A stretch of DNA of 64,000 nucleotides from Anderseniella sp. (GTDB lineage: Bacteria; Pseudomonadota; Alphaproteobacteria; Rhizobiales; Aestuariivirgaceae), in contig JANQOK010000023.1 in the NCBI GenBank assembly GCA_028289645.1, positions 310,001-374,000 on the forward strand, read 5' to 3'. The position numbers were made by a program, and so were the translations under genes. Of the stretch, positions 1-64,000 are shown in pieces. Within the stretch, counting starts at the first letter, position 1; each line of letters begins with the position of its first letter. The notes under the pieces are model-generated. The model was given only the letters and a program-made list of their open reading frames with translations. It made no database searches and was not told where the DNA came from.

Positions 1-492
1 TATGAAATGGATTTGCGCACCCGCCGGCTGCGCCAGCTGACCAACACGGCAGCGATCGATACAGCGCCGTCTTATTCACAGGACGGCCGGCGAATCGTGT
101 TCGAGAGCGACCGTGACGGCGGCCAGCAGATATACGTCATGAACGCCGATGGATCAGGCCAGCAACGTATTTCGTTTGGCCAAGGACGCTATTCGACCCC
201 GGTCTGGTCGCCACGCGGCGACAACATCGCCTTCACCCGGTTTGGTGGCGGCAGATTTTCCATCGGCGTGATGCGTCCCGACGGTTCTGGTGAGAGAATA
301 TTAACCGAAGGTTTCCATAATGAAGGGCCAACATGGTCGCCAAATGGGCGGGTGATCATGTTCTTCCGGGATTCAGGAGGAGAAAGCGGGGGTGCAAAAA
401 TGTTTTCGGTGGACCTGACGGGCTACAATGAACGCCCGGTGCCGACACCGACATTTGCATCCGATCCGGCGTGGTCGCCTCTTCTCAGATAA
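1..492 (+). CDS. tolB: TolB, C-terminal part (Tol-Pal periplasmic beta-propeller); cut by window start
   Basis: The reading frame is open from the window edge, so only the last 163 or so residues are present. It consists of repeated beta-propeller blades of the TolB/WD40-like type: several copies of the pattern S-x-D-G-R/G-x-x-I-x-F followed by [10 protein letters not shown] and a W-S-P-x-G turn. TolB is a periplasmic protein that binds Pal and takes part in outer-membrane constriction at division. The pal and cpoB/ybgF genes that follow on the same strand are the normal Tol-Pal neighbours, which supports the call. The protein ends at a TGA-free TAA stop at 490-492. The N-terminal domain and signal peptide lie outside the window. 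Confidence 0.95.
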
Positions 493-544
493 ACGGAAAT
501 TGAACTGCAAACTGGACAGATAATGGCTTGTATTGTCATAAATC

Positions 545-1764
545 TGCCATCACAAGGGTCAATTGGCCCGTCATCAATTCGCCGCGTTGTATTTGAGTCT
601 GGTGGGGCTGGCTTTGCAACAAGTGGTCGATAACTGGATGCCACAAGGAGTGGGATAAATGTATCGCAATACTGCAGGCCGCAAGATTGCCCTTGCGTTC
701 GTAGGGCTGCTGGTTCTGGCTGGCTGCTCGAAATCAGAGAAACCTGATCTGCTGGCACAGGGCCCCAACAGCGCAACCCAGGTTGTGCCAGGCACTGAAC
801 GGGATTTCATTGTAAATGTCGGGGACCGGGTCTATTTTCTGGTCGACCAGACCACGCTGACGCCTGAGGGCATGGAGACCCTGCGCCGCCAGGCCCAGTG
901 GCTCAACCAGTATCCGAATGTCACCATACAGGTTGAGGGCCATGCCGACGAGCGCGGCACGCGCGAGTACAACATTGCCCTGTCGGCGCGGAGGTCTACC
1001 GCGACGCGTGAGTTCCTGATATCACAGGGCGTGGCGCCGCAACGTGTCGCCACGCTTGCTTATGGCAAGGAACGCCCGGTGGCGCTTTGTGATGCGGAAA
1101 GCTGCTGGGCGCAGAACCGTCGTTCCGTGACTGCGATCACCGGTGGTGCAAAACCGCCGTCACAAGGATCGATTGGCTCTTGATGAATTTGCCATATTGC
1201 GTTTGAGTCTGGCGGGGCTGACTCTGTATTATGTGGTTGGTAACTGGATGCCACAAGGAGTGGGATAAATGTATCGCAATACTGCAGGCCGCAAGGTTGC
1301 CCTTGCATTCGTAGGGCTGCTGGTGCTGGCCGGTTGCTCGAAGTCGGAAAAACCTGATCTGCTGTCACAGGCCCCTAACAATGCTACCCAGGTTGCACCG
1401 GGTTCTGAGCGGGATTTCATCGTTAACGTCGGGGATCGCATCTATTTCCTGGTGGATCAGACGACGCTGACGCCTGAGGGCATGGAGACCCTGCGCCGCC
1501 AGGCCCAGTGGCTGGCCCAGTATCCGAATGTCACCATACAGGTTGAGGGCCACGCCGATGAGCGTGGCACCCGCGAGTATAACATCGCACTGTCGGCGCG
1601 CCGGTCCACCGCGACCCGCGAGTTCCTGATATCGCAGGGCGTGGCGCCGCAACGTGTCGCCACGCTTGCCTATGGCAAGGAACGTCCGGTGGCGCTTTGT
1701 GATGCGGAGAGCTGCTGGGCACAGAATCGGCGCGCGGTAACAGCCATAACCGGTGGCGCCTCAC
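545..1764 (+). repeat. 610-bp tandem duplication covering pal and its leader
   Basis: Bases 545-1154 and 1155-1764 align in register with a constant offset of exactly 610. The match begins about 115 bp before each pal start (TGCCATCACAAGG versus CGCCGTCACAAGG) and runs through the gene to the GGTGG(T/C)GC near 1148 and 1758. The last 20 bp before the pal start, including the ACAAGGAGTGGGATAA ribosome-binding segment, are identical. Inside the copied leader the identity is lower than in the gene, so the duplication is not fresh and the coding part is under constraint or gene conversion. Confidence 0.9.
659..1183 (+). CDS. pal: Pal, peptidoglycan-associated lipoprotein (upstream copy)
   Basis: This is an outer-membrane lipoprotein that binds peptidoglycan and TolB. 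It is 174 residues long. Residues 1-22 form a lipoprotein signal with lipobox L-A-G-C (Cys22), followed by a short linker and an OmpA-like peptidoglycan-binding domain (about 60-165). That domain carries the hallmark region V-E-G-H-A-D-E-R-G-T-R-E-Y-N and the A-x-R-R-A/S motif. A strong ribosome-binding site (AAGGAG) lies 10 bp before the ATG. It is about 94% identical to the second copy. Its last residues (KPPSQGSIGS) are not pal sequence: they are translated from the duplicated leader of copy 2, so this copy carries a foreign tail and a stop created by the duplication. It should still fold, since the OmpA domain is complete. Confidence 0.95.
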   Translation: MYRNTAGRKIALAFVGLLVLAGCSKSEKPDLLAQGPNSATQVVPGTERDFIVNVGDRVYFLVDQTTLTPEGMETLRRQAQWLNQYPNVTIQVEGHADERGTREYNIALSARRSTATREFLISQGVAPQRVATLAYGKERPVALCDAESCWAQNRRSVTAITGGAKPPSQGSIGS

Positions 1765-1772
1765 CTGGATGA
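1269..1772 (+). CDS. pal: Pal, peptidoglycan-associated lipoprotein (downstream copy)
   Basis: This second copy of the Tol-Pal lipoprotein has 167 residues. It has the same lipobox (L-A-G-C, Cys22), OmpA-like domain and start region as the copy 610 bp upstream. Differences are conservative (for example I10V, A33S, G35A, S38N, V43A, T46S, V58I, N83A and S153A), and none falls in the peptidoglycan-binding motif. It ends with the short tail GGASPG, which is probably the ancestral C terminus because the tail of the other copy derives from leader DNA. The same AAGGAG ribosome-binding site precedes it. It is followed by a 25-bp tandem repeat and a terminator, which may separate it from cpoB. Confidence 0.95.
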   Translation: MYRNTAGRKVALAFVGLLVLAGCSKSEKPDLLSQAPNNATQVAPGSERDFIVNVGDRIYFLVDQTTLTPEGMETLRRQAQWLAQYPNVTIQVEGHADERGTREYNIALSARRSTATREFLISQGVAPQRVATLAYGKERPVALCDAESCWAQNRRAVTAITGGASPG

Positions 1773-1779
1773 TGCATCA

Positions 1780-1829
1780 TGGCCGGAAGGGCCCTGGCAT
1801 TGAATGGCCGGAAGGGCCCTGGCATTGAA
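1780..1829 (+). repeat. Perfect 25-bp direct repeat, two units
   Basis: Bases 1780-1804 and 1805-1829 are identical and adjacent (unit begins TGGCCGGAAGGGCCCTGGCA). It lies directly between the pal stop and the terminator hairpin and contains the self-complementary piece GGGCCC. It is non-coding. Confidence 0.9.
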
Positions 1830-1830
1830 C

Positions 1831-1858
1831 AGCCCGCGGATACGTCCGCGGGCTTTCA
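1831..1858 (+). terminator. Hairpin terminator after pal
   Basis: A perfect 10-bp stem, AGCCCGCGGA / TCCGCGGGCT, closes a TACG tetraloop and is followed by a weak T-rich tail (TTCACT). The stem is strong but the T-run is short, so termination may be partial. This would allow some read-through into cpoB. Confidence 0.65.
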
Positions 1859-2040
1859 CTGCGTTAAGGTCAGCAACCGGCTCCTGGTCCAAGTTTGACC
1901 GGATTTTGCGGGCAAGCTGGACCGATATGAATTTGTAGCTGAGGTCCAACCCGGATTGAGAAATCAGCCGGATACCGTTACAATTCCAGTGGCTTTGGTA
2001 TCATCCAGCGGCACACAAATTTGCTTGAGGGACTGCATTC

Positions 2041-3321
2041 ATGATCAAACTGCTCAAACGCACTTTGGCGATTTCCTTGCTGGGACTGGCGGTCTTGCCG
2101 GCGGGTTCGGCATTGGCGCAATCGGATCAGTGGAATTCGCTCTATGACCGGATCATCCGGCTGGAAGCCGAGGTCCGCAGAGGCGGCGGTGTCGGCGGAG
2201 GCGGCGGCAATGGCCAGGTACAGGCCCAGCTGCAGCAGCTGTCAGCCCAGATGAATGCCATGGCGCAGCAGATCTATGACATGCAGCGCGAACTGAACCG
2301 CCTGCGTGAACTGGAGCGGCAGGGACTTCTGTTCAAAAAGAAACGGCGGCTGGCCACGGCGATTGCACCACAACAGCAGTCCGGGCAATGGGATCAGGGA
2401 CAGCTGGCACCGGCACCTAATTATGGCCGGGTCGAGCAATCGGTCGAGATTGAACGTGCGCCCTCGGCAGGCGGGCAAATTCCGCGCGGTGGACTGGCAC
2501 CGGGACCCCGGGTGCTGGGAACGCTGCACTTGAACGACAATCAGGGCGTGCCCGCAGCGCCGGCACAACCCACTTATCAGCAACCGGTCCAGCCGCTGCA
2601 GCAACAACAGTTACAGCCTCAGCGATTGCAACCGCAGGTACAGCAGCAGTGGCAGCAGAACACGACCCAGCCGCGTCAGGTCCAGGGGGTGCAATCGCAG
2701 GCCCTGCCGCCAATCGGGGGCAATCAGCAGGCCGGTGCCCAGCAGCTGCCCCAGGGACAGCCGCGCTACCAGCTTCAGCAAGGCCCGCAGGCCTACAGGC
2801 CCGAACCTGTGCAGGAACCGACCTTTGATGCCCAGGGACGGCCGTCTCTGGCACCTGAAAAAGTGGAAACCGCGCTGCTTGACGGCACTGCCGGCGGCAG
2901 CGACCTGAGCGCCGGATCAGGCGGCAGTCTGTCTGCAACCAATCCGGACAGCCTGTTCAAGCAGGCTCAGTCCAGTTACCGGTCACGGGATTTCTCCGGC
3001 GCAGTTTCGGGATTTCGCACATTTGTGACCCGGCACCGGCAACATGAACTGGCTGATGATGCCCAGTTCCTGCTCGGTGAGGCCTATTATGCGCAAGGCA
3101 GCTGGAAGCAGGCCGCCCAGTCATATCTGGCGGGTTACCAGAACTTCCCCAAGAGCGACAAGCGCGGTTCGAATTTGCTGAAGCTGGGCATGTCGCTGCA
3201 CAAGCTGGGGCAGAAAAAGAAGGCCTGTTCGACGTTTGCCGAGGTCAACAAGAAGTTCGGCAAGCAGGCTTCGCTGCGCAACAAGTCGCTCAAGGAAATG
3301 CAGCGTGCCGGGTGCGGCTGA
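2041..3321 (+). CDS. cpoB: CpoB/YbgF, Tol-Pal-associated periplasmic coordinator
   Basis: This periplasmic protein of the Tol-Pal system coordinates outer-membrane constriction with peptidoglycan synthesis. It has 426 residues. The order is a signal peptide with cleavage after A-L-A (about residue 26), an N-terminal coiled-coil trimerisation region including a Gly-rich stretch (about 40-110), a very long Gln/Pro-rich linker (about 115-290), and C-terminal tetratricopeptide repeats (about 300-425: D-S-L-F-K-Q-A, A-D-D-A-Q-F-L-L-G-E-A-Y-Y, L-K-L-G-M-S-L). The linker makes the protein clearly longer than the E. coli form (about 260 residues). Its position after pal is the conserved one. The start is supported by TTGAGGGA about 8 bp upstream. 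Confidence 0.93.
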   Translation: MIKLLKRTLAISLLGLAVLPAGSALAQSDQWNSLYDRIIRLEAEVRRGGGVGGGGGNGQVQAQLQQLSAQMNAMAQQIYDMQRELNRLRELERQGLLFKKKRRLATAIAPQQQSGQWDQGQLAPAPNYGRVEQSVEIERAPSAGGQIPRGGLAPGPRVLGTLHLNDNQGVPAAPAQPTYQQPVQPLQQQQLQPQRLQPQVQQQWQQNTTQPRQVQGVQSQALPPIGGNQQAGAQQLPQGQPRYQLQQGPQAYRPEPVQEPTFDAQGRPSLAPEKVETALLDGTAGGSDLSAGSGGSLSATNPDSLFKQAQSSYRSRDFSGAVSGFRTFVTRHRQHELADDAQFLLGEAYYAQGSWKQAAQSYLAGYQNFPKSDKRGSNLLKLGMSLHKLGQKKKACSTFAEVNKKFGKQASLRNKSLKEMQRAGCG

Positions 3322-3324
3322 TAA

Positions 3325-4620
3325 ATGGCTCCGGACCACGGGGGCATTGACGATCACGAAGCAGCGGCACTGTTCTCCCGGCACCTGACAGGCCATGCCG
3401 GGCTGGTTCTTGCCGTTTCCGGCGGCTCCGATTCAATGGCGCTCATGCAGATGATTGCGCGCTGGAACCGATCGCTGCAGTCAGACGCGCGCGCCAACCT
3501 GCATGTTGTAACTGTGGATCATGGTCTGCGGCCGGCATCGGCCGGGGAGGCGGATTTCGTGGTTCGGGAAGCCGCCGCGCTGGGTTTGACGGCCGATAAA
3601 TTGCGGTGGGATGGGCCACACCCGAAAACCGGTGTGCCGGCCGCTGCGCGCGCCGCGCGGTACCGGCTCATGGCCGAGGTTTGCCGGCCGCGCGGCGCAG
3701 CACTTGTAACCGCACATACGGCTGATGATCAGGCTGAGACAATGGTTATGGCGCTGGCCAGAGGGGCCGGTGTCGACGGGCTCTCGGCCATGCAATCCAG
3801 AACGCAGTTGAACGGAGCCACCATCGTGCGCCCATTCCTGGAGGTTTCCCGCGCCCGATTGCGCGCAACGCTGGCCCAATCGGGTGCTGACTGGGTAGAG
3901 GATCCGACAAATCATGACACCGCCTATGAACGGGTGCGGGTGCGTAAGGTTCTCAGCCTGCTGGAAGGCGAGGGCGTGGGCCGCAGCGCCCTGGCCCGGT
4001 CATCGCGGCGTTTGTCGCGGGCGCGGGCCGCTCTGGCACATGCCGCCGACGCGCTGGCACTGGATGCGGTGGTTCACGAAGGGGCCGGGTTTGCGCGCGT
4101 GCTGCGGGAGCCGTTCCTGCAGGCGCCGGACGAGATTCAGCTGCGTTGCCTGCTGGCGACCGCCGGGGCTTATGGCGGAGGCATGGTTCAGAGCCTGTCG
4201 GGTGCGGAAGCGCTGCTTGACTGGATGCAGTCTGGAGCAGGGAGAGCCAGGACCTTTGCCGGATGCCGGATCGTGCGCCGGTCTGCCGAGTTTGTTGTCG
4301 GGCGAGAAAGCGAGCGGGTCGATGAAACGCCTGTACGACTTGAACCGGGACAGCGGGTTGCCGAATGGGATCGGCGCTATCACATCACGGTCGGCAGACA
4401 TGCCCGTCCTGGCGAGTTGATGGTGTTGCGTGATGTTCAGAGAGACCTGCTGCCGGACAGGCCGGCGAGCGTGCCGGACTTTGTGTGGCAGGGACTTCCG
4501 GCGGTCATAGCTACCGGAAACGAAGTGATCCTGCCGGCTGACGGCATGCCCTGGGGTTCAACCGGCCAACAAAATGTCGTGTTCGACCTCATTGCAGGCC
4601 CGAAAACGGCTCAAAGTTAA
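3325..4620 (+). CDS. tilS: tRNA(Ile)-lysidine synthase
   Basis: TilS attaches lysine to C34 of the CAU-anticodon tRNA-Ile so that it reads AUA. The protein has 431 residues. It has the PP-loop ATPase motif S-G-G-S-D-S at residues 32-37, the A-H-T-A-D-D-Q-A-E-T segment (about 132-141) and the E-D-P-T-N motif typical of TilS, followed by the C-terminal substrate-binding part. The start is only 3 bp after the cpoB stop, implying co-transcription. In many alphaproteobacteria tilS and ftsH follow tol-pal, as here. The start codon context has no strong ribosome-binding site, consistent with translational coupling. Confidence 0.93.
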   Translation: MAPDHGGIDDHEAAALFSRHLTGHAGLVLAVSGGSDSMALMQMIARWNRSLQSDARANLHVVTVDHGLRPASAGEADFVVREAAALGLTADKLRWDGPHPKTGVPAAARAARYRLMAEVCRPRGAALVTAHTADDQAETMVMALARGAGVDGLSAMQSRTQLNGATIVRPFLEVSRARLRATLAQSGADWVEDPTNHDTAYERVRVRKVLSLLEGEGVGRSALARSSRRLSRARAALAHAADALALDAVVHEGAGFARVLREPFLQAPDEIQLRCLLATAGAYGGGMVQSLSGAEALLDWMQSGAGRARTFAGCRIVRRSAEFVVGRESERVDETPVRLEPGQRVAEWDRRYHITVGRHARPGELMVLRDVQRDLLPDRPASVPDFVWQGLPAVIATGNEVILPADGMPWGSTGQQNVVFDLIAGPKTAQS

Positions 4621-4763
4621 TTATTCTGACTAACGCCAGTACCCATTAATCTTGGCAAAGGATAAAGACGTACCTATGTTAGGTCTAACCGAGAGTTTCT
4701 ATCTGGGTGGCGCTGCTGTCGCAGGTCGCCATCCTGACACATTCCTGAAAGGATGTAGCGCCC

Positions 4764-6683
4764 GTGGGTAACTTCCGCAACTTCGCCGTGTGGGTGATCA
4801 TTGCGATGCTTTTGTTCGCTTTGTTCAACCTGTTTCAACAACCCGGCGGCTCAACCCGCGCCGACACACTGAGCTATTCGGAATTCATCGCAAAGGTGGA
4901 GGCCGGAGCGGTTCGTGATGTCACCATCGCCGGTGACCAGATAACCGGCAAGCTGAATGACGGCAAGGCATTCGAGACCGTTGCGCCGAATGATCCCACT
5001 CTGGTCACGACGCTCAGCGAAAAGGGTGTGAACATCAGCGCCCAGCCGGCCAACAGCGAAGGCGCTTTCCCCGGCATGTTGCTGTCATGGTTCCCGATAT
5101 TGCTGATGATTGCCGTTTGGATCTTCTTCATGCGCCAGATGCAGGCCGGTTCCGGCAAGGCAATGGGCTTTGGCAAGTCAAAGGCCAAACTGCTGACTGA
5201 GCGCCACGGCCGGGTCATGTTTGAGGACGTGGCAGGCGTGGATGAAGCCAAGGAGGACCTCGAAGAGGTTGTCGAGTTCCTTCGTGACCCGCACAAATTC
5301 CAGCGTCTGGGCGGCAAGATTCCCAAAGGCGCCCTGCTGGTCGGCCCGCCCGGTACCGGCAAGACACTGCTGGCGCGTGCCGTTGCCGGCGAAGCCAATG
5401 TGCCGTTCTTCACCATCTCGGGCTCGGACTTTGTCGAAATGTTCGTTGGTGTCGGCGCCAGCCGCGTCCGCGACATGTTCGAACAGGCCAAGAAAAACGC
5501 CCCCTGCATCATCTTTATTGACGAGATTGACGCGGTCGGCCGTCACCGTGGTGCGGGCCTTGGCGGTGGCAATGACGAGCGCGAACAGACGCTGAACCAA
5601 TTGCTTGTCGAGATGGACGGCTTTGAAGCCAACGAAGGCGTCATCCTGGTCGCGGCAACCAACCGTCCGGATGTTTTGGATCCGGCACTGCTGCGTCCAG
5701 GCCGTTTTGACCGGCAGATCGTGGTGCCAAATCCGGATGTGAAGGGCCGCGAAAAAATCCTGAAGGTGCACATGCGCAACGTGCCGTTGGCGCCGGATGT
5801 GAACGCCAAGACGATTGCACGTGGCACGCCCGGCTTTTCCGGTGCTGATCTGGCCAACCTGGTCAACGAGGCAGCCCTGCTGGCCGCCCGGCGCTCACGC
5901 CGGCTGGTAACGCAGTCCGACTTCGAAGACGCCAAGGACAAGGTGATGATGGGGGCGGAGCGCCGCTCCATGGCCATGAACGAGGAAGAAAAACGCCTCA
6001 CTGCCTATCATGAAGGCGGTCACGCCATCGTGGCGATGAACGTGCCGGCGGCAGACCCGGTCCACAAGGCAACCATCATTCCGCGCGGCCGGGCGCTGGG
6101 CATGGTCATGCAGTTACCTGAAGGCGACCGCTATTCAATGAAGTTCAAGCAGATGACGTCCCGCCTGGCCATCATGATGGGAGGACGCGTGGCCGAGGAG
6201 CTGACCTTCGGTGCGGAAAACGTGACTTCCGGCGCCCAGTCCGACATTGACCAGGCCACCAAGCTGGCCCGGGCGATGATTACCCAGTGGGGTTACTCGA
6301 AAGAGCTCGGCATGGTGTCATACGGCGACAATCAGGAAGAGGTGTTCCTTGGACACTCAGTCGCCAGAACCCAGAACGTGTCTGAAGAAACGGCGCGCAA
6401 GATCGATGCTGAGATCAAGCGACTGGTGGATGACGGTTACAAGACGGCGCGCACGATCCTGACCAAGAAGAAGAAGGATCTCGAAGCCCTGGCACAGGGC
6501 CTGCTTGAATACGAAACCCTGACAGGTGACGAAATCACCGAATTGCTCAAGGGCAATCCGCCGTCGCGTGATGACGACGACAACGCCAAGCCCAAGGCTA
6601 AGCCCGGATCATCGGTGCCGGTCACCAAGAAGAAAAAGGGTGATGAAGGTTCAGGCGAGCTTGAGCCGCAACCGCAAACCTGA
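4764..6683 (+). CDS. ftsH: FtsH, ATP-dependent zinc metalloprotease
   Basis: FtsH is a membrane-anchored AAA+ protease for quality control and for turnover of regulators such as RpoH, whose gene is also in this window. It has 639 residues. There is a transmembrane segment at about 7-23, a periplasmic loop, a second transmembrane segment at about 105-123, Walker A G-P-P-G-T-G-K-T at 194-201, Walker B I-I-F-I-D-E-I-D, the second region of homology (A-T-N-R-P-D-V-L-D) and the zinc site H-E-G-G-H at about 416-420. The tail is Lys-rich. It starts with GTG, preceded by GAAAGGA. Confidence 0.97.
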
Positions 6684-6703
6684 CTTGTCGGCAGACGCTG
6701 CAG

Positions 6704-6744
6704 CGGCCGGATGTTCCCACTGGGAAGGTCCGGCCGAACTTTTT
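6704..6744 (+). terminator. Rho-independent terminator after ftsH
   Basis: An outer stem CGGCCGGA / TCCGGCCG (6704-6711, 6729-6736) encloses an inner TTCCC-ACT-GGGAA stem and is followed by TTTTT at 6740-6744. It is a classic intrinsic terminator 20 bp after the ftsH stop. Confidence 0.85.
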
Positions 6745-6794
6745 AGGCTAGATATCAATTTCAATGCATTTAGCGCCGGGAGGCGGTTGTCCAG

Positions 6795-7850
6795 ATGACC
6801 AGTTTGTATATCCGCCCGTCAGGGTTGGTGTATGGCCCGGATGCGGCATTGGCGATTGAGGCAGGTGCGGGACTGCCGCTGGCCGGGGGCCGGGTTTGCT
6901 GGACCATGGCGATGGTCAGTGAAGATCGCGGTGCGAGCTGGACACCGCGCAAGACAGCGGCGCTTAAGGCGTCGCGCGACGCGGAAGTTGCAGACTGGGT
7001 CAGCCGGTTGAGCGCAGCCCGTGGTCCCGTTGCCGGGCTTGCGATGGATGCATGCCACATCATGGGCATAGTCAATACCACACCTGACAGTTTTTCCGAC
7101 GGAGGCGTCAATCAGGACGCCAATACCGCGATTGAGAATGCCAGGACCATGGCCAGGGACGGAGCGGCGCTGCTGGATGTCGGCGGCGAGTCCACCCGTC
7201 CAGGTTCAGACCCCGTCGATGAGACAGAGGAGTGGCGCCGCATTGAACCGGTCGTTACCGCGCTTGTCGGGGACGGGCTGAAAGTGTCCTGTGACACCCG
7301 CAAGGCGGCGATCATGCAGAAGGTGACGCAGGTTGGCGTTGCGATGATAAACGATGTCAGCGCGCTGACCTATGACAGCGATGCCGTGGAGGCCACCGTG
7401 GCCTCGGGCCTGCCGGTGTGCCTGATGCATGCGCAGGGTGACCCCAAGACCATGCAGCAGAACCCGGAGTACAACAATGTCGTGCTGGATGTTTATGACT
7501 GGCTGCGGCGGCGCATTGATGCGGTTGCCGGGGCGGGCATCCCACGTCATCTGATTGTTGCCGACCCGGGCATCGGGTTCGGCAAGACCTTCGACCATAA
7601 CCTTGAGCTTCTGGCCGGCCTGACGCTATTTCACGGTCTCGGCGTGCCGGTTATGCTGGGTGCATCCCGCAAGGGATTTATCGGATCGGTAACCGGTGAG
7701 AAAGTTGCTGCCAGGCGGCAGACAGGTTCTGCCGCTGCCGCCTTGCTCGGTGCCATGTCCGGTGTGCAGTTTGTGCGTGTGCACGATGTGCCGGCAACAC
7801 GACACGCCCTGAGCATGTGGCAGGCGACAACCGCCCAGCATCCAGATTGA
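6795..7850 (+). CDS. folP: Dihydropteroate synthase
   Basis: FolP condenses 6-hydroxymethyl-7,8-dihydropterin pyrophosphate with p-aminobenzoate in folate synthesis. Motifs of the TIM barrel are present: M-G-I-V-N-T-T-P-D-S-F-S-D-G-G (near residue 92), E-S-T-R-P-G-S, M-I-N-D-V-S-A, L-G-A-S-R-K-G-F-I-G and R-V-H-D-V. The protein is 351 residues, longer than the usual 270-290, because about 85 residues precede the first barrel motif. This extension is part of the same open frame, and no better internal start is visible. glmM follows within 82 bp, a conserved folP-glmM arrangement. Confidence 0.95.
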   Translation: MTSLYIRPSGLVYGPDAALAIEAGAGLPLAGGRVCWTMAMVSEDRGASWTPRKTAALKASRDAEVADWVSRLSAARGPVAGLAMDACHIMGIVNTTPDSFSDGGVNQDANTAIENARTMARDGAALLDVGGESTRPGSDPVDETEEWRRIEPVVTALVGDGLKVSCDTRKAAIMQKVTQVGVAMINDVSALTYDSDAVEATVASGLPVCLMHAQGDPKTMQQNPEYNNVVLDVYDWLRRRIDAVAGAGIPRHLIVADPGIGFGKTFDHNLELLAGLTLFHGLGVPVMLGASRKGFIGSVTGEKVAARRQTGSAAAALLGAMSGVQFVRVHDVPATRHALSMWQATTAQHPD

Positions 7851-7931
7851 TGACGGTTAACGCTTTGTTTAGGATTTGGGCGAAGTTTGGAGACATTGGA
7901 TCTGATGCGGAAATCCGGTGGGGATTGTTGA

Positions 7932-9278
7932 ATGGACAAGGAATTTTTCGGTACTGACGGCGTACGGGGCAAGGCCAACAGTTATCCGATGCGCGCGGAC
8001 GTGGTGTTGAAGATCGGCATGGCGGCCGGCGCCCTGTACAGGCGCGGCAACCACCGGCATCGCGTGGTGATCGGCAAGGACACCCGTCTGTCCGGTTATA
8101 TGGTGGAACAGGCCCTCACTGCCGGATTCCTGTCTACCGGTATGGACGTGTTTCTGTTCGGGCCGGTTCCGACACCGGCGGTGGCCATGCTGACCCGGTC
8201 AATGCGGGCAGATCTCGGGGTCATGCTGTCGGCATCGCACAACCCGTACCACGACAACGGAATCAAGATATTCGGGCCGGACGGATACAAGCTTTCCGAT
8301 GACCAGGAGAATGAAATTCAGAAACTGGTGCTGGCGCCCGACACGATTTCGCTGGCGGCGTCGGAACACATCGGGCGAGCCAAGCGTATAGAAGATGCCC
8401 AGGCCCGATACATCGAGTTTGTCAAAGGCTCTTTTCCGAAGGACCTGACGCTCGACGGCCTGCGTATCGTCGTCGACTGTGCCAATGGCGCGTCCTACCA
8501 GGTCGCCCCGACTGCCTTGTGGGAACTGGGAGCCGAAGTGATTCCCGTCAGCGTTGAACCGAACGGGTTCAATATCAACGATGAGTGCGGTTCGACCCAT
8601 CCGCAAAAAGTGGCCGAGCAGGTCAAGAAAATGCGTGCTGATATCGGCATTTCGCTGGACGGTGATGCGGATCGCTGCATTCTGGTTGACGAAAACGGCA
8701 ACGTCATCGACGGCGATCAGGTGATGGCGCTGATTGCGACCTCCTGGCACAAGCAGGGATTGCTGCGCGGAGACGGGCTGGTTGCGACTGTCATGTCCAA
8801 CCTGGGCCTTGAACGCCTGATGGCGTCGCACAAACTGGCGCTTGAGCGCACCCGGGTGGGAGACCGCTATGTGGTGGAACGCATGCGTTCAGGCGGCTTC
8901 AACGTCGGCGGAGAGCAATCGGGTCATGTTGTGCTGTCGGACTTCAATACGACCGGAGACGGGCTGGTTGCCGCGCTGCAGGTGCTGGCGGTGCTGGTGC
9001 AGAACGGCGGCTCGGTGAGCGACGCCTGCCGAATGTTCGATCCGGTTCCGCAAGTGCTGAAAAATGTCCGCTACGGCGCAGGCAAGCCGCTCGACCAGGA
9101 TCCGGTCAAGAAGGCGATTGCCGCGGCAGAGGAAAAGCTCGGCACTTCAGGCAGGCTGGTCATTCGAAAATCCGGCACCGAACCGCTGATCCGCGTCATG
9201 GCGGAAGGCGACAATGCCGACATGGTGACTTCGGTCGTGGACGATATTGTCGCCGAAGTGCAGCGTCACGCCGCCTGA
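7932..9278 (+). CDS. glmM: Phosphoglucosamine mutase
   Basis: GlmM converts glucosamine-6-phosphate to glucosamine-1-phosphate for UDP-GlcNAc and cell-wall synthesis. It has 448 residues, the usual length. It shows the N-terminal F-G-T-D-G-V-R-G motif, the phosphoserine loop S-A-S-H-N-P near residue 100, the metal loop D-G-D-A-D-R-C, the sugar-binding G-G-E-Q-S-G-H and the phosphate-binding [11 protein letters not shown]. It is co-directional with and close to folP. A near-match to the CtrA box (TTAA-N7-TTTA, 7857-7871) lies upstream, but with one half mismatched it is not counted as a site. Confidence 0.97.
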
Positions 9279-9332
9279 CCGCAGGCTTCCAAGACAGCAG
9301 AGAATTCGCTCATTGCCCCGTATGACTGCCGC

Positions 9333-9368
9333 AAAACCCCGGTTTTGTGCGCATGTGCAGGGTTTTTT
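9333..9368 (+). terminator. Terminator after glmM
   Basis: Stem AAAACCC (9333-9339) pairs with GGGTTTT (9360-9366), ending in a run of six T. A shorter nested AAAACC/GGTTTT pairing is also possible. It lies 55 bp after the glmM stop. Confidence 0.7.
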
Positions 9369-9396
9369 GTCGCCTGCGAAAAAACTGCAAACATGC

Positions 9397-9411
9397 TTAA
9401 GAGGTTCTTAA
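9397..9411 (+). promoter_or_regulatory. Full-consensus CtrA box TTAA-N7-TTAA
   Basis: The sequence TTAA-GAGGTTC-TTAA matches exactly the full binding consensus of the alphaproteobacterial cell-cycle regulator CtrA. A further TTAA half-site follows 9 bp later (9421-9424). The box is about 131 bp before the outer-membrane-protein start at 9542, and ctrA, chpT and sciP occur in this window. It was the only exact full-length match I noticed while reading the intergenic regions. Confidence 0.6.
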
Positions 9412-9541
9412 GCGGTTTGGTTAATTATCTCCATTGAAGGTTTGGTCCAGCAGGTGTCCGGAACACGAAACTGGGATTGAACGGCGATTGGCAAGTTTGC
9501 TTCTGAAGACACGGGAAGTGAACAGTGAATGGAGAGTAGAA

Positions 9542-10285
9542 ATGATGGGTCGCACGCTGCTGAGAGTGTGTTTCGCTGCACTGGGGTTGGGCGTGGCTGG
9601 GGCCGCCCAGGCTGCTGATTATGACGGCCAGTTGCCGGATGAAGGCTTCAGCGGCATGTACAATTGCCTGTATGCCCGTATTGATGGCGGGGTGACCATG
9701 TACGAACGCCCCGAGGTCATTCAGCCGATCGGCGCCGGATTTGACGATGGCGGCGTCGGGACAACCGGTACCGCCATCAACCCGGAGATTGAGCCGACCG
9801 GATTTTTCGAAGGCGGCATCGGCTGCCAGGTGGCCAGCAGCCTGCGCATTGAAATCACCGGTGGTATTCGCCTGAAGTCGTCTCTTACCGATGCGTTTCC
9901 GGACTCGCTGGATGCTGAATACGGATCACAGTACGTGTTTGTGTCGTCGTTCTGGGATATCACCAACTATGCCGGGTTTACACCCTATGTCGGCGGCGGT
10001 ATCGGCGCTTCCAAGAATGACATCTCCGGACTGGCAGCACCGGCCGGCGCGGCTGGCGACAGCGACTACGACTTCGCCTACCATGTCGACGTGGGTGTGT
10101 CCTACGACATCACGCAAAACCTGAAGTTTGATCTGGCCTACAGATATGTTGATCTCGGCGAGGTTGTCTCAGCCATCGATACGGCGGCGGCACCTGCCGA
10201 CCAGGGGGCCATCAACGTCAACCATATTGAAGGTCATGAGGTCAAGGTGGGCCTGCGCTATCACTTCGGTGGTTCCGCCTGGTAA
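9542..10285 (+). CDS. Outer-membrane beta-barrel protein (Omp25/porin-like family)
   Basis: The secreted protein has about 247 residues and a clear signal peptide (M-M-G-R-T-L-L-R-V...A-Q-A, cleavage near residue 24). The mature part alternates aromatic and polar residues as in an 8-strand barrel, with a conserved inner segment F-T-P-Y-V-G-G-G-I-G-A-S-K-N-D and the C-terminal strand V-K-V-G-L-R-Y-H-F-G, ending near an aromatic as outer-membrane proteins do. The open frame extends upstream to 9434, but the start at 9542 has the ribosome-binding site (GGAGAG) and gives the signal peptide directly. A CtrA box lies upstream. The role is probably envelope structure or surface exposure; no substrate can be assigned. 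Confidence 0.85.
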   Translation: MMGRTLLRVCFAALGLGVAGAAQAADYDGQLPDEGFSGMYNCLYARIDGGVTMYERPEVIQPIGAGFDDGGVGTTGTAINPEIEPTGFFEGGIGCQVASSLRIEITGGIRLKSSLTDAFPDSLDAEYGSQYVFVSSFWDITNYAGFTPYVGGGIGASKNDISGLAAPAGAAGDSDYDFAYHVDVGVSYDITQNLKFDLAYRYVDLGEVVSAIDTAAAPADQGAINVNHIEGHEVKVGLRYHFGGSAW

Positions 10286-10659
10286 CCGGTAATCAGCGAG
10301 GCCGGCGAAGCCGGTCTCGTACGTAAAGTCCCCACATTTGTTGAGGGGAAATGACGGCCCGCATATGCAGGATTCTGGCGGCGGAATCCCGCATGCGGGC
10401 CAATTTATGCCAGATGGTTAAGGGTATGTAACTGAAACGTGTCGCAACGGCGCGAATTTGGCATCAATTTGGTAACCTCGCCAAGGCGTCGTTTTGATGC
10501 CTCAATGAGGACCGTAAACAGACACCTTAATCCTGTAATTCTTCTTCCCATGCGAGTGGGCGGATGTGCACGTCTGATGACCTGTTGGGCAACTACAGAT
10601 CAGCCGTGAACATCTACAAAGCAGGGATACCCCAGAGTATCGGGGAGAAGGAGTAACAG
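10286..10659. other. Intergenic region with two hairpins
   Basis: This 374-bp gap separates the two barrel genes and has no convincing gene. At 10297-10319 a 10-bp stem (CGAGGCCGGC / GCCGGTCTCG, loop GAA) follows the first gene. At 10356-10401 a long imperfect hairpin (GGCCCGCAT...ATGCGGGCC) forms. Both look like termination or processing signals, although neither has a good T-run. TTAA-GGGTATG-TAAC at 10418-10432 is an imperfect CtrA-like box. The promoter of the second gene must lie in the remaining part, and GGAGAAGGAG just before 10660 is its ribosome-binding site. Confidence 0.6.
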
Positions 10660-11250
10660 GTGAAAAGTTTTCTGAAGAAAGGCCTTCTGGCCTCGACAAT
10701 TATTGCTTTCACGGCGCCGGTTGCAATCGCCGCCGATATCGATTCTCCGCCGCCGGCACCGGTGCCGCAGGTGCAGGTGGATGATAACTATGTGTCAGGC
10801 TGGTATGTGCGCGGTGATGCAGGATTTTCGTGGCTTGATATCTCCGGTCTCGACGATGGCGGTGCCGCAATCGTCGGTGGCGGTATCGGCTACCAGATCA
10901 ACCAGTATTTCCGGACAGACGTCAGGACCGACCATGCCTTTGACCATGATGCCGGTGCGTTTGATGTCAGCGGTACGACGATATTGTGGAATGGCTATAT
11001 TGATGTGCCGCTTGCCATGGGCTTCACGCCGTATGTCGGCCTTGGGGCCGGTTATGGCTTCGTTGATTACTCAGGTGCCGGATCACCGTCCGATGACGAT
11101 GGCTTTGCATGGGCGGCCACGGGTGGTGTGGCGTTCAACCTGTCGCCGAACATTGCTCTCGATGCTGCCTACCAGTATCGCGAGATCGACGTTGCAGGTC
11201 CGAACTATACCGATCACAACGTGACCGGCGGCTTGCGCTGGAGCTTCTGA
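10660..11250 (+). CDS. Outer-membrane beta-barrel protein (Omp25-like)
   Basis: The protein has 196 residues and starts with GTG, preceded by a strong GGAGAAGGAG. The signal peptide ends near A-I-A-A-D (about residue 26) and is followed by a short Pro-rich segment. The barrel has alternating strands, including G-F-T-P-Y-V-G-L-G-A-G-Y-G, A-L-D-A-A-Y-Q-Y-R-E-I-D and the terminal strand G-G-L-R-W-S-F ending in Phe. It belongs to the same broad family as the preceding barrel but is clearly divergent, so the pair may be an old duplication. An intrinsic terminator follows at 11346. Confidence 0.85.
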   Translation: MKSFLKKGLLASTIIAFTAPVAIAADIDSPPPAPVPQVQVDDNYVSGWYVRGDAGFSWLDISGLDDGGAAIVGGGIGYQINQYFRTDVRTDHAFDHDAGAFDVSGTTILWNGYIDVPLAMGFTPYVGLGAGYGFVDYSGAGSPSDDDGFAWAATGGVAFNLSPNIALDAAYQYREIDVAGPNYTDHNVTGGLRWSF

Positions 11251-11345
11251 TCCACGACAGCCCTGTGCCGTGCGGCTGCGCCAGCCGGACGGCATGTTGA
11301 ACTCAGAATTTATGGCCTGATGGTCTCAAGGCGACACAGCACCTG

Positions 11346-11386
11346 ACGGCCTGCTCTTCTGTGAGAGCAGGCCGTTTGTGTTTGTT
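11346..11386 (+). terminator. Terminator after the second barrel gene
   Basis: A perfect 12-bp stem, ACGGCCTGCTCT / AGAGCAGGCCGT, with a 6-nt loop is followed by TTGTGTTTGTT. It isolates the barrel gene from the serC leader. Confidence 0.85.
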
Positions 11387-11427
11387 CGCTCAAGCTGCGT
11401 CGAATTCGCACTTGCTTGCAAGGTCCG

Positions 11428-11490
11428 CTTCCAGTATCCCGGTCTGTGGGACACCTCTCCCCAACGAGAGGCTTTTCATCTGGAAGGATG
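11428..11490 (+). ncRNA. Putative serC leader RNA (cis-regulatory structure)
   Basis: A stem CTTCCAG (11428-11434) / CTGGAAG (11480-11486) encloses two hairpins: TCCC...GGGA (about 11437-11451) and CCTCTC-CCCAAC-GAGAGG (11454-11471), the latter followed by TTTT. The 3' strand of the closing stem contains the serC ribosome-binding segment GGAAGGA, so folding would hide it. A conserved 'serC' RNA motif upstream of serC has been reported in alphaproteobacteria from comparative genomics; position and architecture fit, but no covariance-model match was run. Confidence 0.6.
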
Positions 11491-11497
11491 ACCATAA

Positions 11498-12664
11498 ATG
11501 ACGATTGAGAAACCGGCATCGCGGCCGGCAAACCCGCGTTTTTCGTCCGGCCCGTGTGCTAAAATCCCCGGCTGGACAACCGAGATCCTGACATCTGCGT
11601 TTCTTGGACGCTCGCACCGCGCAAGCGATGGCAAGCTGCGCCTGAAACGCGCCATTGACCTGACCCGCGAGGTGCTGCAGGTGCCGGACGATTACCTGAT
11701 CGGTATCGTGCCGGCCTCTGACACCGGTGCGGTTGAAATGGCCATGTGGAGCCTGCTGGGCGAACGTGGCGTGGACATGCTGGCCTGGGAGAGCTTTGGC
11801 GAAGGCTGGATAACCGATGCGGTCAAGCAGTTGAAGCTGGACGATGTGCGGCTGGTCAAGGCAGGTTATGGCGAGTTGCCCGACCTGAGGCTGGTTGATT
11901 TCAACCGGGATGTGGTTTTCACCTGGAACGGCACGACCAGTGGTGTGCGGGTGCCCAATGGCGATTTCATACCTGCGGACAGGGCAGGGCTGACCATCTG
12001 CGACGCGACGTCAGCGGCATTTGCCCAGCGGCTGGAGTTTTCAAAACTCGATGTGGTGACCTACTCCTGGCAGAAGGTGCTTGGCGGCGAAGGCGGTCAC
12101 GGCATGCTGATCTTGTCACCACGCGCCGTGGAGCGGCTGGAAACCTATACACCGCCATGGCCGCTGCCCAAGATTTTCCGCCTTACCAAAGCCGGCAAGA
12201 TCAACGCCGGTATATTCAGGGGCGAAACCATCAACACGCCGTCTATGTTGTGCGTCGAAGACTATATCAAGGCCCTTGAGTGGGCCCGCGACAGCGGTGG
12301 TCTCGACGGCCTGATGGCGCGCGCCGACGCCAATGCGGACGCGCTCAATTCATGGGTTGACCGCACCGATTGGATCGAAAACCTGGCGTCGGAAAAACAG
12401 ACCCGCTCTAACACGTCGGTGTGCCTGAAACTGTCGGCGACAGCGGTGTCCGGGCTGAGCGATGACGAGGCAACCGCCTTGCCGAAAGCTATCGTCAAGC
12501 TTCTGGAGGCCGAAGAGGCCGCCTTCGACATTGGCGCTTACCGCGATGCGCCGGCGGGCCTTCGTGTGTGGTGCGGTGCCACTGTCGAAACATCCGATGT
12601 GGAAGCTCTGACTTCCTGGCTCGACTGGGCCTATGCGCAGGCATCTTCATCCCGGGCTTCGTAA
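11498..12664 (+). CDS. serC: Phosphoserine transaminase
   Basis: SerC is a PLP-dependent enzyme converting 3-phosphohydroxypyruvate and glutamate to phosphoserine, the second step of serine synthesis, and it can also act in pyridoxal synthesis. It has 388 residues, the size of the alphaproteobacterial form. The N-terminal motif R-F-S-S-G-P-C-A-K, the segment [12 protein letters not shown] and the PLP-lysine region [14 protein letters not shown] (Lys near 193) are visible. It is followed 55 bp later by serA, so the first two pathway enzymes form a unit. Expression is likely controlled by the structured leader, which covers the ribosome-binding site. Confidence 0.96.
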
Positions 12665-12719
12665 GATCGGCCCGAACTTCATCTGAACAAGCAGAATTTG
12701 TAAAACCGGAGCAAAACCG

Positions 12720-14306
12720 ATGGCACCCCGTGTACTCGTATCTGACAAACTCTCACCCGCTGCGATTGAAATCTTCAAGGCGCGCGGCGTCGACGTGGAC
12801 TTCGAACCAGACCTTGGCAAGGACAAGGAGGCGCTGCTGGCACGCATTGCCGACTATGACGGCCTGGCTATCAGGTCGGCCACCAAGGTCACGGCCAAGA
12901 TCATTGACGCTGCCACAAATCTCAAGGTGATCGGCCGGGCCGGAATCGGCGTCGACAATGTCGAAATCCCGGCCGCCTCGGCAAAAGGCATCATCGTGAT
13001 GAACACACCGTTCGGAAACACCATCACCACGGCCGAACACGCCATCTCCATGATGCTGGCCCTGGCACGCCAGATACCGGAGGCCAATGCATCGACCCAG
13101 GCCGGCAAGTGGGAGAAATCCCGCTTCATGGGAGTCGAACTGTTCAACAAGACGCTTGGCCTGATCGGTTGCGGCAATATCGGATCCATCGTCGCCGACA
13201 GGGCGCTCGGCTTGCGCATGCGGGTGATAGCGTTCGACCCGTTCCTGTCGGAAGAGCGTGCGATAGAACTCGGTGTGGAAAAGGTTGACCTGGAAGAGCT
13301 GTTGAAACGGGCCGATTTCATTTCGCTGCACACGCCGCTGACCGACAAGACCCGAAACATCCTGGATGCCAGGGCAATGACGAAAATGAAGAAGGGCGTG
13401 CGCATCATCAACTGCGCGCGCGGTGGCCTGGTTTCCGAAGAAGCGCTCAAGGCGGCACTCGATGCCGGCCATGTGGCAGGTGCCGCACTTGATGTCTTTG
13501 AAGTTGAGCCTGCCGAAGACAATGCGCTGTTTGGACATCCGAACGTGGTCTGCACGCCTCATCTGGGTGCGGCCACCTCGGAAGCACAGGAAAATGTCGC
13601 CCTGCAGGTTGCCGAGCAGATGTCCGACTACTTGTTGCAAGGTGCCGTTTCCAACGCGCTCAACATGCCATCTATCACGGCAGAGGAAGCGCCACGCCTG
13701 AAACCGTTCGTGACGCTGGCGGAGCAACTGGGATCGTTTGCGGGCCAGGCCACGGAAACGTCGATAAAGGCCGTCACCATCGAGTATGCCGGTGACGTGG
13801 CCGAGATGAACATCAAGGCGATGACGTCCGCCTTGCTGGCAGGATTGTTCCGCCCCATTCTCGGTGACGTCAACATGGTCTCGGCGCCGGTCATGGCCCG
13901 GGAGCGGTCGATCAAGGTGGATGAGGTGCGCCAGACCAAGCGCGGTGTCTACGAAAACTACATCCGGTTGACCATCACCACTGCCAAGCAGGAACGCTCC
14001 GTGGCAGGCACGGTGTTTTCCGACGGCAAACCACGCATCATCCAGATCAAGGGCATCAACATGGAGGCCGAGTTGGGCAAGCAGATGATCTATGTCACCA
14101 ATGAGGACAAGCCGGGCTTTATCGGGGCGTTCGGGCGTCTGCTGGGCGATGCGGACGTCAATATTGCAACCTTCAACCTGGGACGCGATGCAGCAGGCGG
14201 CAATGCCATCTGCCTGGCGGAGATAGACGGCAAGGTGACGCCTGACCTTTTGGCCCAGATCGAGGCGTTGCCGCAGGTGCAGCAGGCCAAGTGCCTGAGC
14301 TTTTAG
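12720..14306 (+). CDS. serA: D-3-phosphoglycerate dehydrogenase
   Basis: SerA oxidises 3-phosphoglycerate to 3-phosphohydroxypyruvate with NAD, the first step of serine synthesis. It has 528 residues and is of the long type. An N-terminal substrate-binding part is followed by a Rossmann fold with G-C-G-N-I-G near residue 150, the catalytic arginine in N-C-A-R-G-G, and the His-containing P-H-L-G-A-A-T-S motif. An intervening domain follows, then a C-terminal ACT domain (about 455-528: D-K-P-G-F-I-G-A-F-G-R-L-L) for serine feedback. It lies in the same direction as serC. Confidence 0.97.
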   Translation: MAPRVLVSDKLSPAAIEIFKARGVDVDFEPDLGKDKEALLARIADYDGLAIRSATKVTAKIIDAATNLKVIGRAGIGVDNVEIPAASAKGIIVMNTPFGNTITTAEHAISMMLALARQIPEANASTQAGKWEKSRFMGVELFNKTLGLIGCGNIGSIVADRALGLRMRVIAFDPFLSEERAIELGVEKVDLEELLKRADFISLHTPLTDKTRNILDARAMTKMKKGVRIINCARGGLVSEEALKAALDAGHVAGAALDVFEVEPAEDNALFGHPNVVCTPHLGAATSEAQENVALQVAEQMSDYLLQGAVSNALNMPSITAEEAPRLKPFVTLAEQLGSFAGQATETSIKAVTIEYAGDVAEMNIKAMTSALLAGLFRPILGDVNMVSAPVMARERSIKVDEVRQTKRGVYENYIRLTITTAKQERSVAGTVFSDGKPRIIQIKGINMEAELGKQMIYVTNEDKPGFIGAFGRLLGDADVNIATFNLGRDAAGGNAICLAEIDGKVTPDLLAQIEALPQVQQAKCLSF

Positions 14307-14312
14307 AACGCT

Positions 14313-14663
14313 CTAGTACTCTGCCCTCACAGACTCGATATAGAGCAGCAGGTCTTCGGCCTGCTGTTCCGAAAACTCCCATTTGGGCATCGGGTCATGG
14401 CCCAGCGGCAGGCCTTCGAGCAACTGGTCCGCTACACCTTCAAGGGTCAGCTTCGGAACCAGCGTGGAGAACGGCGGTGATTTTTCTTCCGGGCCGGGCC
14501 CGGGACCTTCAATCGCATGACACCGCGCACACAACAGTTGTGCCAGTTCCTTGCCGCGCTGAACGGATGCCGCTTCATCGCCGCCGAGCGCTGATGTCTG
14601 CCCGGCAGCAATTGCCAGAACCAGCAATCCTGACATGACTGGTATGAGCTTGACAGGCAGCAA
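14313..14663 (-). CDS. Small periplasmic c-type cytochrome
   Basis: The heme-attachment motif C-A-R-C-H lies near the middle of a 116-residue protein, with a downstream Met in D-P-M-P-K-W that is the probable sixth heme ligand. The C-terminal helix Q-A-E-D-L-L-L-Y-I-E-S-V is as in class I cytochromes c. I favour a TTG start at 14663 because AGGAAGG lies 6 bp before it and it gives a compact signal peptide (cleavage near S-A-L-G). A longer frame starts with TTG at 14684, and an ATG exists at 14636. It is convergent with serA, with only 6 bp between the stops. The electron-transfer partner is unknown. Confidence 0.8.
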   Translation of the reverse strand: MLPVKLIPVMSGLLVLAIAAGQTSALGGDEAASVQRGKELAQLLCARCHAIEGPGPGPEEKSPPFSTLVPKLTLEGVADQLLEGLPLGHDPMPKWEFSEQQAEDLLLYIESVRAEY

Positions 14664-14766
14664 AATCCAACCTTCCTGGCGCAATGCAGCAGTTTAGGCC
14701 TATCTAGGCCGACGACCATGACTTATCCTATTCGGGGAGGAGAGTGGCGGCATTGAGGAATGTCAA

Positions 14767-16440
14767 ATGAAGAAACTGCGTTGTGTGCTGCTGTCCGGTA
14801 GTTTTTTGGCCTTGTGCTTTGTGCCGGCAATGGCCGATGAGATACGCGCCGAGCTTGATCTTGCGGAAGTGACGGTCAATCCCCGCGGCGCACAGCTCAC
14901 CCGAACCGGGGAAATTGAACTGCCTGCCGGTGTGCATGAGATAGTGCTCGACACCTTGCCGCGTGGCATCATGGCGGCATCGGTGCAGGTTGAGGGTGTG
15001 TCGGACAGCGATGCTGAAATCGGTACTGTTGACGTGTCGAGAACGGCACTTGACCCCGAGCAGGAGGCGACCGGCAAGCGCAAGGCCCTGCAGGACGAGT
15101 TGGAGGCGCTGGGTCGTGATCGCGCACGCCATGACCGTGTTCGTGTCGATGCCCAGTTTCGTCGCTCAACACTTGAGCGCTTAACAGGCGGCTATGCCGC
15201 GGTACCGTTTGCCGGCGGGGACAAGCCGGCAATGTCGCCAGAGCAGATTGGAGATCTGCTGGCGCTGACCAACCGCGAGCTGTCGGAAATCTCAACTGTG
15301 ATACTGCAAGCAGATGCGGCCATTGTGCAGATCGGCAAGCGGGAACAGGTCTTACGCCGCCAGCTGCAGCTGCTGGCAACGCCGCCGAAAGAGCGCACCC
15401 GGGTTGCTATCCAGGTCAATGCGCCGGAGCCTGCGAAGATGACCCTTTCACTGCGGTATTCTGTAGCTGATGCAGGCTGGCGCCCGGTCTATGACGCCCG
15501 TCTGAAACTGCCGGCAGGTGCGCAACCGGCTGAGCTGAAACTGGTTCAGCGCGCCCTGGTTTTCCAGCGCTCCGGCGAGGCGTGGGATGGTGTGGCGTTG
15601 AAGCTCTCCACAGCCACGGTTACCGGACGGACCGCGTCTCCCGTGCTGCAGCCCGTGGCCATCGGGCCGCAACCGGACAAGGTGCGGCGGGCCGTCATGA
15701 CGCAGGAAAGTCTCTCCGACACGGCCGGCTCGCAGTCATTGCAACCAAAAGCGGCGACCGGGCTTGCCGCTCCGGCACCGGTGCGGCAAAGGCAGGCCGA
15801 AGTCAGAAATGCCGGATTTCACGCCGTGTATTCAATTGCCGGGCAAACCAGTGTGCCAAACAGTGGTGCGCTGAAATCCGTGCGCATCGGCGCCCAGACC
15901 ATCAAACCGGCTATACGCGTTGATACCGCGCCGCATGTTGATCCGGTAGGCTACCTGACAGGGGTTTTCCGGATTGCCGGGGAGACCCCGTTGCTTGGCG
16001 GCGAGGTTTCGCTGTTTCGCGATGGCGTGTTTGCCGGTAAGGCCCGGATGCGCCAGATAGCGCCTGGCGAAGAAATCGAACTCGGCTTCGGCCGTGATGA
16101 TCTGGTTCGAGTGACCCGGCGTGAGGTCGAGAACACCGCCGGTTCCAGCGGCATCATCACCGAGCAGAGCACGTTGCGGCGATCTTATGTGACCAGCATC
16201 GAGAATCTGCATACCTTTCCCATCCAGGTGCATGTGACAGACAGAATGCCGTACTCCACACATGAAGAGATCGTGGTGGAGATGCTGCGTGATACAACCG
16301 AGCCCAGCGAGACAGAGCCCGACAACAAGAAGGGCATAGTCGTCTGGGATGTGCCGCTCGAGCCTCAGGCGAAGTCGGAGATCAGGTTTGGCTATTCAAT
16401 CGCGCATCCGAGCGAAATGAAGTTGGCGATACCGCGCTGA
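14767..16440 (+). CDS. DUF4139 / MuiA-family secreted protein
   Basis: This 557-residue protein has a signal peptide (M-K-K-L-R-C...A-M-A-D, cleavage near 23), an N-terminal beta domain (A-E-V-T-V-N-P-R-G-A-Q-L-T-R), a coiled-coil stretch (about 100-200), and a large C-terminal beta-rich DUF4139 domain containing L-R-Y-S-V-A-D-A-G-W-R-P-V-Y-D-A-R and G-I-V-V-W-D-V-P-L. Related proteins are called mucoidy inhibitor MuiA after an activity reported for a homologue. The biochemical function is not established, and it is likely periplasmic or outer-membrane associated. It is divergent from the cytochrome gene. Confidence 0.8.
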   Translation: MKKLRCVLLSGSFLALCFVPAMADEIRAELDLAEVTVNPRGAQLTRTGEIELPAGVHEIVLDTLPRGIMAASVQVEGVSDSDAEIGTVDVSRTALDPEQEATGKRKALQDELEALGRDRARHDRVRVDAQFRRSTLERLTGGYAAVPFAGGDKPAMSPEQIGDLLALTNRELSEISTVILQADAAIVQIGKREQVLRRQLQLLATPPKERTRVAIQVNAPEPAKMTLSLRYSVADAGWRPVYDARLKLPAGAQPAELKLVQRALVFQRSGEAWDGVALKLSTATVTGRTASPVLQPVAIGPQPDKVRRAVMTQESLSDTAGSQSLQPKAATGLAAPAPVRQRQAEVRNAGFHAVYSIAGQTSVPNSGALKSVRIGAQTIKPAIRVDTAPHVDPVGYLTGVFRIAGETPLLGGEVSLFRDGVFAGKARMRQIAPGEEIELGFGRDDLVRVTRREVENTAGSSGIITEQSTLRRSYVTSIENLHTFPIQVHVTDRMPYSTHEEIVVEMLRDTTEPSETEPDNKKGIVVWDVPLEPQAKSEIRFGYSIAHPSEMKLAIPR

Positions 16441-16481
16441 CCTGTCAGCCACACCTTGTCGGCTGATGTTAAAAACTGGTC

Positions 16482-16576
16482 AAAGAGACCAATAATTGGT
16501 TTCTTTGGCACAGGCGGCAGTGTAAAGACTTGCAACGGCCCTGCTGCTCGAATGCGGTGAGGGCCGTTCGCTTTTT
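16482..16576 (+). promoter_or_regulatory. Two dyads between the MuiA-like gene and purA
   Basis: The first (16482-16506) is a 12-bp inverted repeat with one mismatch around a single base (AAAGAGACCAAT-A-ATTGGTTTCTTT), close enough to be a protein-binding operator. The second is a hairpin AACGGCCCT (16534-16542) / AGGGCCGTT (16560-16568) followed by CGCTTTTT, a probable terminator. Both lie within 150 bp upstream of purA. Confidence 0.55.
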
Positions 16577-16602
16577 CTGATGTAATTCGGGTGGGCCTTG
16601 AA

Positions 16603-17904
16603 TTGGCAAATGTAGTGGTGGTTGGCGCCCAGTGGGGCGATGAGGGCAAGGGCAAGCTGGTCGACTGGCTGTCCGAGCGGGCAGATGTGGTTGCGCGGTT
16701 TCAGGGTGGGCACAATGCCGGCCATACGCTGGTGATTGACGGGGTGACCTACAAATTGTCGCTGCTGCCATCAGGCATAGTGCGGCCGGGCAAGATGTCG
16801 ATTATCGGCAACGGTGTTGTGATTGACCCGTGGGCGCTGGATGATGAGATAAACCGGCTGGTATCACAGGGTGTCGAAGTGACACCGGACAACCTTAGGA
16901 TTGCAGAAAACGCAGTGCTTATCCTACCACTGCACCGCGAGCTCGACGGCATGCGCGAAGCTGCAGCCGGCGCCGGCAAGATCGGTACCACCGGGCGCGG
17001 CATCGGCCCGGCTTACGAAGACAAGACCGGGCGCCGCGCAATCCGCGTCTATGACCTGAAGAACCAGGCCACGCTGGAAGCCAAGATCGAGCGTTTGCTG
17101 GCGCATCATAACGCCTTGCGGCGCGGGCTTGGCGAAGCCGAGGTGGACGGACGCGCGTTGCGCGAGGAACTGCTGGCCATAGCGCCGCGTATCCTGCCGT
17201 ACATGGACACGACCTGGAACCTGCTCGACGAGGCCCGACGGCAGCAGAAACGAGTGTTGTTTGAAGGTGCGCAGGGCGTCATGCTTGACATTGATCATGG
17301 CACCTATCCATTCGTGACGTCGTCCAACACGATCGCGGCCCAAGCAGCAACCGGTTCAGGCGTCGGTCCTGACATGCTCAATTATGTGCTTGGCATTGCC
17401 AAGGCCTACACAACGCGGGTTGGCTCGGGTCCGTTTCCGTCCGAGCTGTTTGATGACGTCGGTGAAAAGATCGGCGAGCGCGGACGCGAGTTCGGTACGG
17501 TGACCGGCCGCAAGCGGCGCTGCGGATGGTTCGACGCGGTGATGGTGCGCCAGGCAATCAAAACCGCTGGCGTTTCCGGTATCGCGCTGACCAAGCTTGA
17601 TGTTCTGGACGGCTTTGAGGAAATCAAGGTTTGCACCGGCTACAAACTCGACGGAGAGACGATTGAACGGTTACCGGCGGGACAGGGCGCACAGTCGCGG
17701 GTCGAGCCGGTGTTTTCCAGTTTTGAGGGTTGGAGCGACACAACGGCCGGTGCCCGGTCGTGGGCGGAACTGCCGGCTCAGGCAGTGAAATATGTCCGCC
17801 AGATCGAGGAATTGATTGATTGCCCGATTGCGCTTTTGTCCACCAGCCCGGAACGTGAAGATACCATCTTGATGCGCGATCCGTTTGAAGATCAGGTGAG
17901 GTAG
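16603..17904 (+). CDS. purA: Adenylosuccinate synthase
   Basis: PurA joins IMP and aspartate with GTP, the first committed step to AMP. The glycine-rich GTP-binding motif W-G-D-E-G-K-G-K near the N terminus, G-G-H-N-A-G-H-T, the central G-T-T-G-R-G-I-G-P and the C-terminal K-L-D-V-L-D region identify it. The TTG at 16603 is preferred because the protein then begins [11 protein letters not shown] as in typical family members (433 residues). The frame is open to a GTG at 16591, which would add four residues. The ribosome-binding site is weak for both. Confidence 0.95.
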
Positions 17905-17905
17905 T

Positions 17906-19804
17906 CTAGCTGGACGCCACTTCGGCCCCATCGACGTCCGCCTTGCCACCGGTCTGGCGCCGGATGTATTCGGCGAACTCGCTGATGACGACAGATGCCA
18001 GCGAGGTTTGCGGGATGGCTTTTCCGAACAGATAGCCCTGGGAGTAGTCGCAACCAAGGTCAGCTACCCGTTTTGCGTGGTCCTCGGTTTCAATTCCTTC
18101 GGCCGTCACGCTCATGTCCAGCAGGCGGCCGACTTCCACAATCTTGGAAAGCAGGGCATATGCCTTGGGATTGTGATCGGATGCGCGAATGAATGCCTGG
18201 TCAACCTTCAGCTTGTCGAACGTGAAACGCCACAGATAGTTGAGACTGGAATACCCGGTTCCAAAATCATCAAGCGCAATCTTGATCCCGAGGGCCTGCA
18301 GGTCCGAGAGCTGCTTGAACACCGGATCGGTGTCACCGATCATGATCCCTTCTGTCACCTCGAGTTCGATACGGCTCGGATCAACCCGTGTGTCCTCGAT
18401 GATTTTTGTCACTTCTGCGACGAGTTTTCCTGAATTGAACTGCTGAACGGACAGATTCACGGCCATGCCGATATGCTTCGGCAAGCCCGCGACGGTTCTG
18501 CAGGCCTCTCTGAGCGTCCACAGCCCGATTTCCTCAATACGTCCGATACGCTCTGCCACAGGGATGAAGCTGTCCGGCCCGATTTTCTCACCGTCAGCCG
18601 TGGTCAGGCGCAACAGGGCCTCGAAACTGCACAGTTTGCGGGTTCTGGCGTCCACGACCGGCTGGTAATGCAGTTCGAAGTCATTGTTCTGGCAGGCATC
18701 TTCAACAAAGGTCGCGATGCGGTCTATTTCGCGAAATTCCGCTACCGTGTCGCTGTCATAGGAGACCAGCTGCTGTCCACCGTTGGTTTTGGCAGCGCGC
18801 AGAGCGAGTTCGGCATTGCGGTGCAGCTCATCGCAGCTGTACAGGCCGGCCGTCGAAGTTGCTGCACCTATGCTGGCTGACAGGCGGATGACGTTCTGGC
18901 CGAAGTTGAAGGGTTGCAGGAACACCTGCTGCAAGGTCTTGTGCAACCGTTTGCCGGTTCGTTCATCTGCGATGACACCGAATGTATCGCCGCTGATATG
19001 AGCGCATACAACCGTCTTGCCGCAGGCAAGGCGCAGCCTTTCCGCAACCAGTCTCAGCAACATATTGCCGACCGAGTTGCCCAGGCGTTCATTGACGCGG
19101 GCGAACCGATCCAGGTTGAGCAGATACAGGTTGGTTGTTGTTTGCTGTGCCACCTCCTGGGAGTGAGCGGTAGCCAGCATATCCAGGAAGGCAGGCTGGG
19201 TCGGCATGCCGGTTACAGAGTCACTCTGCATCAGATGGTTGGCATTGCGCAGCGCTTCCTGGCGCGACGCAAGCCTGACCGAATGGCTGACAAACAGCAG
19301 GAAAGCCAGGGCCATAGAAACCAGGATGCCGAGCTTGAGCGCACCGTCCACCAAAATCTCATGGAAACTGCCTGAATCAATATCGGATACGATCGTCCCG
19401 ACTTTTTTGCCGTCATAGGTGAGAGGCAGGGTGATCTGGGTTACGAATGCCGGTTCGCTGATGTCGGGAGGTGGTGAGGGCGCATCTGCCATGACCCGGA
19501 GTTCGCCGTCCGGACCATAGATGCGATATCCCAGCACCGGGCTGACGGGCCGGACGTTTCCCAAGCTGCGCACGGGCTTGGACTCGCCGCGGGGTGTGGA
19601 CAGAAGCCGAGGAAGAAACGGGGCGTTTGTGACAAGTTGCGTGGACCAGTCGTGGGCAATTTCGGTGGCTCTTTTGTGAGCCAGCTTGTTGATCTCAATG
19701 CGTGCAAAGTCTATCCCGATGATCAGCAGCAGGGCACCGACGCAGAACAAGAACGCGTTCGACAGAAAACGCGGCGTTTTCAGGAAATCCAAAACTTTAA
19801 GCAA
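17906..19804 (-). CDS. Membrane GGDEF-EAL protein, probable cyclic-di-GMP phosphodiesterase
   Basis: The protein has 632 residues, with one transmembrane helix at about 15-32, a periplasmic sensor segment (about 35-152), a second helix at about 155-173, a GGDEF domain (about 190-350) and an EAL domain (about 365-610). The GGDEF signature is degenerate, S-G-D-T-F at 271-275, so cyclase activity is unlikely. The EAL domain keeps E-A-L at 395-397 and D-D-F-G-T-G-Y-S, so it probably hydrolyses cyclic-di-GMP, with the GGDEF part perhaps binding GTP as a regulator. It is convergent with purA, 2 bp between the ends, and stands alone without a clear operon partner. Confidence 0.88.
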   Translation of the reverse strand: MLKVLDFLKTPRFLSNAFLFCVGALLLIIGIDFARIEINKLAHKRATEIAHDWSTQLVTNAPFLPRLLSTPRGESKPVRSLGNVRPVSPVLGYRIYGPDGELRVMADAPSPPPDISEPAFVTQITLPLTYDGKKVGTIVSDIDSGSFHEILVDGALKLGILVSMALAFLLFVSHSVRLASRQEALRNANHLMQSDSVTGMPTQPAFLDMLATAHSQEVAQQTTTNLYLLNLDRFARVNERLGNSVGNMLLRLVAERLRLACGKTVVCAHISGDTFGVIADERTGKRLHKTLQQVFLQPFNFGQNVIRLSASIGAATSTAGLYSCDELHRNAELALRAAKTNGGQQLVSYDSDTVAEFREIDRIATFVEDACQNNDFELHYQPVVDARTRKLCSFEALLRLTTADGEKIGPDSFIPVAERIGRIEEIGLWTLREACRTVAGLPKHIGMAVNLSVQQFNSGKLVAEVTKIIEDTRVDPSRIELEVTEGIMIGDTDPVFKQLSDLQALGIKIALDDFGTGYSSLNYLWRFTFDKLKVDQAFIRASDHNPKAYALLSKIVEVGRLLDMSVTAEGIETEDHAKRVADLGCDYSQGYLFGKAIPQTSLASVVISEFAEYIRRQTGGKADVDGAEVASS

Positions 19805-19979
19805 AGCCCAAACAGCTGGTGAACCAACCGCCCCGATTGTTCATGCAAGCCGTTGAACAATAACGGATCGGGGTTTCGAAAGAGTAACTTTCAAAGGTGC
19901 ACTATTGTGCCGGCGCCGTGCCCGGTTGTCGGGGCCAGGTGCCGAAATACTTTGAGTTTTCGCGCGCTCAACGATCAAA

Positions 19980-20007
19980 CACCATGGGTTGCGTTAAACC
20001 CATGGTG
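19980..20007. terminator. Perfect hairpin downstream of rpoH
   Basis: An 11-bp perfect stem, CACCATGGGTT / AACCCATGGTG, with loop GCGTTA lies 76 bp past the rpoH stop. Read on the minus strand it is followed by TTTGATCG, a weak T-tail. It is probably the end signal of the rpoH transcript; another role is possible because the stem contains the palindrome CCATGG. Confidence 0.5.
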
Positions 20008-20082
20008 CTGCAATCGGCAATCGTGTTGCTATCGGCGATTTCGCGCAATGCCGTGGGACCAGTCAAATCCCATGTTTTTGCG

Positions 20083-20967
20083 TCAGGCCAGCAGTTCGGC
20101 GGATGCCTTTCTAACCGCCTTTTCCACTTTCTCGTAGGCTTTCACCTCGATCTGGCGGATGCGCTCGCGTGACACGTCGAATTCCTGCGACAGGTCTTCA
20201 AGTGTCAACGGGTCTTCCGACATGCGCCGAGCTTCAAATATGCGCCGTTCACGCTCGTTTAGACCGTTCATCGCCTGATGCAGCAGCTTGGAACGCATAT
20301 CCTGCTCTTCGCTTTGCTCGTAAGCGACGTCCGGTGTTTCCGTGTCATCCACCAGCCAGTCCTGCCACTCGCCACCGGCCTCGCCATCCTTGGACAATGG
20401 GGCGTTGAGCGATGCGTCACCGCCGAGACGGCGGTTCATCGAAACCACATCCTGTTCCGGCACGCCGAGACGGGTTGCAATCTCGGTTACCTGATCCGGA
20501 TTGAGGTCGCCATCCTCCAGTGCCTGAATCTGCCCCTTTACCTTGCGCAGCTTGAAGAACAGCTTCTTCTGGCTGGCAGTGGTGCCCATTTTCACCAGCG
20601 ACCATGAGCGCAGCACATACTCCTGGATGGAGGCCTTGATCCACCACATGGCGTACGTTGCCAGGCGGAAGCCCCTTTCAGGTTCAAACCGCTTCACGGC
20701 CTGCATGAGCCCGACATTGCCCTCAGAAATCACCTCTGATACCGGCAGGCCGTAGCCACGGTAGCCCATGGCGATTTTCGCTACCAGGCGCAAATGGCTG
20801 GTGACCAGCTTGTGGGCCGCATCACGGTCTTCATTGTCGCGCCAGTTCTTGGCCAGCGTGTATTCTTCATCGGGCTGCAGCATGGGAAATTTGCGGATTT
20901 CCTGAAGATAGCGCTGCAAGCCGCTTTCACCGGACAGTACCGGCAGATTACTACCTGTTGTTGTCAT
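20083..20967 (-). CDS. rpoH: Heat-shock sigma factor RpoH (sigma-32)
   Basis: RpoH directs RNA polymerase to heat-shock promoters. It has 294 residues, the normal length. Region 2 (A-Y-T-L-A-K-N-W-R-D, L-V-T-S-H-L-R-L-V-A-K-I-A-M-G-Y, F-R-L-A-T-Y-A-M-W-W-I-K-A-S-I-Q-E-Y) is followed by the RpoH box region (S-Q-K-K-L-F-F-K-L-R) that separates it from other group 3 sigma factors, and by region 4 (L-T-L-E-D-L-S-Q-E-F-D-V-S-R-E-R-I-R-Q-I-E). FtsH, encoded at 4.8 kb, is the known degrader of RpoH in other bacteria. It follows the rluD-like gene on the same strand. Confidence 0.97.
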   Translation of the reverse strand: MTTTGSNLPVLSGESGLQRYLQEIRKFPMLQPDEEYTLAKNWRDNEDRDAAHKLVTSHLRLVAKIAMGYRGYGLPVSEVISEGNVGLMQAVKRFEPERGFRLATYAMWWIKASIQEYVLRSWSLVKMGTTASQKKLFFKLRKVKGQIQALEDGDLNPDQVTEIATRLGVPEQDVVSMNRRLGGDASLNAPLSKDGEAGGEWQDWLVDDTETPDVAYEQSEEQDMRSKLLHQAMNGLNERERRIFEARRMSEDPLTLEDLSQEFDVSRERIRQIEVKAYEKVEKAVRKASAELLA

Positions 20968-21117
20968 TTTTTATTGTACCTTTCATCCCGGCAGGGGGAT
21001 TCTGCCCTAACTTGTAATCCGATATAGGCGGTGAAGCGCCATATTTAAAGGCTTCAGCGCGGCAATGGCATTACAGTTTGGTCACGTTCGCGCTACTGAT
21101 TTACGTTTACGTAAAGA

Positions 21118-22107
21118 TTAAATTTTGGCTATCAGGTCGCGCATATCCTTAGGTAACGCAGACTGGAACAGCATCGGATCACCCGTCTCGGGGTGCTCGA
21201 ATCCCAGGGTCTCGGCGTGCAGTGCCTGGCGGGACAGTCTGGCAAGGCTGTTGCGTGCCACATCATTGAGCTTGTTGGCGGATGCAGCGTGACTCGAACC
21301 GTAAACATGGTCTCCCAGCAGGGGATGGCCAATATGGGCGAGATGCACGCGAATCTGATGAGTTCTTCCGGTTTCCAGCCGGCAGCGAAGAACCGCGGCA
21401 ACCGGCTCCACGGCACCGGCCGGCAGCAGGCGTGCGGTCTCGTAGTGGGTGACCGCCCGGCGTCCGCCGGACTTGGCTACCGCCATCTTGAGGCGGTTTG
21501 CCGTGCTGCGGGCGATCAGCGTGTCTATGGTTCCGCGGCGCGGTTGCGGCGCCCGCCACACTAGGGCGAGATACTGCCTGGACAGCCGGCCGTCGCGGCC
21601 ATGGGCGGCAAACTGTTCCGACAGCGAGCGATGCGCCCTGTCGGTCTTGGCAACAACCAGCAAACCGGAAGTCTCCTTGTCGAGACGATGAACGATACCG
21701 GGCCGTTTGACGCCGCCTATGCCAGACAGGCTGTCGCCACAGTGCGCGATCAGTGCATTGACCAGCGTTCCGGTCCAGTTGCCCGGGCCGGGATGGACAA
21801 CCAGGCCGGCTGGCTTGTCCACGACAATGATCTGATCGTCTTCATGGACAATGTTGAGGGCAATGTTCTCTGCAAGCGGAGTTGGGTCTTCGGCTTCGGG
21901 CAGGGTGACGGAGATCAGAGATCCGGGTTTGACCTTGAATGAGGCGTCGACTATTGATGTGCCGTCCACGTTCACATGGCCTTGCGAGATAAGCATCTGG
22001 AAGCGGGCACGGGACAGGTCATTACTGGCCTGACCGAGTAGTTTGTCCAGCCGTTGCGCGGCTGGTCCATCGTGGGTCAATTCGAATTTTTCTTCCGGTG
22101 CGGGCAT
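21118..22107 (-). CDS. rluD: RluA/RluD-family 23S rRNA pseudouridine synthase
   Basis: The protein isomerises uridines in RNA. It has about 329 residues from the preferred start. An N-terminal S4 domain (Q-R-L-D-K-L-L...S-R-A-R-F-Q-M-L-I-S-Q-G-H-V) is followed by the catalytic domain with H-R-L-D-K-E-T-S-G-L-L, whose Asp is the nucleophile, and G-R-T-H-Q-I-R-V-H-L. The target (positions 1911/1915/1917 for RluD) is inferred from family only. The frame is open to 22194, but the ATG at 22107 gives the normal N terminus. This start shares the CATG palindrome with the divergent gene starting at 22106, and there is no obvious ribosome-binding site. Confidence 0.88.
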   Translation of the reverse strand: MPAPEEKFELTHDGPAAQRLDKLLGQASNDLSRARFQMLISQGHVNVDGTSIVDASFKVKPGSLISVTLPEAEDPTPLAENIALNIVHEDDQIIVVDKPAGLVVHPGPGNWTGTLVNALIAHCGDSLSGIGGVKRPGIVHRLDKETSGLLVVAKTDRAHRSLSEQFAAHGRDGRLSRQYLALVWRAPQPRRGTIDTLIARSTANRLKMAVAKSGGRRAVTHYETARLLPAGAVEPVAAVLRCRLETGRTHQIRVHLAHIGHPLLGDHVYGSSHAASANKLNDVARNSLARLSRQALHAETLGFEHPETGDPMLFQSALPKDMRDLIAKI

Positions 22108-22471
22108 GGTCAAAAAACAGGTTTCAAATAATTCCACACAACCAGATGATGATGACCTGCCGGCAGGAGACTCGCCCGGGTTCATCTTTCTCAAGATCGC
22201 CGTGTATGTTATGGGTTTGATGATCGTAGCGGGTTTTGCTTTTCTTATCTACACGCTGGTCAACCGGGCAAGCACACTGCAGCCGGCTCTGGTCAGCCCG
22301 GAAGAAGCAATAGAGCTGGTGGTGGGGCCGGGCGAGAAGGTTCAGTCTGTATCGCTGAACAGGGGGTCACTGGCCATTCATGTGCGCCGTCCGGACGGCA
22401 GTGACGCGATCATTGTCTATAACCTTGCCAGGCAAGGTGTCGTGCAGCGTCTCAATATCAAGCCGCAATAA
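22106..22471 (+). CDS. Small single-pass membrane protein (resembles DUF6476)
   Basis: This protein has 121 residues. An acidic, Ser/Asp-rich N-terminal tail (about 1-25) is followed by one transmembrane helix (about 29-52: F-L-K-I-A-V-Y-V-M-G-L...F-L-I-Y-T-L) and a small soluble C-terminal domain (G-P-G-E-K-V-Q-S-V-S-L-N-R-G-S-L-A-I-H-V). The layout resembles the DUF6476 family of alphaproteobacteria, which has no known function; this assignment is from memory and tentative. It starts within the CATG palindrome that also holds the rluD start on the other strand, so the two promoters must lie inside each other's coding region or the messages are nearly leaderless. Confidence 0.7.
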   Translation: MVKKQVSNNSTQPDDDDLPAGDSPGFIFLKIAVYVMGLMIVAGFAFLIYTLVNRASTLQPALVSPEEAIELVVGPGEKVQSVSLNRGSLAIHVRRPDGSDAIIVYNLARQGVVQRLNIKPQ

Positions 22472-22500
22472 TACCGATTTCCGGCAATGACGGCGCGACG

Positions 22501-23925
22501 TCAGGAATTGCCGGACGGATCGCCATGCAGTGCCCGGATCCGTTGTGCCAGCGAGATAATGTTGGCGTTGCCCGCAGCGGTACCTGCCGCCACTGTCTTG
22601 CCGGCCGGCTGCATGTCTTCCTTGGCCACGGCGCTGACCTCCATGGATGAGCCGGGCAGTTTGACATCCGCCACTGCCACCGGTTCGGCCGGTTTGGTTT
22701 CGGTGTCTTTGGTTTCAGCACCCGGCTTGGTTTTGGCAGTCTTGGCGCCGGCCGGCTGATCTTTAGGTTTCGCAGCCGGTTCCTGGGCGTTGTCGGCGGC
22801 GGTTTTTGTCTCACCGACAGGTTTTTTGGTGGATTTGCTTTTGCCCGCGTCCGGCGCAGCGGCTTGTGATTCAATCTTGGCCTTTTCGTCAGGCTTGCCG
22901 GTTTGCTTCTTGCCTGCCGCTGCCTTGCCGTCCTTTGGCTGTTCGCTTTCAGCACCGTCCGACTTGGCCGCTGTCTCGGTATCGGCATCCTGGCCCGAAC
23001 TGCTCTTGTTCCACATTTCATCGAGGCGGGATAGTTCCTCGGTCAGCGTTTCGGTCTCGCGCTCGGTTTCGATGATCTTCTGCTCAAGCTGATCACTGGC
23101 GTTTGCCTGGCTCGACTTGATAAGCATGTCCTGGTTCGGGGTGGCGGATTTCTCTTCCTTGTGTTTGGACTTTGACTTGCTGGCGGCAGCGACCCTGGCA
23201 TCTGCTTCACGGGATCTGTTTATCTGTTCGCGCAATATTGCCAGTTCATCCTGCTGGACGGAGAGATCCTGGCGTTGTTCGTCAATCTGGCGGGTCAGAG
23301 CGTTCATTTCCTCAATGCGCTGGCGCAACCTTTCCTGGGCATTTTCGAACTTTGACGAGGCCATTCCTGTCAGATCTGCCGTGGCCGGAGGATTGTCGCT
23401 TTTGAGCGTTTCGATGATGAACCACTGATCGGAGACTTTGGCTTCCGCGACCTTCAGCTTGCTCTGCAGTTCGATCGAAATCTCCTCCTTGGCCTGCATC
23501 AGGTCCTTGGCCTGCTGCAGCAATTCGGTTCGATCGGTTAGTTCGCGTTCGAGTGCGGTTATCTGCAAGCGCAGATTGTCGGCCTCTTCGTCACGTTTGG
23601 TGATTTCATCATCGCGGCGTTTGACTTCGTCAGCCAGGTGTTCGATGCGGTTTCGGTTCCTGGAGGCTTCGGCCATCTGCTCGGCCATTCGGGTCTTCAG
23701 ATCATCGAGACGCAGCTGCAGGCGCCGGCCCTGCATGGCATATTCCGCCTTAAGCCGGTCGCGGTCGGCCCTGAGCTCGGCAATGGCGGACGGCGCGCGG
23801 CGTTCAACGCGGCGTTTGCCGAGACTGACCGCATAGGTCCAGAGCCCGCGTACGACCAGCAAACCGACCAGCAGCGCACCGACAAATCCCAGTGCAACCA
23901 GCATGATAGTCTCAATTTGAGACAT
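22501..23925 (-). CDS. Membrane-anchored long coiled-coil protein, function unknown
   Basis: This 474-residue protein has an N-terminal transmembrane helix (about 5-30: I-M-L-V-A-L-G-F-V-G-A-L-L-V-G-L), a long coiled coil (about 45-270, many heptads of Leu with Glu/Arg/Lys), a second short coiled coil around 270-305, and a low-complexity tail rich in Ala, Lys, Glu, Pro and Thr (about 310-440). A final short conserved-looking end contains N-I-I-S-L-A-Q-R-I-R-A-L. The topology suggests a cytoplasmic scaffold tied to the inner membrane. I do not recognise the family. It is convergent with the small membrane protein gene (29 bp apart). Confidence 0.75.
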   Translation of the reverse strand: MSQIETIMLVALGFVGALLVGLLVVRGLWTYAVSLGKRRVERRAPSAIAELRADRDRLKAEYAMQGRRLQLRLDDLKTRMAEQMAEASRNRNRIEHLADEVKRRDDEITKRDEEADNLRLQITALERELTDRTELLQQAKDLMQAKEEISIELQSKLKVAEAKVSDQWFIIETLKSDNPPATADLTGMASSKFENAQERLRQRIEEMNALTRQIDEQRQDLSVQQDELAILREQINRSREADARVAAASKSKSKHKEEKSATPNQDMLIKSSQANASDQLEQKIIETERETETLTEELSRLDEMWNKSSSGQDADTETAAKSDGAESEQPKDGKAAAGKKQTGKPDEKAKIESQAAAPDAGKSKSTKKPVGETKTAADNAQEPAAKPKDQPAGAKTAKTKPGAETKDTETKPAEPVAVADVKLPGSSMEVSAVAKEDMQPAGKTVAAGTAAGNANIISLAQRIRALHGDPSGNS

Positions 23926-24267
23926 GTGTCCTCCAGCAGGTTATGACCGCAAAATTGTCGTATGAGGCCCAAACAAACGTTGCGCCACAAGCGACCTCCA
24001 ATTGGTAATTCCGGCGATCTGCCTGTCGATCCAGATTGCCAGAAAGTTAATCGTAGTACACTGCACGTTTGGTGTGAAGGTTAATTGTACGATTGACCCC
24101 GTTTATTGCGCCAAAAACCAGCACCTCGTCGAAAAACGTGCACCCGAAGGCTTCTGCTGAAGCCGCTTCGTGTCACTTGATCATACCGAAACGGGACTTC
24201 AGGGCCCAAGTCAGGCCACGTGAAGTCCCTATACGGTCAACCTACCGGTGCGCAACCTTGCCGAGTA
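23926..24267. other. Intergenic region with a hairpin after eipA
   Basis: This 342-bp gap is without a convincing gene. A hairpin with perfect 9-bp arms GGGACTTCA (24193-24201) / TGAAGTCCC (24221-24229) lies 39 bp past the eipA stop on the minus strand and probably terminates eipA. GTTAAT occurs twice (near 24045 and 24079), possibly part of the promoter of the coiled-coil gene that starts at 23925. Confidence 0.5.
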
Positions 24268-24900
24268 TCAAAAAGGGTTCAGCGTCGGATACTGGGTGTA
24301 TTTCAGGTAGCCCACATTGGCTCCGAGGCGAGCTCCGACTCCGGTCCGGATTGGCGCCAGCTTGAGTTCTTCGTTCGACTGGAAGTTCACGCCCAGCCCG
24401 CCGACCATGTAGGCAGAGCCCTCAATGCCGATAAACCGGTCATAAATCTGGTTTTCCTGGTAGATGTTATAGACCAGAACCAGTACCCGGGATCCGTTGC
24501 CGCCAAGGTCGAAGCCTACGGAAGGTCCCTGCCAGTAAACTTTCCTGCGGGTGCCGTTCTTCATGAACAAGGTGCCCTCGCCATAGCGAAGTCCGCCAAA
24601 GAACGCGCCGGAGGCCTCTTCGCCGATGATGTAGCCGGATGGCCGGCCGGCCTGTGAGAATACGGTCTCGACAGCCTTGGCAACACCCTTGGTGGTGGTG
24701 CCGAACCAGCGATGACCACCTTCAACGATCTCCTCGGCGCTGTACGTGCCAGCTTCGGACCGGTCATAAGCAGAGCTGGAGTAGGTGCCGTTGTCAAGGT
24801 CGGCGCTGCGCGCCTGGGCACGGTTTTCAAAGGCCGACAATGTCGATAATGCCGTGATGGAGAGGCTCGCAAAAGCTGCAAGCGCGAGAATACGTTTCAT
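24268..24900 (-). CDS. eipA: EipA-like envelope protein (DUF1134)
   Basis: This secreted protein has 210 residues. The signal peptide ends near Q-A-R-S (about 30), followed by a short polar segment rich in Ser/Tyr and the DUF1134 domain (about 55-210) with G-Y-I-I-G-E-E-A-S-G-A-F-F-G-G-L-R-Y-G-E-G and the hydrophobic core V-G-F-D-L-G-G-N-G-S-R. EipA in Brucella and Caulobacter is a small barrel protein needed for envelope integrity, and is reported to be under CtrA control in Brucella. Here no full CtrA box was found upstream, only scattered TTAA half-sites (about 24991 and 25006). The name rests on the DUF1134 match by eye. Confidence 0.85.
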   Translation of the reverse strand: MKRILALAAFASLSITALSTLSAFENRAQARSADLDNGTYSSSAYDRSEAGTYSAEEIVEGGHRWFGTTTKGVAKAVETVFSQAGRPSGYIIGEEASGAFFGGLRYGEGTLFMKNGTRRKVYWQGPSVGFDLGGNGSRVLVLVYNIYQENQIYDRFIGIEGSAYMVGGLGVNFQSNEELKLAPIRTGVGARLGANVGYLKYTQYPTLNPF

Positions 24901-25058
24901 ATGTTTTACTCACCTGATACTGACAAACTCAAACAACTGTCCGGCCATCAAGGACAGCAACCTGAAATCAGTATGCGTGATGATGCGTTAATGGAGCGTA
25001 TACGATTAATGAAATCTTGCTGATACAGCAGGTCAAGACTCTGTTCACCGTGCTGCCG

Positions 25059-25868
25059 TCAGCATTCAGTAGCCGACACAGATGCAATGAACGCCGGATT
25101 GTCGAACCCGCGGTCCTTCTTGCCATAGCGAAGCACCTCTCCGGTAGCCTCGAACACCTCGCCGCCGGCTGCGCTCAGCACTGCGTGGCCTGCGGCCGTG
25201 TCCCACTCCATGGTGCGGCCGAAGCGCGGGTAAAGGTGCGCCTTGCCGCTGGCCAGCAGGCAGAATTTCAGGGATGAGCCGGCTGACAGTATCTCGGCCA
25301 CGTCGCGCCGCGCCAGCCAGGCATCGGTTTGCTCGTCGCGATGCGAGCGGCTGGCAACCACCTTGATGCCTGACGCCGGCAATGCGGGACATACGATCGG
25401 TCGCAATGGTGGAGCATCGGGGAAAGCCTCGTCCGCCGCCACCGAGGCGGCAAAAGCGCCCGAGCTTGTCTCGCCGGCATACAGCGCGGACAGTGCGGGC
25501 GCGTACACCACACCGGCAACCGGCGCAGTGTCACGGACAACGGCGATGTTTACGGTGAACTCGCCATTGCGGCTGATGAATTCGCGCGTGCCGTCCAGCG
25601 GGTCGACCAGATAGAACTCGCGCGAAGCCTCGGCTATCGCGCCTGCTGACACAGCTTCCTCGGCGATGATGTTGGCGGCAGGATCAATCTTCTTCAGGCC
25701 ATCCAGAATGACAGCCTCCGCGGCAATGTCCGCCTCGGTCACGGGTGATGCGTCTGCCTTGCTGGCGACCTGGAAATCTTGACTGTAGATTTCCATGATG
25801 CGTGCGCCGGCTGCATGGGCAACTTTCATCAGCGACAGCAGGTGCTGTGATGGCTGGGAGGAGGTCAT
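25059..25868 (-). CDS. cysQ: 3'(2'),5'-bisphosphate nucleotidase CysQ (inositol monophosphatase family)
   Basis: CysQ hydrolyses 3'-phosphoadenosine-5'-phosphate left over from sulfate assimilation and sulfotransferase reactions. It has about 269 residues from the chosen start. The metal-binding motifs are the E-E in I-I-A-E-E-A-V, D-P-L-D-G-T-R-E-F and E-W-D-T-A-A-G-H-A-V-L. The frame continues 45 residues further upstream (to 26003), but this extension lacks family features, so the ATG at 25868 is preferred. A sulfotransferase-like gene at 29.5 kb would produce the CysQ substrate if it uses PAPS; that link is inference. Confidence 0.92.
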   Translation of the reverse strand: MTSSQPSQHLLSLMKVAHAAGARIMEIYSQDFQVASKADASPVTEADIAAEAVILDGLKKIDPAANIIAEEAVSAGAIAEASREFYLVDPLDGTREFISRNGEFTVNIAVVRDTAPVAGVVYAPALSALYAGETSSGAFAASVAADEAFPDAPPLRPIVCPALPASGIKVVASRSHRDEQTDAWLARRDVAEILSAGSSLKFCLLASGKAHLYPRFGRTMEWDTAAGHAVLSAAGGEVFEATGEVLRYGKKDRGFDNPAFIASVSATEC

Positions 25869-26063
25869 GAAGTTGATTCGGCTCGCATTTTCACAAATTT
25901 CACCTTGCCGTAAACAGTGGGCTGGATGTTCTGTAGTTGAATTGTTGAGTCGGAACAAGGCGTTGTTGCATTCGGCTGCTCCCGGGTTGGCAGCGCTTGG
26001 CACACCCCGCTAGACTCGAGCCGGAAAGCCGACACCAGACAACCTTGAGAGGGGCCCTTATTC

Positions 26064-26702
26064 ATGAAATTCGACGCTGTGCTGAGTGATCTCGACCTTG
26101 CAGCATTGCTATGCTCGAAAGTCTGCCACGATGTTATTTCACCGGTCGGCGCGATAGCCAACGGGCTTGAAGTACTGGAAGACGAGCAGGACGCGGAAAT
26201 GCGTGATATCGCCTTTGACCTGGTGCGCCGGTCATCGCGGCAGGCATCGGCCAAGCTGCAGTTCTGCCGGATTGCCTTCGGCGCAGCCGGTTCGGCCGGG
26301 TCCAGCATCGATACCGGTGATGCGGAAGACGTGGCCAAGAAGTTCATCGGCGAAGACAAGGTGACGCTGGAATGGGAAGTGCCGCGCGAAATCCGTCCCA
26401 AGAACCAGGTCAAGCTGATACTCAACCTCATTATGCTGGCGCTGTCGTCCATACCGCGCGGCGGCAAGGTGACAATGGGTGTGACAGACGGTGGCGGGTT
26501 GACCGCACGGGCGGAGGGCAAGAACGCCAAGGTGCCGGAAAAGACCATGATCATGCTGGAAGGCGATGCGCAGCAAGAGACCATGGATGCCCGGTTGGCC
26601 CAGGTCTATTACACACTGAGGCTGGCCAAAGAGTGCGAACTGAATCTTAACGCTGCACATACCGGTGACGACGCTGTTGAGTATTCAGCTCTGCCGGCAT
26701 GA
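26064..26702 (+). CDS. chpT: Histidine phosphotransferase ChpT
   Basis: ChpT passes phosphate from the hybrid kinase CckA to CtrA and CpdR in the alphaproteobacterial cell-cycle relay. It has 212 residues, the usual length. The phospho-accepting His is H22 in the motif C-H-D-V-I-S-P-V-G-A-I, followed by the second helix of the four-helix bundle. The C-terminal domain resembles a kinase ATPase fold but lacks ATP-binding boxes, as known for the family. ctrA is 1.2 kb downstream in the opposite direction, and sciP is 4.6 kb downstream. Confidence 0.93.
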   Translation: MKFDAVLSDLDLAALLCSKVCHDVISPVGAIANGLEVLEDEQDAEMRDIAFDLVRRSSRQASAKLQFCRIAFGAAGSAGSSIDTGDAEDVAKKFIGEDKVTLEWEVPREIRPKNQVKLILNLIMLALSSIPRGGKVTMGVTDGGGLTARAEGKNAKVPEKTMIMLEGDAQQETMDARLAQVYYTLRLAKECELNLNAAHTGDDAVEYSALPA

Positions 26703-26705
26703 GCC

Positions 26706-27218
26706 ATGTGGCCCGGCGTTCAGATCGTTGAAGGTTACCGGCCGGGAGCCGTGGCAGCGATTACAGCCCATCACATCGACTATTACGCCCGGGAATGGAA
26801 CTTCGGCCTGCCATTCGAGACCAAGGTGGCGATAGAATGCGCGGCGTTCTTTCAACGCTATGACGACCGGCTCGACAGGGCCTGGCTGGTGGTTGTCGAC
26901 GGCAAGACGGAAGGATCGCTGATCCTGGACCATGACAAGGCGGGAGAGGCGCATGGCGGTCTGCACCTCAGATGGTTCATCATGTCAGACAGGTTGCGCG
27001 GATCCGGCTCGGGCCGGGCGCTGATGCAGAAGGCCGTCGAGTTTGCAGACAAGACCAGCGATGGCTGCATCTGGCTGACGACGTTCAAGGGCCTGGGCGC
27101 GGCCCGGCAGTTGTACGAGGATTTCGGATTTCACCTGGCAAGCGAACTTGAGGGCGAGACATGGGGCAGGACGGTGCATGAGCAGTTGTGGCTCAGGGCC
27201 GGTCGCCCATCTGCCTAG
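26706..27218 (+). CDS. GNAT-family N-acetyltransferase
   Basis: This 170-residue protein has the GNAT fold: strand L-V-V-V-D-G-K-T-E-G-S-L-I, the acetyl-CoA-binding turn R-L-R-G-S-G-S-G-R-A-L-M (matching R-x-x-G-x-G/A) near residue 100, and the final A-R-Q-L-Y-E-D-F-G-F-H motif. The N-terminal part (I-T-A-H-H-I-D-Y-Y-A-R-E-W-N-F-G-L-P-F-E) is like domains often fused to MarR regulators, but there is no DNA-binding domain here. The acceptor is unknown. It starts 3 bp after chpT, so it is probably co-transcribed. Confidence 0.88.
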   Translation: MWPGVQIVEGYRPGAVAAITAHHIDYYAREWNFGLPFETKVAIECAAFFQRYDDRLDRAWLVVVDGKTEGSLILDHDKAGEAHGGLHLRWFIMSDRLRGSGSGRALMQKAVEFADKTSDGCIWLTTFKGLGAARQLYEDFGFHLASELEGETWGRTVHEQLWLRAGRPSA

Positions 27219-27230
27219 TGTCGCAGCGCT

Positions 27231-27710
27231 CTAGGTCTGCTCATCCCTGAACGAATAGCGGAAGTCGCAGTGCGACGCGCCTTGCATGATGGTCTGGGTT
27301 CGGACCAGCGAGATACGCGGGTCGTAGCCTTTGCAAAACGTGCCGTCGCGCCCGCAAGAGAGCAGGTGACCGATGTCCGCCAATCCCATTTCCTTATACA
27401 TTTCAGCATATTGGCAGCGGGTTACATTGTAGCTTACGGTGTTTTCAGTTTCCTCCAGCATGTCGACTTCCAGTGCTCCGTTGGCTTTCCATTGCGGTAG
27501 CAGGGCATGGAAACTTTCCAGCGAAGTGTTGCCGCCTTCGTTTCTTGCGTAGGCCGCGCCGTGTTCTATGGCATTCTTGATGATCGCTGCCGAGATGATC
27601 TTGCGGGCCTTTTCGTCGCCGATCTCGGCCTTCATCTCCTCGTATATCGGCTTGATGATGTTGGCTTCGATGCGTCGTTGCTCGAGAATCGGCAGATCGG
27701 TCTTGCTCAT
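27231..27710 (-). CDS. L-2-amino-thiazoline-4-carboxylate hydrolase-like protein
   Basis: This 159-residue protein resembles the ATC-hydrolase family (named for a Pseudomonas enzyme that opens a thiazoline ring on the way to cysteine). Visible features are the helical N-terminal part and Y-N-V-T-R-C-Q-Y-A-E-M-Y-K-E-M-G-L, a central conserved Cys-containing helix, followed by L-L-S-C-G-R-D-G-T-F-C-K-G-Y-D-P-R-I. Several family members have other or unknown substrates, so the name should not be taken as function. It stands alone, convergent with the GNAT gene. Confidence 0.7.
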   Translation of the reverse strand: MSKTDLPILEQRRIEANIIKPIYEEMKAEIGDEKARKIISAAIIKNAIEHGAAYARNEGGNTSLESFHALLPQWKANGALEVDMLEETENTVSYNVTRCQYAEMYKEMGLADIGHLLSCGRDGTFCKGYDPRISLVRTQTIMQGASHCDFRYSFRDEQT

Positions 27711-27824
27711 TGGCGCAGTTCCCGCTTGTTGGTGTGTGGTGTATCAGTGACACAGGCGGATGGTTGTTAACAAGCCTGTACTCACGTGGGCCGACAGGCT
27801 CCGTCGCCCCCTCGCCGCGCCACC

Positions 27825-27855
27825 AAAAAACCCCCGGTTGAGCCTCGCCGGGGGT
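27825..27855 (-). terminator. Terminator of ctrA
   Basis: On the minus strand a stem of CCCCCGG / CCGGGGG arms (27848-27854 and 27831-27837) is followed by six T (27830-27825). It is a strong intrinsic terminator 63 bp past the ctrA stop. Confidence 0.88.
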
Positions 27856-27917
27856 ATTCTGGTGCCGTCACGGTGCGATTGGCACCCTTCAGGTCCGCAC
27901 TTGAATTTCTGGTGTTG

Positions 27918-28607
27918 TCAGGCGGCGACTTCTTCAGCCTCGCGCAGCACGTAGCCGCGTCCCCAGACTGTCTCGATAAAGTTCTGGCCATCTGCCGCGG
28001 CGGCGAGTTTCTTGCGCAGCTTGCAGATGAACACGTCAATGATCTTGAGTTCCGGCTCGTCCATGCCGCCGTACAGGTGGTTCAGGAACATTTCCTTGGT
28101 CAGCGTAGTGCCCTTGCGCAGGCTCAGCAGTTCCAGCATCTGGTATTCCTTGCCGGTCAGATGGACCCGCTGGCCGCCGACTTCCACGGTCTTGGTGTCC
28201 AGGTTGACCTGCAGCTCGCCGGTGATGATGACCGACTGCGAGTGCCCCTTGGAGCGGCGCACGACCGCGTGAATGCGGGCAACCAGTTCGTCCTTGTGGA
28301 AAGGTTTGGTCATGTAGTCATCGGCGCCAAAGCCGAGGCCGCGGACCTTGTCTTCGATGCCCGCCATGCCGGACAGAATCAGGATTGGTGTGTTGATCTT
28401 GGCGACCCTCAGGGTCTTGAGCACGTCATAGCCGCTCATGTCGGGCAGGTTGAGATCGAGAAGGATAATGTCGTAGTCGTATAGCTTGCCGAGATCGACG
28501 CCTTCTTCACCCAGATCTGTGGTGTAGCAGTTAAAACCGTCCGACTTGAGCATCAGCTCGATGCTCTGCGCTGTTGCCGAGTCGTCTTCAATCAACAGAA
28601 CTCTCAT
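27918..28607 (-). CDS. ctrA: Cell-cycle response regulator CtrA
   Basis: CtrA is the master transcription factor of the alphaproteobacterial cell cycle, phosphorylated through CckA-ChpT. It has 229 residues. The receiver domain shows E-D-D at 7-9, phospho-accepting D51 in L-L-D-L-N-L-P and Lys in M-T-K-P-F near 104. The C-terminal OmpR-type winged helix (about 130-225: [31 protein letters not shown]) binds TTAA-N7-TTAA. The start at 28607 gives the family N terminus M-R-V-L-L-I-E-D-D; the open frame to 28694 is ignored. Its C-terminal A-A could act as a degradation signal, as in Caulobacter. Confidence 0.97.
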
Positions 28608-29053
28608 CCGTAACCCCTTAGTATGCTTGTCCCGCACCGGCGACGGCCTGGTGGAACATCCGCCTGAATTAGTTGGCCATCGTGACCAGATCAAAACGCC
28701 TGATTAACTCAATAGTCACGATAAACGCCAAATGGTTAACAAAACCTAATTCCCTCAAAAATTAGAACCGGTTGGATTCATTTGTTCAGACTGCTTGTCA
28801 CTTTTTCAGCTCGCCGTTGCTGATATTGCGGTTACATGTTCAAAGGTCGAATTCTCAAAAAGCCGTAGTCGGAATCAAAAAACCAGGCACGGTGTTTTCG
28901 TTTACCGCCCCTTAAGCCTGATCGTTCATCATACTCGTGATAACTGGATGAGCCGACGCTAGTTGATTCGAATGAATCTGGCCAGCGGAGGTTTCTCAAA
29001 TGCCGGTTCTTAAGGTTGGTTTTGTTTGTTGCGTTTAGTGAGTGAGGCATTCC
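28608..29053. promoter_or_regulatory. ctrA upstream region with GANTC methylation sites
   Basis: This 446-bp divergent region lies between ctrA and the FliJ-like gene. It is more AT-rich than its surroundings. Four GANTC sites occur at 28775-28779, 28872-28876, 28965-28969 and 28974-28978. GANTC is the target of the cell-cycle methyltransferase CcrM, which controls a ctrA promoter in Caulobacter. One imperfect CtrA-like box, TTAA-CAAAACC-TAAT, is at 28736-28750 and could serve autoregulation. No gene is seen. Confidence 0.6.
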
Positions 29054-29452
29054 ATGCGGTCAAAAGACACGCTTTTGCGCCTGCACCGTTTCCACGTTGA
29101 AGAGAAACGGCGCCAGGTTGGCGATATAGAAATGATGATGGCGGATTTTCGCCGCAAGCAGGACGATCTGGATCAGCAGATTGCTTATGAAGAGCAGAAG
29201 ACCGGTGTCAGCGATCCTGCCAATTTCAATTACTCGATGACGGCCAAGTCCATTCGCAAACGGCGAGAAAACCTATTGGCGACCATTGACGACCTGCAGG
29301 CACAGCTTGACCGTGCCAACGAAGCGGTTGCGGAGGAAGAGTCGGAACTGCGCAAGGTCGAACTGCTGGCCGAAAAGGACGCAAACCACCGCAACGACAT
29401 CAAGATGATCGGCCGCCCGGCTGAAGGCGCGACCGGGCGCACCAAGCACTAG
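29054..29452 (+). CDS. fliJ: FliJ-like coiled-coil protein
   Basis: This 132-residue protein is almost entirely alpha-helical coiled coil (T-L-L-R-L-H-R-F-H-V-E-E-K-R-R-Q-V, then long Glu/Arg/Leu heptads). The N-terminal motif and the segment S-D-P-A-N-F-N-Y resemble the FliJ-like protein encoded next to ctrA in Rhizobiales, a probable chaperone-type part of flagellar export. The ATG at 29054 is chosen; a GTG at 29042 would add four residues. No fliI or other flagellar gene is in the window, so it is an orphan here and the function is uncertain. Confidence 0.7.
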   Translation: MRSKDTLLRLHRFHVEEKRRQVGDIEMMMADFRRKQDDLDQQIAYEEQKTGVSDPANFNYSMTAKSIRKRRENLLATIDDLQAQLDRANEAVAEEESELRKVELLAEKDANHRNDIKMIGRPAEGATGRTKH

Positions 29453-29462
29453 TTGTGATCAA

Positions 29463-29529
29463 GGCGGGTGAAACCCGCCGGATGGTTCAACCCTGACGGC
29501 CCCGGTTCACACAGGTCAGTGTGCCGGGG
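29463..29529. terminator. Two adjacent hairpins between convergent genes
   Basis: GGCGGGT-GAA-ACCCGCC (29463-29479) is a perfect 7-bp hairpin. CCCCGGTTCACAC (29500-29512) with GTGTGCCGGGG (29519-29529) forms a second stem with a 2-nt bulge and loop AGGTCA, followed by a T-rich stretch. They probably act as a shared terminator for the FliJ-like and sulfotransferase-like genes. Confidence 0.65.
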
Positions 29530-30265
29530 CTGTTGTGTTTTCCACACTCAGGCGATGGGGACGCAGTTGGTCATAGATCGGGCGCGCCAGATCGGCAATG
29601 CGGCTCAGGTCCGCATTGAGAACGGGATAATCGGTTTTCGGATCGGCAAAGCCCGAAGATTTCCAGACTGCATTGTACCAGTGTTTGGCCCACACGCCGT
29701 CATAGGGCTTGGGTCCGGTTTCCCAGGACAGCATGGCTGGCTCGAACGGGATGCCGATTTTTTCGCACAGCATGCGCAGGCTGGCTACCGGGCTGGTGAG
29801 AACATCCTCGCAGTCTACTACGGGCGGCGCCCGGCCCAGTTTATCGGCTACCATATTGAACAGTTCCAGCTGGCGCTCAAAGCCGATATCGGAGAGCGCA
29901 ACCTCTTCGCGCTTGGCGGAATAGCTGGCCAGCACTTGTTCGGGGCTGCGAATCAAGAACACGTTTGAAAGTGACAGGCACCAGCGCCAGTCCTGGCCCG
30001 GCAGCATGTGATGGGTCATGTGTTTCTGATAGAACACCGGCGTTGCTGCGTCCGGCTTTGCCAGGCAGCTGTCGACAACGGCCTCGTAGTTGGTTTCACC
30101 GGCGGCAATTATCTCGTTGCCGACAGGGTGTGTGATGCCGGTGGTCGACAGATAATGGGCATAGAAGGGTTCATCCCAGACCGTGCAGTCTGACCGGCTG
30201 GCAAATGAATACATCATCGCCGTGGAGATGTTGCGCGGACCTGACCACATGGCGATTGTCGTCAT
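29516..30265 (-). CDS. Sulfotransferase-like protein
   Basis: This 249-residue protein has an N-terminal loop M-W-S-G-P-R-N-I-S-T-A-M-M-Y-S-F that fits the 5'-phosphosulfate-binding P-loop-like motif of sulfotransferase-fold enzymes. A later segment, V-F-L-I-R-S-P-E-Q-V-L-A-S-Y, fits the 3'-phosphate-binding R...S motif. The acceptor is unknown, and some related proteins in this group are misnamed as aminotransferase-like. The stop lies within a terminator hairpin shared with the convergent FliJ-like gene. The start is 10 bp from a palindromic element at 30276. Confidence 0.75.
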   Translation of the reverse strand: MTTIAMWSGPRNISTAMMYSFASRSDCTVWDEPFYAHYLSTTGITHPVGNEIIAAGETNYEAVVDSCLAKPDAATPVFYQKHMTHHMLPGQDWRWCLSLSNVFLIRSPEQVLASYSAKREEVALSDIGFERQLELFNMVADKLGRAPPVVDCEDVLTSPVASLRMLCEKIGIPFEPAMLSWETGPKPYDGVWAKHWYNAVWKSSGFADPKTDYPVLNADLSRIADLARPIYDQLRPHRLSVENTTAPAH

Positions 30266-30275
30266 TGGCTGGCTC

Positions 30276-30578
30276 CTAGATCGAGATGTAGTTAGATTGG
30301 GTCATTTGACCGTGGCGATTTTGCTCGCTGGCTAGGCGGATTGCGCGCCGTGGTGTCGCGTCACCACAAGTGCGATCCAACGACGCCACAGGGCAAAATC
30401 GCCCGGCCCTTTCACCAACGGTGATAATTTCTTGATTCCTATCGGGGTGGGGAAAATCGGTCCATTGGCGTCGTTGCGCCGCTTGTCCGATGCACCACAT
30501 CGCGCTGCGCGACGCGCCTAGCCGAGTGAACCGATTTTCCGCCATCAAATGACCCAATCTAACTACATCTCGATCTAG
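30276..30578. mobile_element. 303-bp palindromic MITE-like element with 34-bp perfect terminal inverted repeats
   Basis: Bases 30276-30309 (beginning CTAGATCGAGATGTAGTTAG) are the exact reverse complement of 30545-30578. Each side also holds its own internal stem-loop: GGCGATTTTGC (30314-30324) pairs with GCAAAATCGCC (30393-30403), and GGAAAATCGGT (30452-30462) pairs with ACCGATTTTCC (30530-30540). The two halves resemble each other as imperfect inverted repeats, with about 48 bp of centre. No transposase is encoded. The size and ends fit a non-autonomous miniature inverted-repeat element. CTAG occurs at both ends and may be part of the ends or a target duplication. The outer end supplies the stop codon of the TPR gene. 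Confidence 0.75.
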
Positions 30579-31171
30579 CTGGTGACTTTTTGCATCGCGT
30601 TCTTGACCGCCTTGTCATCCGGGGCCAGTTCAGCGGCGCGGAACAAGAGTTCGGCAGCCTTTGTCTTGTGCCCGATATCCATGTGGCACAGGGCCTGGGC
30701 CTTGATGAATTCCACATTGTCCGGTTGCTCGGCGGCAAGCTCGTCAAAGATTTTCAGGGCCTCGTCGGCCTGGTCCAGCCGGCCCAGTCCGCGGCCTTTG
30801 TGGTAGCGCGCCTGGACATTGTCCGGGTCCAGATGCAGGGCACCTTCCAATGCCTTCAGGCCGGCGGCAGGCTGGCCCGCAGATATCTGCAGACTGCCCA
30901 GGTTGATCAGGGCTTGCAGGTTTTCCGCATCTATCATGAGGCATTCCGCATAGGCGCGTTCTGCTTCTTGTGCCTTGCCCTGATTGTGCAGGGTGACGGC
31001 CAGCATCAGCCGCAGGTCCGGGTTCTTGGGCCGCAGTTCAACGGCGCGGCGGGCAAGCTTGAGGGCGGCCTCGGGTGTCCTGGACGCGCGCATCTGCTTC
31101 ATCAGGTCTTTGATTTCATGTGAGCCGGCACGGGTGCCGCTGCCAGACATTGAAAATTTGTCGGATTTCAT
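30575..31171 (-). CDS. Tetratricopeptide-repeat protein
   Basis: This 198-residue soluble protein is built of about four TPR units (for example A-L-K-L-A-R-R-A-V-E-L-R-P-K-N-P-D, A-L-I-N-L-G-S-L-Q-I-S-A-G-Q-P-A-A-G-L-K-A-L, A-R-Y-H-K-G-R-G-L-G-R-L-D-Q-A-D-E-A-L-K-I-F). There is no signal peptide or membrane helix. TPRs bind peptides or proteins; no partner is visible. Its stop codon lies inside the terminal repeat of the adjacent palindromic element, so the native C terminus may have been trimmed when that element inserted. Confidence 0.8.
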   Translation of the reverse strand: MKSDKFSMSGSGTRAGSHEIKDLMKQMRASRTPEAALKLARRAVELRPKNPDLRLMLAVTLHNQGKAQEAERAYAECLMIDAENLQALINLGSLQISAGQPAAGLKALEGALHLDPDNVQARYHKGRGLGRLDQADEALKIFDELAAEQPDNVEFIKAQALCHMDIGHKTKAAELLFRAAELAPDDKAVKNAMQKVTS

Positions 31172-31332
31172 CGGTGCTTGGTTTCCTGCGAAATTTGCCG
31201 AGGACCCTAGCTATAAGGCGATACGGCTGCAAGATGCCAGGTTGACTGAAAATGAGAGTGGCGTGGCAGCTGCCCGTCGGGGAACTGCCACGCCACAATA
31301 CTTCAGAACCTCATCTGCCGGGGCAGGGACTA

Positions 31333-31617
31333 TCAGCTGACGCGATAGTCCTGGATGCGGGTTGTGCGCAATCCAGCCAGACCGTGCCGGTCAATAGACC
31401 GCTGCCAGCTGAGATATTCCTCAACTGTCAGTTTGTACCGTCCGCAGGCCTCCTCGAGGCTGAGCAGGCCACCGCGAACAGCGGCAACAACTTCTGCCTT
31501 GCGACGGATTACCCAACGATGGGTGCCCGGCGGCGGCAGATCAGCAATCGTAAGGGGACTGCCATCCGGACCGATGACGTAATTGATACGGGAACGCAAC
31601 TGACCTGAATTACTCAC
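31333..31617 (-). CDS. sciP: SciP, small CtrA-antagonist (DUF1153)
   Basis: SciP is a small helix-turn-helix-like protein that binds CtrA and blocks activation of CtrA promoters in early G1 in Caulobacter. The conserved core is Y-V-I-G-P-D-G-S-P-L-T-I-A-D-L-P-P-P (N-terminal half) and R-W-V-I-R-R-K-A-E-V-V-A-A-V-R-G-G-L-L-S, followed by Y-L-S-W-Q-R. The GTG at 31617 is preferred because AGGTGA lies 5 bp before it (94 residues); the GTG at 31626 in the same frame adds three. It is a single gene with its own promoter region. It sits near chpT and ctrA, which is unusual clustering. Confidence 0.88.
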   Translation of the reverse strand: MSNSGQLRSRINYVIGPDGSPLTIADLPPPGTHRWVIRRKAEVVAAVRGGLLSLEEACGRYKLTVEEYLSWQRSIDRHGLAGLRTTRIQDYRVS

Positions 31618-31893
31618 TGACTTCACCTGATACGCTGGTACTAACTGGAGATCAATGTAGCGGGTTGGCGTTTATAAAGGTCTAATCAGATACCAACAAT
31701 TAGCAAACAAACCGGTGAAACTGGATCAAAACGAAACAGTCCGGCAGCATGGTTGTGTGAAGGCCCAGGAAAAGAAAACTGTTGCAGCAGGCCATCTGCT
31801 GACCATATCTAGGGCGAGGCTCGCGGGCCGTAAAGCAACGGTTTGACAACCCAGTGCTGCATCCGGACCGGCTCAGCCAACCACCGAGGCACG

Positions 31894-33063
31894 ATGACGA
31901 TCGACGAAGCGATAATTGAACGAGTGCGCGATTCCATCGGGCTTGATCCCGACGGGGGCCGCACCCTTGTGGTTGCCGCGATGTCCGGCGGTGTGGATTC
32001 AACGGTTGTCGCCGGGCTTTTGAAGGCGGCTGGTTATGGCGTCGCCGGCATTACGCTGCAGCTTTACGATCACGGCGAGGCGGTGCGCCGCAAGGGTGCC
32101 TGTTGCGCCGGACAGGATATTCATGATGCCCGCAACGCGGCTGCAGCGCTCGATATCCCGCACTATGTGCTGGACTTTGAAAGCCGCTTCAAGGACGCTG
32201 TGATCGAGGAGTTTGCCGATGCCTATGTGCGCGGTGAAACACCAATTCCCTGCGTGACCTGCAATCAGACGGTCAAGTTTGCCGATCTGCTGACCCGCGC
32301 CAAGGCGCTGGGGGCAGCGTGCCTGGCCACCGGTCACTACATACGCTCGGTTGCCCGCGGCGACGGAACCGGTGCGCGCGACTTGCGTACGCCTGAGGAC
32401 ATGAACCGCGACCAGAGCTATTTCCTGTTTCAGACCACGCAGGCGCAGGCCGACTACCTGCGCTTTCCGCTGGGCTCGTTCACCAAGGACGAGACACGCG
32501 ACATGGCGCGGGCCATGGGGCTGTCACTTGCTGACAAGCCGGATAGCCAGGACATCTGCTTTGTCCCGGACGGCAATTATGTCTCCGTCATCGAGCGGCT
32601 GCGGCCACAGGCCGGAGAGCCGGGAGACATTGTGCATGAGGACGGCCGCGTGCTTGGCCGCCACAACGGCATCATTCATTTCACGATCGGCCAGCGCCGC
32701 GGCATCGGTGTCGCCGCCAGTGAACCGCTGTACGTGACCGGCCTTGAGCCAGCAACGGCACGGGTGATTGTCGGTCCGAAGGAAGCGCTGGCCCGGCGCG
32801 TCATCCGGCTTCGCGATGTCAACTGGCTCGGATCTTCGACAGCGGGCAGCGGCGACATGTCGGAACCGGTGTTCGTCAAGATCCGCTCGACTCGGCCGGC
32901 CGTTGCGGCCCGCCTGGGCACCGGCGAGGCAGGAGAGGTCCAGGTGGTGCTTGATGAACCGGATTTCGGGATTTCAGCAGGCCAGGCTTGCGTTTTCTAT
33001 GAAGCGCAGGGCCAGGACGCCCAGGTGCTTGGCGGCGGCTATATTGCCGGCACACTTCGCTAG
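31894..33063 (+). CDS. mnmA: tRNA-specific 2-thiouridylase MnmA
   Basis: MnmA puts sulfur on U34 of tRNA-Lys, Glu and Gln. It has about 389 residues from the chosen ATG. The PP-loop S-G-G-V-D-S is at 31-36, the catalytic cysteine is in P-C-V-T-C-N, and the second cysteine is in S-Q-D-I-C-F-V-P. The C-terminal domain has the [10 protein letters not shown] motif. An in-frame TTG at 31843 would add 17 residues without family support, while GAGGCACG precedes the ATG. It is followed 83 bp later by pcs. Confidence 0.95.
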
Positions 33064-33146
33064 TACTGTCCGCCCGGACTGGTTGCCGGTGGTTCGAGCG
33101 CCTGCCAACTAGTGACATTTGACTGAATATATGACATCCCGGTTCA

Positions 33147-33899
33147 ATGATTGACAAAAGTAATCACAAGGACTTGCCGAAGAAGGACGTGGCTGCCGCC
33201 TGGGCCGTGCATGCCTTCACGGCGTCCGGTATCGTGCTGGGCTTTCTGGCTCTGGTTGCGATACTGGAAGGCGACAGGATAGCTGCCTTCCTGTGGCTGG
33301 GCCTTGCCCTGTTTGTCGACGGCATAGACGGCACCCTGGCCCGGCGCGCCCGGGTGAGCGAGGTGACGCCGCAGTTCGACGGGGCGACGCTGGACAATGT
33401 GATCGATTATTTCACCTATGTCGTGGTGCCGGCAATGATGGTGTACTGGTTCGACCTGGTGCCGGCGGGCTGGGAAACCGCGACGGCGGCCGGCATCATG
33501 GCGGTGTCTTTGTACACCTTCGCCAATGCGGGCATGAAGACGTCGGACTATTACTTCGCCGGTTTTCCGGCCCTGTGGAACCTGGTGGTTTTGTATTTCC
33601 ACATCATGCAGACCGACCCGTGGGTCAATCTGACGGTGATCGCCATTTGCGGGGTGCTGACCTTCGTGCCATGGAAATACGTGCATCCGCTGCGGGTGCG
33701 CGACTGGCGTGCCGTCACAATCCCGATGACGGTTCTGTGGGGCGGCACCACCTTGCGGCTGCTGATCGTGTCCAAGGACGACACGGCGCTGAATGCGTCG
33801 CCGATTATCTTCTGGCTGTGGGTGGCTTCGTCGGCCTATTTCCTGGTGATCTGCGTGTTGCGCTCGGTGCGCCCTGAAGCCGATGAGGCCGAGGAATAG
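33147..33899 (+). CDS. pcs: Phosphatidylcholine synthase
   Basis: Pcs makes phosphatidylcholine from CDP-diacylglycerol and free choline in one step. It has 250 residues with about eight membrane helices. The CDP-alcohol phosphotransferase motif is present in full: D61-G-T-L-A-R66 then G79 then D83 and D87, with the characteristic Pcs flanks (F-D-G-A-T-L-D-N-V-I-D-Y-F). The enzyme is typical of host-associated and other Rhizobiales. The need for choline fits with an environment containing choline derivatives. ATG start at 33147. Confidence 0.93.
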   Translation: MIDKSNHKDLPKKDVAAAWAVHAFTASGIVLGFLALVAILEGDRIAAFLWLGLALFVDGIDGTLARRARVSEVTPQFDGATLDNVIDYFTYVVVPAMMVYWFDLVPAGWETATAAGIMAVSLYTFANAGMKTSDYYFAGFPALWNLVVLYFHIMQTDPWVNLTVIAICGVLTFVPWKYVHPLRVRDWRAVTIPMTVLWGGTTLRLLIVSKDDTALNASPIIFWLWVASSAYFLVICVLRSVRPEADEAEE

Positions 33900-33932
33900 C
33901 CGGGGGTTCAGACGGCAAAGCGTGAGCAATGC

Positions 33933-33961
33933 TTGACTTGCAAGGCTTACGCCTATTATAC
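33933..33961 (+). promoter_or_regulatory. Likely promoter of the tRNA gene
   Basis: TTGACT (33933-33938), a 17-bp spacer and TTATAC (33956-33961) give a good sigma-70 type promoter about 100 bp before the tRNA. Confidence 0.55.
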
Positions 33962-34060
33962 CGCGCATGTCCTTGCCGGACGCAACCGAACAGGTGCCGT
34001 CGGCACCGGTTCAAAATCCCTGCAGACCACACGTTTCAGCGCAGGGAACCGGCATATTGG

Positions 34061-34137
34061 GGCGGGGTAGCTCAGGTGGTTAGAGCAGCGGAATCATAAT
34101 CCGCGTGTCGGGGGTTCAAGTCCCTCTCCCGCTACCA
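34061..34137 (+). tRNA. tRNA-Met (CAT anticodon)
   Basis: The 77-nt gene folds as a complete cloverleaf with encoded CCA. The acceptor stem GGCGGGG pairs with TCCCGCT (G-U at both ends), the D-arm is GCTC/GAGC, the anticodon stem is GCGGA/TCCGC around loop ATCATAA, and the T-arm is GGGGG-TTCAAGT-CCCTC. The anticodon is CAT and the discriminator is A73. The sequence resembles elongator tRNA-Met. A TilS-modified tRNA-Ile with the same anticodon cannot be fully excluded by eye. It is not the initiator form, whose first base pair is normally mismatched. Confidence 0.9.
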
Positions 34138-34623
34138 CTCTATTTCTGCCGTTTTTTTTACACAAAGTGCCAAAAGTAATGGGTGGATAGTGGATGTGGC
34201 GGTCTCTCACTACCAAAATTTCCCGATTAGTTCCTGATCCTCGATGAGACTCTTGTGACCTGTTCTTCACTGAACTCAGATCGCTTCGTTGTGCATTTCG
34301 CTTTACCAAGCATCTGGCAGGGTTCAATACGCGGATTAATCAGGCAAGTCATATACCAGAATAATTATTGACCTGTACGTAAAGATGTTATCAAGTGAAG
34401 TCCTGTTCGCGAAGCAGTCGCGGGGCCATCGTGACGAGTAAAAACAGCGCGGTGTACCGCAGATGATAGTTAAGTGGTTGATTAAGGTATTTACGAACCC
34501 CTTAGGTGAATTGTTGCGTAAGCATGATCATACCGTGGTTTGCATGGAGAAACGTGTCGGTTCGTTCTACTGCGTAGATCAGGTTTTGTGGAATTGGGAG
34601 TAATCAAATTCTGAGTTGTCGAT
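34138..34623. other. AT-rich intergenic region after the tRNA
   Basis: This is 486 bp with no gene seen. A run of eight T at 34154-34161 shortly after the tRNA is the likely end of the tRNA transcript. Base composition shifts here to visibly lower GC, which continues to about 38.5 kb. The promoter of the kinase operon must lie in this stretch. No integrase or recombinase gene is present. Confidence 0.5.
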
Positions 34624-36753
34624 TTGACAGGACATGAAGAAAGCTACGCATGGGAAACCAGAGAGGCGGCAATCAAATTTGCCTTTGAGCTCGCCTCCAT
34701 TCGAACCCAAGCACATGGCGACCATGACTTGAGAGAAATGAATGAAGGCGTCGCGCGGCGTCTTGTACCTCTTCTGAACCTTCTCGAAGAGCAATCGCCA
34801 GTCCTGTTTGCTACTCTCTGGAAACACAAGCGGCGAGGTGGGGTAATTTCTGCCGTGGCAAGGAGTATGTCCTACACCCCTGATCCGACTCTGGATCCCA
34901 CAGAGTATGTTTGCCGCACAGATGGAACCCATGCGGGCCTTATAGTTAGCGATCACGAACCAATACCAAATTGCGAGCGATTGCTTTGGCTTCGAAAATG
35001 GGATTGCGATAATCTGAGTGCGCTGTTCGAGGATCCGCACTGGAACACGGCAGACCGAATTTCCAAAGGTTGCAACAAGAATGGTAGATGCAAACCACTG
35101 AAGCGACAAGTCGCTTTAACTCTTGGGGATTTCTGTAAAACCCGACCTTCTAACGATATCAAGTCGGGACCAGCACAAGCCCAGTTCGGCGTCGATTTCA
35201 TTCTCAATATCTACCTAGATGAAGATCGGGTCCAGGCATATGAGGCTCGTAACGGCCCTTTTCATTTCGATGATGGTGGGGCGAAGGATTTCATCAAAGC
35301 AATTGCGTCGAAAATGGCATCAGGAATCTGTGCGCTAATTGAAATCCGGCGCAACAGGATCACTGAGCAAATGACCGGGATTTCGTCGGAGCCCGAAACG
35401 CTGGCCACTGCTCTTACCAAGGCAGTCTCACGCGTCCTCCCAAATCAGATCCTGTGCAAAGACGTTTTTTTGTTTCTGGAGAATCCGGATGGCTCCCTGA
35501 AACAAGAAACACATATTCAAAGCGGTCCCAATCCACCAGTCAAATTGCCCGCAACTGATCGCAGTGATCTGCAAGCAATCATCGCAGCGGCATATTCAGA
35601 TCAATGCAAGGATCTTCGAACATCATACGATGACATTGCGCTGGTCGGTAGCGATTTGATTTCAAAGCACGTGTCGCACGGCAAGATCGTTGCCAACGCC
35701 AGGCAACTCCTAGTTGCTCAACTCCGAAATGAGGAAGATGAGAGCCCTCTCGGCTATTTGGTACTCGTCGATCGTATGAATGACTTGGCGCAATCTCAGG
35801 AAGAAAATCCCTCCAACATTAGCGATTTCTTCGATTGGGAGGACGAGCTTTATCTGAAGCATATTGCAGACATACTGGATTTCATTGCCGGTCTATATCG
35901 CTCTCGGGAACGCAGTATACAGCGTGCAATGGTATTGGGACATGAGATACTGGCTCCGACGAGGTTCATCTACGAATCTGCATTACGTCAACATGAAATC
36001 ACAGAGGGCCGACGCGACATGCCACAGCGTATGCGCGCAAAGGAGATCGAAGATATCATGGTGACATCAGAGTATGTTGAAACCTTGGTTGAATCTCTGA
36101 CGTTTCTGCAGCCTTCAGTTAACATACCTCCTGCTAACCGCTACTTCCCCGAGGACATTAACCTCTATCGCATTGCCAGCGATATGAGACGGATTTGCAT
36201 TCCGCTAGCGCGCAAGAACAATGTACGAAGCGAGCGCATCATGATCGGCTCATTCAACGTTGACCTCTACATGGATGAGCGCGCTATGAGTCAGGTCCTC
36301 CTCAATTTGTTCGTCAACGCGATAAAGTATCATCAGCCATTTAATACAGATGAATTTCGAGCAACGGTTGAGGTTGAGGAGCTCTCTGTGAAAGCGCTCG
36401 CCGCTACATCGGAGTTGTGTACGGCGTTGCCGGAGTTTCATGACAATCTATTGAGTTGGCAATCGGAGCGAGGAATATTGATCACTGTGTCCGATTATGG
36501 GATCGGTGTAGCTGGCTCCAGACCGCAGCGCATTTTCGAGCCGGGCTACCGCGAGACAGCCCACATTCGCGCTGGTGTATTTGGGGCAGGTATTGGACTG
36601 TCGGTCGTCCGAAACATACTACGAGATCATCGCGCGGATATTTGGCTGGAACACACAGACAATCCTACACAGTTTTGCATCTTCCTCCCGGAGCATCTGC
36701 GCCAAGAAGACTACACACTTGAACAATTCTGGCTGGGGAAGAGTCGAAAATGA
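34624..36753 (+). CDS. Cytosolic histidine kinase, first gene of a three-gene cassette
   Basis: This 709-residue protein has no membrane helix. A large unassigned N-terminal region (about 1-230) contains a Cys cluster near 150 (C-N-K-N-G-R-C). A GAF-like region (about 235-430) is followed by the phosphoacceptor helix with H440 in G-H-E-I-L-A-P and an ATPase domain (about 540-695: L-L-N-L-F-V-N-A-I-K-Y-H, D-Y-G-I-G-V, G-A-G-I-G-L-S-V-V). The start is uncertain: TTG at 34624 uses nearly the whole open frame, while ATG at 34738 has GAGAGA just before it. Its stop overlaps the receiver gene by 4 bp (ATGA). The signal and family are unknown. Confidence 0.8.
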   Translation: MTGHEESYAWETREAAIKFAFELASIRTQAHGDHDLREMNEGVARRLVPLLNLLEEQSPVLFATLWKHKRRGGVISAVARSMSYTPDPTLDPTEYVCRTDGTHAGLIVSDHEPIPNCERLLWLRKWDCDNLSALFEDPHWNTADRISKGCNKNGRCKPLKRQVALTLGDFCKTRPSNDIKSGPAQAQFGVDFILNIYLDEDRVQAYEARNGPFHFDDGGAKDFIKAIASKMASGICALIEIRRNRITEQMTGISSEPETLATALTKAVSRVLPNQILCKDVFLFLENPDGSLKQETHIQSGPNPPVKLPATDRSDLQAIIAAAYSDQCKDLRTSYDDIALVGSDLISKHVSHGKIVANARQLLVAQLRNEEDESPLGYLVLVDRMNDLAQSQEENPSNISDFFDWEDELYLKHIADILDFIAGLYRSRERSIQRAMVLGHEILAPTRFIYESALRQHEITEGRRDMPQRMRAKEIEDIMVTSEYVETLVESLTFLQPSVNIPPANRYFPEDINLYRIASDMRRICIPLARKNNVRSERIMIGSFNVDLYMDERAMSQVLLNLFVNAIKYHQPFNTDEFRATVEVEELSVKALAATSELCTALPEFHDNLLSWQSERGILITVSDYGIGVAGSRPQRIFEPGYRETAHIRAGVFGAGIGLSVVRNILRDHRADIWLEHTDNPTQFCIFLPEHLRQEDYTLEQFWLGKSRK

Positions 36754-37187
36754 TGACTGACGACCGGTTCCTACTATGGATCGATGATGACCAGCAGTTG
36801 CTGGATCATGCTGTTTCGCGCTTGCGAGAGAACGGGATTCGCGTGGTGGTTGAGCCAAGCATAGATAAGGCTGTTGAAACGATTAGGACGCGTCAATCTG
36901 AACTATTGGGTGTCCTAGTAGACCTTATGATGGATCCTGGCGAGCTATTGAGCGGTCTTGCAACCGAAGGTGGTTATGAAACCGGCTTTCGCTTGATCGA
37001 CTATCTGCAATCCGAAGGCCTTATGGCAGACCTCGTCTTCAAGATATTCACCAATGCTCAGACCGGATTTAGGCAATATCCGCCTGACGGTTCCAAGCAT
37101 GCCGTCAGGATCGTACAAAAATCCCGATACAAGGGTGTAAAATTTCTGAATTTCATTAAAAGCGAATTTGTTTTCGAGAATGTCTGA
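36750..37187 (+). CDS. Stand-alone receiver-domain protein
   Basis: This 145-residue response-regulator receiver has no output domain. The acid pocket is D12-D14 (W-I-D-D-D-Q-Q), the phosphoacceptor is D58 in V-L-V-D-L-M-M, the switch residue is T101 and the conserved Lys is K124, so phosphorylation should be possible. An insertion after D58 (M-D-P-G-E-L-L-S-G-L-A-T-E-G-G-Y) makes the loop longer than usual. It overlaps the kinase stop by 4 bp, and its own stop overlaps the next gene's start by 8 bp, so the three genes are translationally coupled. The kinase is the obvious phosphodonor. Confidence 0.82.
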   Translation: MMTDDRFLLWIDDDQQLLDHAVSRLRENGIRVVVEPSIDKAVETIRTRQSELLGVLVDLMMDPGELLSGLATEGGYETGFRLIDYLQSEGLMADLVFKIFTNAQTGFRQYPPDGSKHAVRIVQKSRYKGVKFLNFIKSEFVFENV

Positions 37188-38010
37188 TTCACCGAACAAA
37201 CAAGAAACTGGATGGCAGCTCCACCTATTGTGGGTCGTCGCTTGTGTTGCGCTCGCCGGGTGCGCTTTGGCCATCTATATGATTGTTAGCACAGGAAGTG
37301 CCGCACCCATACTACCCTCTCAGCTCCTCAATTTTTTAGGAATTGTTATTGGTGCAGTGGCGCTTGTAGCCACCGTTGGGTTTTTGGTTCTGGCGTTTCC
37401 TATTTGGAGCGAACTGGGGGCGATAGCTGAAGAACGAAAGGAAATTGCACAAGACCGCCGGGAAACACTAAAACTCCGGGATCGGGTGGAAGGCATGATG
37501 CGTGACCTCAACAGTGAAGCGGTAGTTCTTCGCGAGAAGGTGGACGATACAGTAGCGGTTCTCAGCGCCCCTTACAGTCGTTACACGGGAATCTATGATT
37601 CACTAAAACTGTTCAGCACTGTGATCCGGTATATAGGTACACCGCTTTGGGAAGAAGATGACGGAGGTAAGGGAGACAGCGCAGAGCCAGAAGCTGAACG
37701 AGTTGATCGACATGTCAGCTTGGTGCAACAACTAATGGCTGCGATGGCTGTGGAGCCCGATCACGATCTTGCGCTCTATCTTTCCTTCATGCGCGATGCA
37801 GTTGGCCATTTGCGGTCAACTGATGACAAGATTTTCTTCGAATTTGTAGATACTCGACTAAAGGCTGCTCGGCCAGTCGAGCCAAGCCACAAGGAAGTGC
37901 TACAGCAAATTTGGGACCGTTTCGAGATAGTGCGTGGACATGCTGCCCACTGGCGGCGCAGCCAGGACCCCCGGACTTTCGATCCGAATGCATCAACCAC
38001 CAATAGCTAG
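37180..38010 (+). CDS. Two-helix membrane coiled-coil protein, third gene of the cassette
   Basis: This 276-residue protein has two transmembrane helices (about 12-36 and 47-72), then a coiled coil (about 75-120: E-E-R-K-E-I-A-Q-D-R-R-E-T-L-K-L-R-D-R-V) and a C-terminal alpha-helical cytoplasmic part of about 150 residues with no motif I recognise. The ATG at 37180 overlaps the receiver gene's end; a TTG at 37168 would add four residues. Topology suggests an inner-membrane effector or sensor whose cytoplasmic part could contact the receiver. Function unknown. Confidence 0.75.
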   Translation: MSDSPNKQETGWQLHLLWVVACVALAGCALAIYMIVSTGSAAPILPSQLLNFLGIVIGAVALVATVGFLVLAFPIWSELGAIAEERKEIAQDRRETLKLRDRVEGMMRDLNSEAVVLREKVDDTVAVLSAPYSRYTGIYDSLKLFSTVIRYIGTPLWEEDDGGKGDSAEPEAERVDRHVSLVQQLMAAMAVEPDHDLALYLSFMRDAVGHLRSTDDKIFFEFVDTRLKAARPVEPSHKEVLQQIWDRFEIVRGHAAHWRRSQDPRTFDPNASTTNS

Positions 38011-38518
38011 ACTTGACTAATATCTGCGAGGTACTAGGCCAGTTGCCTCATTCAATCGACGATTGCTTCCTTGGTTGACGCAGCAACGAGCAAGAAGTCG
38101 ACGCCTGCGCCTCGAATGAAACAACATCCTGAACTTCCATTACACTAATGCGATGGGCGCCACGCGGTTGATTTGATTGGATTGGCGAAGTCGTCGTTTC
38201 GGCCGAGTTGCATGGTGTGATGTACCGTCCGAAGTGCAAGAGCTGTCATTGGCTACTCATCATCTTCATATTGCAAGTCATAATAGGGCTATCATGCTGA
38301 AAAGGCCTGTAATCGAGCAAGTCTTTAGCGGGCTGGCATGTAAAGCTGCTCCTGCTTCCAGGTTTCCCCAAAACCCAGGCATATCTTCTTGGTGGCCGCC
38401 GGCTCGGTAAACCCTGTGTCATGAGGCTCTGGATACCGGGTGCAGGCTAGTTTCCGGTCTGGCAGTGTCAGATTTTGCGAAATCGCCGCTAACGGAACGT
38501 CTTATTCAGTGCCAGCCC
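38011..38518. other. Intergenic region, no gene recognised
   Basis: This is 508 bp of lower-GC sequence after the cassette. Short open frames exist on both strands but none has a good ribosome-binding site together with coding-like composition. It may be remnant DNA of an insertion. Confidence 0.4.
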
Positions 38519-38773
38519 CTACAGCCGATGGTCAGGGATCACATCACCGAGATTACCGGCACTGATGTTTTCGAGATCTTCGGCTGTCAGCTCATCCGAT
38601 TTTTGCGATCGGTGGTGTTCCAGCTCAGCCAGTGTGAAGTCATATCCGCTGGCACTGGCCAGGTCCATGACTGCGGACGGATTCGATATGATCCCTGCCA
38701 CACGTGCCTGCAGTTCGTCATTGTCCGCCACGTCTTTGGCGAAACGCTCTATCTCTGAAATACTCATGAGCAT
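38519..38773 (-). CDS. Nif11-like leader-peptide family protein
   Basis: This small protein has 84 residues (or 82 from the second ATG at 38767). The N-terminal S-I-S-E-I-E-R-F-A-K-D-V-A-D-N-D-E-L-Q-A-R-V followed by a helix and the segment E-L-T-A-E-D-L-E-N-I-S-A-G is typical of Nif11-type leaders, which in many bacteria are precursors of ribosomal natural products cleaved after a Gly. Here the part after S-A-G is only N-L-G-D-V-I-P-D-H-R-L, with no Cys, Ser or Thr for ring formation, and no modification or export gene is nearby. It may be an orphan or decayed precursor, or a regulatory relative. Confidence 0.7.
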   Translation of the reverse strand: MLMSISEIERFAKDVADNDELQARVAGIISNPSAVMDLASASGYDFTLAELEHHRSQKSDELTAEDLENISAGNLGDVIPDHRL

Positions 38774-38812
38774 ATTCTTTGTCTGGCCCCTGAAGTAACT
38801 CGCCTGTCGTCC

Positions 38813-39195
38813 TCAATTCAGAAAGCCGTCAAAGTGATAGTTCGAACCGAGGCGCAGCAGGTGGGATTTGGAACTGAACTTGACCTCCTGGTTTTCAGCC
38901 GTGTCGCACAGAGTGGTCTCTTCGGCCATCTGGACGTAAAGATACTCATCCCTTACAGACCACTTGTCTCTAGATACCGGCGCCAGCCGCGCAGTGTTGC
39001 CGGCCAAACCATCTCAGCGGAGACGATTCTGCTGCGCTCGCCGCCACTCAAGTTGAATCCTCGTCCTTCGTCGAAACCGGTCCAGTTGAAGTCGGCTTCG
39101 ATGCCCCACGAGAAGTTGCCAAGCTGATGGTTATAGCCGGCCTAGACACCTCAAGTCCCTACGTAGGTATTCAGATCCGACCCGCACACACGTTG
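38813..39195 (-). pseudogene. Decayed Omp25-like outer-membrane protein gene
   Basis: On the minus strand one frame reads L-N-T-Y-V-G-T, a stop, G-V, a stop, A-G-Y-N-H-Q-L-G-N-F-S-W-G-I-E-A-D-F-N-W, the inner strands of an Omp25-type barrel. In another frame D-K-W-S-V-R-D-E-Y-L-Y-V-Q and, at the end, L-L-R-L-G-S-N-Y-H-F follow, which is the family's C-terminal strand. Between them the middle of the barrel is missing. Two internal stops, a frameshift and a deletion show that it no longer encodes the protein. It lies near intact homologue types at 9.5-11.3 kb. Confidence 0.7.
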
Positions 39196-39485
39196 CGCTA
39201 TCTGGTTTCGGCGCCGGTTCAGCGGGCCGGCACGGGTGGTTTCCTGCGGCGACTGCGGCTCATCAAACTGCACGCGAGACTTCCTGGTTGCTTCCTGCAT
39301 GGTTTTTGGGCGTGTCAACGTCCAGGCACAGTAATTCAGACAAATTCGCCGCCGGTGTGTGACAATTATCACTTCACGGACAGTCAGACTTCGATAGTCA
39401 TCCGGCCAAACAAGGCCCACCGGTTTCAGGACGCATGCCCTGGCGCGGGTCAGCCTGCAATAACTGAACATTCAGGATAAAAACA

Positions 39486-39719
39486 ATGAGTACCCAAACT
39501 GCGACCACAAGCAGGTCGGAATACAAGCCGCTTGGTTCAAATTTCCTGCGAGGCGTTAGCACTGTCGCGATGCGCATCGCCGGTTACATTCAGCAACAGC
39601 GCAGGTCACGTGCCACCTATATGGCATTGCGCAATCTCGACGATCATATGCTGAGAGACATCGGTCTGACCCGCTCGGACCTGGTTGATCTGAACAGCTT
39701 CGACTGGAAGAACAGGTGA
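39486..39719 (+). CDS. DUF1127 small protein
   Basis: This 77-residue basic protein has the C-terminal DUF1127 motif L-R-N-L-D-D-H-M-L-R-D-I-G-L-T-R-S-D-L (an Arg-rich helical segment). DUF1127 proteins in alphaproteobacteria are linked to phosphate or nutrient-stress and RNA regulation in some species, and to life in the cell envelope in others. The stop overlaps the region before the cupin gene that starts at 39887. Confidence 0.85.
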   Translation: MSTQTATTSRSEYKPLGSNFLRGVSTVAMRIAGYIQQQRRSRATYMALRNLDDHMLRDIGLTRSDLVDLNSFDWKNR

Positions 39720-39886
39720 CCGGGTGCGGTGACGGCAGATGCACAGCCGCAGCAGGCTGCGCAGTGCCGTCACTGCATTTTCGTCTCAACACCGTTTGCG
39801 TGGCCGGCCCAGGCAAAACCGATATTCCTGCCGGTCTGCGCATGCTATGCAAGGCCGAAACCAGCAGCACAAAGGAAGATGCCAGC

Positions 39887-40270
39887 ATGATTGTCCGCTC
39901 ACTGGAAGACCTGAAAGCACAGGGCAGGTACCGCGAGAAGCCCGGGGCCTGGAGCAGTTCAAGATACCTCCTACGTGACGATGACGTCGGTTTCACCCTG
40001 ACGCAGACGACGGTGGCCGCCGGTACCCGGCAAATGATGCAATACAAGAACCATGTCGAGGCAAACCTGATCATTGATGGCGAAGGCACGGTCACCGACA
40101 TTGCCACTGGCGAGACACATGCGCTGGCGCCCGGCGTCATGTACACACTCGACAAGCATGACCGGCACGAACTTGTGGCCAAGACCGATTTGCGTATCGT
40201 CTGCGTGTTCACGCCGGCGCTGGTCGGCGGGGAAACCTACGACGATGACGGTTCATATCCGGTACTGTAG
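39887..40270 (+). CDS. ectC: Ectoine synthase-like cupin (orphan EctC)
   Basis: The cyclisation of N-gamma-acetyl-diaminobutyrate to the compatible solute ectoine is catalysed by EctC. This protein has 127 residues, the usual length, starting M-I-V-R-S-L-E-D-L. The residues known as iron ligands in a characterised EctC (Glu, Tyr, His) appear at E58, Y86 and H94, and the cupin core N-L-I-I-D-G-E-G-T-V-T-D is intact. AAAGGAAG lies just before the ATG. ectA, ectB and ask_ect are absent from the window, so it is either a stand-alone EctC, which is known in other genomes, or works with distant genes. It is followed by a SnoaL-like gene. Confidence 0.82.
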   Translation: MIVRSLEDLKAQGRYREKPGAWSSSRYLLRDDDVGFTLTQTTVAAGTRQMMQYKNHVEANLIIDGEGTVTDIATGETHALAPGVMYTLDKHDRHELVAKTDLRIVCVFTPALVGGETYDDDGSYPVL

Positions 40271-40306
40271 CGACACTCGGCGCAAACCGGGGTGGACTTG
40301 GCAGGC

Positions 40307-40636
40307 ATGGATGAGCTGATCGCGACAGCTGAGGACTACGTTGCAGCGTCCAATGCTCACGACATTGCCCGCATCAGGCCGATGCTTGCTGCCGACTGCT
40401 CGTATCGTTCAGCCGGTGTCGGACAGCATGACGGCACCGATGCCATCATGGCCATGATGCAATCGTTCTTTGCGGCCAACCCGGATGTCCACTGGGACGC
40501 GCGCAACTATCAGCGCCAGGCAAACCGGGTCGTGTTCGATTTCCGGATAACGCTCGCCTCCGGCACATCTTCCGGACGGGAAGAAATTCATTTCAACGAA
40601 GCCGGGAAAATCAGCCGCATTGTCGTGCAGAGATAA
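40307..40636 (+). CDS. SnoaL/NTF2-like small protein
   Basis: This 109-residue protein is of the nuclear-transport-factor-2 fold type: an N-terminal helix (L-I-A-T-A-E-D-Y-V-A-A-S-N-A-H-D) and then a curved sheet (V-G-Q-H-D-G-T-D-A-I, R-V-V-F-D-F-R-I-T-L, E-E-I-H-F). The fold hosts enzymes and binding proteins for small molecules; the substrate is unknown. It starts 36 bp after ectC, so it may share its operon. A GTG at 40292 in frame is an alternative start. Confidence 0.65.
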   Translation: MDELIATAEDYVAASNAHDIARIRPMLAADCSYRSAGVGQHDGTDAIMAMMQSFFAANPDVHWDARNYQRQANRVVFDFRITLASGTSSGREEIHFNEAGKISRIVVQR

Positions 40637-40660
40637 TGCGGCTGGCAGCGCTCAACATGT

Positions 40661-40951
40661 TCAGCAAATGGTGATGCCGCATTCGCGAATGTCGAACTTG
40701 TTGCTGCCTTCCATTGATCGCACATCATAGGCCTGCCCGTTCATGCAGTGGGCACGGGCTTCAATGCTGGTGATAGCGCCAAGCTCCTGAACTTTCACAT
40801 TGGTCATGTAATTCAGGTTGCACTGCTTTTCGGCCAGCAGCTGTGCCTGCAGCGCAAGTTGCCACGCCGGCACGTCTTCGGCGGATGAGGGCAGGCTGGC
40901 TGCATAGATCGCGAGCGCAAACGCCGCACCCGCGCTGATCAAGTGTTTCAT
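40661..40951 (-). CDS. Small secreted protein, unknown
   Basis: This protein has 96 residues with a signal peptide (M-K-H-L-I-S-A-G-A-A-F-A-L-A-I...S-S-A, cleavage near 23) and a mature part of about 70 residues with four Cys (C-N-L, H-C-M, E-C-G, terminal I-C) that may form disulfides. The ATG at 40951 is supported by the signal peptide. The frame is open to 41152. No family recognised. It is convergent with the SnoaL-like gene. Confidence 0.65.
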   Translation of the reverse strand: MKHLISAGAAFALAIYAASLPSSAEDVPAWQLALQAQLLAEKQCNLNYMTNVKVQELGAITSIEARAHCMNGQAYDVRSMEGSNKFDIRECGITIC

Positions 40952-41213
40952 GGCTGATCCTTTTTTGCTTTGCGGCAAATGATGCGCGGGTCGGCAGGCA
41001 AAAGCCTTGATGTCGATCAACAGGGCCGGGGCCGAAGTGCGCGGCTCCGTGTGCCGGACATCTGGTGGTGTTCCGGCAAGTGCCAGGCAGCAGCCGCGCG
41101 GCAATACGACAGGTACACCTGACTTGCCGCTATCGCTGGCTGCCACAATCATCGGCCATCATGCCGGAGGCGGGTTTTTGCAAATCCGTTCGAAGTGGTG
41201 GTAAATCAATAGC

Positions 41214-43046
41214 ATGCGAACTTTCAGCAACAGTGCATCCTGGATCATCGTTGCGGGCGTCATCCTGGCGGCCTTTTGGTTCGGCTATGGCGCAACCGAA
41301 CGCTATTACCTGCAACAGCTGGCCGCGCAAAACCAAAGCACCCTGAGGCTGGTGGCGTCCGGCCTGCAGGGCTCGCTGCTACGTTATGAACCGCTCACTT
41401 CACTGCTGGCGGACAAGGTGGATGTCAAATTGCTGCTGTCCAACCCGCAAAACGAAGCTCAGGTCAACCGGGTCAATCAGCAGTTTCGCTCGATCGCACA
41501 GGACATCGATGCCTCCGATATCTATGTGATGGACCTGGCCGGCATGACTGTCGCGGCAAGCAACTACCGGGACAAAACGTCATTCATCGGCCGGAACTTC
41601 AATTTTCGTCCGTATTTTCGAGAGGCAATTCAGGGAACTTCCGCGCGGTATTTCGCCCTGGGCACCACATCTTTGAAGCGCGGCTATTACTTCGCCTCAC
41701 CGGTCCAGAATGGCACCAGAGCAATCGGAGTGGTGGCGATCAAGATCGGTGTCGAGGAGATTGAAGCGGACTGGCAGGGTTCCGGAGCCGACATCTTCGT
41801 GGCTGACCCAGATGGGATCATTTTCATGGCCAGCCGTGAAGAGTGGCTGTTCAAATCTCTCAATCCCTTGTCCAGCCAGGCCCTGGCCAGGATCAAGGCG
41901 TCGAAACGTTATCCGATCGACAGGCTCAGCGACCTGCAATTCGATGTCGCTGCTTCAGGTGTTGCTGATGCAACATTCGCGACCGTCGCAGTCGAAAACG
42001 GTTCGGAAGTTTATCTGGCAAACCAGCGTTTCATGCCCGATGCAGGCTGGACGCTGCATGTCATGCTGCCAAGAACCCTCGCGGACAACAGGACCCTTAC
42101 CGCGCTGGCCGTGGCCACGCTGGTCCTGCTTCTGCTGTTGCTGATCCTGACATTCATACTTCAAAGGCGTGCCCGGCTGGTGCGCGACATCGCTGCTGGC
42201 GCGCGGGCTCAGGAACAGTTGGAACTGAGAGTTGCCGAGCGAACCAATGATTTGAACATCGCCAATGAAAACCTGACCAAGGAGGTCTCTGAACGCAGGC
42301 TCGCTGAACAGCAGCTGTTGTCAACGCAGAACGAGTTGATACAGGCCGGCAAACTGGCTGTGCTGGGGCAGATGTCAGCAGCATTGTCGCACGAACTCAA
42401 CCAGCCCCTGACCGCCATCAAATCCTATGCGGAGAATGCGCGAACCTACCTGAAGCGCAACAAGATCGAGCAGGCCAGCCAGAATATCGGTCACATATCC
42501 GAGATGGCTGATCGCATGGCTGAACTCGGCAGTCACCTGAGAAACTTTGCACGCAAACCCAAACAGGCCATTGAGGCAGTTGGCCTTGGCACCGTGCTTG
42601 AAGGGGTCAAGAACATCATCGGTCCCAGGCTGAAGAGTGAAAACACGACCCTCGATCATTCCAACTTGGATGACCGGCTGGTGGTGAGTGCCGGGCGGTA
42701 CCGGTTGCAGCAGGTATTGTTGAATCTGATCAACAATGCCGTGGACGCAATGTCGGAATTGGAAAAACCGGTCGTAACCGTTTTCAGCGAAATTCGCGGC
42801 GATGAAGTTGCATTGTGTGTCAGAGATCAGGGCCCTGGCCTGAACGACAAGGTATCCAAGCAATTGTTTGACCCGTTTTTTACCACCAAGGGTGTGAACC
42901 AGGGACTGGGCCTCGGGCTTTCGATTTCCTACAACATAGTTCAGGACTTTGGTGGCGCCATTACAGCTGAGAACCATCCTGAAGGTGGTGCCGTTTTCAC
43001 GGTGTTGCTGAAACTGGTGGATCAGGTTGAGGACGCAGCGGAATGA
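41214..43046 (+). CDS. dctB: DctB-like sensor histidine kinase
   Basis: This 610-residue membrane kinase has a transmembrane helix at about 9-27, a periplasmic double-PAS/Cache sensor (about 35-280) and a second helix at about 285-312. A cytoplasmic coiled coil (about 320-380) is followed by the dimerisation helix with H-box L-S-H-E-L-N-Q-P-L-T-A-I-K-S-Y-A-E-N-A and the ATPase domain (V-L-L-N-L-I-N-N-A-V-D-A-M, D-Q-G-P-G-L, G-L-G-L-G-L-S-I-S). C4-dicarboxylate-type kinases (DctB) have this layout. Its stop overlaps the next gene's start by 4 bp (ATGA). Confidence 0.92.
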   Translation: MRTFSNSASWIIVAGVILAAFWFGYGATERYYLQQLAAQNQSTLRLVASGLQGSLLRYEPLTSLLADKVDVKLLLSNPQNEAQVNRVNQQFRSIAQDIDASDIYVMDLAGMTVAASNYRDKTSFIGRNFNFRPYFREAIQGTSARYFALGTTSLKRGYYFASPVQNGTRAIGVVAIKIGVEEIEADWQGSGADIFVADPDGIIFMASREEWLFKSLNPLSSQALARIKASKRYPIDRLSDLQFDVAASGVADATFATVAVENGSEVYLANQRFMPDAGWTLHVMLPRTLADNRTLTALAVATLVLLLLLLILTFILQRRARLVRDIAAGARAQEQLELRVAERTNDLNIANENLTKEVSERRLAEQQLLSTQNELIQAGKLAVLGQMSAALSHELNQPLTAIKSYAENARTYLKRNKIEQASQNIGHISEMADRMAELGSHLRNFARKPKQAIEAVGLGTVLEGVKNIIGPRLKSENTTLDHSNLDDRLVVSAGRYRLQQVLLNLINNAVDAMSELEKPVVTVFSEIRGDEVALCVRDQGPGLNDKVSKQLFDPFFTTKGVNQGLGLGLSISYNIVQDFGGAITAENHPEGGAVFTVLLKLVDQVEDAAE

Positions 43047-44392
43047 CGGTTCCACCAGACGTCATTTTTGTCGATGACGAAGAACACCTTCGCATATCTG
43101 CGGCGCAGACATTTGAGCTGGCAGGACTGTCCGTTCAGTGCTTCGGAAATGCGGCAGAGGCGCTTGAACATGTCTCCAGAAGCTATGCGGGTGTCGTTGT
43201 TTCCGACATCCGAATGCCAAACATGGATGGCAGCGAGTTGCTGCATCGCCTGCTTGAAATTGACTTCGAGCTCCCGGTTCTGCTGATTACCGGCCACGGC
43301 GACGTGAAACTGGCAGTCAGTTCGATGCAGCAAGGTGCGTACGACTTTATCGAGAAGCCGTTTGCGCCCGACTATCTTGTTGCAAGTGTCCGAAGGGCAC
43401 TGGAGAAACGCCGGCTTACGCTGGAAAACCGGCACCTCAGAACAAAGGTCACGCAGCGCGACAATCTCGAGACCCGCCTGACCGGCAGGACGCCCGTCAT
43501 GATTGAATTGCGCAAGGCAATTCGATCAATTGCCTCAACAGATCTGGATGTCCAGATAACCGGTGAAACCGGCGTCGGAAAAGAGGTGGTTGCGCGCGCA
43601 TTGCATGATCTCAGCCCCAGGGCCGAGGGGCCTTTTGTGGCGATCAACTGCGGTGCCTTGCCCCTGGATCAGGTCGAGAGTGAGCTGTTCGGACACCAGG
43701 CCGGCGCGTTTGCCGGCGCGATCCGGATGCGCATCGGCAAACTGGAGCATGGGCGCAGAGGCACCATCTTCCTCGACGAGATCGAAAGCATGCCGCTTGA
43801 TTTGCAGGTCAAGCTGCTGCGCGTGATCGAGGAGCGTTCGATAACGCCGTTGGGATCAAACGAGGTGGTTGAACTGGATGTTCGTTTCATGTCCGCGAGC
43901 AAGGAGAGCCTCCAGGTTGCGGTCGAAAAGGGCACCTTCAGGCAGGACCTCTACTTCAGGCTCACCACATCGACACTGAACATTCCATCGCTCAAGGACA
44001 GGCGCGACGACATCCCACGTCTTTTCATACAACTGGCGAATGAGGCGGCGCGCCGCTATCGCCGCAAATTCGCGGACATTCCCAGCCATTATCTGCTAGA
44101 GCTTGCCAACCGGGACTGGCCCGGAAATGTGCGCGAATTGCGTAATGAAGCAGACAGGTTTGTGCTTGGCGTTGACAAGGTCGAGCAGAATGCTGCCGAG
44201 CAGACGACCCTTGCGCAACGCATGGCCGCTCACGAACGCGCAATAGTTTCTTCGGAGCTCTCAGCTCACAATGGCGTGCTCAAGGAGACATATGAGGCCT
44301 TGGGCATTTCGAGAAAGTCACTTTACGAGAAGATGCAAAAGCACGGTCTGGACAGGCGCGGGTTCATCGACGACGACAGTTCTGTCAGTTGA
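43043..44392 (+). CDS. dctD: DctD-like sigma-54-type response regulator
   Basis: This 449-residue protein has a receiver domain (D11-D12, phosphoacceptor D55, K105), an AAA+ sigma-54 activator domain with Walker A G-E-T-G-V-G-K-E at 174-181 and Walker B I-F-L-D-E-I-E, and a C-terminal Fis-type helix-turn-helix (about 405-445: L-K-E-T-Y-E-A-L-G-I-S-R-K-S-L-Y-E-K-M). The L1 loop reads G-A-F-A-G-A (221-226) instead of the usual GAFTGA; the Thr contacts sigma-54 and is very conserved. It is in an operon with dctB and 188 bp before dctP, the likely target. Confidence 0.92.
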   Translation: MTVPPDVIFVDDEEHLRISAAQTFELAGLSVQCFGNAAEALEHVSRSYAGVVVSDIRMPNMDGSELLHRLLEIDFELPVLLITGHGDVKLAVSSMQQGAYDFIEKPFAPDYLVASVRRALEKRRLTLENRHLRTKVTQRDNLETRLTGRTPVMIELRKAIRSIASTDLDVQITGETGVGKEVVARALHDLSPRAEGPFVAINCGALPLDQVESELFGHQAGAFAGAIRMRIGKLEHGRRGTIFLDEIESMPLDLQVKLLRVIEERSITPLGSNEVVELDVRFMSASKESLQVAVEKGTFRQDLYFRLTTSTLNIPSLKDRRDDIPRLFIQLANEAARRYRRKFADIPSHYLLELANRDWPGNVRELRNEADRFVLGVDKVEQNAAEQTTLAQRMAAHERAIVSSELSAHNGVLKETYEALGISRKSLYEKMQKHGLDRRGFIDDDSSVS

Positions 44393-44403
44393 CCAATGTG
44401 TCA

Positions 44404-44484
44404 GTTTTCACACATGAAAACCGGCTGATGTTACCTATTCTACCCATCTTCGAAAAAAAGACACACATTTGTCCGGTCCGGACA
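44404..44484 (+). promoter_or_regulatory. Two dyads upstream of dctP, candidate DctD-binding sites
   Basis: GTTTTCA-CACA-TGAAAAC (7-bp arms, 44404-44421) and TGTCCG-GTC-CGGACA (6-bp arms, 44470-44484) lie 97-177 bp before dctP, the usual distance for enhancer sites. I looked for a -24/-12 (GG-N10-GC) promoter in this gap and did not find a good one. Confidence 0.45.
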
Positions 44485-44580
44485 CTCCAGACACTTGAAT
44501 GAGGCAGTTTTCCTCTGCAATGCCATAATGGTGTACCCAGATGACAATTCTGGAGACGGCATAAACAGGAGGAAGTACCC

Positions 44581-45585
44581 ATGAAATATTTCAAAGCACT
44601 GGCGGTCGCCACCAGCGTTCTGGCCGTGTCCGCGACCGGTGCGCTGGCAAACTGTGATGACGGCGAAGTAGTGATCAAGTTCAGCCATGTGACCAATACC
44701 GACAAGCACCCGAAAGGCATTGCCGCGACACTGCTGGCCGAACGCGTCAACAAGGAGATGAACGGCAAGGCGTGCATGGAAGTGTTCCCGAATTCATCGC
44801 TGTACGATGACAACAAGGTGCTGGAAGCGCTGTTGTCCGGTGATGTGCAGCTGGCTGCGCCTTCGCTGTCGAAGTTCGAAAAGTTCACCAAGAAATTCCG
44901 CGTGTTCGACCTGCCGTTCCTGTTTGAAGACATTGCGGCGGTTGACCGGTTCCAGACTTCCGAGGACGGCCAGAAGCTGAAAAACGCCATGAAGAAACGC
45001 GGCCTGCAGGGGCTGGAGTTCTGGCACAACGGTATGAAGCAGATGTCGGCGTCGAAGCCGCTGATGTCTCCGGATGATGCCAAGGGACTGAAGTTCCGCG
45101 TGCAAGCTTCCGACGTGCTGGTGGCGCAGTTTGAGCAGTTGGGCGCCAACCCTCAGAAGATGTCGTTCAAGGAGGTCTATGGCGGCCTGCAGACCAAGGT
45201 CATCGACGGTCAGGAGAACACCTGGTCGAACATCTACGGCAAGAAGTTCTTCGAGGTGCAGGATGGTGTCACCGAGACAAACCACGGCATCATCGACTAC
45301 CTCGTGGTTACATCCACCAAGTGGTGGGACGGGCTGGATCCTGCCGTGCGTGACCAGCTTGCGCAGATTCTCAAAGAGGTTACCGAGACCCGCAACGCAG
45401 AATCGACCGCTGTCAATGAAGCCAACAAGCAGAAGATCATCGAGTCCGGTGGTGTTGTCCGCACGCTCGATGCAGCCCAGCGCAAGGCCTGGGTCGATGC
45501 GCTGAAACCCGTATGGGCGAAATTTGAGGGCGACATCGGCCAGGATCTGATCGACGCGGCGCAGTCCTATAACAAGGGCAGCTAG
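44581..45585 (+). CDS. dctP: TRAP transporter substrate-binding protein (DctP family)
   Basis: This 334-residue periplasmic protein has a signal peptide (M-K-Y-F-K-A-L...A-L-A-N, about 24). DctP family features are I-K-F-S-H-V-T-N-T-D-K-H-P, K-F-R-V-F-D-L-P-F-L-F and the R at V-Q-A-S...F-R-V that binds the carboxylate, followed by Y-G-G-L-Q-T-K-V-I-D-G-Q-E-N, which is highly characteristic. The ligand is an organic acid, but which one cannot be told. GGAGGAAG precedes the ATG. The terminator-like hairpin that follows would keep its level above that of the membrane subunits. Confidence 0.93.
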   Translation: MKYFKALAVATSVLAVSATGALANCDDGEVVIKFSHVTNTDKHPKGIAATLLAERVNKEMNGKACMEVFPNSSLYDDNKVLEALLSGDVQLAAPSLSKFEKFTKKFRVFDLPFLFEDIAAVDRFQTSEDGQKLKNAMKKRGLQGLEFWHNGMKQMSASKPLMSPDDAKGLKFRVQASDVLVAQFEQLGANPQKMSFKEVYGGLQTKVIDGQENTWSNIYGKKFFEVQDGVTETNHGIIDYLVVTSTKWWDGLDPAVRDQLAQILKEVTETRNAESTAVNEANKQKIIESGGVVRTLDAAQRKAWVDALKPVWAKFEGDIGQDLIDAAQSYNKGS

Positions 45586-45605
45586 GCTGTCGTTGTAGCG
45601 ATTGG

Positions 45606-45646
45606 ACTCCGTCATCGGCTGTCACTGCCGGTGGCGGAGTTTTTTT
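45606..45646 (+). terminator. Attenuating terminator between dctP and dctQ
   Basis: A 14-bp stem, ACTCCGTCATCGGC / GCCGGTGGCGGAGT, with two mismatches or wobbles encloses a 7-nt loop and is followed by a run of T (45640-45646). Confidence 0.85.
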
Positions 45647-45697
45647 ATATATGCAAACCTCATGGCGCTTTAAGCAGACACACGGGAGGGATCAGTC

Positions 45698-46315
45698 ATG
45701 TCGGGGCAGGGACCAGGCGGCGCGATTTCAATCAGCGACACCATCGAAGAGACCTTCATGGCGGCCACGCTGGCCATCATGACTCTGATCACCTTCGCCA
45801 ATGTCGTGGCACGCTACATATTCAACTCCAACATTCTGTGGGCACTTGAGACAACCGTGTTCCTGTTTGCCTGGCTGGTGCTCATGGGAGTGTCCTATGG
45901 CATCAAGAAGCGCTTCCACATCGGCGTGGATGTGGTGGTCAACCTGCTGCCTAAAGGTGCACGCAGAACCTGTTCCCTGATTGCCGCACTGTGCTGCCTG
46001 GCGTTTGCTGTGCTGATGCTCAAGGGTGCGTGGGATTACTGGTCGCCGTTCATTGGTCCGCAGGCGTTTTACGAGACCGACGATGTGCCGATGCCGTTTT
46101 TCCTCCAGTTTCTGGCTGATTGGCTGAACGACGGCGAACGCTATGAGAAGCTGCCCCGGTTCATCCCCTACGCGGTGCTGCCGCTGGCCATGGCCTTGTT
46201 GCTGTTTCGATTGCTGCAGGCGACATGGCGCATAGCCACCGGGCGCGACGATATGCTTATCGTTTCGCACGAGGTGGAGGATCAGATCCCGCCAACTGAG
46301 AAAGCGGAGGGCTGA
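45698..46315 (+). CDS. dctQ: TRAP transporter small permease (DctQ)
   Basis: This 205-residue inner-membrane protein has four predicted helices (about 17-39, 50-69, 89-108 and 150-172), of which the second contains A-L-E-T-T-V-F-L-F-A-W-L-V-L-M-G. It has the DctQ motif F-N-V/L...W-A-L-E-T and the loop K-K-R-F-H-I-G-V-D. DctQ is the small subunit of TRAP permeases. The ATG has GGGAGGGAT before it. It is followed 4 bp later by dctM. Confidence 0.88.
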   Translation: MSGQGPGGAISISDTIEETFMAATLAIMTLITFANVVARYIFNSNILWALETTVFLFAWLVLMGVSYGIKKRFHIGVDVVVNLLPKGARRTCSLIAALCCLAFAVLMLKGAWDYWSPFIGPQAFYETDDVPMPFFLQFLADWLNDGERYEKLPRFIPYAVLPLAMALLLFRLLQATWRIATGRDDMLIVSHEVEDQIPPTEKAEG

Positions 46316-46319
46316 TCCG

Positions 46320-47696
46320 ATGGAAGTGGTTCTGCTGTTCGGCCTGATTATCGGCCTGATGCTGATCGGTGTGCCGATTGCATTCGCGCTCGGCCTGTCG
46401 AGTATCGCGTTCCTGCTGCTGCATTCGGGCACATCATTGTCGTCAATTGCGCAAACGCTGTTTTCGGCCTTTGACGGCCACTACACGCTGCTCGCCATTC
46501 CGTTTTTCATCCTCGCGTCCAGCTTCATGTCCACCGGCGGCGTGGCCCGGCGAATCATCCGGTTCTCCATTGCCCTGGTCGGGCATTTCCAGGGTGGACT
46601 GGCGATTGCGGGTGTTGTTGCGTGCATGATGTTTGCCGCCCTGTCCGGTTCGTCGCCGGCAACGGTTGTGGCCATCGGCTCCATCGTTATCGCCGGCATG
46701 CGGCAGGTCGGGTATACGCGTGAGTTTGCTGCCGGTGTCATCTGCAATGCCGGCACATTAGGCATCCTGATCCCGCCTTCCATCGTCATGGTGGTCTACG
46801 CCGCCGCGACCGACGTGTCGGTTGGCCGGATGTTCCTGGCAGGGGTGTTCCCGGGCCTGTTGGCCGGGTTCATGCTGATGGCCGGGATTTTCGTATGGGC
46901 CAAGTGGAAGGGCCTGCCATCTCAACCCTGGAAGGGCTGGGGCGAGGTGTGGGAGGCCGGCCGCGAAGCCGGCTGGGGCCTGTTCCTGATCATCATCATT
47001 CTCGGCGGCATCTATGGCGGCATATTCACGCCGACCGAGGCGGCAGCTGTCTCGGCTGTCTATGCCTTCGTGATTGCCAATTTCGTGTACAAGGACATGG
47101 GGCCACTGGCGACCGCCGAAGGCGAGGCCAACCGGCCGTTTCTGCGGCATTTGTCCAGCGTTGTTACGGTGATCACGCATCCGGATACCCGCAAGACGCT
47201 GGTCGATGCCGGCAAGCTGACCATCATGCTGATGTTCATTATCGCCAACGCGCTGATCCTGAAACACGTGCTGACCGAAGAGCGCATTCCGCAACTGATA
47301 ACCGAAGCCATGCTGGCGGCCGGTTTCGGGCCGATCATGTTCTTGATCATCGTCAATATCATCTTGCTGATCGGTGGCCAGTTCATGGAACCGTCAGGCC
47401 TGCTGGTGATCGTTGCGCCGCTGGTGTTTCCGATAGCCGTCGAACTGGGCATCGATCCCATTCACCTGGGCATCATCATGGTGGTCAATATGGAGATCGG
47501 GATGATAACGCCGCCGGTCGGTCTGAACCTGTTTGTCACCGCCGGCGTTGCTCAGATGTCAGTGGTGAACGTCGTCAAGGCGGCGCTTCCGTGGGTCGGA
47601 ATCATGTTCGTGTTCCTGATCATGATCACCTATATTCCGATTATTTCGACTTGGTTGCCGACCACATTGATGGGACCGGAAATCATCACGCGGTAA
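46320..47696 (+). CDS. dctM: TRAP transporter large permease (DctM)
   Basis: This 458-residue, 12-helix sodium-coupled permease subunit has the motif G-S-S-P-A-T-V-V-A-I-G-S, the helical N-A-G-T-L-G-I-L-I-P-P-S, the hinge T-P-T-E-A-A-A-V and the C-terminal I-G-M-I-T-P-P-V-G-L-N-L-F. All are standard in DctM. It is the last TRAP gene; dctP, dctQ and dctM are all present, so the transporter is complete. Confidence 0.94.
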   Translation: MEVVLLFGLIIGLMLIGVPIAFALGLSSIAFLLLHSGTSLSSIAQTLFSAFDGHYTLLAIPFFILASSFMSTGGVARRIIRFSIALVGHFQGGLAIAGVVACMMFAALSGSSPATVVAIGSIVIAGMRQVGYTREFAAGVICNAGTLGILIPPSIVMVVYAAATDVSVGRMFLAGVFPGLLAGFMLMAGIFVWAKWKGLPSQPWKGWGEVWEAGREAGWGLFLIIIILGGIYGGIFTPTEAAAVSAVYAFVIANFVYKDMGPLATAEGEANRPFLRHLSSVVTVITHPDTRKTLVDAGKLTIMLMFIIANALILKHVLTEERIPQLITEAMLAAGFGPIMFLIIVNIILLIGGQFMEPSGLLVIVAPLVFPIAVELGIDPIHLGIIMVVNMEIGMITPPVGLNLFVTAGVAQMSVVNVVKAALPWVGIMFVFLIMITYIPIISTWLPTTLMGPEIITR

Positions 47697-47736
47697 GCGC
47701 ATAATCGTTCAAGGTGGCGGCACGGAGTTTGTTTGC

Positions 47737-49842
47737 ATGGGGTCAGGTGAGGCACAGCCGGTTCGCGCCGGCGTGGATATTGGCGGCACATTTACCGATG
47801 TCGCCCTGGAAGTCGGTGGCGAGATTGTTTCCACCAAGGTTCTGACCGACCATGAAAGCCCCGACAGGGCGGTGGTGCTGGCGCTGAAGCAGGTGACCGA
47901 ACGGGCAGACATCAGCGCCTGCGACATCACAATGGTCATCCACGGAACCACCCTGGTCACCAATGCGCTCATCGAGCGCCGTGGCGCCAGGACGGCGTTC
48001 ATCACCACCGAAGGGTTTCGCGACGTTATCGAAATGCGAAACGAAAACCGTTTCGAGCAATACGACCTCAATATCGTATTGCCGAAGCCGCTGGTGGACC
48101 GGGCCCACCGGCTGACCCTGTCGGAGCGCATGGATTCCACAGGCAAGGTTCTCAAGCCGCTCGATCCGGACGAAGCCGACACGCTGGCGGAAAAAGTGGC
48201 CGGTGGCGGATACGAGGCGGTGGCGGTCGGCCTCATGCATGCTTACGCAAATCCTGCCCATGAACGTGCCATGGCTGCCGCGCTGGCCAGGGCGTGCCCC
48301 GACGTGGTGGTATCGGTGTCGTCCGCCGTGTCACCGCAAATGCGCGAGTTCGAACGCTTCAATACGGTCATCGCCAATGCCTATGTGCAGCCCATGGCGA
48401 AAGCCTACCTGGGCCGCCTGGTGGAACAACTGTCGGCAATCGGTGTTTCATGCCCGGTGTTCCTGATGCACTCCGGCGGCGGCATCATTTCCATCGAGAC
48501 CGCCATGCAGTTTCCGGTGCGCCTGCTTGAATCCGGACCTGCCGGCGGCGCCATCTACGCGGCCAATTTTGCCCTCAGCCACGGGCTTTCAAAAGTGGTT
48601 TCCTTCGACATGGGCGGTACCACGGCCAAGATATGCCTGATCGAGGATGGCAAACCGAAAACCGCCAACCGGTTTGAAGTGGCGCGCACCTACCGGTTCA
48701 AGAAGGGCTCCGGGATGCCGGTTTCGACACCGGTTGTGGAGATGGTGGAGATCGGCGCAGGCGGTGGGTCGATTGCGCATGTGGACGACATGGGTCAGAT
48801 CAGGGTCGGGCCGCAAAGTGCGGGATCCGAACCGGGCCCTGCGTGCTACCAGCGCGGTGGCGAACGGCCAGCCGTCACAGATGCCAATCTGGTGCTTGGC
48901 AAGATTGATGCCGGAAACTTCGCTGGCGGCAGCATAGAGTTGTCGGTTGCCAACGCGGAGCGGGCACTGCAAGCAGATATCGGTGAGCGGTTCGGAATGG
49001 ATGTGACCGGCGCGGCGTTCGGCACCACCGAGATGGTCGACGAGAATATGGCCAATGCTGCGCGTGTTCATGCTGTTGAAAACGGCAAGGATGTCTCGCA
49101 GTTTGCGCTGATCGCGTTTGGCGGCGGCGCCCCGCTGCATGCCTGCCGGCAGGCTGAAAAACTCGGCATGCGCGACATCATCATTCCGCCGGGTGCCGGC
49201 GTTGGCTCGGCAATCGGTTTCCTGAGGGCGCCGTTTTCCTATGAAGAGACCCGGGGCGCTTTCTTTCGGCTGGGCAGTTTCGATGCCGGGCGCATCAACC
49301 AGCTGCTGCGGGAGATGCAGGAAACAGCGGCCGCATTTGTGCGCCACGGGGTGGGCAGTGCGCGGACCGAGACGCGGATTGTCGCCTACATGCGGTATCG
49401 CGGGCAGGGTTGGGAGATCCCGGTTCCGATACCCGATCAGCAGTTTGCCGCCGGTGACGTTGCCGTGTTCACTTCCGAGTTCGAGACGGTCTACCGACGT
49501 CTGTTCGGTCGCACCATCGATGATCTTGATATCGAGATTGCCAATTGGTCGGTGGTGGTCACGACACCGTTGCCTGAGGTTGCCAGGCTGGACACTCAAA
49601 AGCCTGCGCGCGCAGCCCAGGCGGCCCGGACACGGAAGTTCCTGGATGCGCAGATGCGTGACTTTGTCGACGGGGCAGAAGTCATGCGGGCCGACCTGCT
49701 CCCGGGAGATTTCGTTGAAGGCCCGGCGCTCATCGTGGAAGATGAAACCTGCACCATCGTCACCAGTGCGTTCACGGCGGTCGCGCAGGCGGATGGGGCC
49801 CTGTGGCTGAGCGCCAGGCAGGAGAAGGAGACGGACAAGTGA
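47737..49842 (+). CDS. hyuA: HyuA: hydantoinase/oxoprolinase subunit A
   Basis: This 701-residue protein belongs to the ATP-dependent amidohydrolase family that opens hydantoins or 5-oxoproline. The ATP-binding phosphate motif is G-V-D-I-G-G-T-F-T-D near residue 12, and the second is V-S-F-D-M-G-G-T-T-A-K near 290. The order of the N-terminal, hydantoinase A and C-terminal domains is as in the family. hyuB overlaps by 4 bp. The preceding TRAP genes are close (40 bp), so the substrate may be an acid that the TRAP system imports; that is inference. Confidence 0.92.
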   Translation: MGSGEAQPVRAGVDIGGTFTDVALEVGGEIVSTKVLTDHESPDRAVVLALKQVTERADISACDITMVIHGTTLVTNALIERRGARTAFITTEGFRDVIEMRNENRFEQYDLNIVLPKPLVDRAHRLTLSERMDSTGKVLKPLDPDEADTLAEKVAGGGYEAVAVGLMHAYANPAHERAMAAALARACPDVVVSVSSAVSPQMREFERFNTVIANAYVQPMAKAYLGRLVEQLSAIGVSCPVFLMHSGGGIISIETAMQFPVRLLESGPAGGAIYAANFALSHGLSKVVSFDMGGTTAKICLIEDGKPKTANRFEVARTYRFKKGSGMPVSTPVVEMVEIGAGGGSIAHVDDMGQIRVGPQSAGSEPGPACYQRGGERPAVTDANLVLGKIDAGNFAGGSIELSVANAERALQADIGERFGMDVTGAAFGTTEMVDENMANAARVHAVENGKDVSQFALIAFGGGAPLHACRQAEKLGMRDIIIPPGAGVGSAIGFLRAPFSYEETRGAFFRLGSFDAGRINQLLREMQETAAAFVRHGVGSARTETRIVAYMRYRGQGWEIPVPIPDQQFAAGDVAVFTSEFETVYRRLFGRTIDDLDIEIANWSVVVTTPLPEVARLDTQKPARAAQAARTRKFLDAQMRDFVDGAEVMRADLLPGDFVEGPALIVEDETCTIVTSAFTAVAQADGALWLSARQEKETDK

Positions 49843-51455
49843 GTGCATTGGGCAATGTTGACAACCAGATCATGTGGAACCGGCTCATAGCAGTTGTAGA
49901 GGAGCAGGCGACCACGCTGATCCGGACGGCGTTTTCCACCTCTGTGCGCGAAGCCGGGGACCTGTCGGCAGGCGTTTACGACAGGCGCGGGCGGATGATG
50001 GCCCAGGCCGTGACCGGCACGCCGGGCCATGTCAACGCGATGGCGGAATCGGTTGCCCATTTCATGGAAGAGATCGGCCTGCAGAACATGTTCGAAGGTG
50101 ATGTGTATGTGACCAACGACCCGTGGAAAGGGACCGGCCACCTGCACGATTTCACCGTGGTCACGCCGTCTTTCAGGGCCGGCGTGCTGGTTGGGTTTTT
50201 CGCGTCCACGGCACATGTGGTCGATGTCGGCGGGCGTGGGTTCGGGCCGGATGCCAACGAGGTTTATGAGGAAGGCATACTGTTGCCGATCATGAAGTTT
50301 GCCGAACGCGGCGAGGTCAGCCGGCCGCTGATCAAGATCGTCCGGAACAATGTGCGCGAAGCCGATCAGGTTGTCGGCGACCTGTATTCGCTTGCGGCCT
50401 GCAACGAGGCCGGTGACAACCGGTTGCAGGACATGATGGACGAGTTCCGGCTTGACGATCTGGAAGAGCTGTCAGACTTCATCATGGACACCAGCCGCGA
50501 GGCGACCCGTGCCAAGATCGCGGCTCTGAAAGACGGCACCTATCTGAACGACATGACCGCGGACGGCTATGATGCGCCGGTGGTGATGAAAGTCGCCCTT
50601 ACCATCGACGGGGATGATCTCGTGGCCGACTTTGACGGCACTTCGGGTGTCAGCAAGTTCGGCGTCAACGTGCCCGCCGTCTATACCCGCGCCTATGCCT
50701 GCTTCGGCCTGAAATGTGCGATTGCCCCGGAAGTACCGAACAATGCCGGCTCGCTGGAACCGTTCCGGATTGTCGCGCCGGAAGGCAGCATTCTGAATGC
50801 GCCACGCCCGGCAGCGGTGGCCGTGCGCCACGTCACCGGGCAGATGCTGCCGGATGTCGTGCTGGGCGCATTGCACCAGTGCATGGGCGGCAAGGTGCCG
50901 GCGGAAGGTTCAAGCAATCTGTGGAATGTCCAGATCGCAGCACGTCCGGTTGACCCGATGTCCGGCCTGCCGCGCTCGGAAGTGCTGATGTTCAACTCCG
51001 GTGGCACCGGCGGCCGGCCGACACTGGACGGGCTGAATGCAACGGCGTTTCCCTCCGGTGTCAGCACCATGTCGGTCGAGGCAACCGAACAGGTTGGTCC
51101 CATCACCGTGTGGCGCAAGGAACTCAGGTCGGGATCCGGCGGAGCGGGCAGGTATCGCGGCGGCCTGGGGCAGGTCATCGAGATTGCACCCAATGAAGGC
51201 TACGAATTTTTCTTCAATGCTATGTTTGACCGCATCGATCATGCTCCGCGCGGGCGCGAAGGCGGGCAGCCGGGTGCCGCGGGCAGCGTGGCGCTGGATG
51301 ACGGAACCCGGCTTGCGGGCAAGGGACGCCAACATGTGCCCGCAAACATGCGCCTAGTGCTTAACCTGCCAGGCGGGGGTGGTTACGGGGACCCGGCAGA
51401 AAGATCGCAAGAGTTGATTGAAGCCGACCTTGAAGGCGAGTATGTTTCAGGCTGA
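49839..51455 (+). CDS. hyuB: HyuB: hydantoinase/oxoprolinase subunit B
   Basis: This 538-residue partner subunit of HyuA starts with GTG at 49839 inside the hyuA stop (GTGA), preceded by AGGAGAAGGAG. The family signature runs through V-T-N-D-P-W-K-G-T-G-H-L-H-D-F, S-T-A-H-V-V-D-V-G-G and the Gly-rich C-terminal part with P-G-G-G-G-Y-G-D-P. The same frame is open to a GTG at 49803. Together the two genes are a standard ATP-hydrolysing amidase; the substrate is not determined. Confidence 0.92.
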   Translation: MSALGNVDNQIMWNRLIAVVEEQATTLIRTAFSTSVREAGDLSAGVYDRRGRMMAQAVTGTPGHVNAMAESVAHFMEEIGLQNMFEGDVYVTNDPWKGTGHLHDFTVVTPSFRAGVLVGFFASTAHVVDVGGRGFGPDANEVYEEGILLPIMKFAERGEVSRPLIKIVRNNVREADQVVGDLYSLAACNEAGDNRLQDMMDEFRLDDLEELSDFIMDTSREATRAKIAALKDGTYLNDMTADGYDAPVVMKVALTIDGDDLVADFDGTSGVSKFGVNVPAVYTRAYACFGLKCAIAPEVPNNAGSLEPFRIVAPEGSILNAPRPAAVAVRHVTGQMLPDVVLGALHQCMGGKVPAEGSSNLWNVQIAARPVDPMSGLPRSEVLMFNSGGTGGRPTLDGLNATAFPSGVSTMSVEATEQVGPITVWRKELRSGSGGAGRYRGGLGQVIEIAPNEGYEFFFNAMFDRIDHAPRGREGGQPGAAGSVALDDGTRLAGKGRQHVPANMRLVLNLPGGGGYGDPAERSQELIEADLEGEYVSG

Positions 51456-51653
51456 GCGGCGAATTGCGCTGCTTTCGGTGAGGTCCAATTACAGCAGTTC
51501 GGCCGGGCCGGCTTGCTTTATGGGGGCTAAATATTGCAAGTTGACCTTTGGACAGCCTTTACAATCCCAAGTAATCTGAGCCATGTTTAAAAACTACTCG
51601 GGGGAGTAAGGACGTTTACTGTAGTCAGCAAAATTACAAATGGGATTTGCAAC

Positions 51654-52424
51654 ATGAAAAAATTCAGAAGCCTGGCACTGGCAGCCCTTGCAACAGCTGT
51701 CATGAGCAGCAGCGCGTTTGCGGCAGACTGGTCGAAGATCCGGGTTGGTACGGAAGGCGCCTACAAGCCGTTTAACTATATTGATTCCGATGGCAAATTG
51801 CAGGGTTTCGATGTCGAGATCGCCAAGGCGCTTTGTACTGAAATGAAGGCTGAATGCAGCTTTGTTGCCCAGGACTGGGACGGCATCATCCCGGCGTTGC
51901 TGGCCAAGAAATACGACGTGATCATCGCTTCAATGTCGATTACCGACGAGCGCAAGAAGAAAGTCGATTTCACAGAGAAGTACTACAACACACCTGCCAA
52001 GTTTGTCGCCAAGAAGGGCTCAAAGATCTCCGATACCAGCCCGGCCGGCATGAAGGGCAAGACCATTGGTGCGCAGTCCTCGACCACGCATTCGTCCTAT
52101 CTTGAAGACAACTACAAGGATTCGACCGTCAAGCTTTATGCGACACAGGATGAAGCCAATGCCGACCTGGCAGCAGGCCGTCTTGATGCCGTGCTGGCCG
52201 ACAGCGTGGTCATACTCGCCTGGCTCGATGGCGACGGATCGTGCTGTGAGCACGTGGGTGAAAGCCACAATGACCCGAAATGGTTCGGCCTTGGCGCCGG
52301 CATGGCGGTTCGTAAAGGTGAAGACGAACTGAAAGACAAGTTGAACGCTGCTCTGGCGACGATTCTGGAGAACGGAACCTACAAGAAGATCAATGACAAG
52401 TACTTCCCGTTCTCTGTTTACTAA
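51654..52424 (+). CDS. Amino-acid ABC transporter substrate-binding protein
   Basis: This 256-residue secreted protein has a signal peptide (M-K-K-F-R-S-L-A...S-A-F-A-A, about 23). The family 3 solute-binding motif is G-T-E-G-A-Y-K-P-F-N-Y-I-D, followed by G-F-D-V-E-I-A-K-A-L-C and I-A-S-M-S-I-T-D-E-R. The resemblance is to basic amino-acid binders (lysine/arginine/ornithine/histidine type). A pair of Cys (C-S-F near 62 and the C-C near 195) may form disulfides. It is followed by a terminator hairpin. Confidence 0.9.
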   Translation: MKKFRSLALAALATAVMSSSAFAADWSKIRVGTEGAYKPFNYIDSDGKLQGFDVEIAKALCTEMKAECSFVAQDWDGIIPALLAKKYDVIIASMSITDERKKKVDFTEKYYNTPAKFVAKKGSKISDTSPAGMKGKTIGAQSSTTHSSYLEDNYKDSTVKLYATQDEANADLAAGRLDAVLADSVVILAWLDGDGSCCEHVGESHNDPKWFGLGAGMAVRKGEDELKDKLNAALATILENGTYKKINDKYFPFSVY

Positions 52425-52453
52425 CGGGTCAACTTAACCTGCTATACATTGAC

Positions 52454-52490
52454 GCCCGTCGTGCTACAGTCACGGCGGGCAGTTTAATTT
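52454..52490 (+). terminator. Attenuating terminator between binding protein and permeases
   Basis: GCCCGTCGTG (52454-52463) pairs with CACGGCGGGC (52471-52480), one G-U, loop CTACAGT, then a T-rich tail. Confidence 0.8.
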
Positions 52491-52512
52491 CTAGGGGTGA
52501 GTTAACGGTCAC

Positions 52513-53226
52513 ATGATGGACCTGATCACACAACTGGCCTGGGGGCCCGGCGGCTGGGGCGACGAACTTGCTGCCGGCACCTTGCTGACCGTCAGCCTGG
52601 CGCTGGCAACCCTGCCGTTTGGTCTGGCCATCGGCCTTCTGATCGCGGTGGCCAAGACGTCCGGCGAAAGGTCGCTGCAGACGGCGGCCAACATCTACAC
52701 CACTATTTTTCGCGGATTGCCTGAGCTTCTGACCCTGCTCATCGTCTACTACGGCGGCCAGATCGTGTTGCAGCGGATTTTTGCGCTGTTCACGGATGCC
52801 TATGTGGAAGTCAACGGTTTTGTTGCCGGCATGGTGGCGCTCGGCCTGGTGTTTTCGGCATTTTCCAGCGAGGTGTTCGCATCCGCGTTCAGGGGGATTC
52901 CGGCAGGACAGCCGGAAGCGGCGCAGGCGCTGGGCATGACCCGCTGGCAGGCGTTTCGGCTGGTCACGCTGCCGCAGCTGATCAGGCTGTCGATCGGCGG
53001 CCTGAGCAATCTGTGGCTGATTCTGCTGAAGGAAACGTCACTGGTTTCGGTCATCGCGCTTAACGATCTGTTAAGAAACACCAATGTCGCGGTCGGATCG
53101 ACCAAGCAGCCGCTGTTCTTCTACTCGGTCGCGCTGCTGATCTACCTGGTGCTGTCGCTGATATCGGCAAAGGGCCTCGGTGCGGTTGAAGCGCATGTCA
53201 AACGCGGGGAGCAGCGCACGGCATGA
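52513..53226 (+). CDS. Amino-acid ABC transporter permease, HisQ/ArtQ type
   Basis: This 237-residue inner-membrane protein has about five helices. The N-terminal A-A-G-T-L-L-T-V-S-L-A-L-A-T-L is followed by Y-T-T-I-F-R-G-L-P-E-L-L and the cytoplasmic EAA loop with E-A-A-Q-A-L-G-M-T-R-W-Q-A-F-R-L-V-T-L-P-Q. The gene overlaps the next permease by 4 bp (ATGA). Confidence 0.92.
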   Translation: MMDLITQLAWGPGGWGDELAAGTLLTVSLALATLPFGLAIGLLIAVAKTSGERSLQTAANIYTTIFRGLPELLTLLIVYYGGQIVLQRIFALFTDAYVEVNGFVAGMVALGLVFSAFSSEVFASAFRGIPAGQPEAAQALGMTRWQAFRLVTLPQLIRLSIGGLSNLWLILLKETSLVSVIALNDLLRNTNVAVGSTKQPLFFYSVALLIYLVLSLISAKGLGAVEAHVKRGEQRTA

Positions 53227-54056
53227 GTGACACAACCGTACATATTATCGAAGCCAGAACGCCGCCGCCGGAAACCATCCGCAAGTGGACGGTGTCGCGC
53301 ATCGTCGGCACCGCCCTGTGCGGTGTATGGATTGCGCTGGGGGCGGGGCTCGTCTGGTCACTGTACAACGCCTTCGATCCGGACGTCTTCTTCAAGTACA
53401 TGCCGAGGATGGCCGACGGTCTGATCATCACGGTCAAGCTGGTGGTGTTCTCGATTATCTTTGGCGGCCTGCTGGCCATTCCGATGGCCTTTGCGCGCAT
53501 GTCCAAGTCGGACATCATCAGGGGATGTGCATTCGGATATGTGTATTTCTTCAGAGGCACGCCGCTGCTCGGACAGATGTTCCTGATGTATTATGGCGCC
53601 GGCCAGTTCGTCGACCAGTTGGAGTCACTGGGCCTGTGGTGGTTCTTCCGTGACGCCTACAACTGCGTGCTGCTGACGTTCGTGCTCAATACGACCGCCT
53701 ATCAGGCGGAGATCTACAAGACCGCCATCGAGTCCATTCCGCGCGGCCAGCATGAGGCTGCGGAGTCCCTGGGTCTGAAAAAGGGCCTGACGTTCTGGAA
53801 GATCATCTTCCCGCAGGCCATGATCACCGCGCTGCGCCCGCTGGGCAACGAGATCATTCTGATGATCAAGGGATCTGCCGTGGCCAGTCTGGTCACCGTA
53901 TTTGATCTGATGGGCGCAACTAAACTGGCGTTCTCACGGACTTTCGACTTCAACGTCTACCTATGGGCGGCGATCATTTACTTCTCCATAGTGGAGACCC
54001 TGCGCAGGACCTGGGACTGGCTGGAGAAGCGTCTTACCCGGCATCTGGTGCGCTAG
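53223..54056 (+). CDS. Amino-acid ABC transporter permease, HisM/ArtM type
   Basis: This 277-residue protein has a long polar N-terminal tail (about 1-25), then five or so helices. Conserved motifs are L-I-I-T-V-K-L, Y-F-F-R-G-T-P-L-L-G-Q and the EAA loop E-A-A-E-S-L-G-L-K-K-G-L-T-F-W-K-I-I-F-P-Q. No ATP-binding subunit gene follows: the next gene codes for an elongation-factor-like GTPase. The ATPase must be encoded elsewhere. Confidence 0.92.
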   Translation: MSDTTVHIIEARTPPPETIRKWTVSRIVGTALCGVWIALGAGLVWSLYNAFDPDVFFKYMPRMADGLIITVKLVVFSIIFGGLLAIPMAFARMSKSDIIRGCAFGYVYFFRGTPLLGQMFLMYYGAGQFVDQLESLGLWWFFRDAYNCVLLTFVLNTTAYQAEIYKTAIESIPRGQHEAAESLGLKKGLTFWKIIFPQAMITALRPLGNEIILMIKGSAVASLVTVFDLMGATKLAFSRTFDFNVYLWAAIIYFSIVETLRRTWDWLEKRLTRHLVR

Positions 54057-54307
54057 AAAATCCCAAGGTCACGTCACCGGCAGTGCTGGCCTGTTTTCAG
54101 GCCATGATGTCCCGTTTCACCGCATTTCAGTCTGCTTGCCCGGCAATCTTGGCCGTCGGGTTCTTGCTCTTCTTGCCAATTGGTGAAAGCATACAGTCTG
54201 CAGACTGAAGTCAAAGCATGTCATCAGGCGGCGATCGGTGTCCCGGTCGATCCAATCAATAATATCCGGGAGTTCGCGTAGTGCGATTGAGCGGAGGTTA
54301 TTGAGTC

Positions 54308-56365
54308 ATGGAAGCATCCCCCCGTAGCAGACCGTCAGGGCCCAAGTGCGCAGCACTGATCGGGCCAATGTCGAGCGGCAAGACAACACTCCTGGAGGCC
54401 ATACTGGCCCGGACAGGGGCCATACCGCGGCAGAACACCATGGAGTCAGGCAACATGGTCGCGATGGCGTCGCCTGAAGCCCGCGCCCATGGCATGAGCG
54501 TTGAAGCGACCGTTGCCACGGTCTCCAACCAGGGAGACAGCCTGACCCTGGTCGACTGCCCGGGATCGGTGGAATACGCCTATGAGGCGGAACCGGTATT
54601 GAGGTTTTGCGATTTTGCCATCGTGGTGGTGGAGGCGGATGAGAAAAAACTGCCGGCCCTGCAACTGACCCTGAGGCGCCTTGATGAAATCGGCTTGCCG
54701 CGGGTTCTGTTCCTCAACAAGATCGACAAGGCGCCGGGCTCGGTGCAGCAGACTTTGCAGATGCTGCAGACAGCCAGTGAAAACCCGTTGTTGCTACGAC
54801 AGATTCCGATCTGGAAAGACGGCTCGGTCGCGGGTTGCATCGACCTTGCACTGGAACGCTCATACACCTACCGGCCACACGCGGAAGCGACTGTTACCGA
54901 GGTAGGCGAAGACGACCGGGCACGGGAGGAAGAGGCCCGCTTTGCCATGCTGGAAACACTGGCAGACCATGACGATGTGCTGATGGAGCAATTGCTGGAG
55001 GACATCGCGCCACCGATGGACGTGGTGCTGCAGGATCTGACCGCAGAGCTACATGATGGCTGGATCACGCCGGTCCTGTTCGGTTCCGCGGAAAACGGCA
55101 CCGGCATATTGCGGTTGCTGAAAACCATTCGCCACGATGCTCCCGACTACAGCACAACCCGGCAACGGCTGGACATCGGCGAAGGTGACGATGCTGTGGC
55201 CGGGGTCATCAAGACCATCCATACCTCCCATTCGGGCAAATTGTCGGTGGTGCGCATGCTGCGCGGCAAGATCGGCGAGGGGGACCAGTTGGCAGATGGC
55301 GGGCACGGCAGTTTCAGAGTGTCCGGCATCCACACCATGCTGGGCCGCGAAACCAGCAAGGTGCAGTCTGCCGCGACCGGCGAGACCGTGGCGCTCGGCA
55401 AGCTTGATGCAGTTGCAACAGGAACCGTCCTGCACGCAGACAAGACGACAGCGCCCGACATAGCCCCGCTGACGCCTGCCCAGTCACTGTACGCGGTCGG
55501 CATCCGCCCAGTGGACCGGCGCGATGAAGTGAAACTGTCAACGGCGCTTTCCAGGCTTGTCGACGAGGACCCGTCGATCCGGGTCGAGCATAACCAGGAG
55601 GCGTCTGAAACCGTGCTGCATGGATCAGGCGAAATGCATCTGCGGATCGCCGTCGAGCGGCTTGAGAACCGCTCGCAGATCACCATCCACACCCATGCGC
55701 CGGATGTCGGGTACCAGGAGACCATTACCAAGTCGGTTACCCAGCGCGGCCGCCACAAGAAGCAGTCCGGCGGTCACGGCCAATATGGCGACGTGGTGCT
55801 GGAGATCAGGCCGCAAAAGCCTGGTACCGGTTTTGAGTTCACCAACACCATTGTCGGCGGCGCAGTGCCAAAGCAGTTCATCGGATCGGTGGAGTCCGGT
55901 GTGCGCGATTACCTCGGCCGCGGCCCGTTGGGGTTTCCGGTCGTCGATGTCGCCGTCAATCTGGCCGACGGCTCGTATCACAATGTGGATTCGTCCGACA
56001 TGGCATTCCAGCTGGCCGGCAACCTGGCCATGCGTGAAGGCATGCCGCAGTGCGGGCCGGTTCTGCTGGAGCCGATCATGAAAGTGTCCATTCATGCGCC
56101 GTCCGACGCTATTGCCAGCATCACGACAATGGTGCCGCAAAGACGTGGCCAGTTGTTGGGTTTTGAACCGCGCGACGGCTGGCCCGGCTGGGATACGGTG
56201 CAGGCGCTGATCCCCAAATCCACCTTGTCTGACATGATCATCGAACTCAGGTCGTCGACGGCGGGGGTGGCGAGCTATACCGCCGAGTTCGACCATCTGG
56301 AACGGCTGGACCCGAAACTGGCCGACCAGGTGGTCAATGCCCGTGTCGAGAGCCTGGCCAGTTGA
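54308..56365 (+). CDS. Elongation-factor-G-like GTPase
   Basis: This 685-residue translational GTPase paralogue, not the housekeeping fusA, has the P-loop G-P-M-S-S-G-K-T at 19-26, switch-type D-C-P-G-S near 80 (in place of D-x-x-G-H) and N-K-I-D-K. The later domains of EF-G are present, including the C-terminal fold with G-V-A-S-Y. The canonical G2 Thr region and ribosome-binding tips differ from true EF-G. Such EF-G-like proteins are widespread and mostly of unknown role. It is separated from the ABC permease by 251 bp. ATG start at 54308. Confidence 0.85.
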   Translation: MEASPRSRPSGPKCAALIGPMSSGKTTLLEAILARTGAIPRQNTMESGNMVAMASPEARAHGMSVEATVATVSNQGDSLTLVDCPGSVEYAYEAEPVLRFCDFAIVVVEADEKKLPALQLTLRRLDEIGLPRVLFLNKIDKAPGSVQQTLQMLQTASENPLLLRQIPIWKDGSVAGCIDLALERSYTYRPHAEATVTEVGEDDRAREEEARFAMLETLADHDDVLMEQLLEDIAPPMDVVLQDLTAELHDGWITPVLFGSAENGTGILRLLKTIRHDAPDYSTTRQRLDIGEGDDAVAGVIKTIHTSHSGKLSVVRMLRGKIGEGDQLADGGHGSFRVSGIHTMLGRETSKVQSAATGETVALGKLDAVATGTVLHADKTTAPDIAPLTPAQSLYAVGIRPVDRRDEVKLSTALSRLVDEDPSIRVEHNQEASETVLHGSGEMHLRIAVERLENRSQITIHTHAPDVGYQETITKSVTQRGRHKKQSGGHGQYGDVVLEIRPQKPGTGFEFTNTIVGGAVPKQFIGSVESGVRDYLGRGPLGFPVVDVAVNLADGSYHNVDSSDMAFQLAGNLAMREGMPQCGPVLLEPIMKVSIHAPSDAIASITTMVPQRRGQLLGFEPRDGWPGWDTVQALIPKSTLSDMIIELRSSTAGVASYTAEFDHLERLDPKLADQVVNARVESLAS

Positions 56366-56392
56366 CAGGAACCGGCCGGTGTCATCTTTGAG

Positions 56393-57922
56393 TTAATACC
56401 AGGCGTCGGGAAGTTCCGTCTTGCGGCGAGCAACGAAGTCTCTCAGTTCCTCGTCCACCGCTGCATCCAGTTGCGGCGCCTGATACTCGTCGAGCAGTTG
56501 CCTGCATCTGTTCGAGGCGCGCAGGGCCATGTCCTGGGAGCCCTTCTCTTCCCAGTTCTCCACGTTTTCGTTGTCCGACAGCACCGCCTCGTAAAACGCG
56601 GTCTGGTAGTTGGCCATGGTGTGGGAGCAGCCGAGAAAATGACCGGCCGGTTCCACTTCTGCATAGGCGCCGCGCGCCAGTGAGTTGTCGTCAACCGGCA
56701 GGCCCTGGAGCAATACCTGATAGGCGCCAAGCCGATCGGCATCCATGACCAGCTTCTCAAATCCGGTGCACAACCCGCCTTCCAGCCATCCTGCCGCGTG
56801 CAGCACGAAGTTGGCACCGGCCATGGCGGTCGAATGCATGGAATCGGCGCTTTCATACGCAGCCTGAGCGTCGGCAACCTTTGATGCGGTCAGGGATCCG
56901 CCGCAGCGCAGGGGCAGCCCGAGGCGGCGGGCCAGTTGCCCGATGACATAGTTCGACATGGTCGGTTCCGGCATGCCGAAAGTCGGGGCGCCGGTCCTGA
57001 GACTCATGGATGACAGGAAGTTGCCCAGTATGAAAGGTGCGCCGGGTTTCACCAGTTGCGAATACGCACACACCATCATGGCTTCAGCCAGGGCCTGGGC
57101 GATGGAGGCGGCTGTTGAGACCGGTCCCATGGCGCCCGACAGGATGAATGGCACAACCACGATGCCCTGGCCGTTGCCGCAATAAGCGCGGATGGCTTCG
57201 GTCACCACCTTGTCGACCAGAAGCGGGGAATTGGTGTTGACGTTGCCCATGATGACGCAATTGCTTTCGAAGGTCTCGCGGCCATGAAGAATGCGCGCCA
57301 TGGCAACCGAATCCTCGGCGCGCGAGCCTTCCGTAATGGTGCCGAGATGCGGCTTGTCCGACAACGACATGTGCAGGTACTGCATGTCGAGATGGCGCTT
57401 GGAGACCGGCACATCGCACGGCTCGCAGGTCACGAAACCACCGTGATGCAAGCCGGGCAGCATGTATGTGAGCTTCACCAGTTTTTCGAAGTCCGCGATG
57501 CTGCCGTAGCGGCGACCGTTTTCCAGGTCCCTGACAAAGGGCGCACCGTAGATGGGCGCAAACACCTGGTTGTCGCCGCCGATGATGACCGACCGTGCCG
57601 GATTGCGGGCCAGTTGGGTGAACTCAGACGGTGCCGTCCTGCACAATTCACGGATCATCGCTGCATCGGCGCGTACCCGGGTATCGGTGACACTAGCGCC
57701 GGCCGCGCGCCAGGTCTCAAGCGCGCTTGCGTCTTCGCGAAACTCCAGTCCGATGTCCTCGATCAACCAGTTGGCCTGGCGTTCCAGCGCCACCAGTCCT
57801 GCTTCATCGAGGAATTCTACGAACGGTATCCGGCGCTTTACATAGGCCGGTGCTGGGGGTTCAGGACGAGTTGTGCCTTCAACACGGCCACCCCGTCTGC
57901 CCCTGCGCGCAGCCTTGCTCAT
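56393..57922 (-). CDS. MttB-family (trimethylamine methyltransferase-like) protein without pyrrolysine
   Basis: This 509-residue protein of the MttB superfamily has an extended basic N terminus (R-R-G-R-R-G-G-R), the A-P-I-Y-G-A-P-F-V core and the C-terminal L-D-E-Y-Q-A-P. The whole frame contains no in-frame amber codon, so it cannot use pyrrolysine like true trimethylamine methyltransferase. Non-Pyl members demethylate quaternary amines such as glycine betaine in other bacteria. Here the substrate is unknown, and no cognate corrinoid protein gene is nearby. It lies 3 bp from the SDR stop on the same strand, so the two form a unit. Confidence 0.88.
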   Translation of the reverse strand: MSKAARRGRRGGRVEGTTRPEPPAPAYVKRRIPFVEFLDEAGLVALERQANWLIEDIGLEFREDASALETWRAAGASVTDTRVRADAAMIRELCRTAPSEFTQLARNPARSVIIGGDNQVFAPIYGAPFVRDLENGRRYGSIADFEKLVKLTYMLPGLHHGGFVTCEPCDVPVSKRHLDMQYLHMSLSDKPHLGTITEGSRAEDSVAMARILHGRETFESNCVIMGNVNTNSPLLVDKVVTEAIRAYCGNGQGIVVVPFILSGAMGPVSTAASIAQALAEAMMVCAYSQLVKPGAPFILGNFLSSMSLRTGAPTFGMPEPTMSNYVIGQLARRLGLPLRCGGSLTASKVADAQAAYESADSMHSTAMAGANFVLHAAGWLEGGLCTGFEKLVMDADRLGAYQVLLQGLPVDDNSLARGAYAEVEPAGHFLGCSHTMANYQTAFYEAVLSDNENVENWEEKGSQDMALRASNRCRQLLDEYQAPQLDAAVDEELRDFVARRKTELPDAWY

Positions 57923-57925
57923 AGC

Positions 57926-58717
57926 CTAATCCTTGACAGGTACGGTGTAGTTCAGGCCCATCCGGCCGCCGTCGGGATAGATGGTCTGGCCGGTGATGTA
58001 GCTCGACAGGTCCGATGCCAGGAACACGGCAATCTTGCCGATTTCATCGGGCCGGCCGGGGCGCCCCATCGGCGTGCGGGACATGATGGCGCGCATTTTT
58101 TCAGGATTGGCGGCAACGGTCTGGAACATTTCCGTGGCAATGGAGCCGGGACCGATGGCATTGACCCGCACGCCCTCCTGCGCAAGCCGGATGGCGAATG
58201 CCTTTGTCCACTGGTTCACGCCGCCCTTGGACATCACGTAAGGTGCGATTTCCGGGATGGTCAGCACGGCATTGGCGGATGACATGTTGATGATGTTGCC
58301 CTTTGACCCGGTTTCATCCTCCGGCTGTTTGAGCATCTGTTGTGCCGCCAGCTGGCCGGACAGGAACACACCCTTGAGATTGACCGCCATGACCCTGTCG
58401 TAGTCTTCCTCCGACAGTTCCAGCGGATCGGATACAGCCACGATGCCGGCATTGGCCATCATGATGTCGAGGCGGCCATGGGTCTCGACAGCGTAGTCAA
58501 TCACGGCCTGGATATCCGCCCGCTTGGTGACGTCGCAATGCCTGTAAGTGACATCGTGTCCCTGGTCACGCAGGGTTTCGGCGGCCCTTTCACCCTGGTC
58601 GTCGGTGACATCGGACGTTATCACCTTGCAGCCGTGTTCGGCAAAACTGGTTGCGATGGCAAGCCCGAGGCCTCCTGCAGCACCGGTTACGATTGCGATC
58701 TTGTCTTTGAGCAGCAT
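57926..58717 (-). CDS. Short-chain dehydrogenase/reductase
   Basis: This 263-residue protein has the NAD(P)-binding T-G-A-A-G-G-L-G at 11-18, the N-A-G motif (N89-A-G), catalytic Ser about 146-147, and Y160-x-x-x-K164 (Y-V-M-S-K). The acidic residue after strand 2 (D36) suggests NAD preference. It is directly upstream of the MttB-like gene, with which it is probably co-transcribed; the substrate may be a product of the same pathway. Confidence 0.92.
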   Translation of the reverse strand: MLLKDKIAIVTGAAGGLGLAIATSFAEHGCKVITSDVTDDQGERAAETLRDQGHDVTYRHCDVTKRADIQAVIDYAVETHGRLDIMMANAGIVAVSDPLELSEEDYDRVMAVNLKGVFLSGQLAAQQMLKQPEDETGSKGNIINMSSANAVLTIPEIAPYVMSKGGVNQWTKAFAIRLAQEGVRVNAIGPGSIATEMFQTVAANPEKMRAIMSRTPMGRPGRPDEIGKIAVFLASDLSSYITGQTIYPDGGRMGLNYTVPVKD

Positions 58718-58851
58718 GAACGATCATTCCTTCTTGTTGATTGACTGCACACTCCAAAACGCTTCGGGCAACGTCAAGTTGTTTGTGCAGGCTCGCCATG
58801 CGCTGTGGGGGCTTCCACCGGCGGTCAAATTAACGCAAATTGCGGCGCATC

Positions 58852-60282
58852 ATGCCTGACCGACGTCCCTCCAACCTGATCATCTTCTGCGCCGATGAAC
58901 ACGCAAGGCGGGTGACGAGGTGCTATGGCGATCCGGTCGTGCGCACGCCGACGCTTGATACCATTGCCCGGCTCGGCACCCGGTTCGACAATGCCTACAC
59001 GCCGTCGCCGATATGCGTGCCGGCCAGGGCCAGCCTGGCGACCGGTCTGCAGGTGAACGAGACAAGATGCTGGTCATCTGCTGAACCCTATCATGGCCAG
59101 CATGAAAGCTGGATGCACAGACTGCGCAATGCGGGCCATCCGGTGGTGTCGGTCGGCAAGCTGCACTTCAGGCGGGCCGGTGACGATCATGGCTTTGATG
59201 AGGAAATTGAACCCATGTACCTGGCCAATGACGGTGCCGGGTGGGTGCAGGGGCTGTTGCGTGACCCTTTGCCGGGATATGACGACACAAAGACGCTTGC
59301 AGAAGAAACAGGCCCGGGTGAAACCGAGTATACCGAGTATGACCGGCGCGTGACCCACGAAGCCGTCAAGTGGCTCAGGAAATACGCAACCAGGTTCAGG
59401 ACCAGGCCGTGGTGCTTGTTCGTATCCTTCGTGAGTCCGCACTATCCACTCAAGTGCCCGGAAGGGTTCTACCGGATGTATGAACACGCCAGGTTGCCCG
59501 ATCTGCCGACGCAGCCGCCCGAGCATGACGTGCTGCAGCAGATGGTCCGGTTCTGGAACTATGATGAGTATTTCGATGCCGGTCTGCGCGATGTGGCGCG
59601 CAAGGGGTATTACGGGCTTGTCAGCTTTCTGGACGACAATATCCGCCAGGTCATGGAGGCGCTTGAGGACACCGGCGCGGCGCGCGACACTTCGGTGATG
59701 TACCTGTCAGATCACGGCGAGATGCTGGGCAGCCACGGCTTCTGGACCAAGTCGGTGATGTATGAAGATTCAGTCGCGGTACCGCTGATGCTGATGGGGC
59801 CGGGCATTGCAGAAGGTGTGAATTCGACGCCGGTCTCGCTGACCGATGTGTCCGCCACGGTGCAGCATACTGTCGGACTTGAGCCGGAAGCCGCGCGCGA
59901 GCCCTGGATGTCGAGACCGCTGCAGGAGTTTGTTTCCACGCCGGAGCCCGATCGCTTCGTGGTGTCCGAGTATCACGATGGCGGCAGTCCGTGCGGCATC
60001 ACCATGCTGCGTTACCGTGAGTGGAAATATGTGCATTATGCCGGCGGGCACGCGCCGCAACTGTTCAATCTTGCCGATGATCCGCAGGAACTGATCGATC
60101 TCGGCAGGTCACGCGATCATGAACGACAACGCGACATGCTTCGTACCTTGCTGGGGCATGCCATGGATCCTGAAAGCGTCAACCGGGATGCGTTTGCGGA
60201 TCAGAAAATGCTGATTGAAAAACTGGGTGGTGCCGAGGCACTGAAGGCAATGAAGAGTTTCGGCCACACCCCGGTCGGTTGA
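58852..60282 (+). CDS. Sulfatase (Cys-type, formylglycine)
   Basis: This 476-residue cytosolic sulfatase has the modification site C55-V-P-A-R59, in which Cys is oxidised to formylglycine. The metal ligands are in I-F-C-A-D-E-H near the N terminus, and the D-H-G-E-M-L-G-S-H-G motif near 290 is intact. It lacks a signal peptide, so it acts on imported substrate. The ATG at 58852 is preferred over an in-frame TTG at 58840. Choline-sulfatase-like enzymes are among its relatives; the substrate is not certain. Confidence 0.9.
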   Translation: MPDRRPSNLIIFCADEHARRVTRCYGDPVVRTPTLDTIARLGTRFDNAYTPSPICVPARASLATGLQVNETRCWSSAEPYHGQHESWMHRLRNAGHPVVSVGKLHFRRAGDDHGFDEEIEPMYLANDGAGWVQGLLRDPLPGYDDTKTLAEETGPGETEYTEYDRRVTHEAVKWLRKYATRFRTRPWCLFVSFVSPHYPLKCPEGFYRMYEHARLPDLPTQPPEHDVLQQMVRFWNYDEYFDAGLRDVARKGYYGLVSFLDDNIRQVMEALEDTGAARDTSVMYLSDHGEMLGSHGFWTKSVMYEDSVAVPLMLMGPGIAEGVNSTPVSLTDVSATVQHTVGLEPEAAREPWMSRPLQEFVSTPEPDRFVVSEYHDGGSPCGITMLRYREWKYVHYAGGHAPQLFNLADDPQELIDLGRSRDHERQRDMLRTLLGHAMDPESVNRDAFADQKMLIEKLGGAEALKAMKSFGHTPVG

Positions 60283-60316
60283 ATTGGGGTCCCGACCCTG
60301 AACTGGAGATAAATAC

Positions 60317-61486
60317 ATGACGGCACCATTGGCGGGTCTCAAGGTGGTTGAAATGGCCCGGATTCTGGCCGGTCCCTGGGTCGGGCAGACACTGTCTGAC
60401 CTGGGCGCCGACGTGATCAAGCTGGAAAGTCCCGACGGCGACGATACCCGCAATTGGGGTCCGCCGTTCGTCAAGCGCGCTGATGGCTCGGACGGTGACG
60501 CAGCGTATTTCCATTCGACCAACCGGGGCAAGAAGTCGGTGGTGGTCGATTTCAAGACGGAAACCGGCCGCGAGACCATCCGTGCCCTGGTTGCGGACGC
60601 AGATGTCTTCGTGGAGAACTTCAAGGTTGGCGGCCTGGCCAAGTACGGCCTTGACTACGCGTCGTTGCGCGAATTGAACCCGAAGCTGATCTATCTGTCG
60701 CTCACCGGCTTCGGCCAGTCCGGGCCCTACGCGCACAAGGCCGGCTATGACTTCATGATCCAGGGGCTGGCCGGTATCATGGACCTGACCGGCGAACCGG
60801 ATGGCCAGCCGCAGAAAATTGGTGTCGCGTTCGCGGACATCTTCACCGGCCTGTACGGCGTCATTGCCATCCAGTCGGCCCTGCTGGTGCGTCAGCAGAC
60901 CGGCAAGGGCCAACACATCGACATGGCGTTGCTCGACGCCATGAGCGCCGTGCTTGCCAATCAGGCATTGAACTATCTGGTGTCCGGAACCTCGCCCAGG
61001 CGGATGGGCAATGCGCATCCGAACATCGTGCCTTACCAGGTGTTTCCATCCAGTGACGGACACCTGATCATTGCCACCGGATCACAACCGCAGTGGGCGA
61101 AGATGTGTCAGGTGCTGGGCCTCGACGACCTGATCGACGATGCCCGTTTCAGGACCAATCAGGACCGAGTGAGAAACCGCGACGAACTGGCAGAGCTGAT
61201 TTCGGCAAAGACCTCGCTGCGCACACGCGACGACATGCTGGCCGAGTTCGATGCGAAGTTCATACCTGCAGGCCCGATCAATTCCGTCGAGGACACGTTC
61301 ACCGATCCGCAGATCGTGCATCGGGGGTTGCGCGTCGATGTGCCGGACGGCGACGGCGTCATGGTGCCGAGCGTGCGAACGCCGATTGTGTTTTCGGACA
61401 GCACGTTGAAACTGGACCGGGCCAGCCCCGGGCTTGGCGAACACACCGATGAAGTGGTGAACGGTTTGAAAGAGCGCGAACGTTGA
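60317..61486 (+). CDS. CaiB/BaiF-family CoA-transferase
   Basis: This 389-residue class III CoA-transferase begins L-K-V-V-E-M-A-R-I-L-A-G-P-W-V-G-Q, the family's N-terminal signature. It also has D-L-G-A-D-V-I-K-L-E-S-P, the catalytic Asp region (L-T-G-E-P-D near 155) and Y-Q-V-F-P-S-S-D-G-H-L-I-I-A-T-G. It moves CoA between carboxylic acids. It starts 34 bp after the sulfatase gene. Its last codons overlap the next gene (TTGA). Confidence 0.93.
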   Translation: MTAPLAGLKVVEMARILAGPWVGQTLSDLGADVIKLESPDGDDTRNWGPPFVKRADGSDGDAAYFHSTNRGKKSVVVDFKTETGRETIRALVADADVFVENFKVGGLAKYGLDYASLRELNPKLIYLSLTGFGQSGPYAHKAGYDFMIQGLAGIMDLTGEPDGQPQKIGVAFADIFTGLYGVIAIQSALLVRQQTGKGQHIDMALLDAMSAVLANQALNYLVSGTSPRRMGNAHPNIVPYQVFPSSDGHLIIATGSQPQWAKMCQVLGLDDLIDDARFRTNQDRVRNRDELAELISAKTSLRTRDDMLAEFDAKFIPAGPINSVEDTFTDPQIVHRGLRVDVPDGDGVMVPSVRTPIVFSDSTLKLDRASPGLGEHTDEVVNGLKERER

Positions 61487-62544
61487 TTGCCGGACTGACC
61501 AGACGCGATCTTGAACAGGTCATCGCCGCGCTGGCAATCGGGCTGGGCGGTGGTGCCGTGTTCTGGTTTGTCGGTCTGCCGGCGCCGTGGCTCGCCGGGT
61601 CCGTGGTGGCGGTGGCGGCGGCCTCCCTGTCGGGCACCATAAAACAGGCCATGCCGCGGCACCTGTCGAAGCTCATATTCATCCTGCTGGGCCTGCAGAT
61701 TGGAGGCGCCGTCACGCCGGAGACGCTGGACACGCTGGCACGCTGGCCGCTCAGCTTCATGGTCCTGGCGCTGACCATGGTGGCGCTGGTGTGGAGCGGT
61801 GTGGTGTTCTTCCGCCGGTTCTATGGCTGGGACCGGGCGACGTCGTACTTCTCGGTCATGCCCGGCGCCCTTTCGGTGGCTTTGGCCCTGGCCGCGGATA
61901 CCCGCGCCGATCTTAAGAGAGTCAGTGTGGCTCAGGTCATCAGGCTGTTTGTTCTGGTGGCGGTTTTGCCGTCGCTGCTTTCATCGCTTGGCGACCTTTC
62001 CGATGCGCCGCGGCAGGTATTGCCGCAACCAGGATCCTTGCGCGACCTTGCAATGGTGCTGGTAGCCGGCCTGGCAGCGGGGTTCGTCTTTGACCGGCTC
62101 AGGATCCCGGCCGGCCTGATCCTGGGGCCCGCATTGGCCAGTGCCGCAATGCATGTCGGCGAGGTCGTGCACGGCACCTTGCCGGCGTGGCTGCTGATGC
62201 CGGTGTTCGTGTTTCTCGGCACCATGATCGGTATGCGGTTTGCCGGCATAAAACCGGCTGACCTGGCGAATATCGGCGGCGCCGGCCTGGCCGGGCTGGG
62301 GGTGGCCCTGGTGGTCAGTGTTGCAGGCGCAGCTGTCGCCAGCGCCATCGCCGATGTGCCGCTGGCCTGGACCATACTGGCGTTTGCGCCAGGCGGCATG
62401 GAGGCCATGACCATCATGGCGTTTGCGCTTGGACTGGATCCCGCCTTCGTCGGGGCACACCAGATTGGCCGGTTCGTGCTGATTGCGCTGGCGATGCCGC
62501 TGGTTTGGCAGTTCATCCAGCAAAAACCCGATGCCTCACAGTGA
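61483..62544 (+). CDS. AbrB-type membrane protein (duplicated domain)
   Basis: This 353-residue integral membrane protein has two repeats of about 150 residues, each with several helices, of the AbrB/'ammonia monooxygenase' family. Motifs are L-P-A-P-W-L-A-G-S-V-V and, in the second repeat, I-P-A-G-L-I-L-G-P-A-L, with A-P-G-G-M-E-A-M near the C terminus. The start is TTG at 61483, overlapping the CoA-transferase stop, which suggests coupling. Function is unknown; it is probably a transporter for a product of the upstream genes. Confidence 0.82.
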   Translation: MIAGLTRRDLEQVIAALAIGLGGGAVFWFVGLPAPWLAGSVVAVAAASLSGTIKQAMPRHLSKLIFILLGLQIGGAVTPETLDTLARWPLSFMVLALTMVALVWSGVVFFRRFYGWDRATSYFSVMPGALSVALALAADTRADLKRVSVAQVIRLFVLVAVLPSLLSSLGDLSDAPRQVLPQPGSLRDLAMVLVAGLAAGFVFDRLRIPAGLILGPALASAAMHVGEVVHGTLPAWLLMPVFVFLGTMIGMRFAGIKPADLANIGGAGLAGLGVALVVSVAGAAVASAIADVPLAWTILAFAPGGMEAMTIMAFALGLDPAFVGAHQIGRFVLIALAMPLVWQFIQQKPDASQ

Positions 62545-62613
62545 GGTTTTGCCGCAGGCCCTTCACATTGATGTTAGGTGTTGTTGATCCGGCAACACCA
62601 CTACAATGGCGCC

Positions 62614-63405
62614 ATGGAGCAGATTAACAGCTTATTGGAATACAAGACCATCTGGATTGCCGCAGTGGCTCTGGCGTTTCTGGTGCTTGAGCGGGTGTTT
62701 CCGAAAGCGCGCCCGCTTGCCGGAGCGCATCTGAAGACACTGGCGCAGAACACCTGGCGTCTGGTCAAGAACTTCGGGCTGCTGCTGCTCAACGCGGGAT
62801 TGTCGCCCATCCTTGTCATACCGCTCTCGGCACTGGCGGCCACCCATGCGCTGGGCTGGCGGCCGGACTGGTGGTCAGGCGGCACCGGCTTGTTGCTGGA
62901 CATCATCATCCTGGATTGCTGGATTTACTGGTGGCATCGCGTCAACCATGAAATTCCGTTCCTGTGGCGCTTTCACGAGGTGCATCACCTGGATGAATTT
63001 CTCGATGCCAGCTCGGCGCTGCGGTTTCATTTCGGCGAGGTGGTGCTGTCTGCGCTGGTGCGCGCCGTGGTTATCTGGCTGCTAGACATTCCATTGCTGT
63101 CGGTGGTGGTGTTCGAGACCTGCGTACTGACTATGGCGCTGTTTCACCATTCCAACGTGGCGCTGCCGGACTGGCTGGAAAAACCGCTGTCAAAAGTGCT
63201 GGTGACACCGTCCATCCACTGGGTGCACCATCATGCCATCCGGGCCGATACGGACAGCAATTATGCCAACATCCTGTCTGTATGGGACATCGTGTTTGGC
63301 AGCCGCTCGTCCACGCAGCGCTGGAAGGACATGCCGATAGGTGTTGAGCGCCGTCATGACGAGAGCTTCGTCGGCTTGCTGACGAGGCCGTTCAGAAACC
63401 GCTGA
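62614..63405 (+). CDS. Fatty-acid-hydroxylase / sterol-desaturase-family membrane protein
   Basis: This 263-residue di-iron membrane oxygenase has the His clusters W-H-R-V-N-H, F-H-E-V-H-H, F-H-H-S-N-V and H-W-V-H-H-H. It has three to four membrane helices and is of the type that hydroxylates lipids. The ATG at 62614 fits; the frame is also open to 62578, where a hairpin (GGTGTTG...CAACACC, 62577-62599) lies. The substrate is unknown. Confidence 0.88.
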   Translation: MEQINSLLEYKTIWIAAVALAFLVLERVFPKARPLAGAHLKTLAQNTWRLVKNFGLLLLNAGLSPILVIPLSALAATHALGWRPDWWSGGTGLLLDIIILDCWIYWWHRVNHEIPFLWRFHEVHHLDEFLDASSALRFHFGEVVLSALVRAVVIWLLDIPLLSVVVFETCVLTMALFHHSNVALPDWLEKPLSKVLVTPSIHWVHHHAIRADTDSNYANILSVWDIVFGSRSSTQRWKDMPIGVERRHDESFVGLLTRPFRNR

Positions 63406-63619
63406 TCAGCCTGTAAATCAGGACCTGTTTGCGGTCGTCCGGAGGTGCTGACAACGGCTGAAAACGACTCCCACAATGGCATAGGGTATGCAAGGGTCCG
63501 GTAAGAGATCGCGGCAAGCCACCGTGCCTGTGCTTTTCTGGTACAGGCAAGGTGCGTGCGCGAGCGGTGGATGATGATGACCGTCGAGTATCCCGGTGCG
63601 GATTGAAAGGGTCAACGAG

Positions 63620-64000
63620 GTGAGCGAGCAGCAACCCGAATTTGGCGGGGAAGGTGGTGTCAGTGCCAACCGGCAGATTGACGGGCTGGACCGCGATGTG
63701 CGCCGGGCCCGGCTGGCTCAGGCCGCTCACTTCGATGCGCTGGTGGATATCAAGGACGCGCAGACCCTGCGCCTGGCCGCGCTGCATGAAAGCCTGAAAA
63801 AGCAGATTTCCGGCGAGCCCCGGCTGGCAAGACTGCTGCCGTTGCAGATGGTCGACGGATTTCCTCCGCGGCTGTGGATCGACAACATCTCATTCGTCGT
63901 CATGGAGCCCGACCCCAGGACTTTCCGCCTCATGCGCCAGGAACAGGCCGGGCATGAAACTGTACTTGAAACCCGGGACATGAAGGAGATGATCACCAAG
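63620..64000 (+). CDS. Conserved-looking protein of unknown function, cut by window end
   Basis: The frame is open to the edge: 127 codons from GTG at 63620, with AAAGG 10 bp upstream. A second in-frame GTG lies at 63596. The protein starts M-S-E-Q-Q-P-E-F-G-G-E-G-G, then helical R-L-A-Q-A-A-H-F-D-A-L, and a segment L-P-L-Q-M-V-D-G-F-P-P-R-L-W-I-D-N-I-S-F-V with V-M-E-P-D-P-R-T-F-R-L-M. I do not recognise the family. Coding-like codon bias (G/C third position) supports it as real. Confidence 0.6.
   Translation, partial: MSEQQPEFGGEGGVSANRQIDGLDRDVRRARLAQAAHFDALVDIKDAQTLRLAALHESLKKQISGEPRLARLLPLQMVDGFPPRLWIDNISFVVMEPDPRTFRLMRQEQAGHETVLETRDMKEMITK

Follow-up and report, generated by a model that had tools for sequence, protein, structure and literature searches.

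A kinase, lone receiver and membrane protein gene set beside a tRNA-Met gene is best read as a horizontally moving phospho-signalling cassette

Three overlapping genes at 34624-38010 of the window, by which we mean the whole 64,000-nucleotide stretch of an Anderseniella sp. contig (JANQOK010000023.1) that was analyzed, are best read as a horizontally moving phospho-signalling cassette. Their make-up suggests a kinase-controlled membrane response, perhaps one directed against phages. The full reading, in which the cassette moves horizontally, signals from kinase to receiver to membrane protein, and probably serves in defence or conflict-type stress, is offered tentatively, and we would rate its chances as somewhat short of even. 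The features discussed below are as follows, in window coordinates.

34061..34137, + strand: tRNA-Met (CAT), read as an integration hot spot; same-genus synteny stops at its final base
34138..39357, no strand: variable segment, with about 24 kb in its place in sibling genome G385
34138..34623, no strand: unassigned leader of the variable segment, AT-rich with a GC of 0.44, presumed site of the cassette promoter
34624..36753, + strand: histidine kinase gene, TTG start, 709 aa
36750..37187, + strand: lone receiver gene, 145 aa, 4-bp overlap with the kinase gene
37180..38010, + strand: membrane protein gene, from ATG, 276 aa, 8-bp overlap with the receiver gene
38519..38773, - strand: Nif11-like leader peptide gene

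An initial annotation of this DNA had described the three genes as overlapping by 4 and 8 bp and therefore made together, as lower in GC than their flanks, and as lying 0.5 kb after a tRNA in a gene-poor stretch, a pattern that in its view fits acquired cassettes, including stress or defence modules. The overlaps were confirmed at 34624-38010, and such tight packing into one unit supports the view that the genes are made together. The difference in composition was also evident: GC was 0.50 in the cassette and 0.583 in the whole window, and GC3 of the three genes was 0.49-0.51, compared with 0.657-0.817 in all 28 comparison genes, which were hand-picked from the window rather than being every gene in it. 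The last base of the tRNA-Met gene is 34137, and 486 bp separate it from the kinase gene. The description of the surroundings as gene-poor holds for the two gaps that flank the cassette (34138-34623 and 38011-38518), in which no supported gene was seen, but not for the region beyond the second gap, where the Nif11-like gene is located. We found no promoter-like match on the + strand of the leader; promoter and terminator scans of the region returned 3 and 6 sites, respectively, vs 4.6 and 3.8 in shuffled sequences, and so carried little information, and the tRNA was the sole match in an RNA family scan.

The location of the cassette was analyzed by comparison with other genomes of the genus. 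The gene upstream of tRNA-Met is present in four of five same-genus genomes, and similarity stops at 34137, the last base of the tRNA, in all three that could be traced that far (the contig of the fourth ended earlier). Similarity resumes at approximately 39358 in sibling G385, with some 24 kb in between, and at approximately 40327 in sibling G388, with 11.3 kb in between. The stretch after the tRNA in G385 encodes a 612-aa integrase (PF00589) and a resolvase. It also contains a PD-Lambda-3_B match (5.1e-74) and an ABC-3C set, which comprises CTD9, MC5 and an ATPase with a further match to LmuB (1.5e-39). A 24-bp att repeat across the tRNA end recurs at L032:19054-19077, which gives an element of about 18.8 kb. 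The presence of an integrase-bearing element with defence genes in G385 indicates that tRNA-Met is a hot spot for integration at which defence genes have resided. The 11.3 kb of G388 includes an amidohydrolase gene, an NTP_transf_5 gene and a PqqD gene, and none of the four proteins scanned there (with Pfam only) looked defence-related. Within the window, no second att copy was found with up to 3 mismatches; a short BLAST of the window's own att end against the 7.1 kb that start at 33901 returned nothing longer than 10-11-mers, and the att end of the sibling had one 14-base partial match. The window's own genome has six PF00589 matches, none of them inside the window. Acquisition of the cassette is supported by its composition, by the exact breakpoint at the 3′ end of the tRNA, and by the fact that its membrane protein had no match in any of the five other same-genus genomes (78-99% complete).

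The sole other copy that we found is on contig NZ_CANLYL010000026.1 (L002) of an uncultured Roseobacter, which is plasmid-like in that it carries TraG/VirD4-like and ParA-like genes. Gene order is the same in this copy, and its kinase, receiver and membrane protein are 63, 67, and 57% identical to those of the window. The 8-bp overlap of the receiver and membrane protein genes is kept, while the kinase and receiver genes are separated by a 3-bp gap. The L002 cassette has a GC of 0.46 vs 0.516 in its surroundings. Positions 7996-11102 of L002 match 34639-37757 of the window, and there is no other match between the loci at E<=1e-3. As only the cassette is common to both loci, it is a separate unit that occupies two unrelated settings. 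A check for co-occurrence across genomes, which the initial annotation had called for, placed all three genes together in both known copies, and no part of the cassette was found without the others (n=2 copies).

A type II restriction-modification (R-M) operon, comprising a Dcm methylase, a Vsr endonuclease and an MvaI/BcnI endonuclease, ends 151 bp upstream of the L002 cassette on the same strand. We found a relative of this MvaI/BcnI endonuclease on 17 plasmid records and examined the four most similar, all of which are from Rhodobacterales. In all four, similarity to the L002 R-M region stops near the operon end (7768-7782 of L002), and some of the four also share backbone stretches with L002. 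The cassette is absent from all of these four plasmids. The cargo after the operon consists of an Abi_2-like gene, whose E of 0.00017 is just under the cut-off, followed by Cas9 in one plasmid, an ImmA/IrrE gene in another, an unknown gene and a recombinase followed by a second methylase with a GHKL ATPase in another, and small regulators in the remaining one. An ImmA/IrrE-type gene is also present further along L002.

A species scan of 84,980 genomes, which detects close relatives only, returned one real relative, namely L002. The membrane protein was matched in 1 of 60 relatives (its own genome only), in 2 of 385 class genomes (its own and one spurious match) and in 1 of 369 phylum genomes (its own). 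For the kinase N terminus the counts were 1 of 394 genomes of the L002 family, which was L002's own, and the own genome alone at E<=0.001 among 398 phylum genomes; for the receiver they were the own genome and three partial matches among 357 class genomes. The genome samples behind these three sets of counts overlap, so the counts are not additive, and several of the searches may omit records very near the genome of the window. A search of 72,556 plasmid records gave no match to the cassette, a search of 50,697 phage records gave none to the kinase N terminus or the membrane protein, and no match in viral contigs stood up. Several candidate relatives were discarded. The viral contig L006 (31% over residues 122-218) was put down to chance local similarity with a phage gene that is unrelated, L003 matches a common ATPase domain only, and G053/L005 (27%, two stops, E 8.1e-5) gave a best E of 0.28 in a direct tblastn. 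Eight phylum genomes at E 0.0026-0.094 contributed short pieces of 11-17 bits, and three class genomes at 20-22 bits matched the first half of the receiver only, in frames of 227, 231, and 1920 aa.

Judging from context, the cassette probably serves in nature to defend its host from phages or other mobile DNA, or to respond to conflict-type stress. The context is circumstantial and consists of the R-M operon at L002, the defence genes at the sibling's tRNA, the Abi-like gene and Cas9 in one of the four plasmid slots, and the rarity of the cassette. The joint reading is also favored by a GC content lower than that of the surroundings in both hosts and by insertion at a tRNA 3′ end where a sibling carries an element with an integrase. 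The idea that the set could be a defence module, already raised in the initial annotation, thus gains from the R-M operon beside the other copy and from the ABC-3C and PD-Lambda-3-like genes at the sibling's tRNA, but gains nothing from defence models or from the neighbours in the window. No protein of either copy matched PADLOC at E<=0.001 (a kinase came closest, at 0.0065 in its ATPase part, and the best value for a membrane protein was 0.011, to LeoBC). PADLOC gave no convincing defence match for ten window neighbours of the cassette, two of which did match but are ordinary regulators, picked up by their receiver or sigma-54-type ATPase domains. Neighbour statistics are weak because only two copies are known. 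Against the joint reading, mobile cargo slots appear to carry non-defence genes too, as G388 does at the same tRNA; the cassette stands in the window without an integrase, an att repeat or a convincing defence neighbour; and the defence libraries hold no real match to the cassette, nor does the receiver have a significant Pfam match.

Alternatively, the cassette may be mobile but non-defensive, a stress or envelope-response system whose membrane protein stabilizes or remodels the membrane under an abiotic cue. We regard this as a genuine possibility, if one on the unlikely side. It would be in keeping with a cassette that matches no defence model, with ten neighbours that include no convincing defence gene, and with the non-defence-looking genes at the same tRNA in G388. 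In addition, PMC11237479 describes envelope stress systems such as Lia/Psp, in which kinases and receivers cooperate with membrane or coiled-coil proteins. However, the rarity of the cassette, its hot-spot location and the adjoining R-M operon are more in line with conflict modules than with a host stress response, the receiver lacks a DNA-binding output, and the membrane protein is unrelated to any Pfam family at E<=0.001.

The three products proved to be largely as the initial annotation had portrayed them: a soluble kinase with a large N-terminal part that matches no family, a receiver without an output domain, whose family match is sub-threshold, and a two-helix coiled-coil membrane protein of no known family. 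In the kinase, HATPase_c (PF02518) was matched at residues 551-690 with E=1.1e-13 and 52 bits, vs a curated cut-off of 26.4. H440, N561/N565, D624-G628, and G654-G658, which were placed by eye and which we take to be the H, N, G1, and G2 motifs, are identical in both known copies. HisKA had no Pfam match in the kinase, despite a HisKA-like H box at H440. The highest 19-residue hydropathy mean was 1.44, so the protein is predicted to have no membrane segment and to be soluble. Searched both as part of the whole protein and as pieces, residues 1-430 matched nothing in Pfam, including TPR. Elsewhere in the protein, PADLOC returned two weak matches, both at 616-683; the best NCBIfam stretches all start at residue 511 or beyond (among the best 25 of 60 families); and the kinase profile matched solved structures in the ATPase region alone (16 sequences). 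An AlphaFold model built on a two-row alignment was poor, with a pLDDT of 31. A GAF reading of the N terminus was originally suggested by eye. GAF had no Pfam match in the N-terminal half, and hhalign against five GAF_2 stretches of the own genome gave a probability of <1%, in a test that has little power because it recovers two of five true members when each is left out in turn.

The receiver is divergent as judged by profile comparison, with a Response_reg match of E=0.034 and 14.7 bits vs a gathering cut-off of 30.2 (13.2 bits for the L002 copy) and a best E of 0.2 against solved structures. Residues D12, D13, and D14 of the presumed acidic pocket, as well as D58, T101, and K124, are identical in both known copies. 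D58, the predicted phospho-acceptor, aligns to an Asp of two ordinary receivers of the window, while T101 and K124 were assigned by eye because their region failed to align with these. As an output domain is absent, the receiver may act by binding a protein.

Hydropathy analysis of the membrane protein identified two hydrophobic segments (about 11-45 and 42-83) followed by a charged heptad-like stretch, and a cytoplasmic coiled-coil-like stretch followed by a helical C-terminal part is predicted. The loop between the helices comprises approximately 10 residues according to hydropathy and a low-confidence AlphaFold model (two-row alignment, pLDDT 52). The protein had no Pfam family at E<=0.001 and none in PADLOC or NCBIfam, and the best E of its profile against solved structures was 0.35. 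Membrane helices usually drift, and helix 1 (residues 16-46) has diverged freely between the two copies, with a pN of 0.57. In contrast, residues 47-86, which cover helix 2 and the start of the coil, form a run of 40 residues identical in both copies, with a pS there of 0.995; when the identity pattern was shuffled 20000 times, no shuffle produced a run of this length. An invariant run beyond that seen in shuffles, with saturated synonymous sites and beside a divergent helix 1, suggests that helix 2 has a specific job. The fixed helix 2 points to a role in assembly, in a pore or in docking.

We propose that the soluble kinase would sense a cytoplasmic cue through its unmatched N-terminal region and autophosphorylate on H440, from which the phosphate would pass to D58 of the receiver. 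The receiver would bind a protein, most plausibly, in keeping with the relay that the initial annotation had supposed, the membrane protein via its cytoplasmic coiled coil or C-terminal helices, and this may alter the assembly of membrane helix 2 and thereby the state of the membrane (leak, arrest or an envelope response). A co-made membrane protein with a long cytoplasmic part would be the simplest partner for the receiver, and the part of it that acts as effector would most simply be the fixed helix 2. The conserved helix 2 and the segment adjoining it could instead be a docking surface, in which case the membrane protein might be an input or anchor that senses the membrane and recruits kinase and receiver, with the receiver acting on some host protein, as output-less receivers often do act on other proteins. 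We consider such an arrangement quite unlikely, as a loop of about 10 residues leaves little to sense outside, the kinase has a large N-terminal region of its own, and a mobile cassette that needs a host target would presumably be fragile.

The history of the set was also assessed from the divergence of the two copies. Synonymous sites are saturated (pS 0.85-0.91 across the three genes), while pN is 0.245 for the kinase, 0.206 for the receiver, and 0.288 for the membrane protein; the cassette genes are under purifying selection. The trio appears to be more than chance, since the same genes recur elsewhere in the same order under such selection. The set might instead be decaying, or an orphan two-component pair might have come to lie beside an unrelated membrane gene by chance; the existence of just two known copies and the local low GC might speak for this. 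Such a history is highly improbable given the open frames, the same order and overlap at the second locus, and the saturated synonymous vs low non-synonymous change.

A more specific form of the kinase-to-membrane relay would make the cassette a mobile immune system of a new class. The soluble kinase would detect infection through a novel sensor region, and the lone receiver would be the phospho-switch that controls the two-helix membrane protein as a pore or death effector, without a transcription step or a nucleotide signal. We hold this form to be doubtful. Most two-component proteins that are known regulate transcription. If phosphate does reach a membrane effector, the cassette, whose sensor region and membrane protein match no catalogued family, would represent a compact phospho-relay used as an immune or arrest trigger. 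The conserved helix 2, the single Asp and the single His make the relay directly testable by point mutants.

Among known systems, the cassette would by analogy work most like Detocs, with a kinase and a lone receiver that control an effector. Detocs is made up of a kinase with a TPR sensor region, a stand-alone receiver and an effector that carries a receiver of its own, and its best-described effector domain is the ATP-cleaving PNP. In PMC11249213, Detocs (defensive two-component system, DtcABC) is presented as three genes with two-component control of a defence effector. The cassette likewise has three genes that include a kinase and a lone receiver, and its third protein may be the effector. 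That protein, however, has two membrane helices and matches neither a receiver nor PNP, and the kinase N terminus has no TPR match; these differences set the cassette apart from Detocs by description and Pfam, not by sequence. SLATT proteins have a cytoplasmic helical part, and their systems use a nucleotide signal, whereas the controller here would be a kinase/receiver pair. PMC7159879 describes SLATT-type 2TM proteins as having two membrane helices and as predicted pore-forming effectors of conflict systems. The membrane protein resembles these in its two membrane helices and cytoplasmic helical part, as seen by hydropathy and in the low-confidence model. SLATT models, which are presumably part of Pfam, were absent from the matches of the window protein (listed up to E=1) and from those of the L002 protein (up to E=10). 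The kinase motifs and the acidic residues of the receiver are also reminiscent of an ordinary orphan two-component pair (a HisKA/HATPase kinase and a single-domain receiver), but the overlapping membrane gene, the divergent receiver, the unmatched kinase N terminus and the mobile setting are different. We would therefore place the cassette among two-component-controlled conflict modules, with sequence tests that assign it to neither Detocs nor SLATT. Topic-based literature searches for a kinase/receiver defence system, as distinct from ones by the exact protein sequences, returned no paper. HATPase and receiver (REC) are among the abbreviations named with Fig. 6F of DefensePredictor (PMC13092281), which shows predicted, unvalidated defence systems, and the likeness to the cassette is one of domain names.

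Within the variable segment at tRNA-Met, a RiPP precursor gene lies directly downstream of the kinase, lone receiver and membrane protein cassette:

window 38519-38773, minus strand: gene for a RiPP precursor with a Nif11-like leader peptide (matches TIGR03798 at E 7.3e-12 and PF07862 at E 2.7e-11)

At the same tRNA-Met in sibling G388 (L034), we observed genes for PqqD and an NTP_transf_5 nucleotidyltransferase, along with genes judged by eye to be glycosyltransferase-like, and together these look like a peptide-modification set. In sibling G385, the same tRNA-Met is occupied by an integrative element:

L032:228-19077: integrative element of about 18.8 kb

It carries a 612-aa integrase, a resolvase, an ABC-3C set with an LmuB-like ATPase, and a Hypoth_ymh/PD-Lambda-3_B-like gene.

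Four small Rhodobacterales plasmids (L055-L058) share Dcm-Vsr-MvaI/BcnI, and downstream of the MvaI/BcnI gene they have a slot with variable cargo, including Abi-like plus Cas9, ImmA/IrrE, and a methylase plus a GHKL ATPase.

A phage gene on a viral contig (L006:4770-5006) was considered as a kinase relative, having nine residues (WLRKWDCDN) in common with the kinase N terminus; we set it aside, regarding the match as coincidence.

Near the window start, two similar genes have nearly identical initial 60 residues:

window 659-1183 and 1269-1772: tandem pair of lipoprotein-like genes
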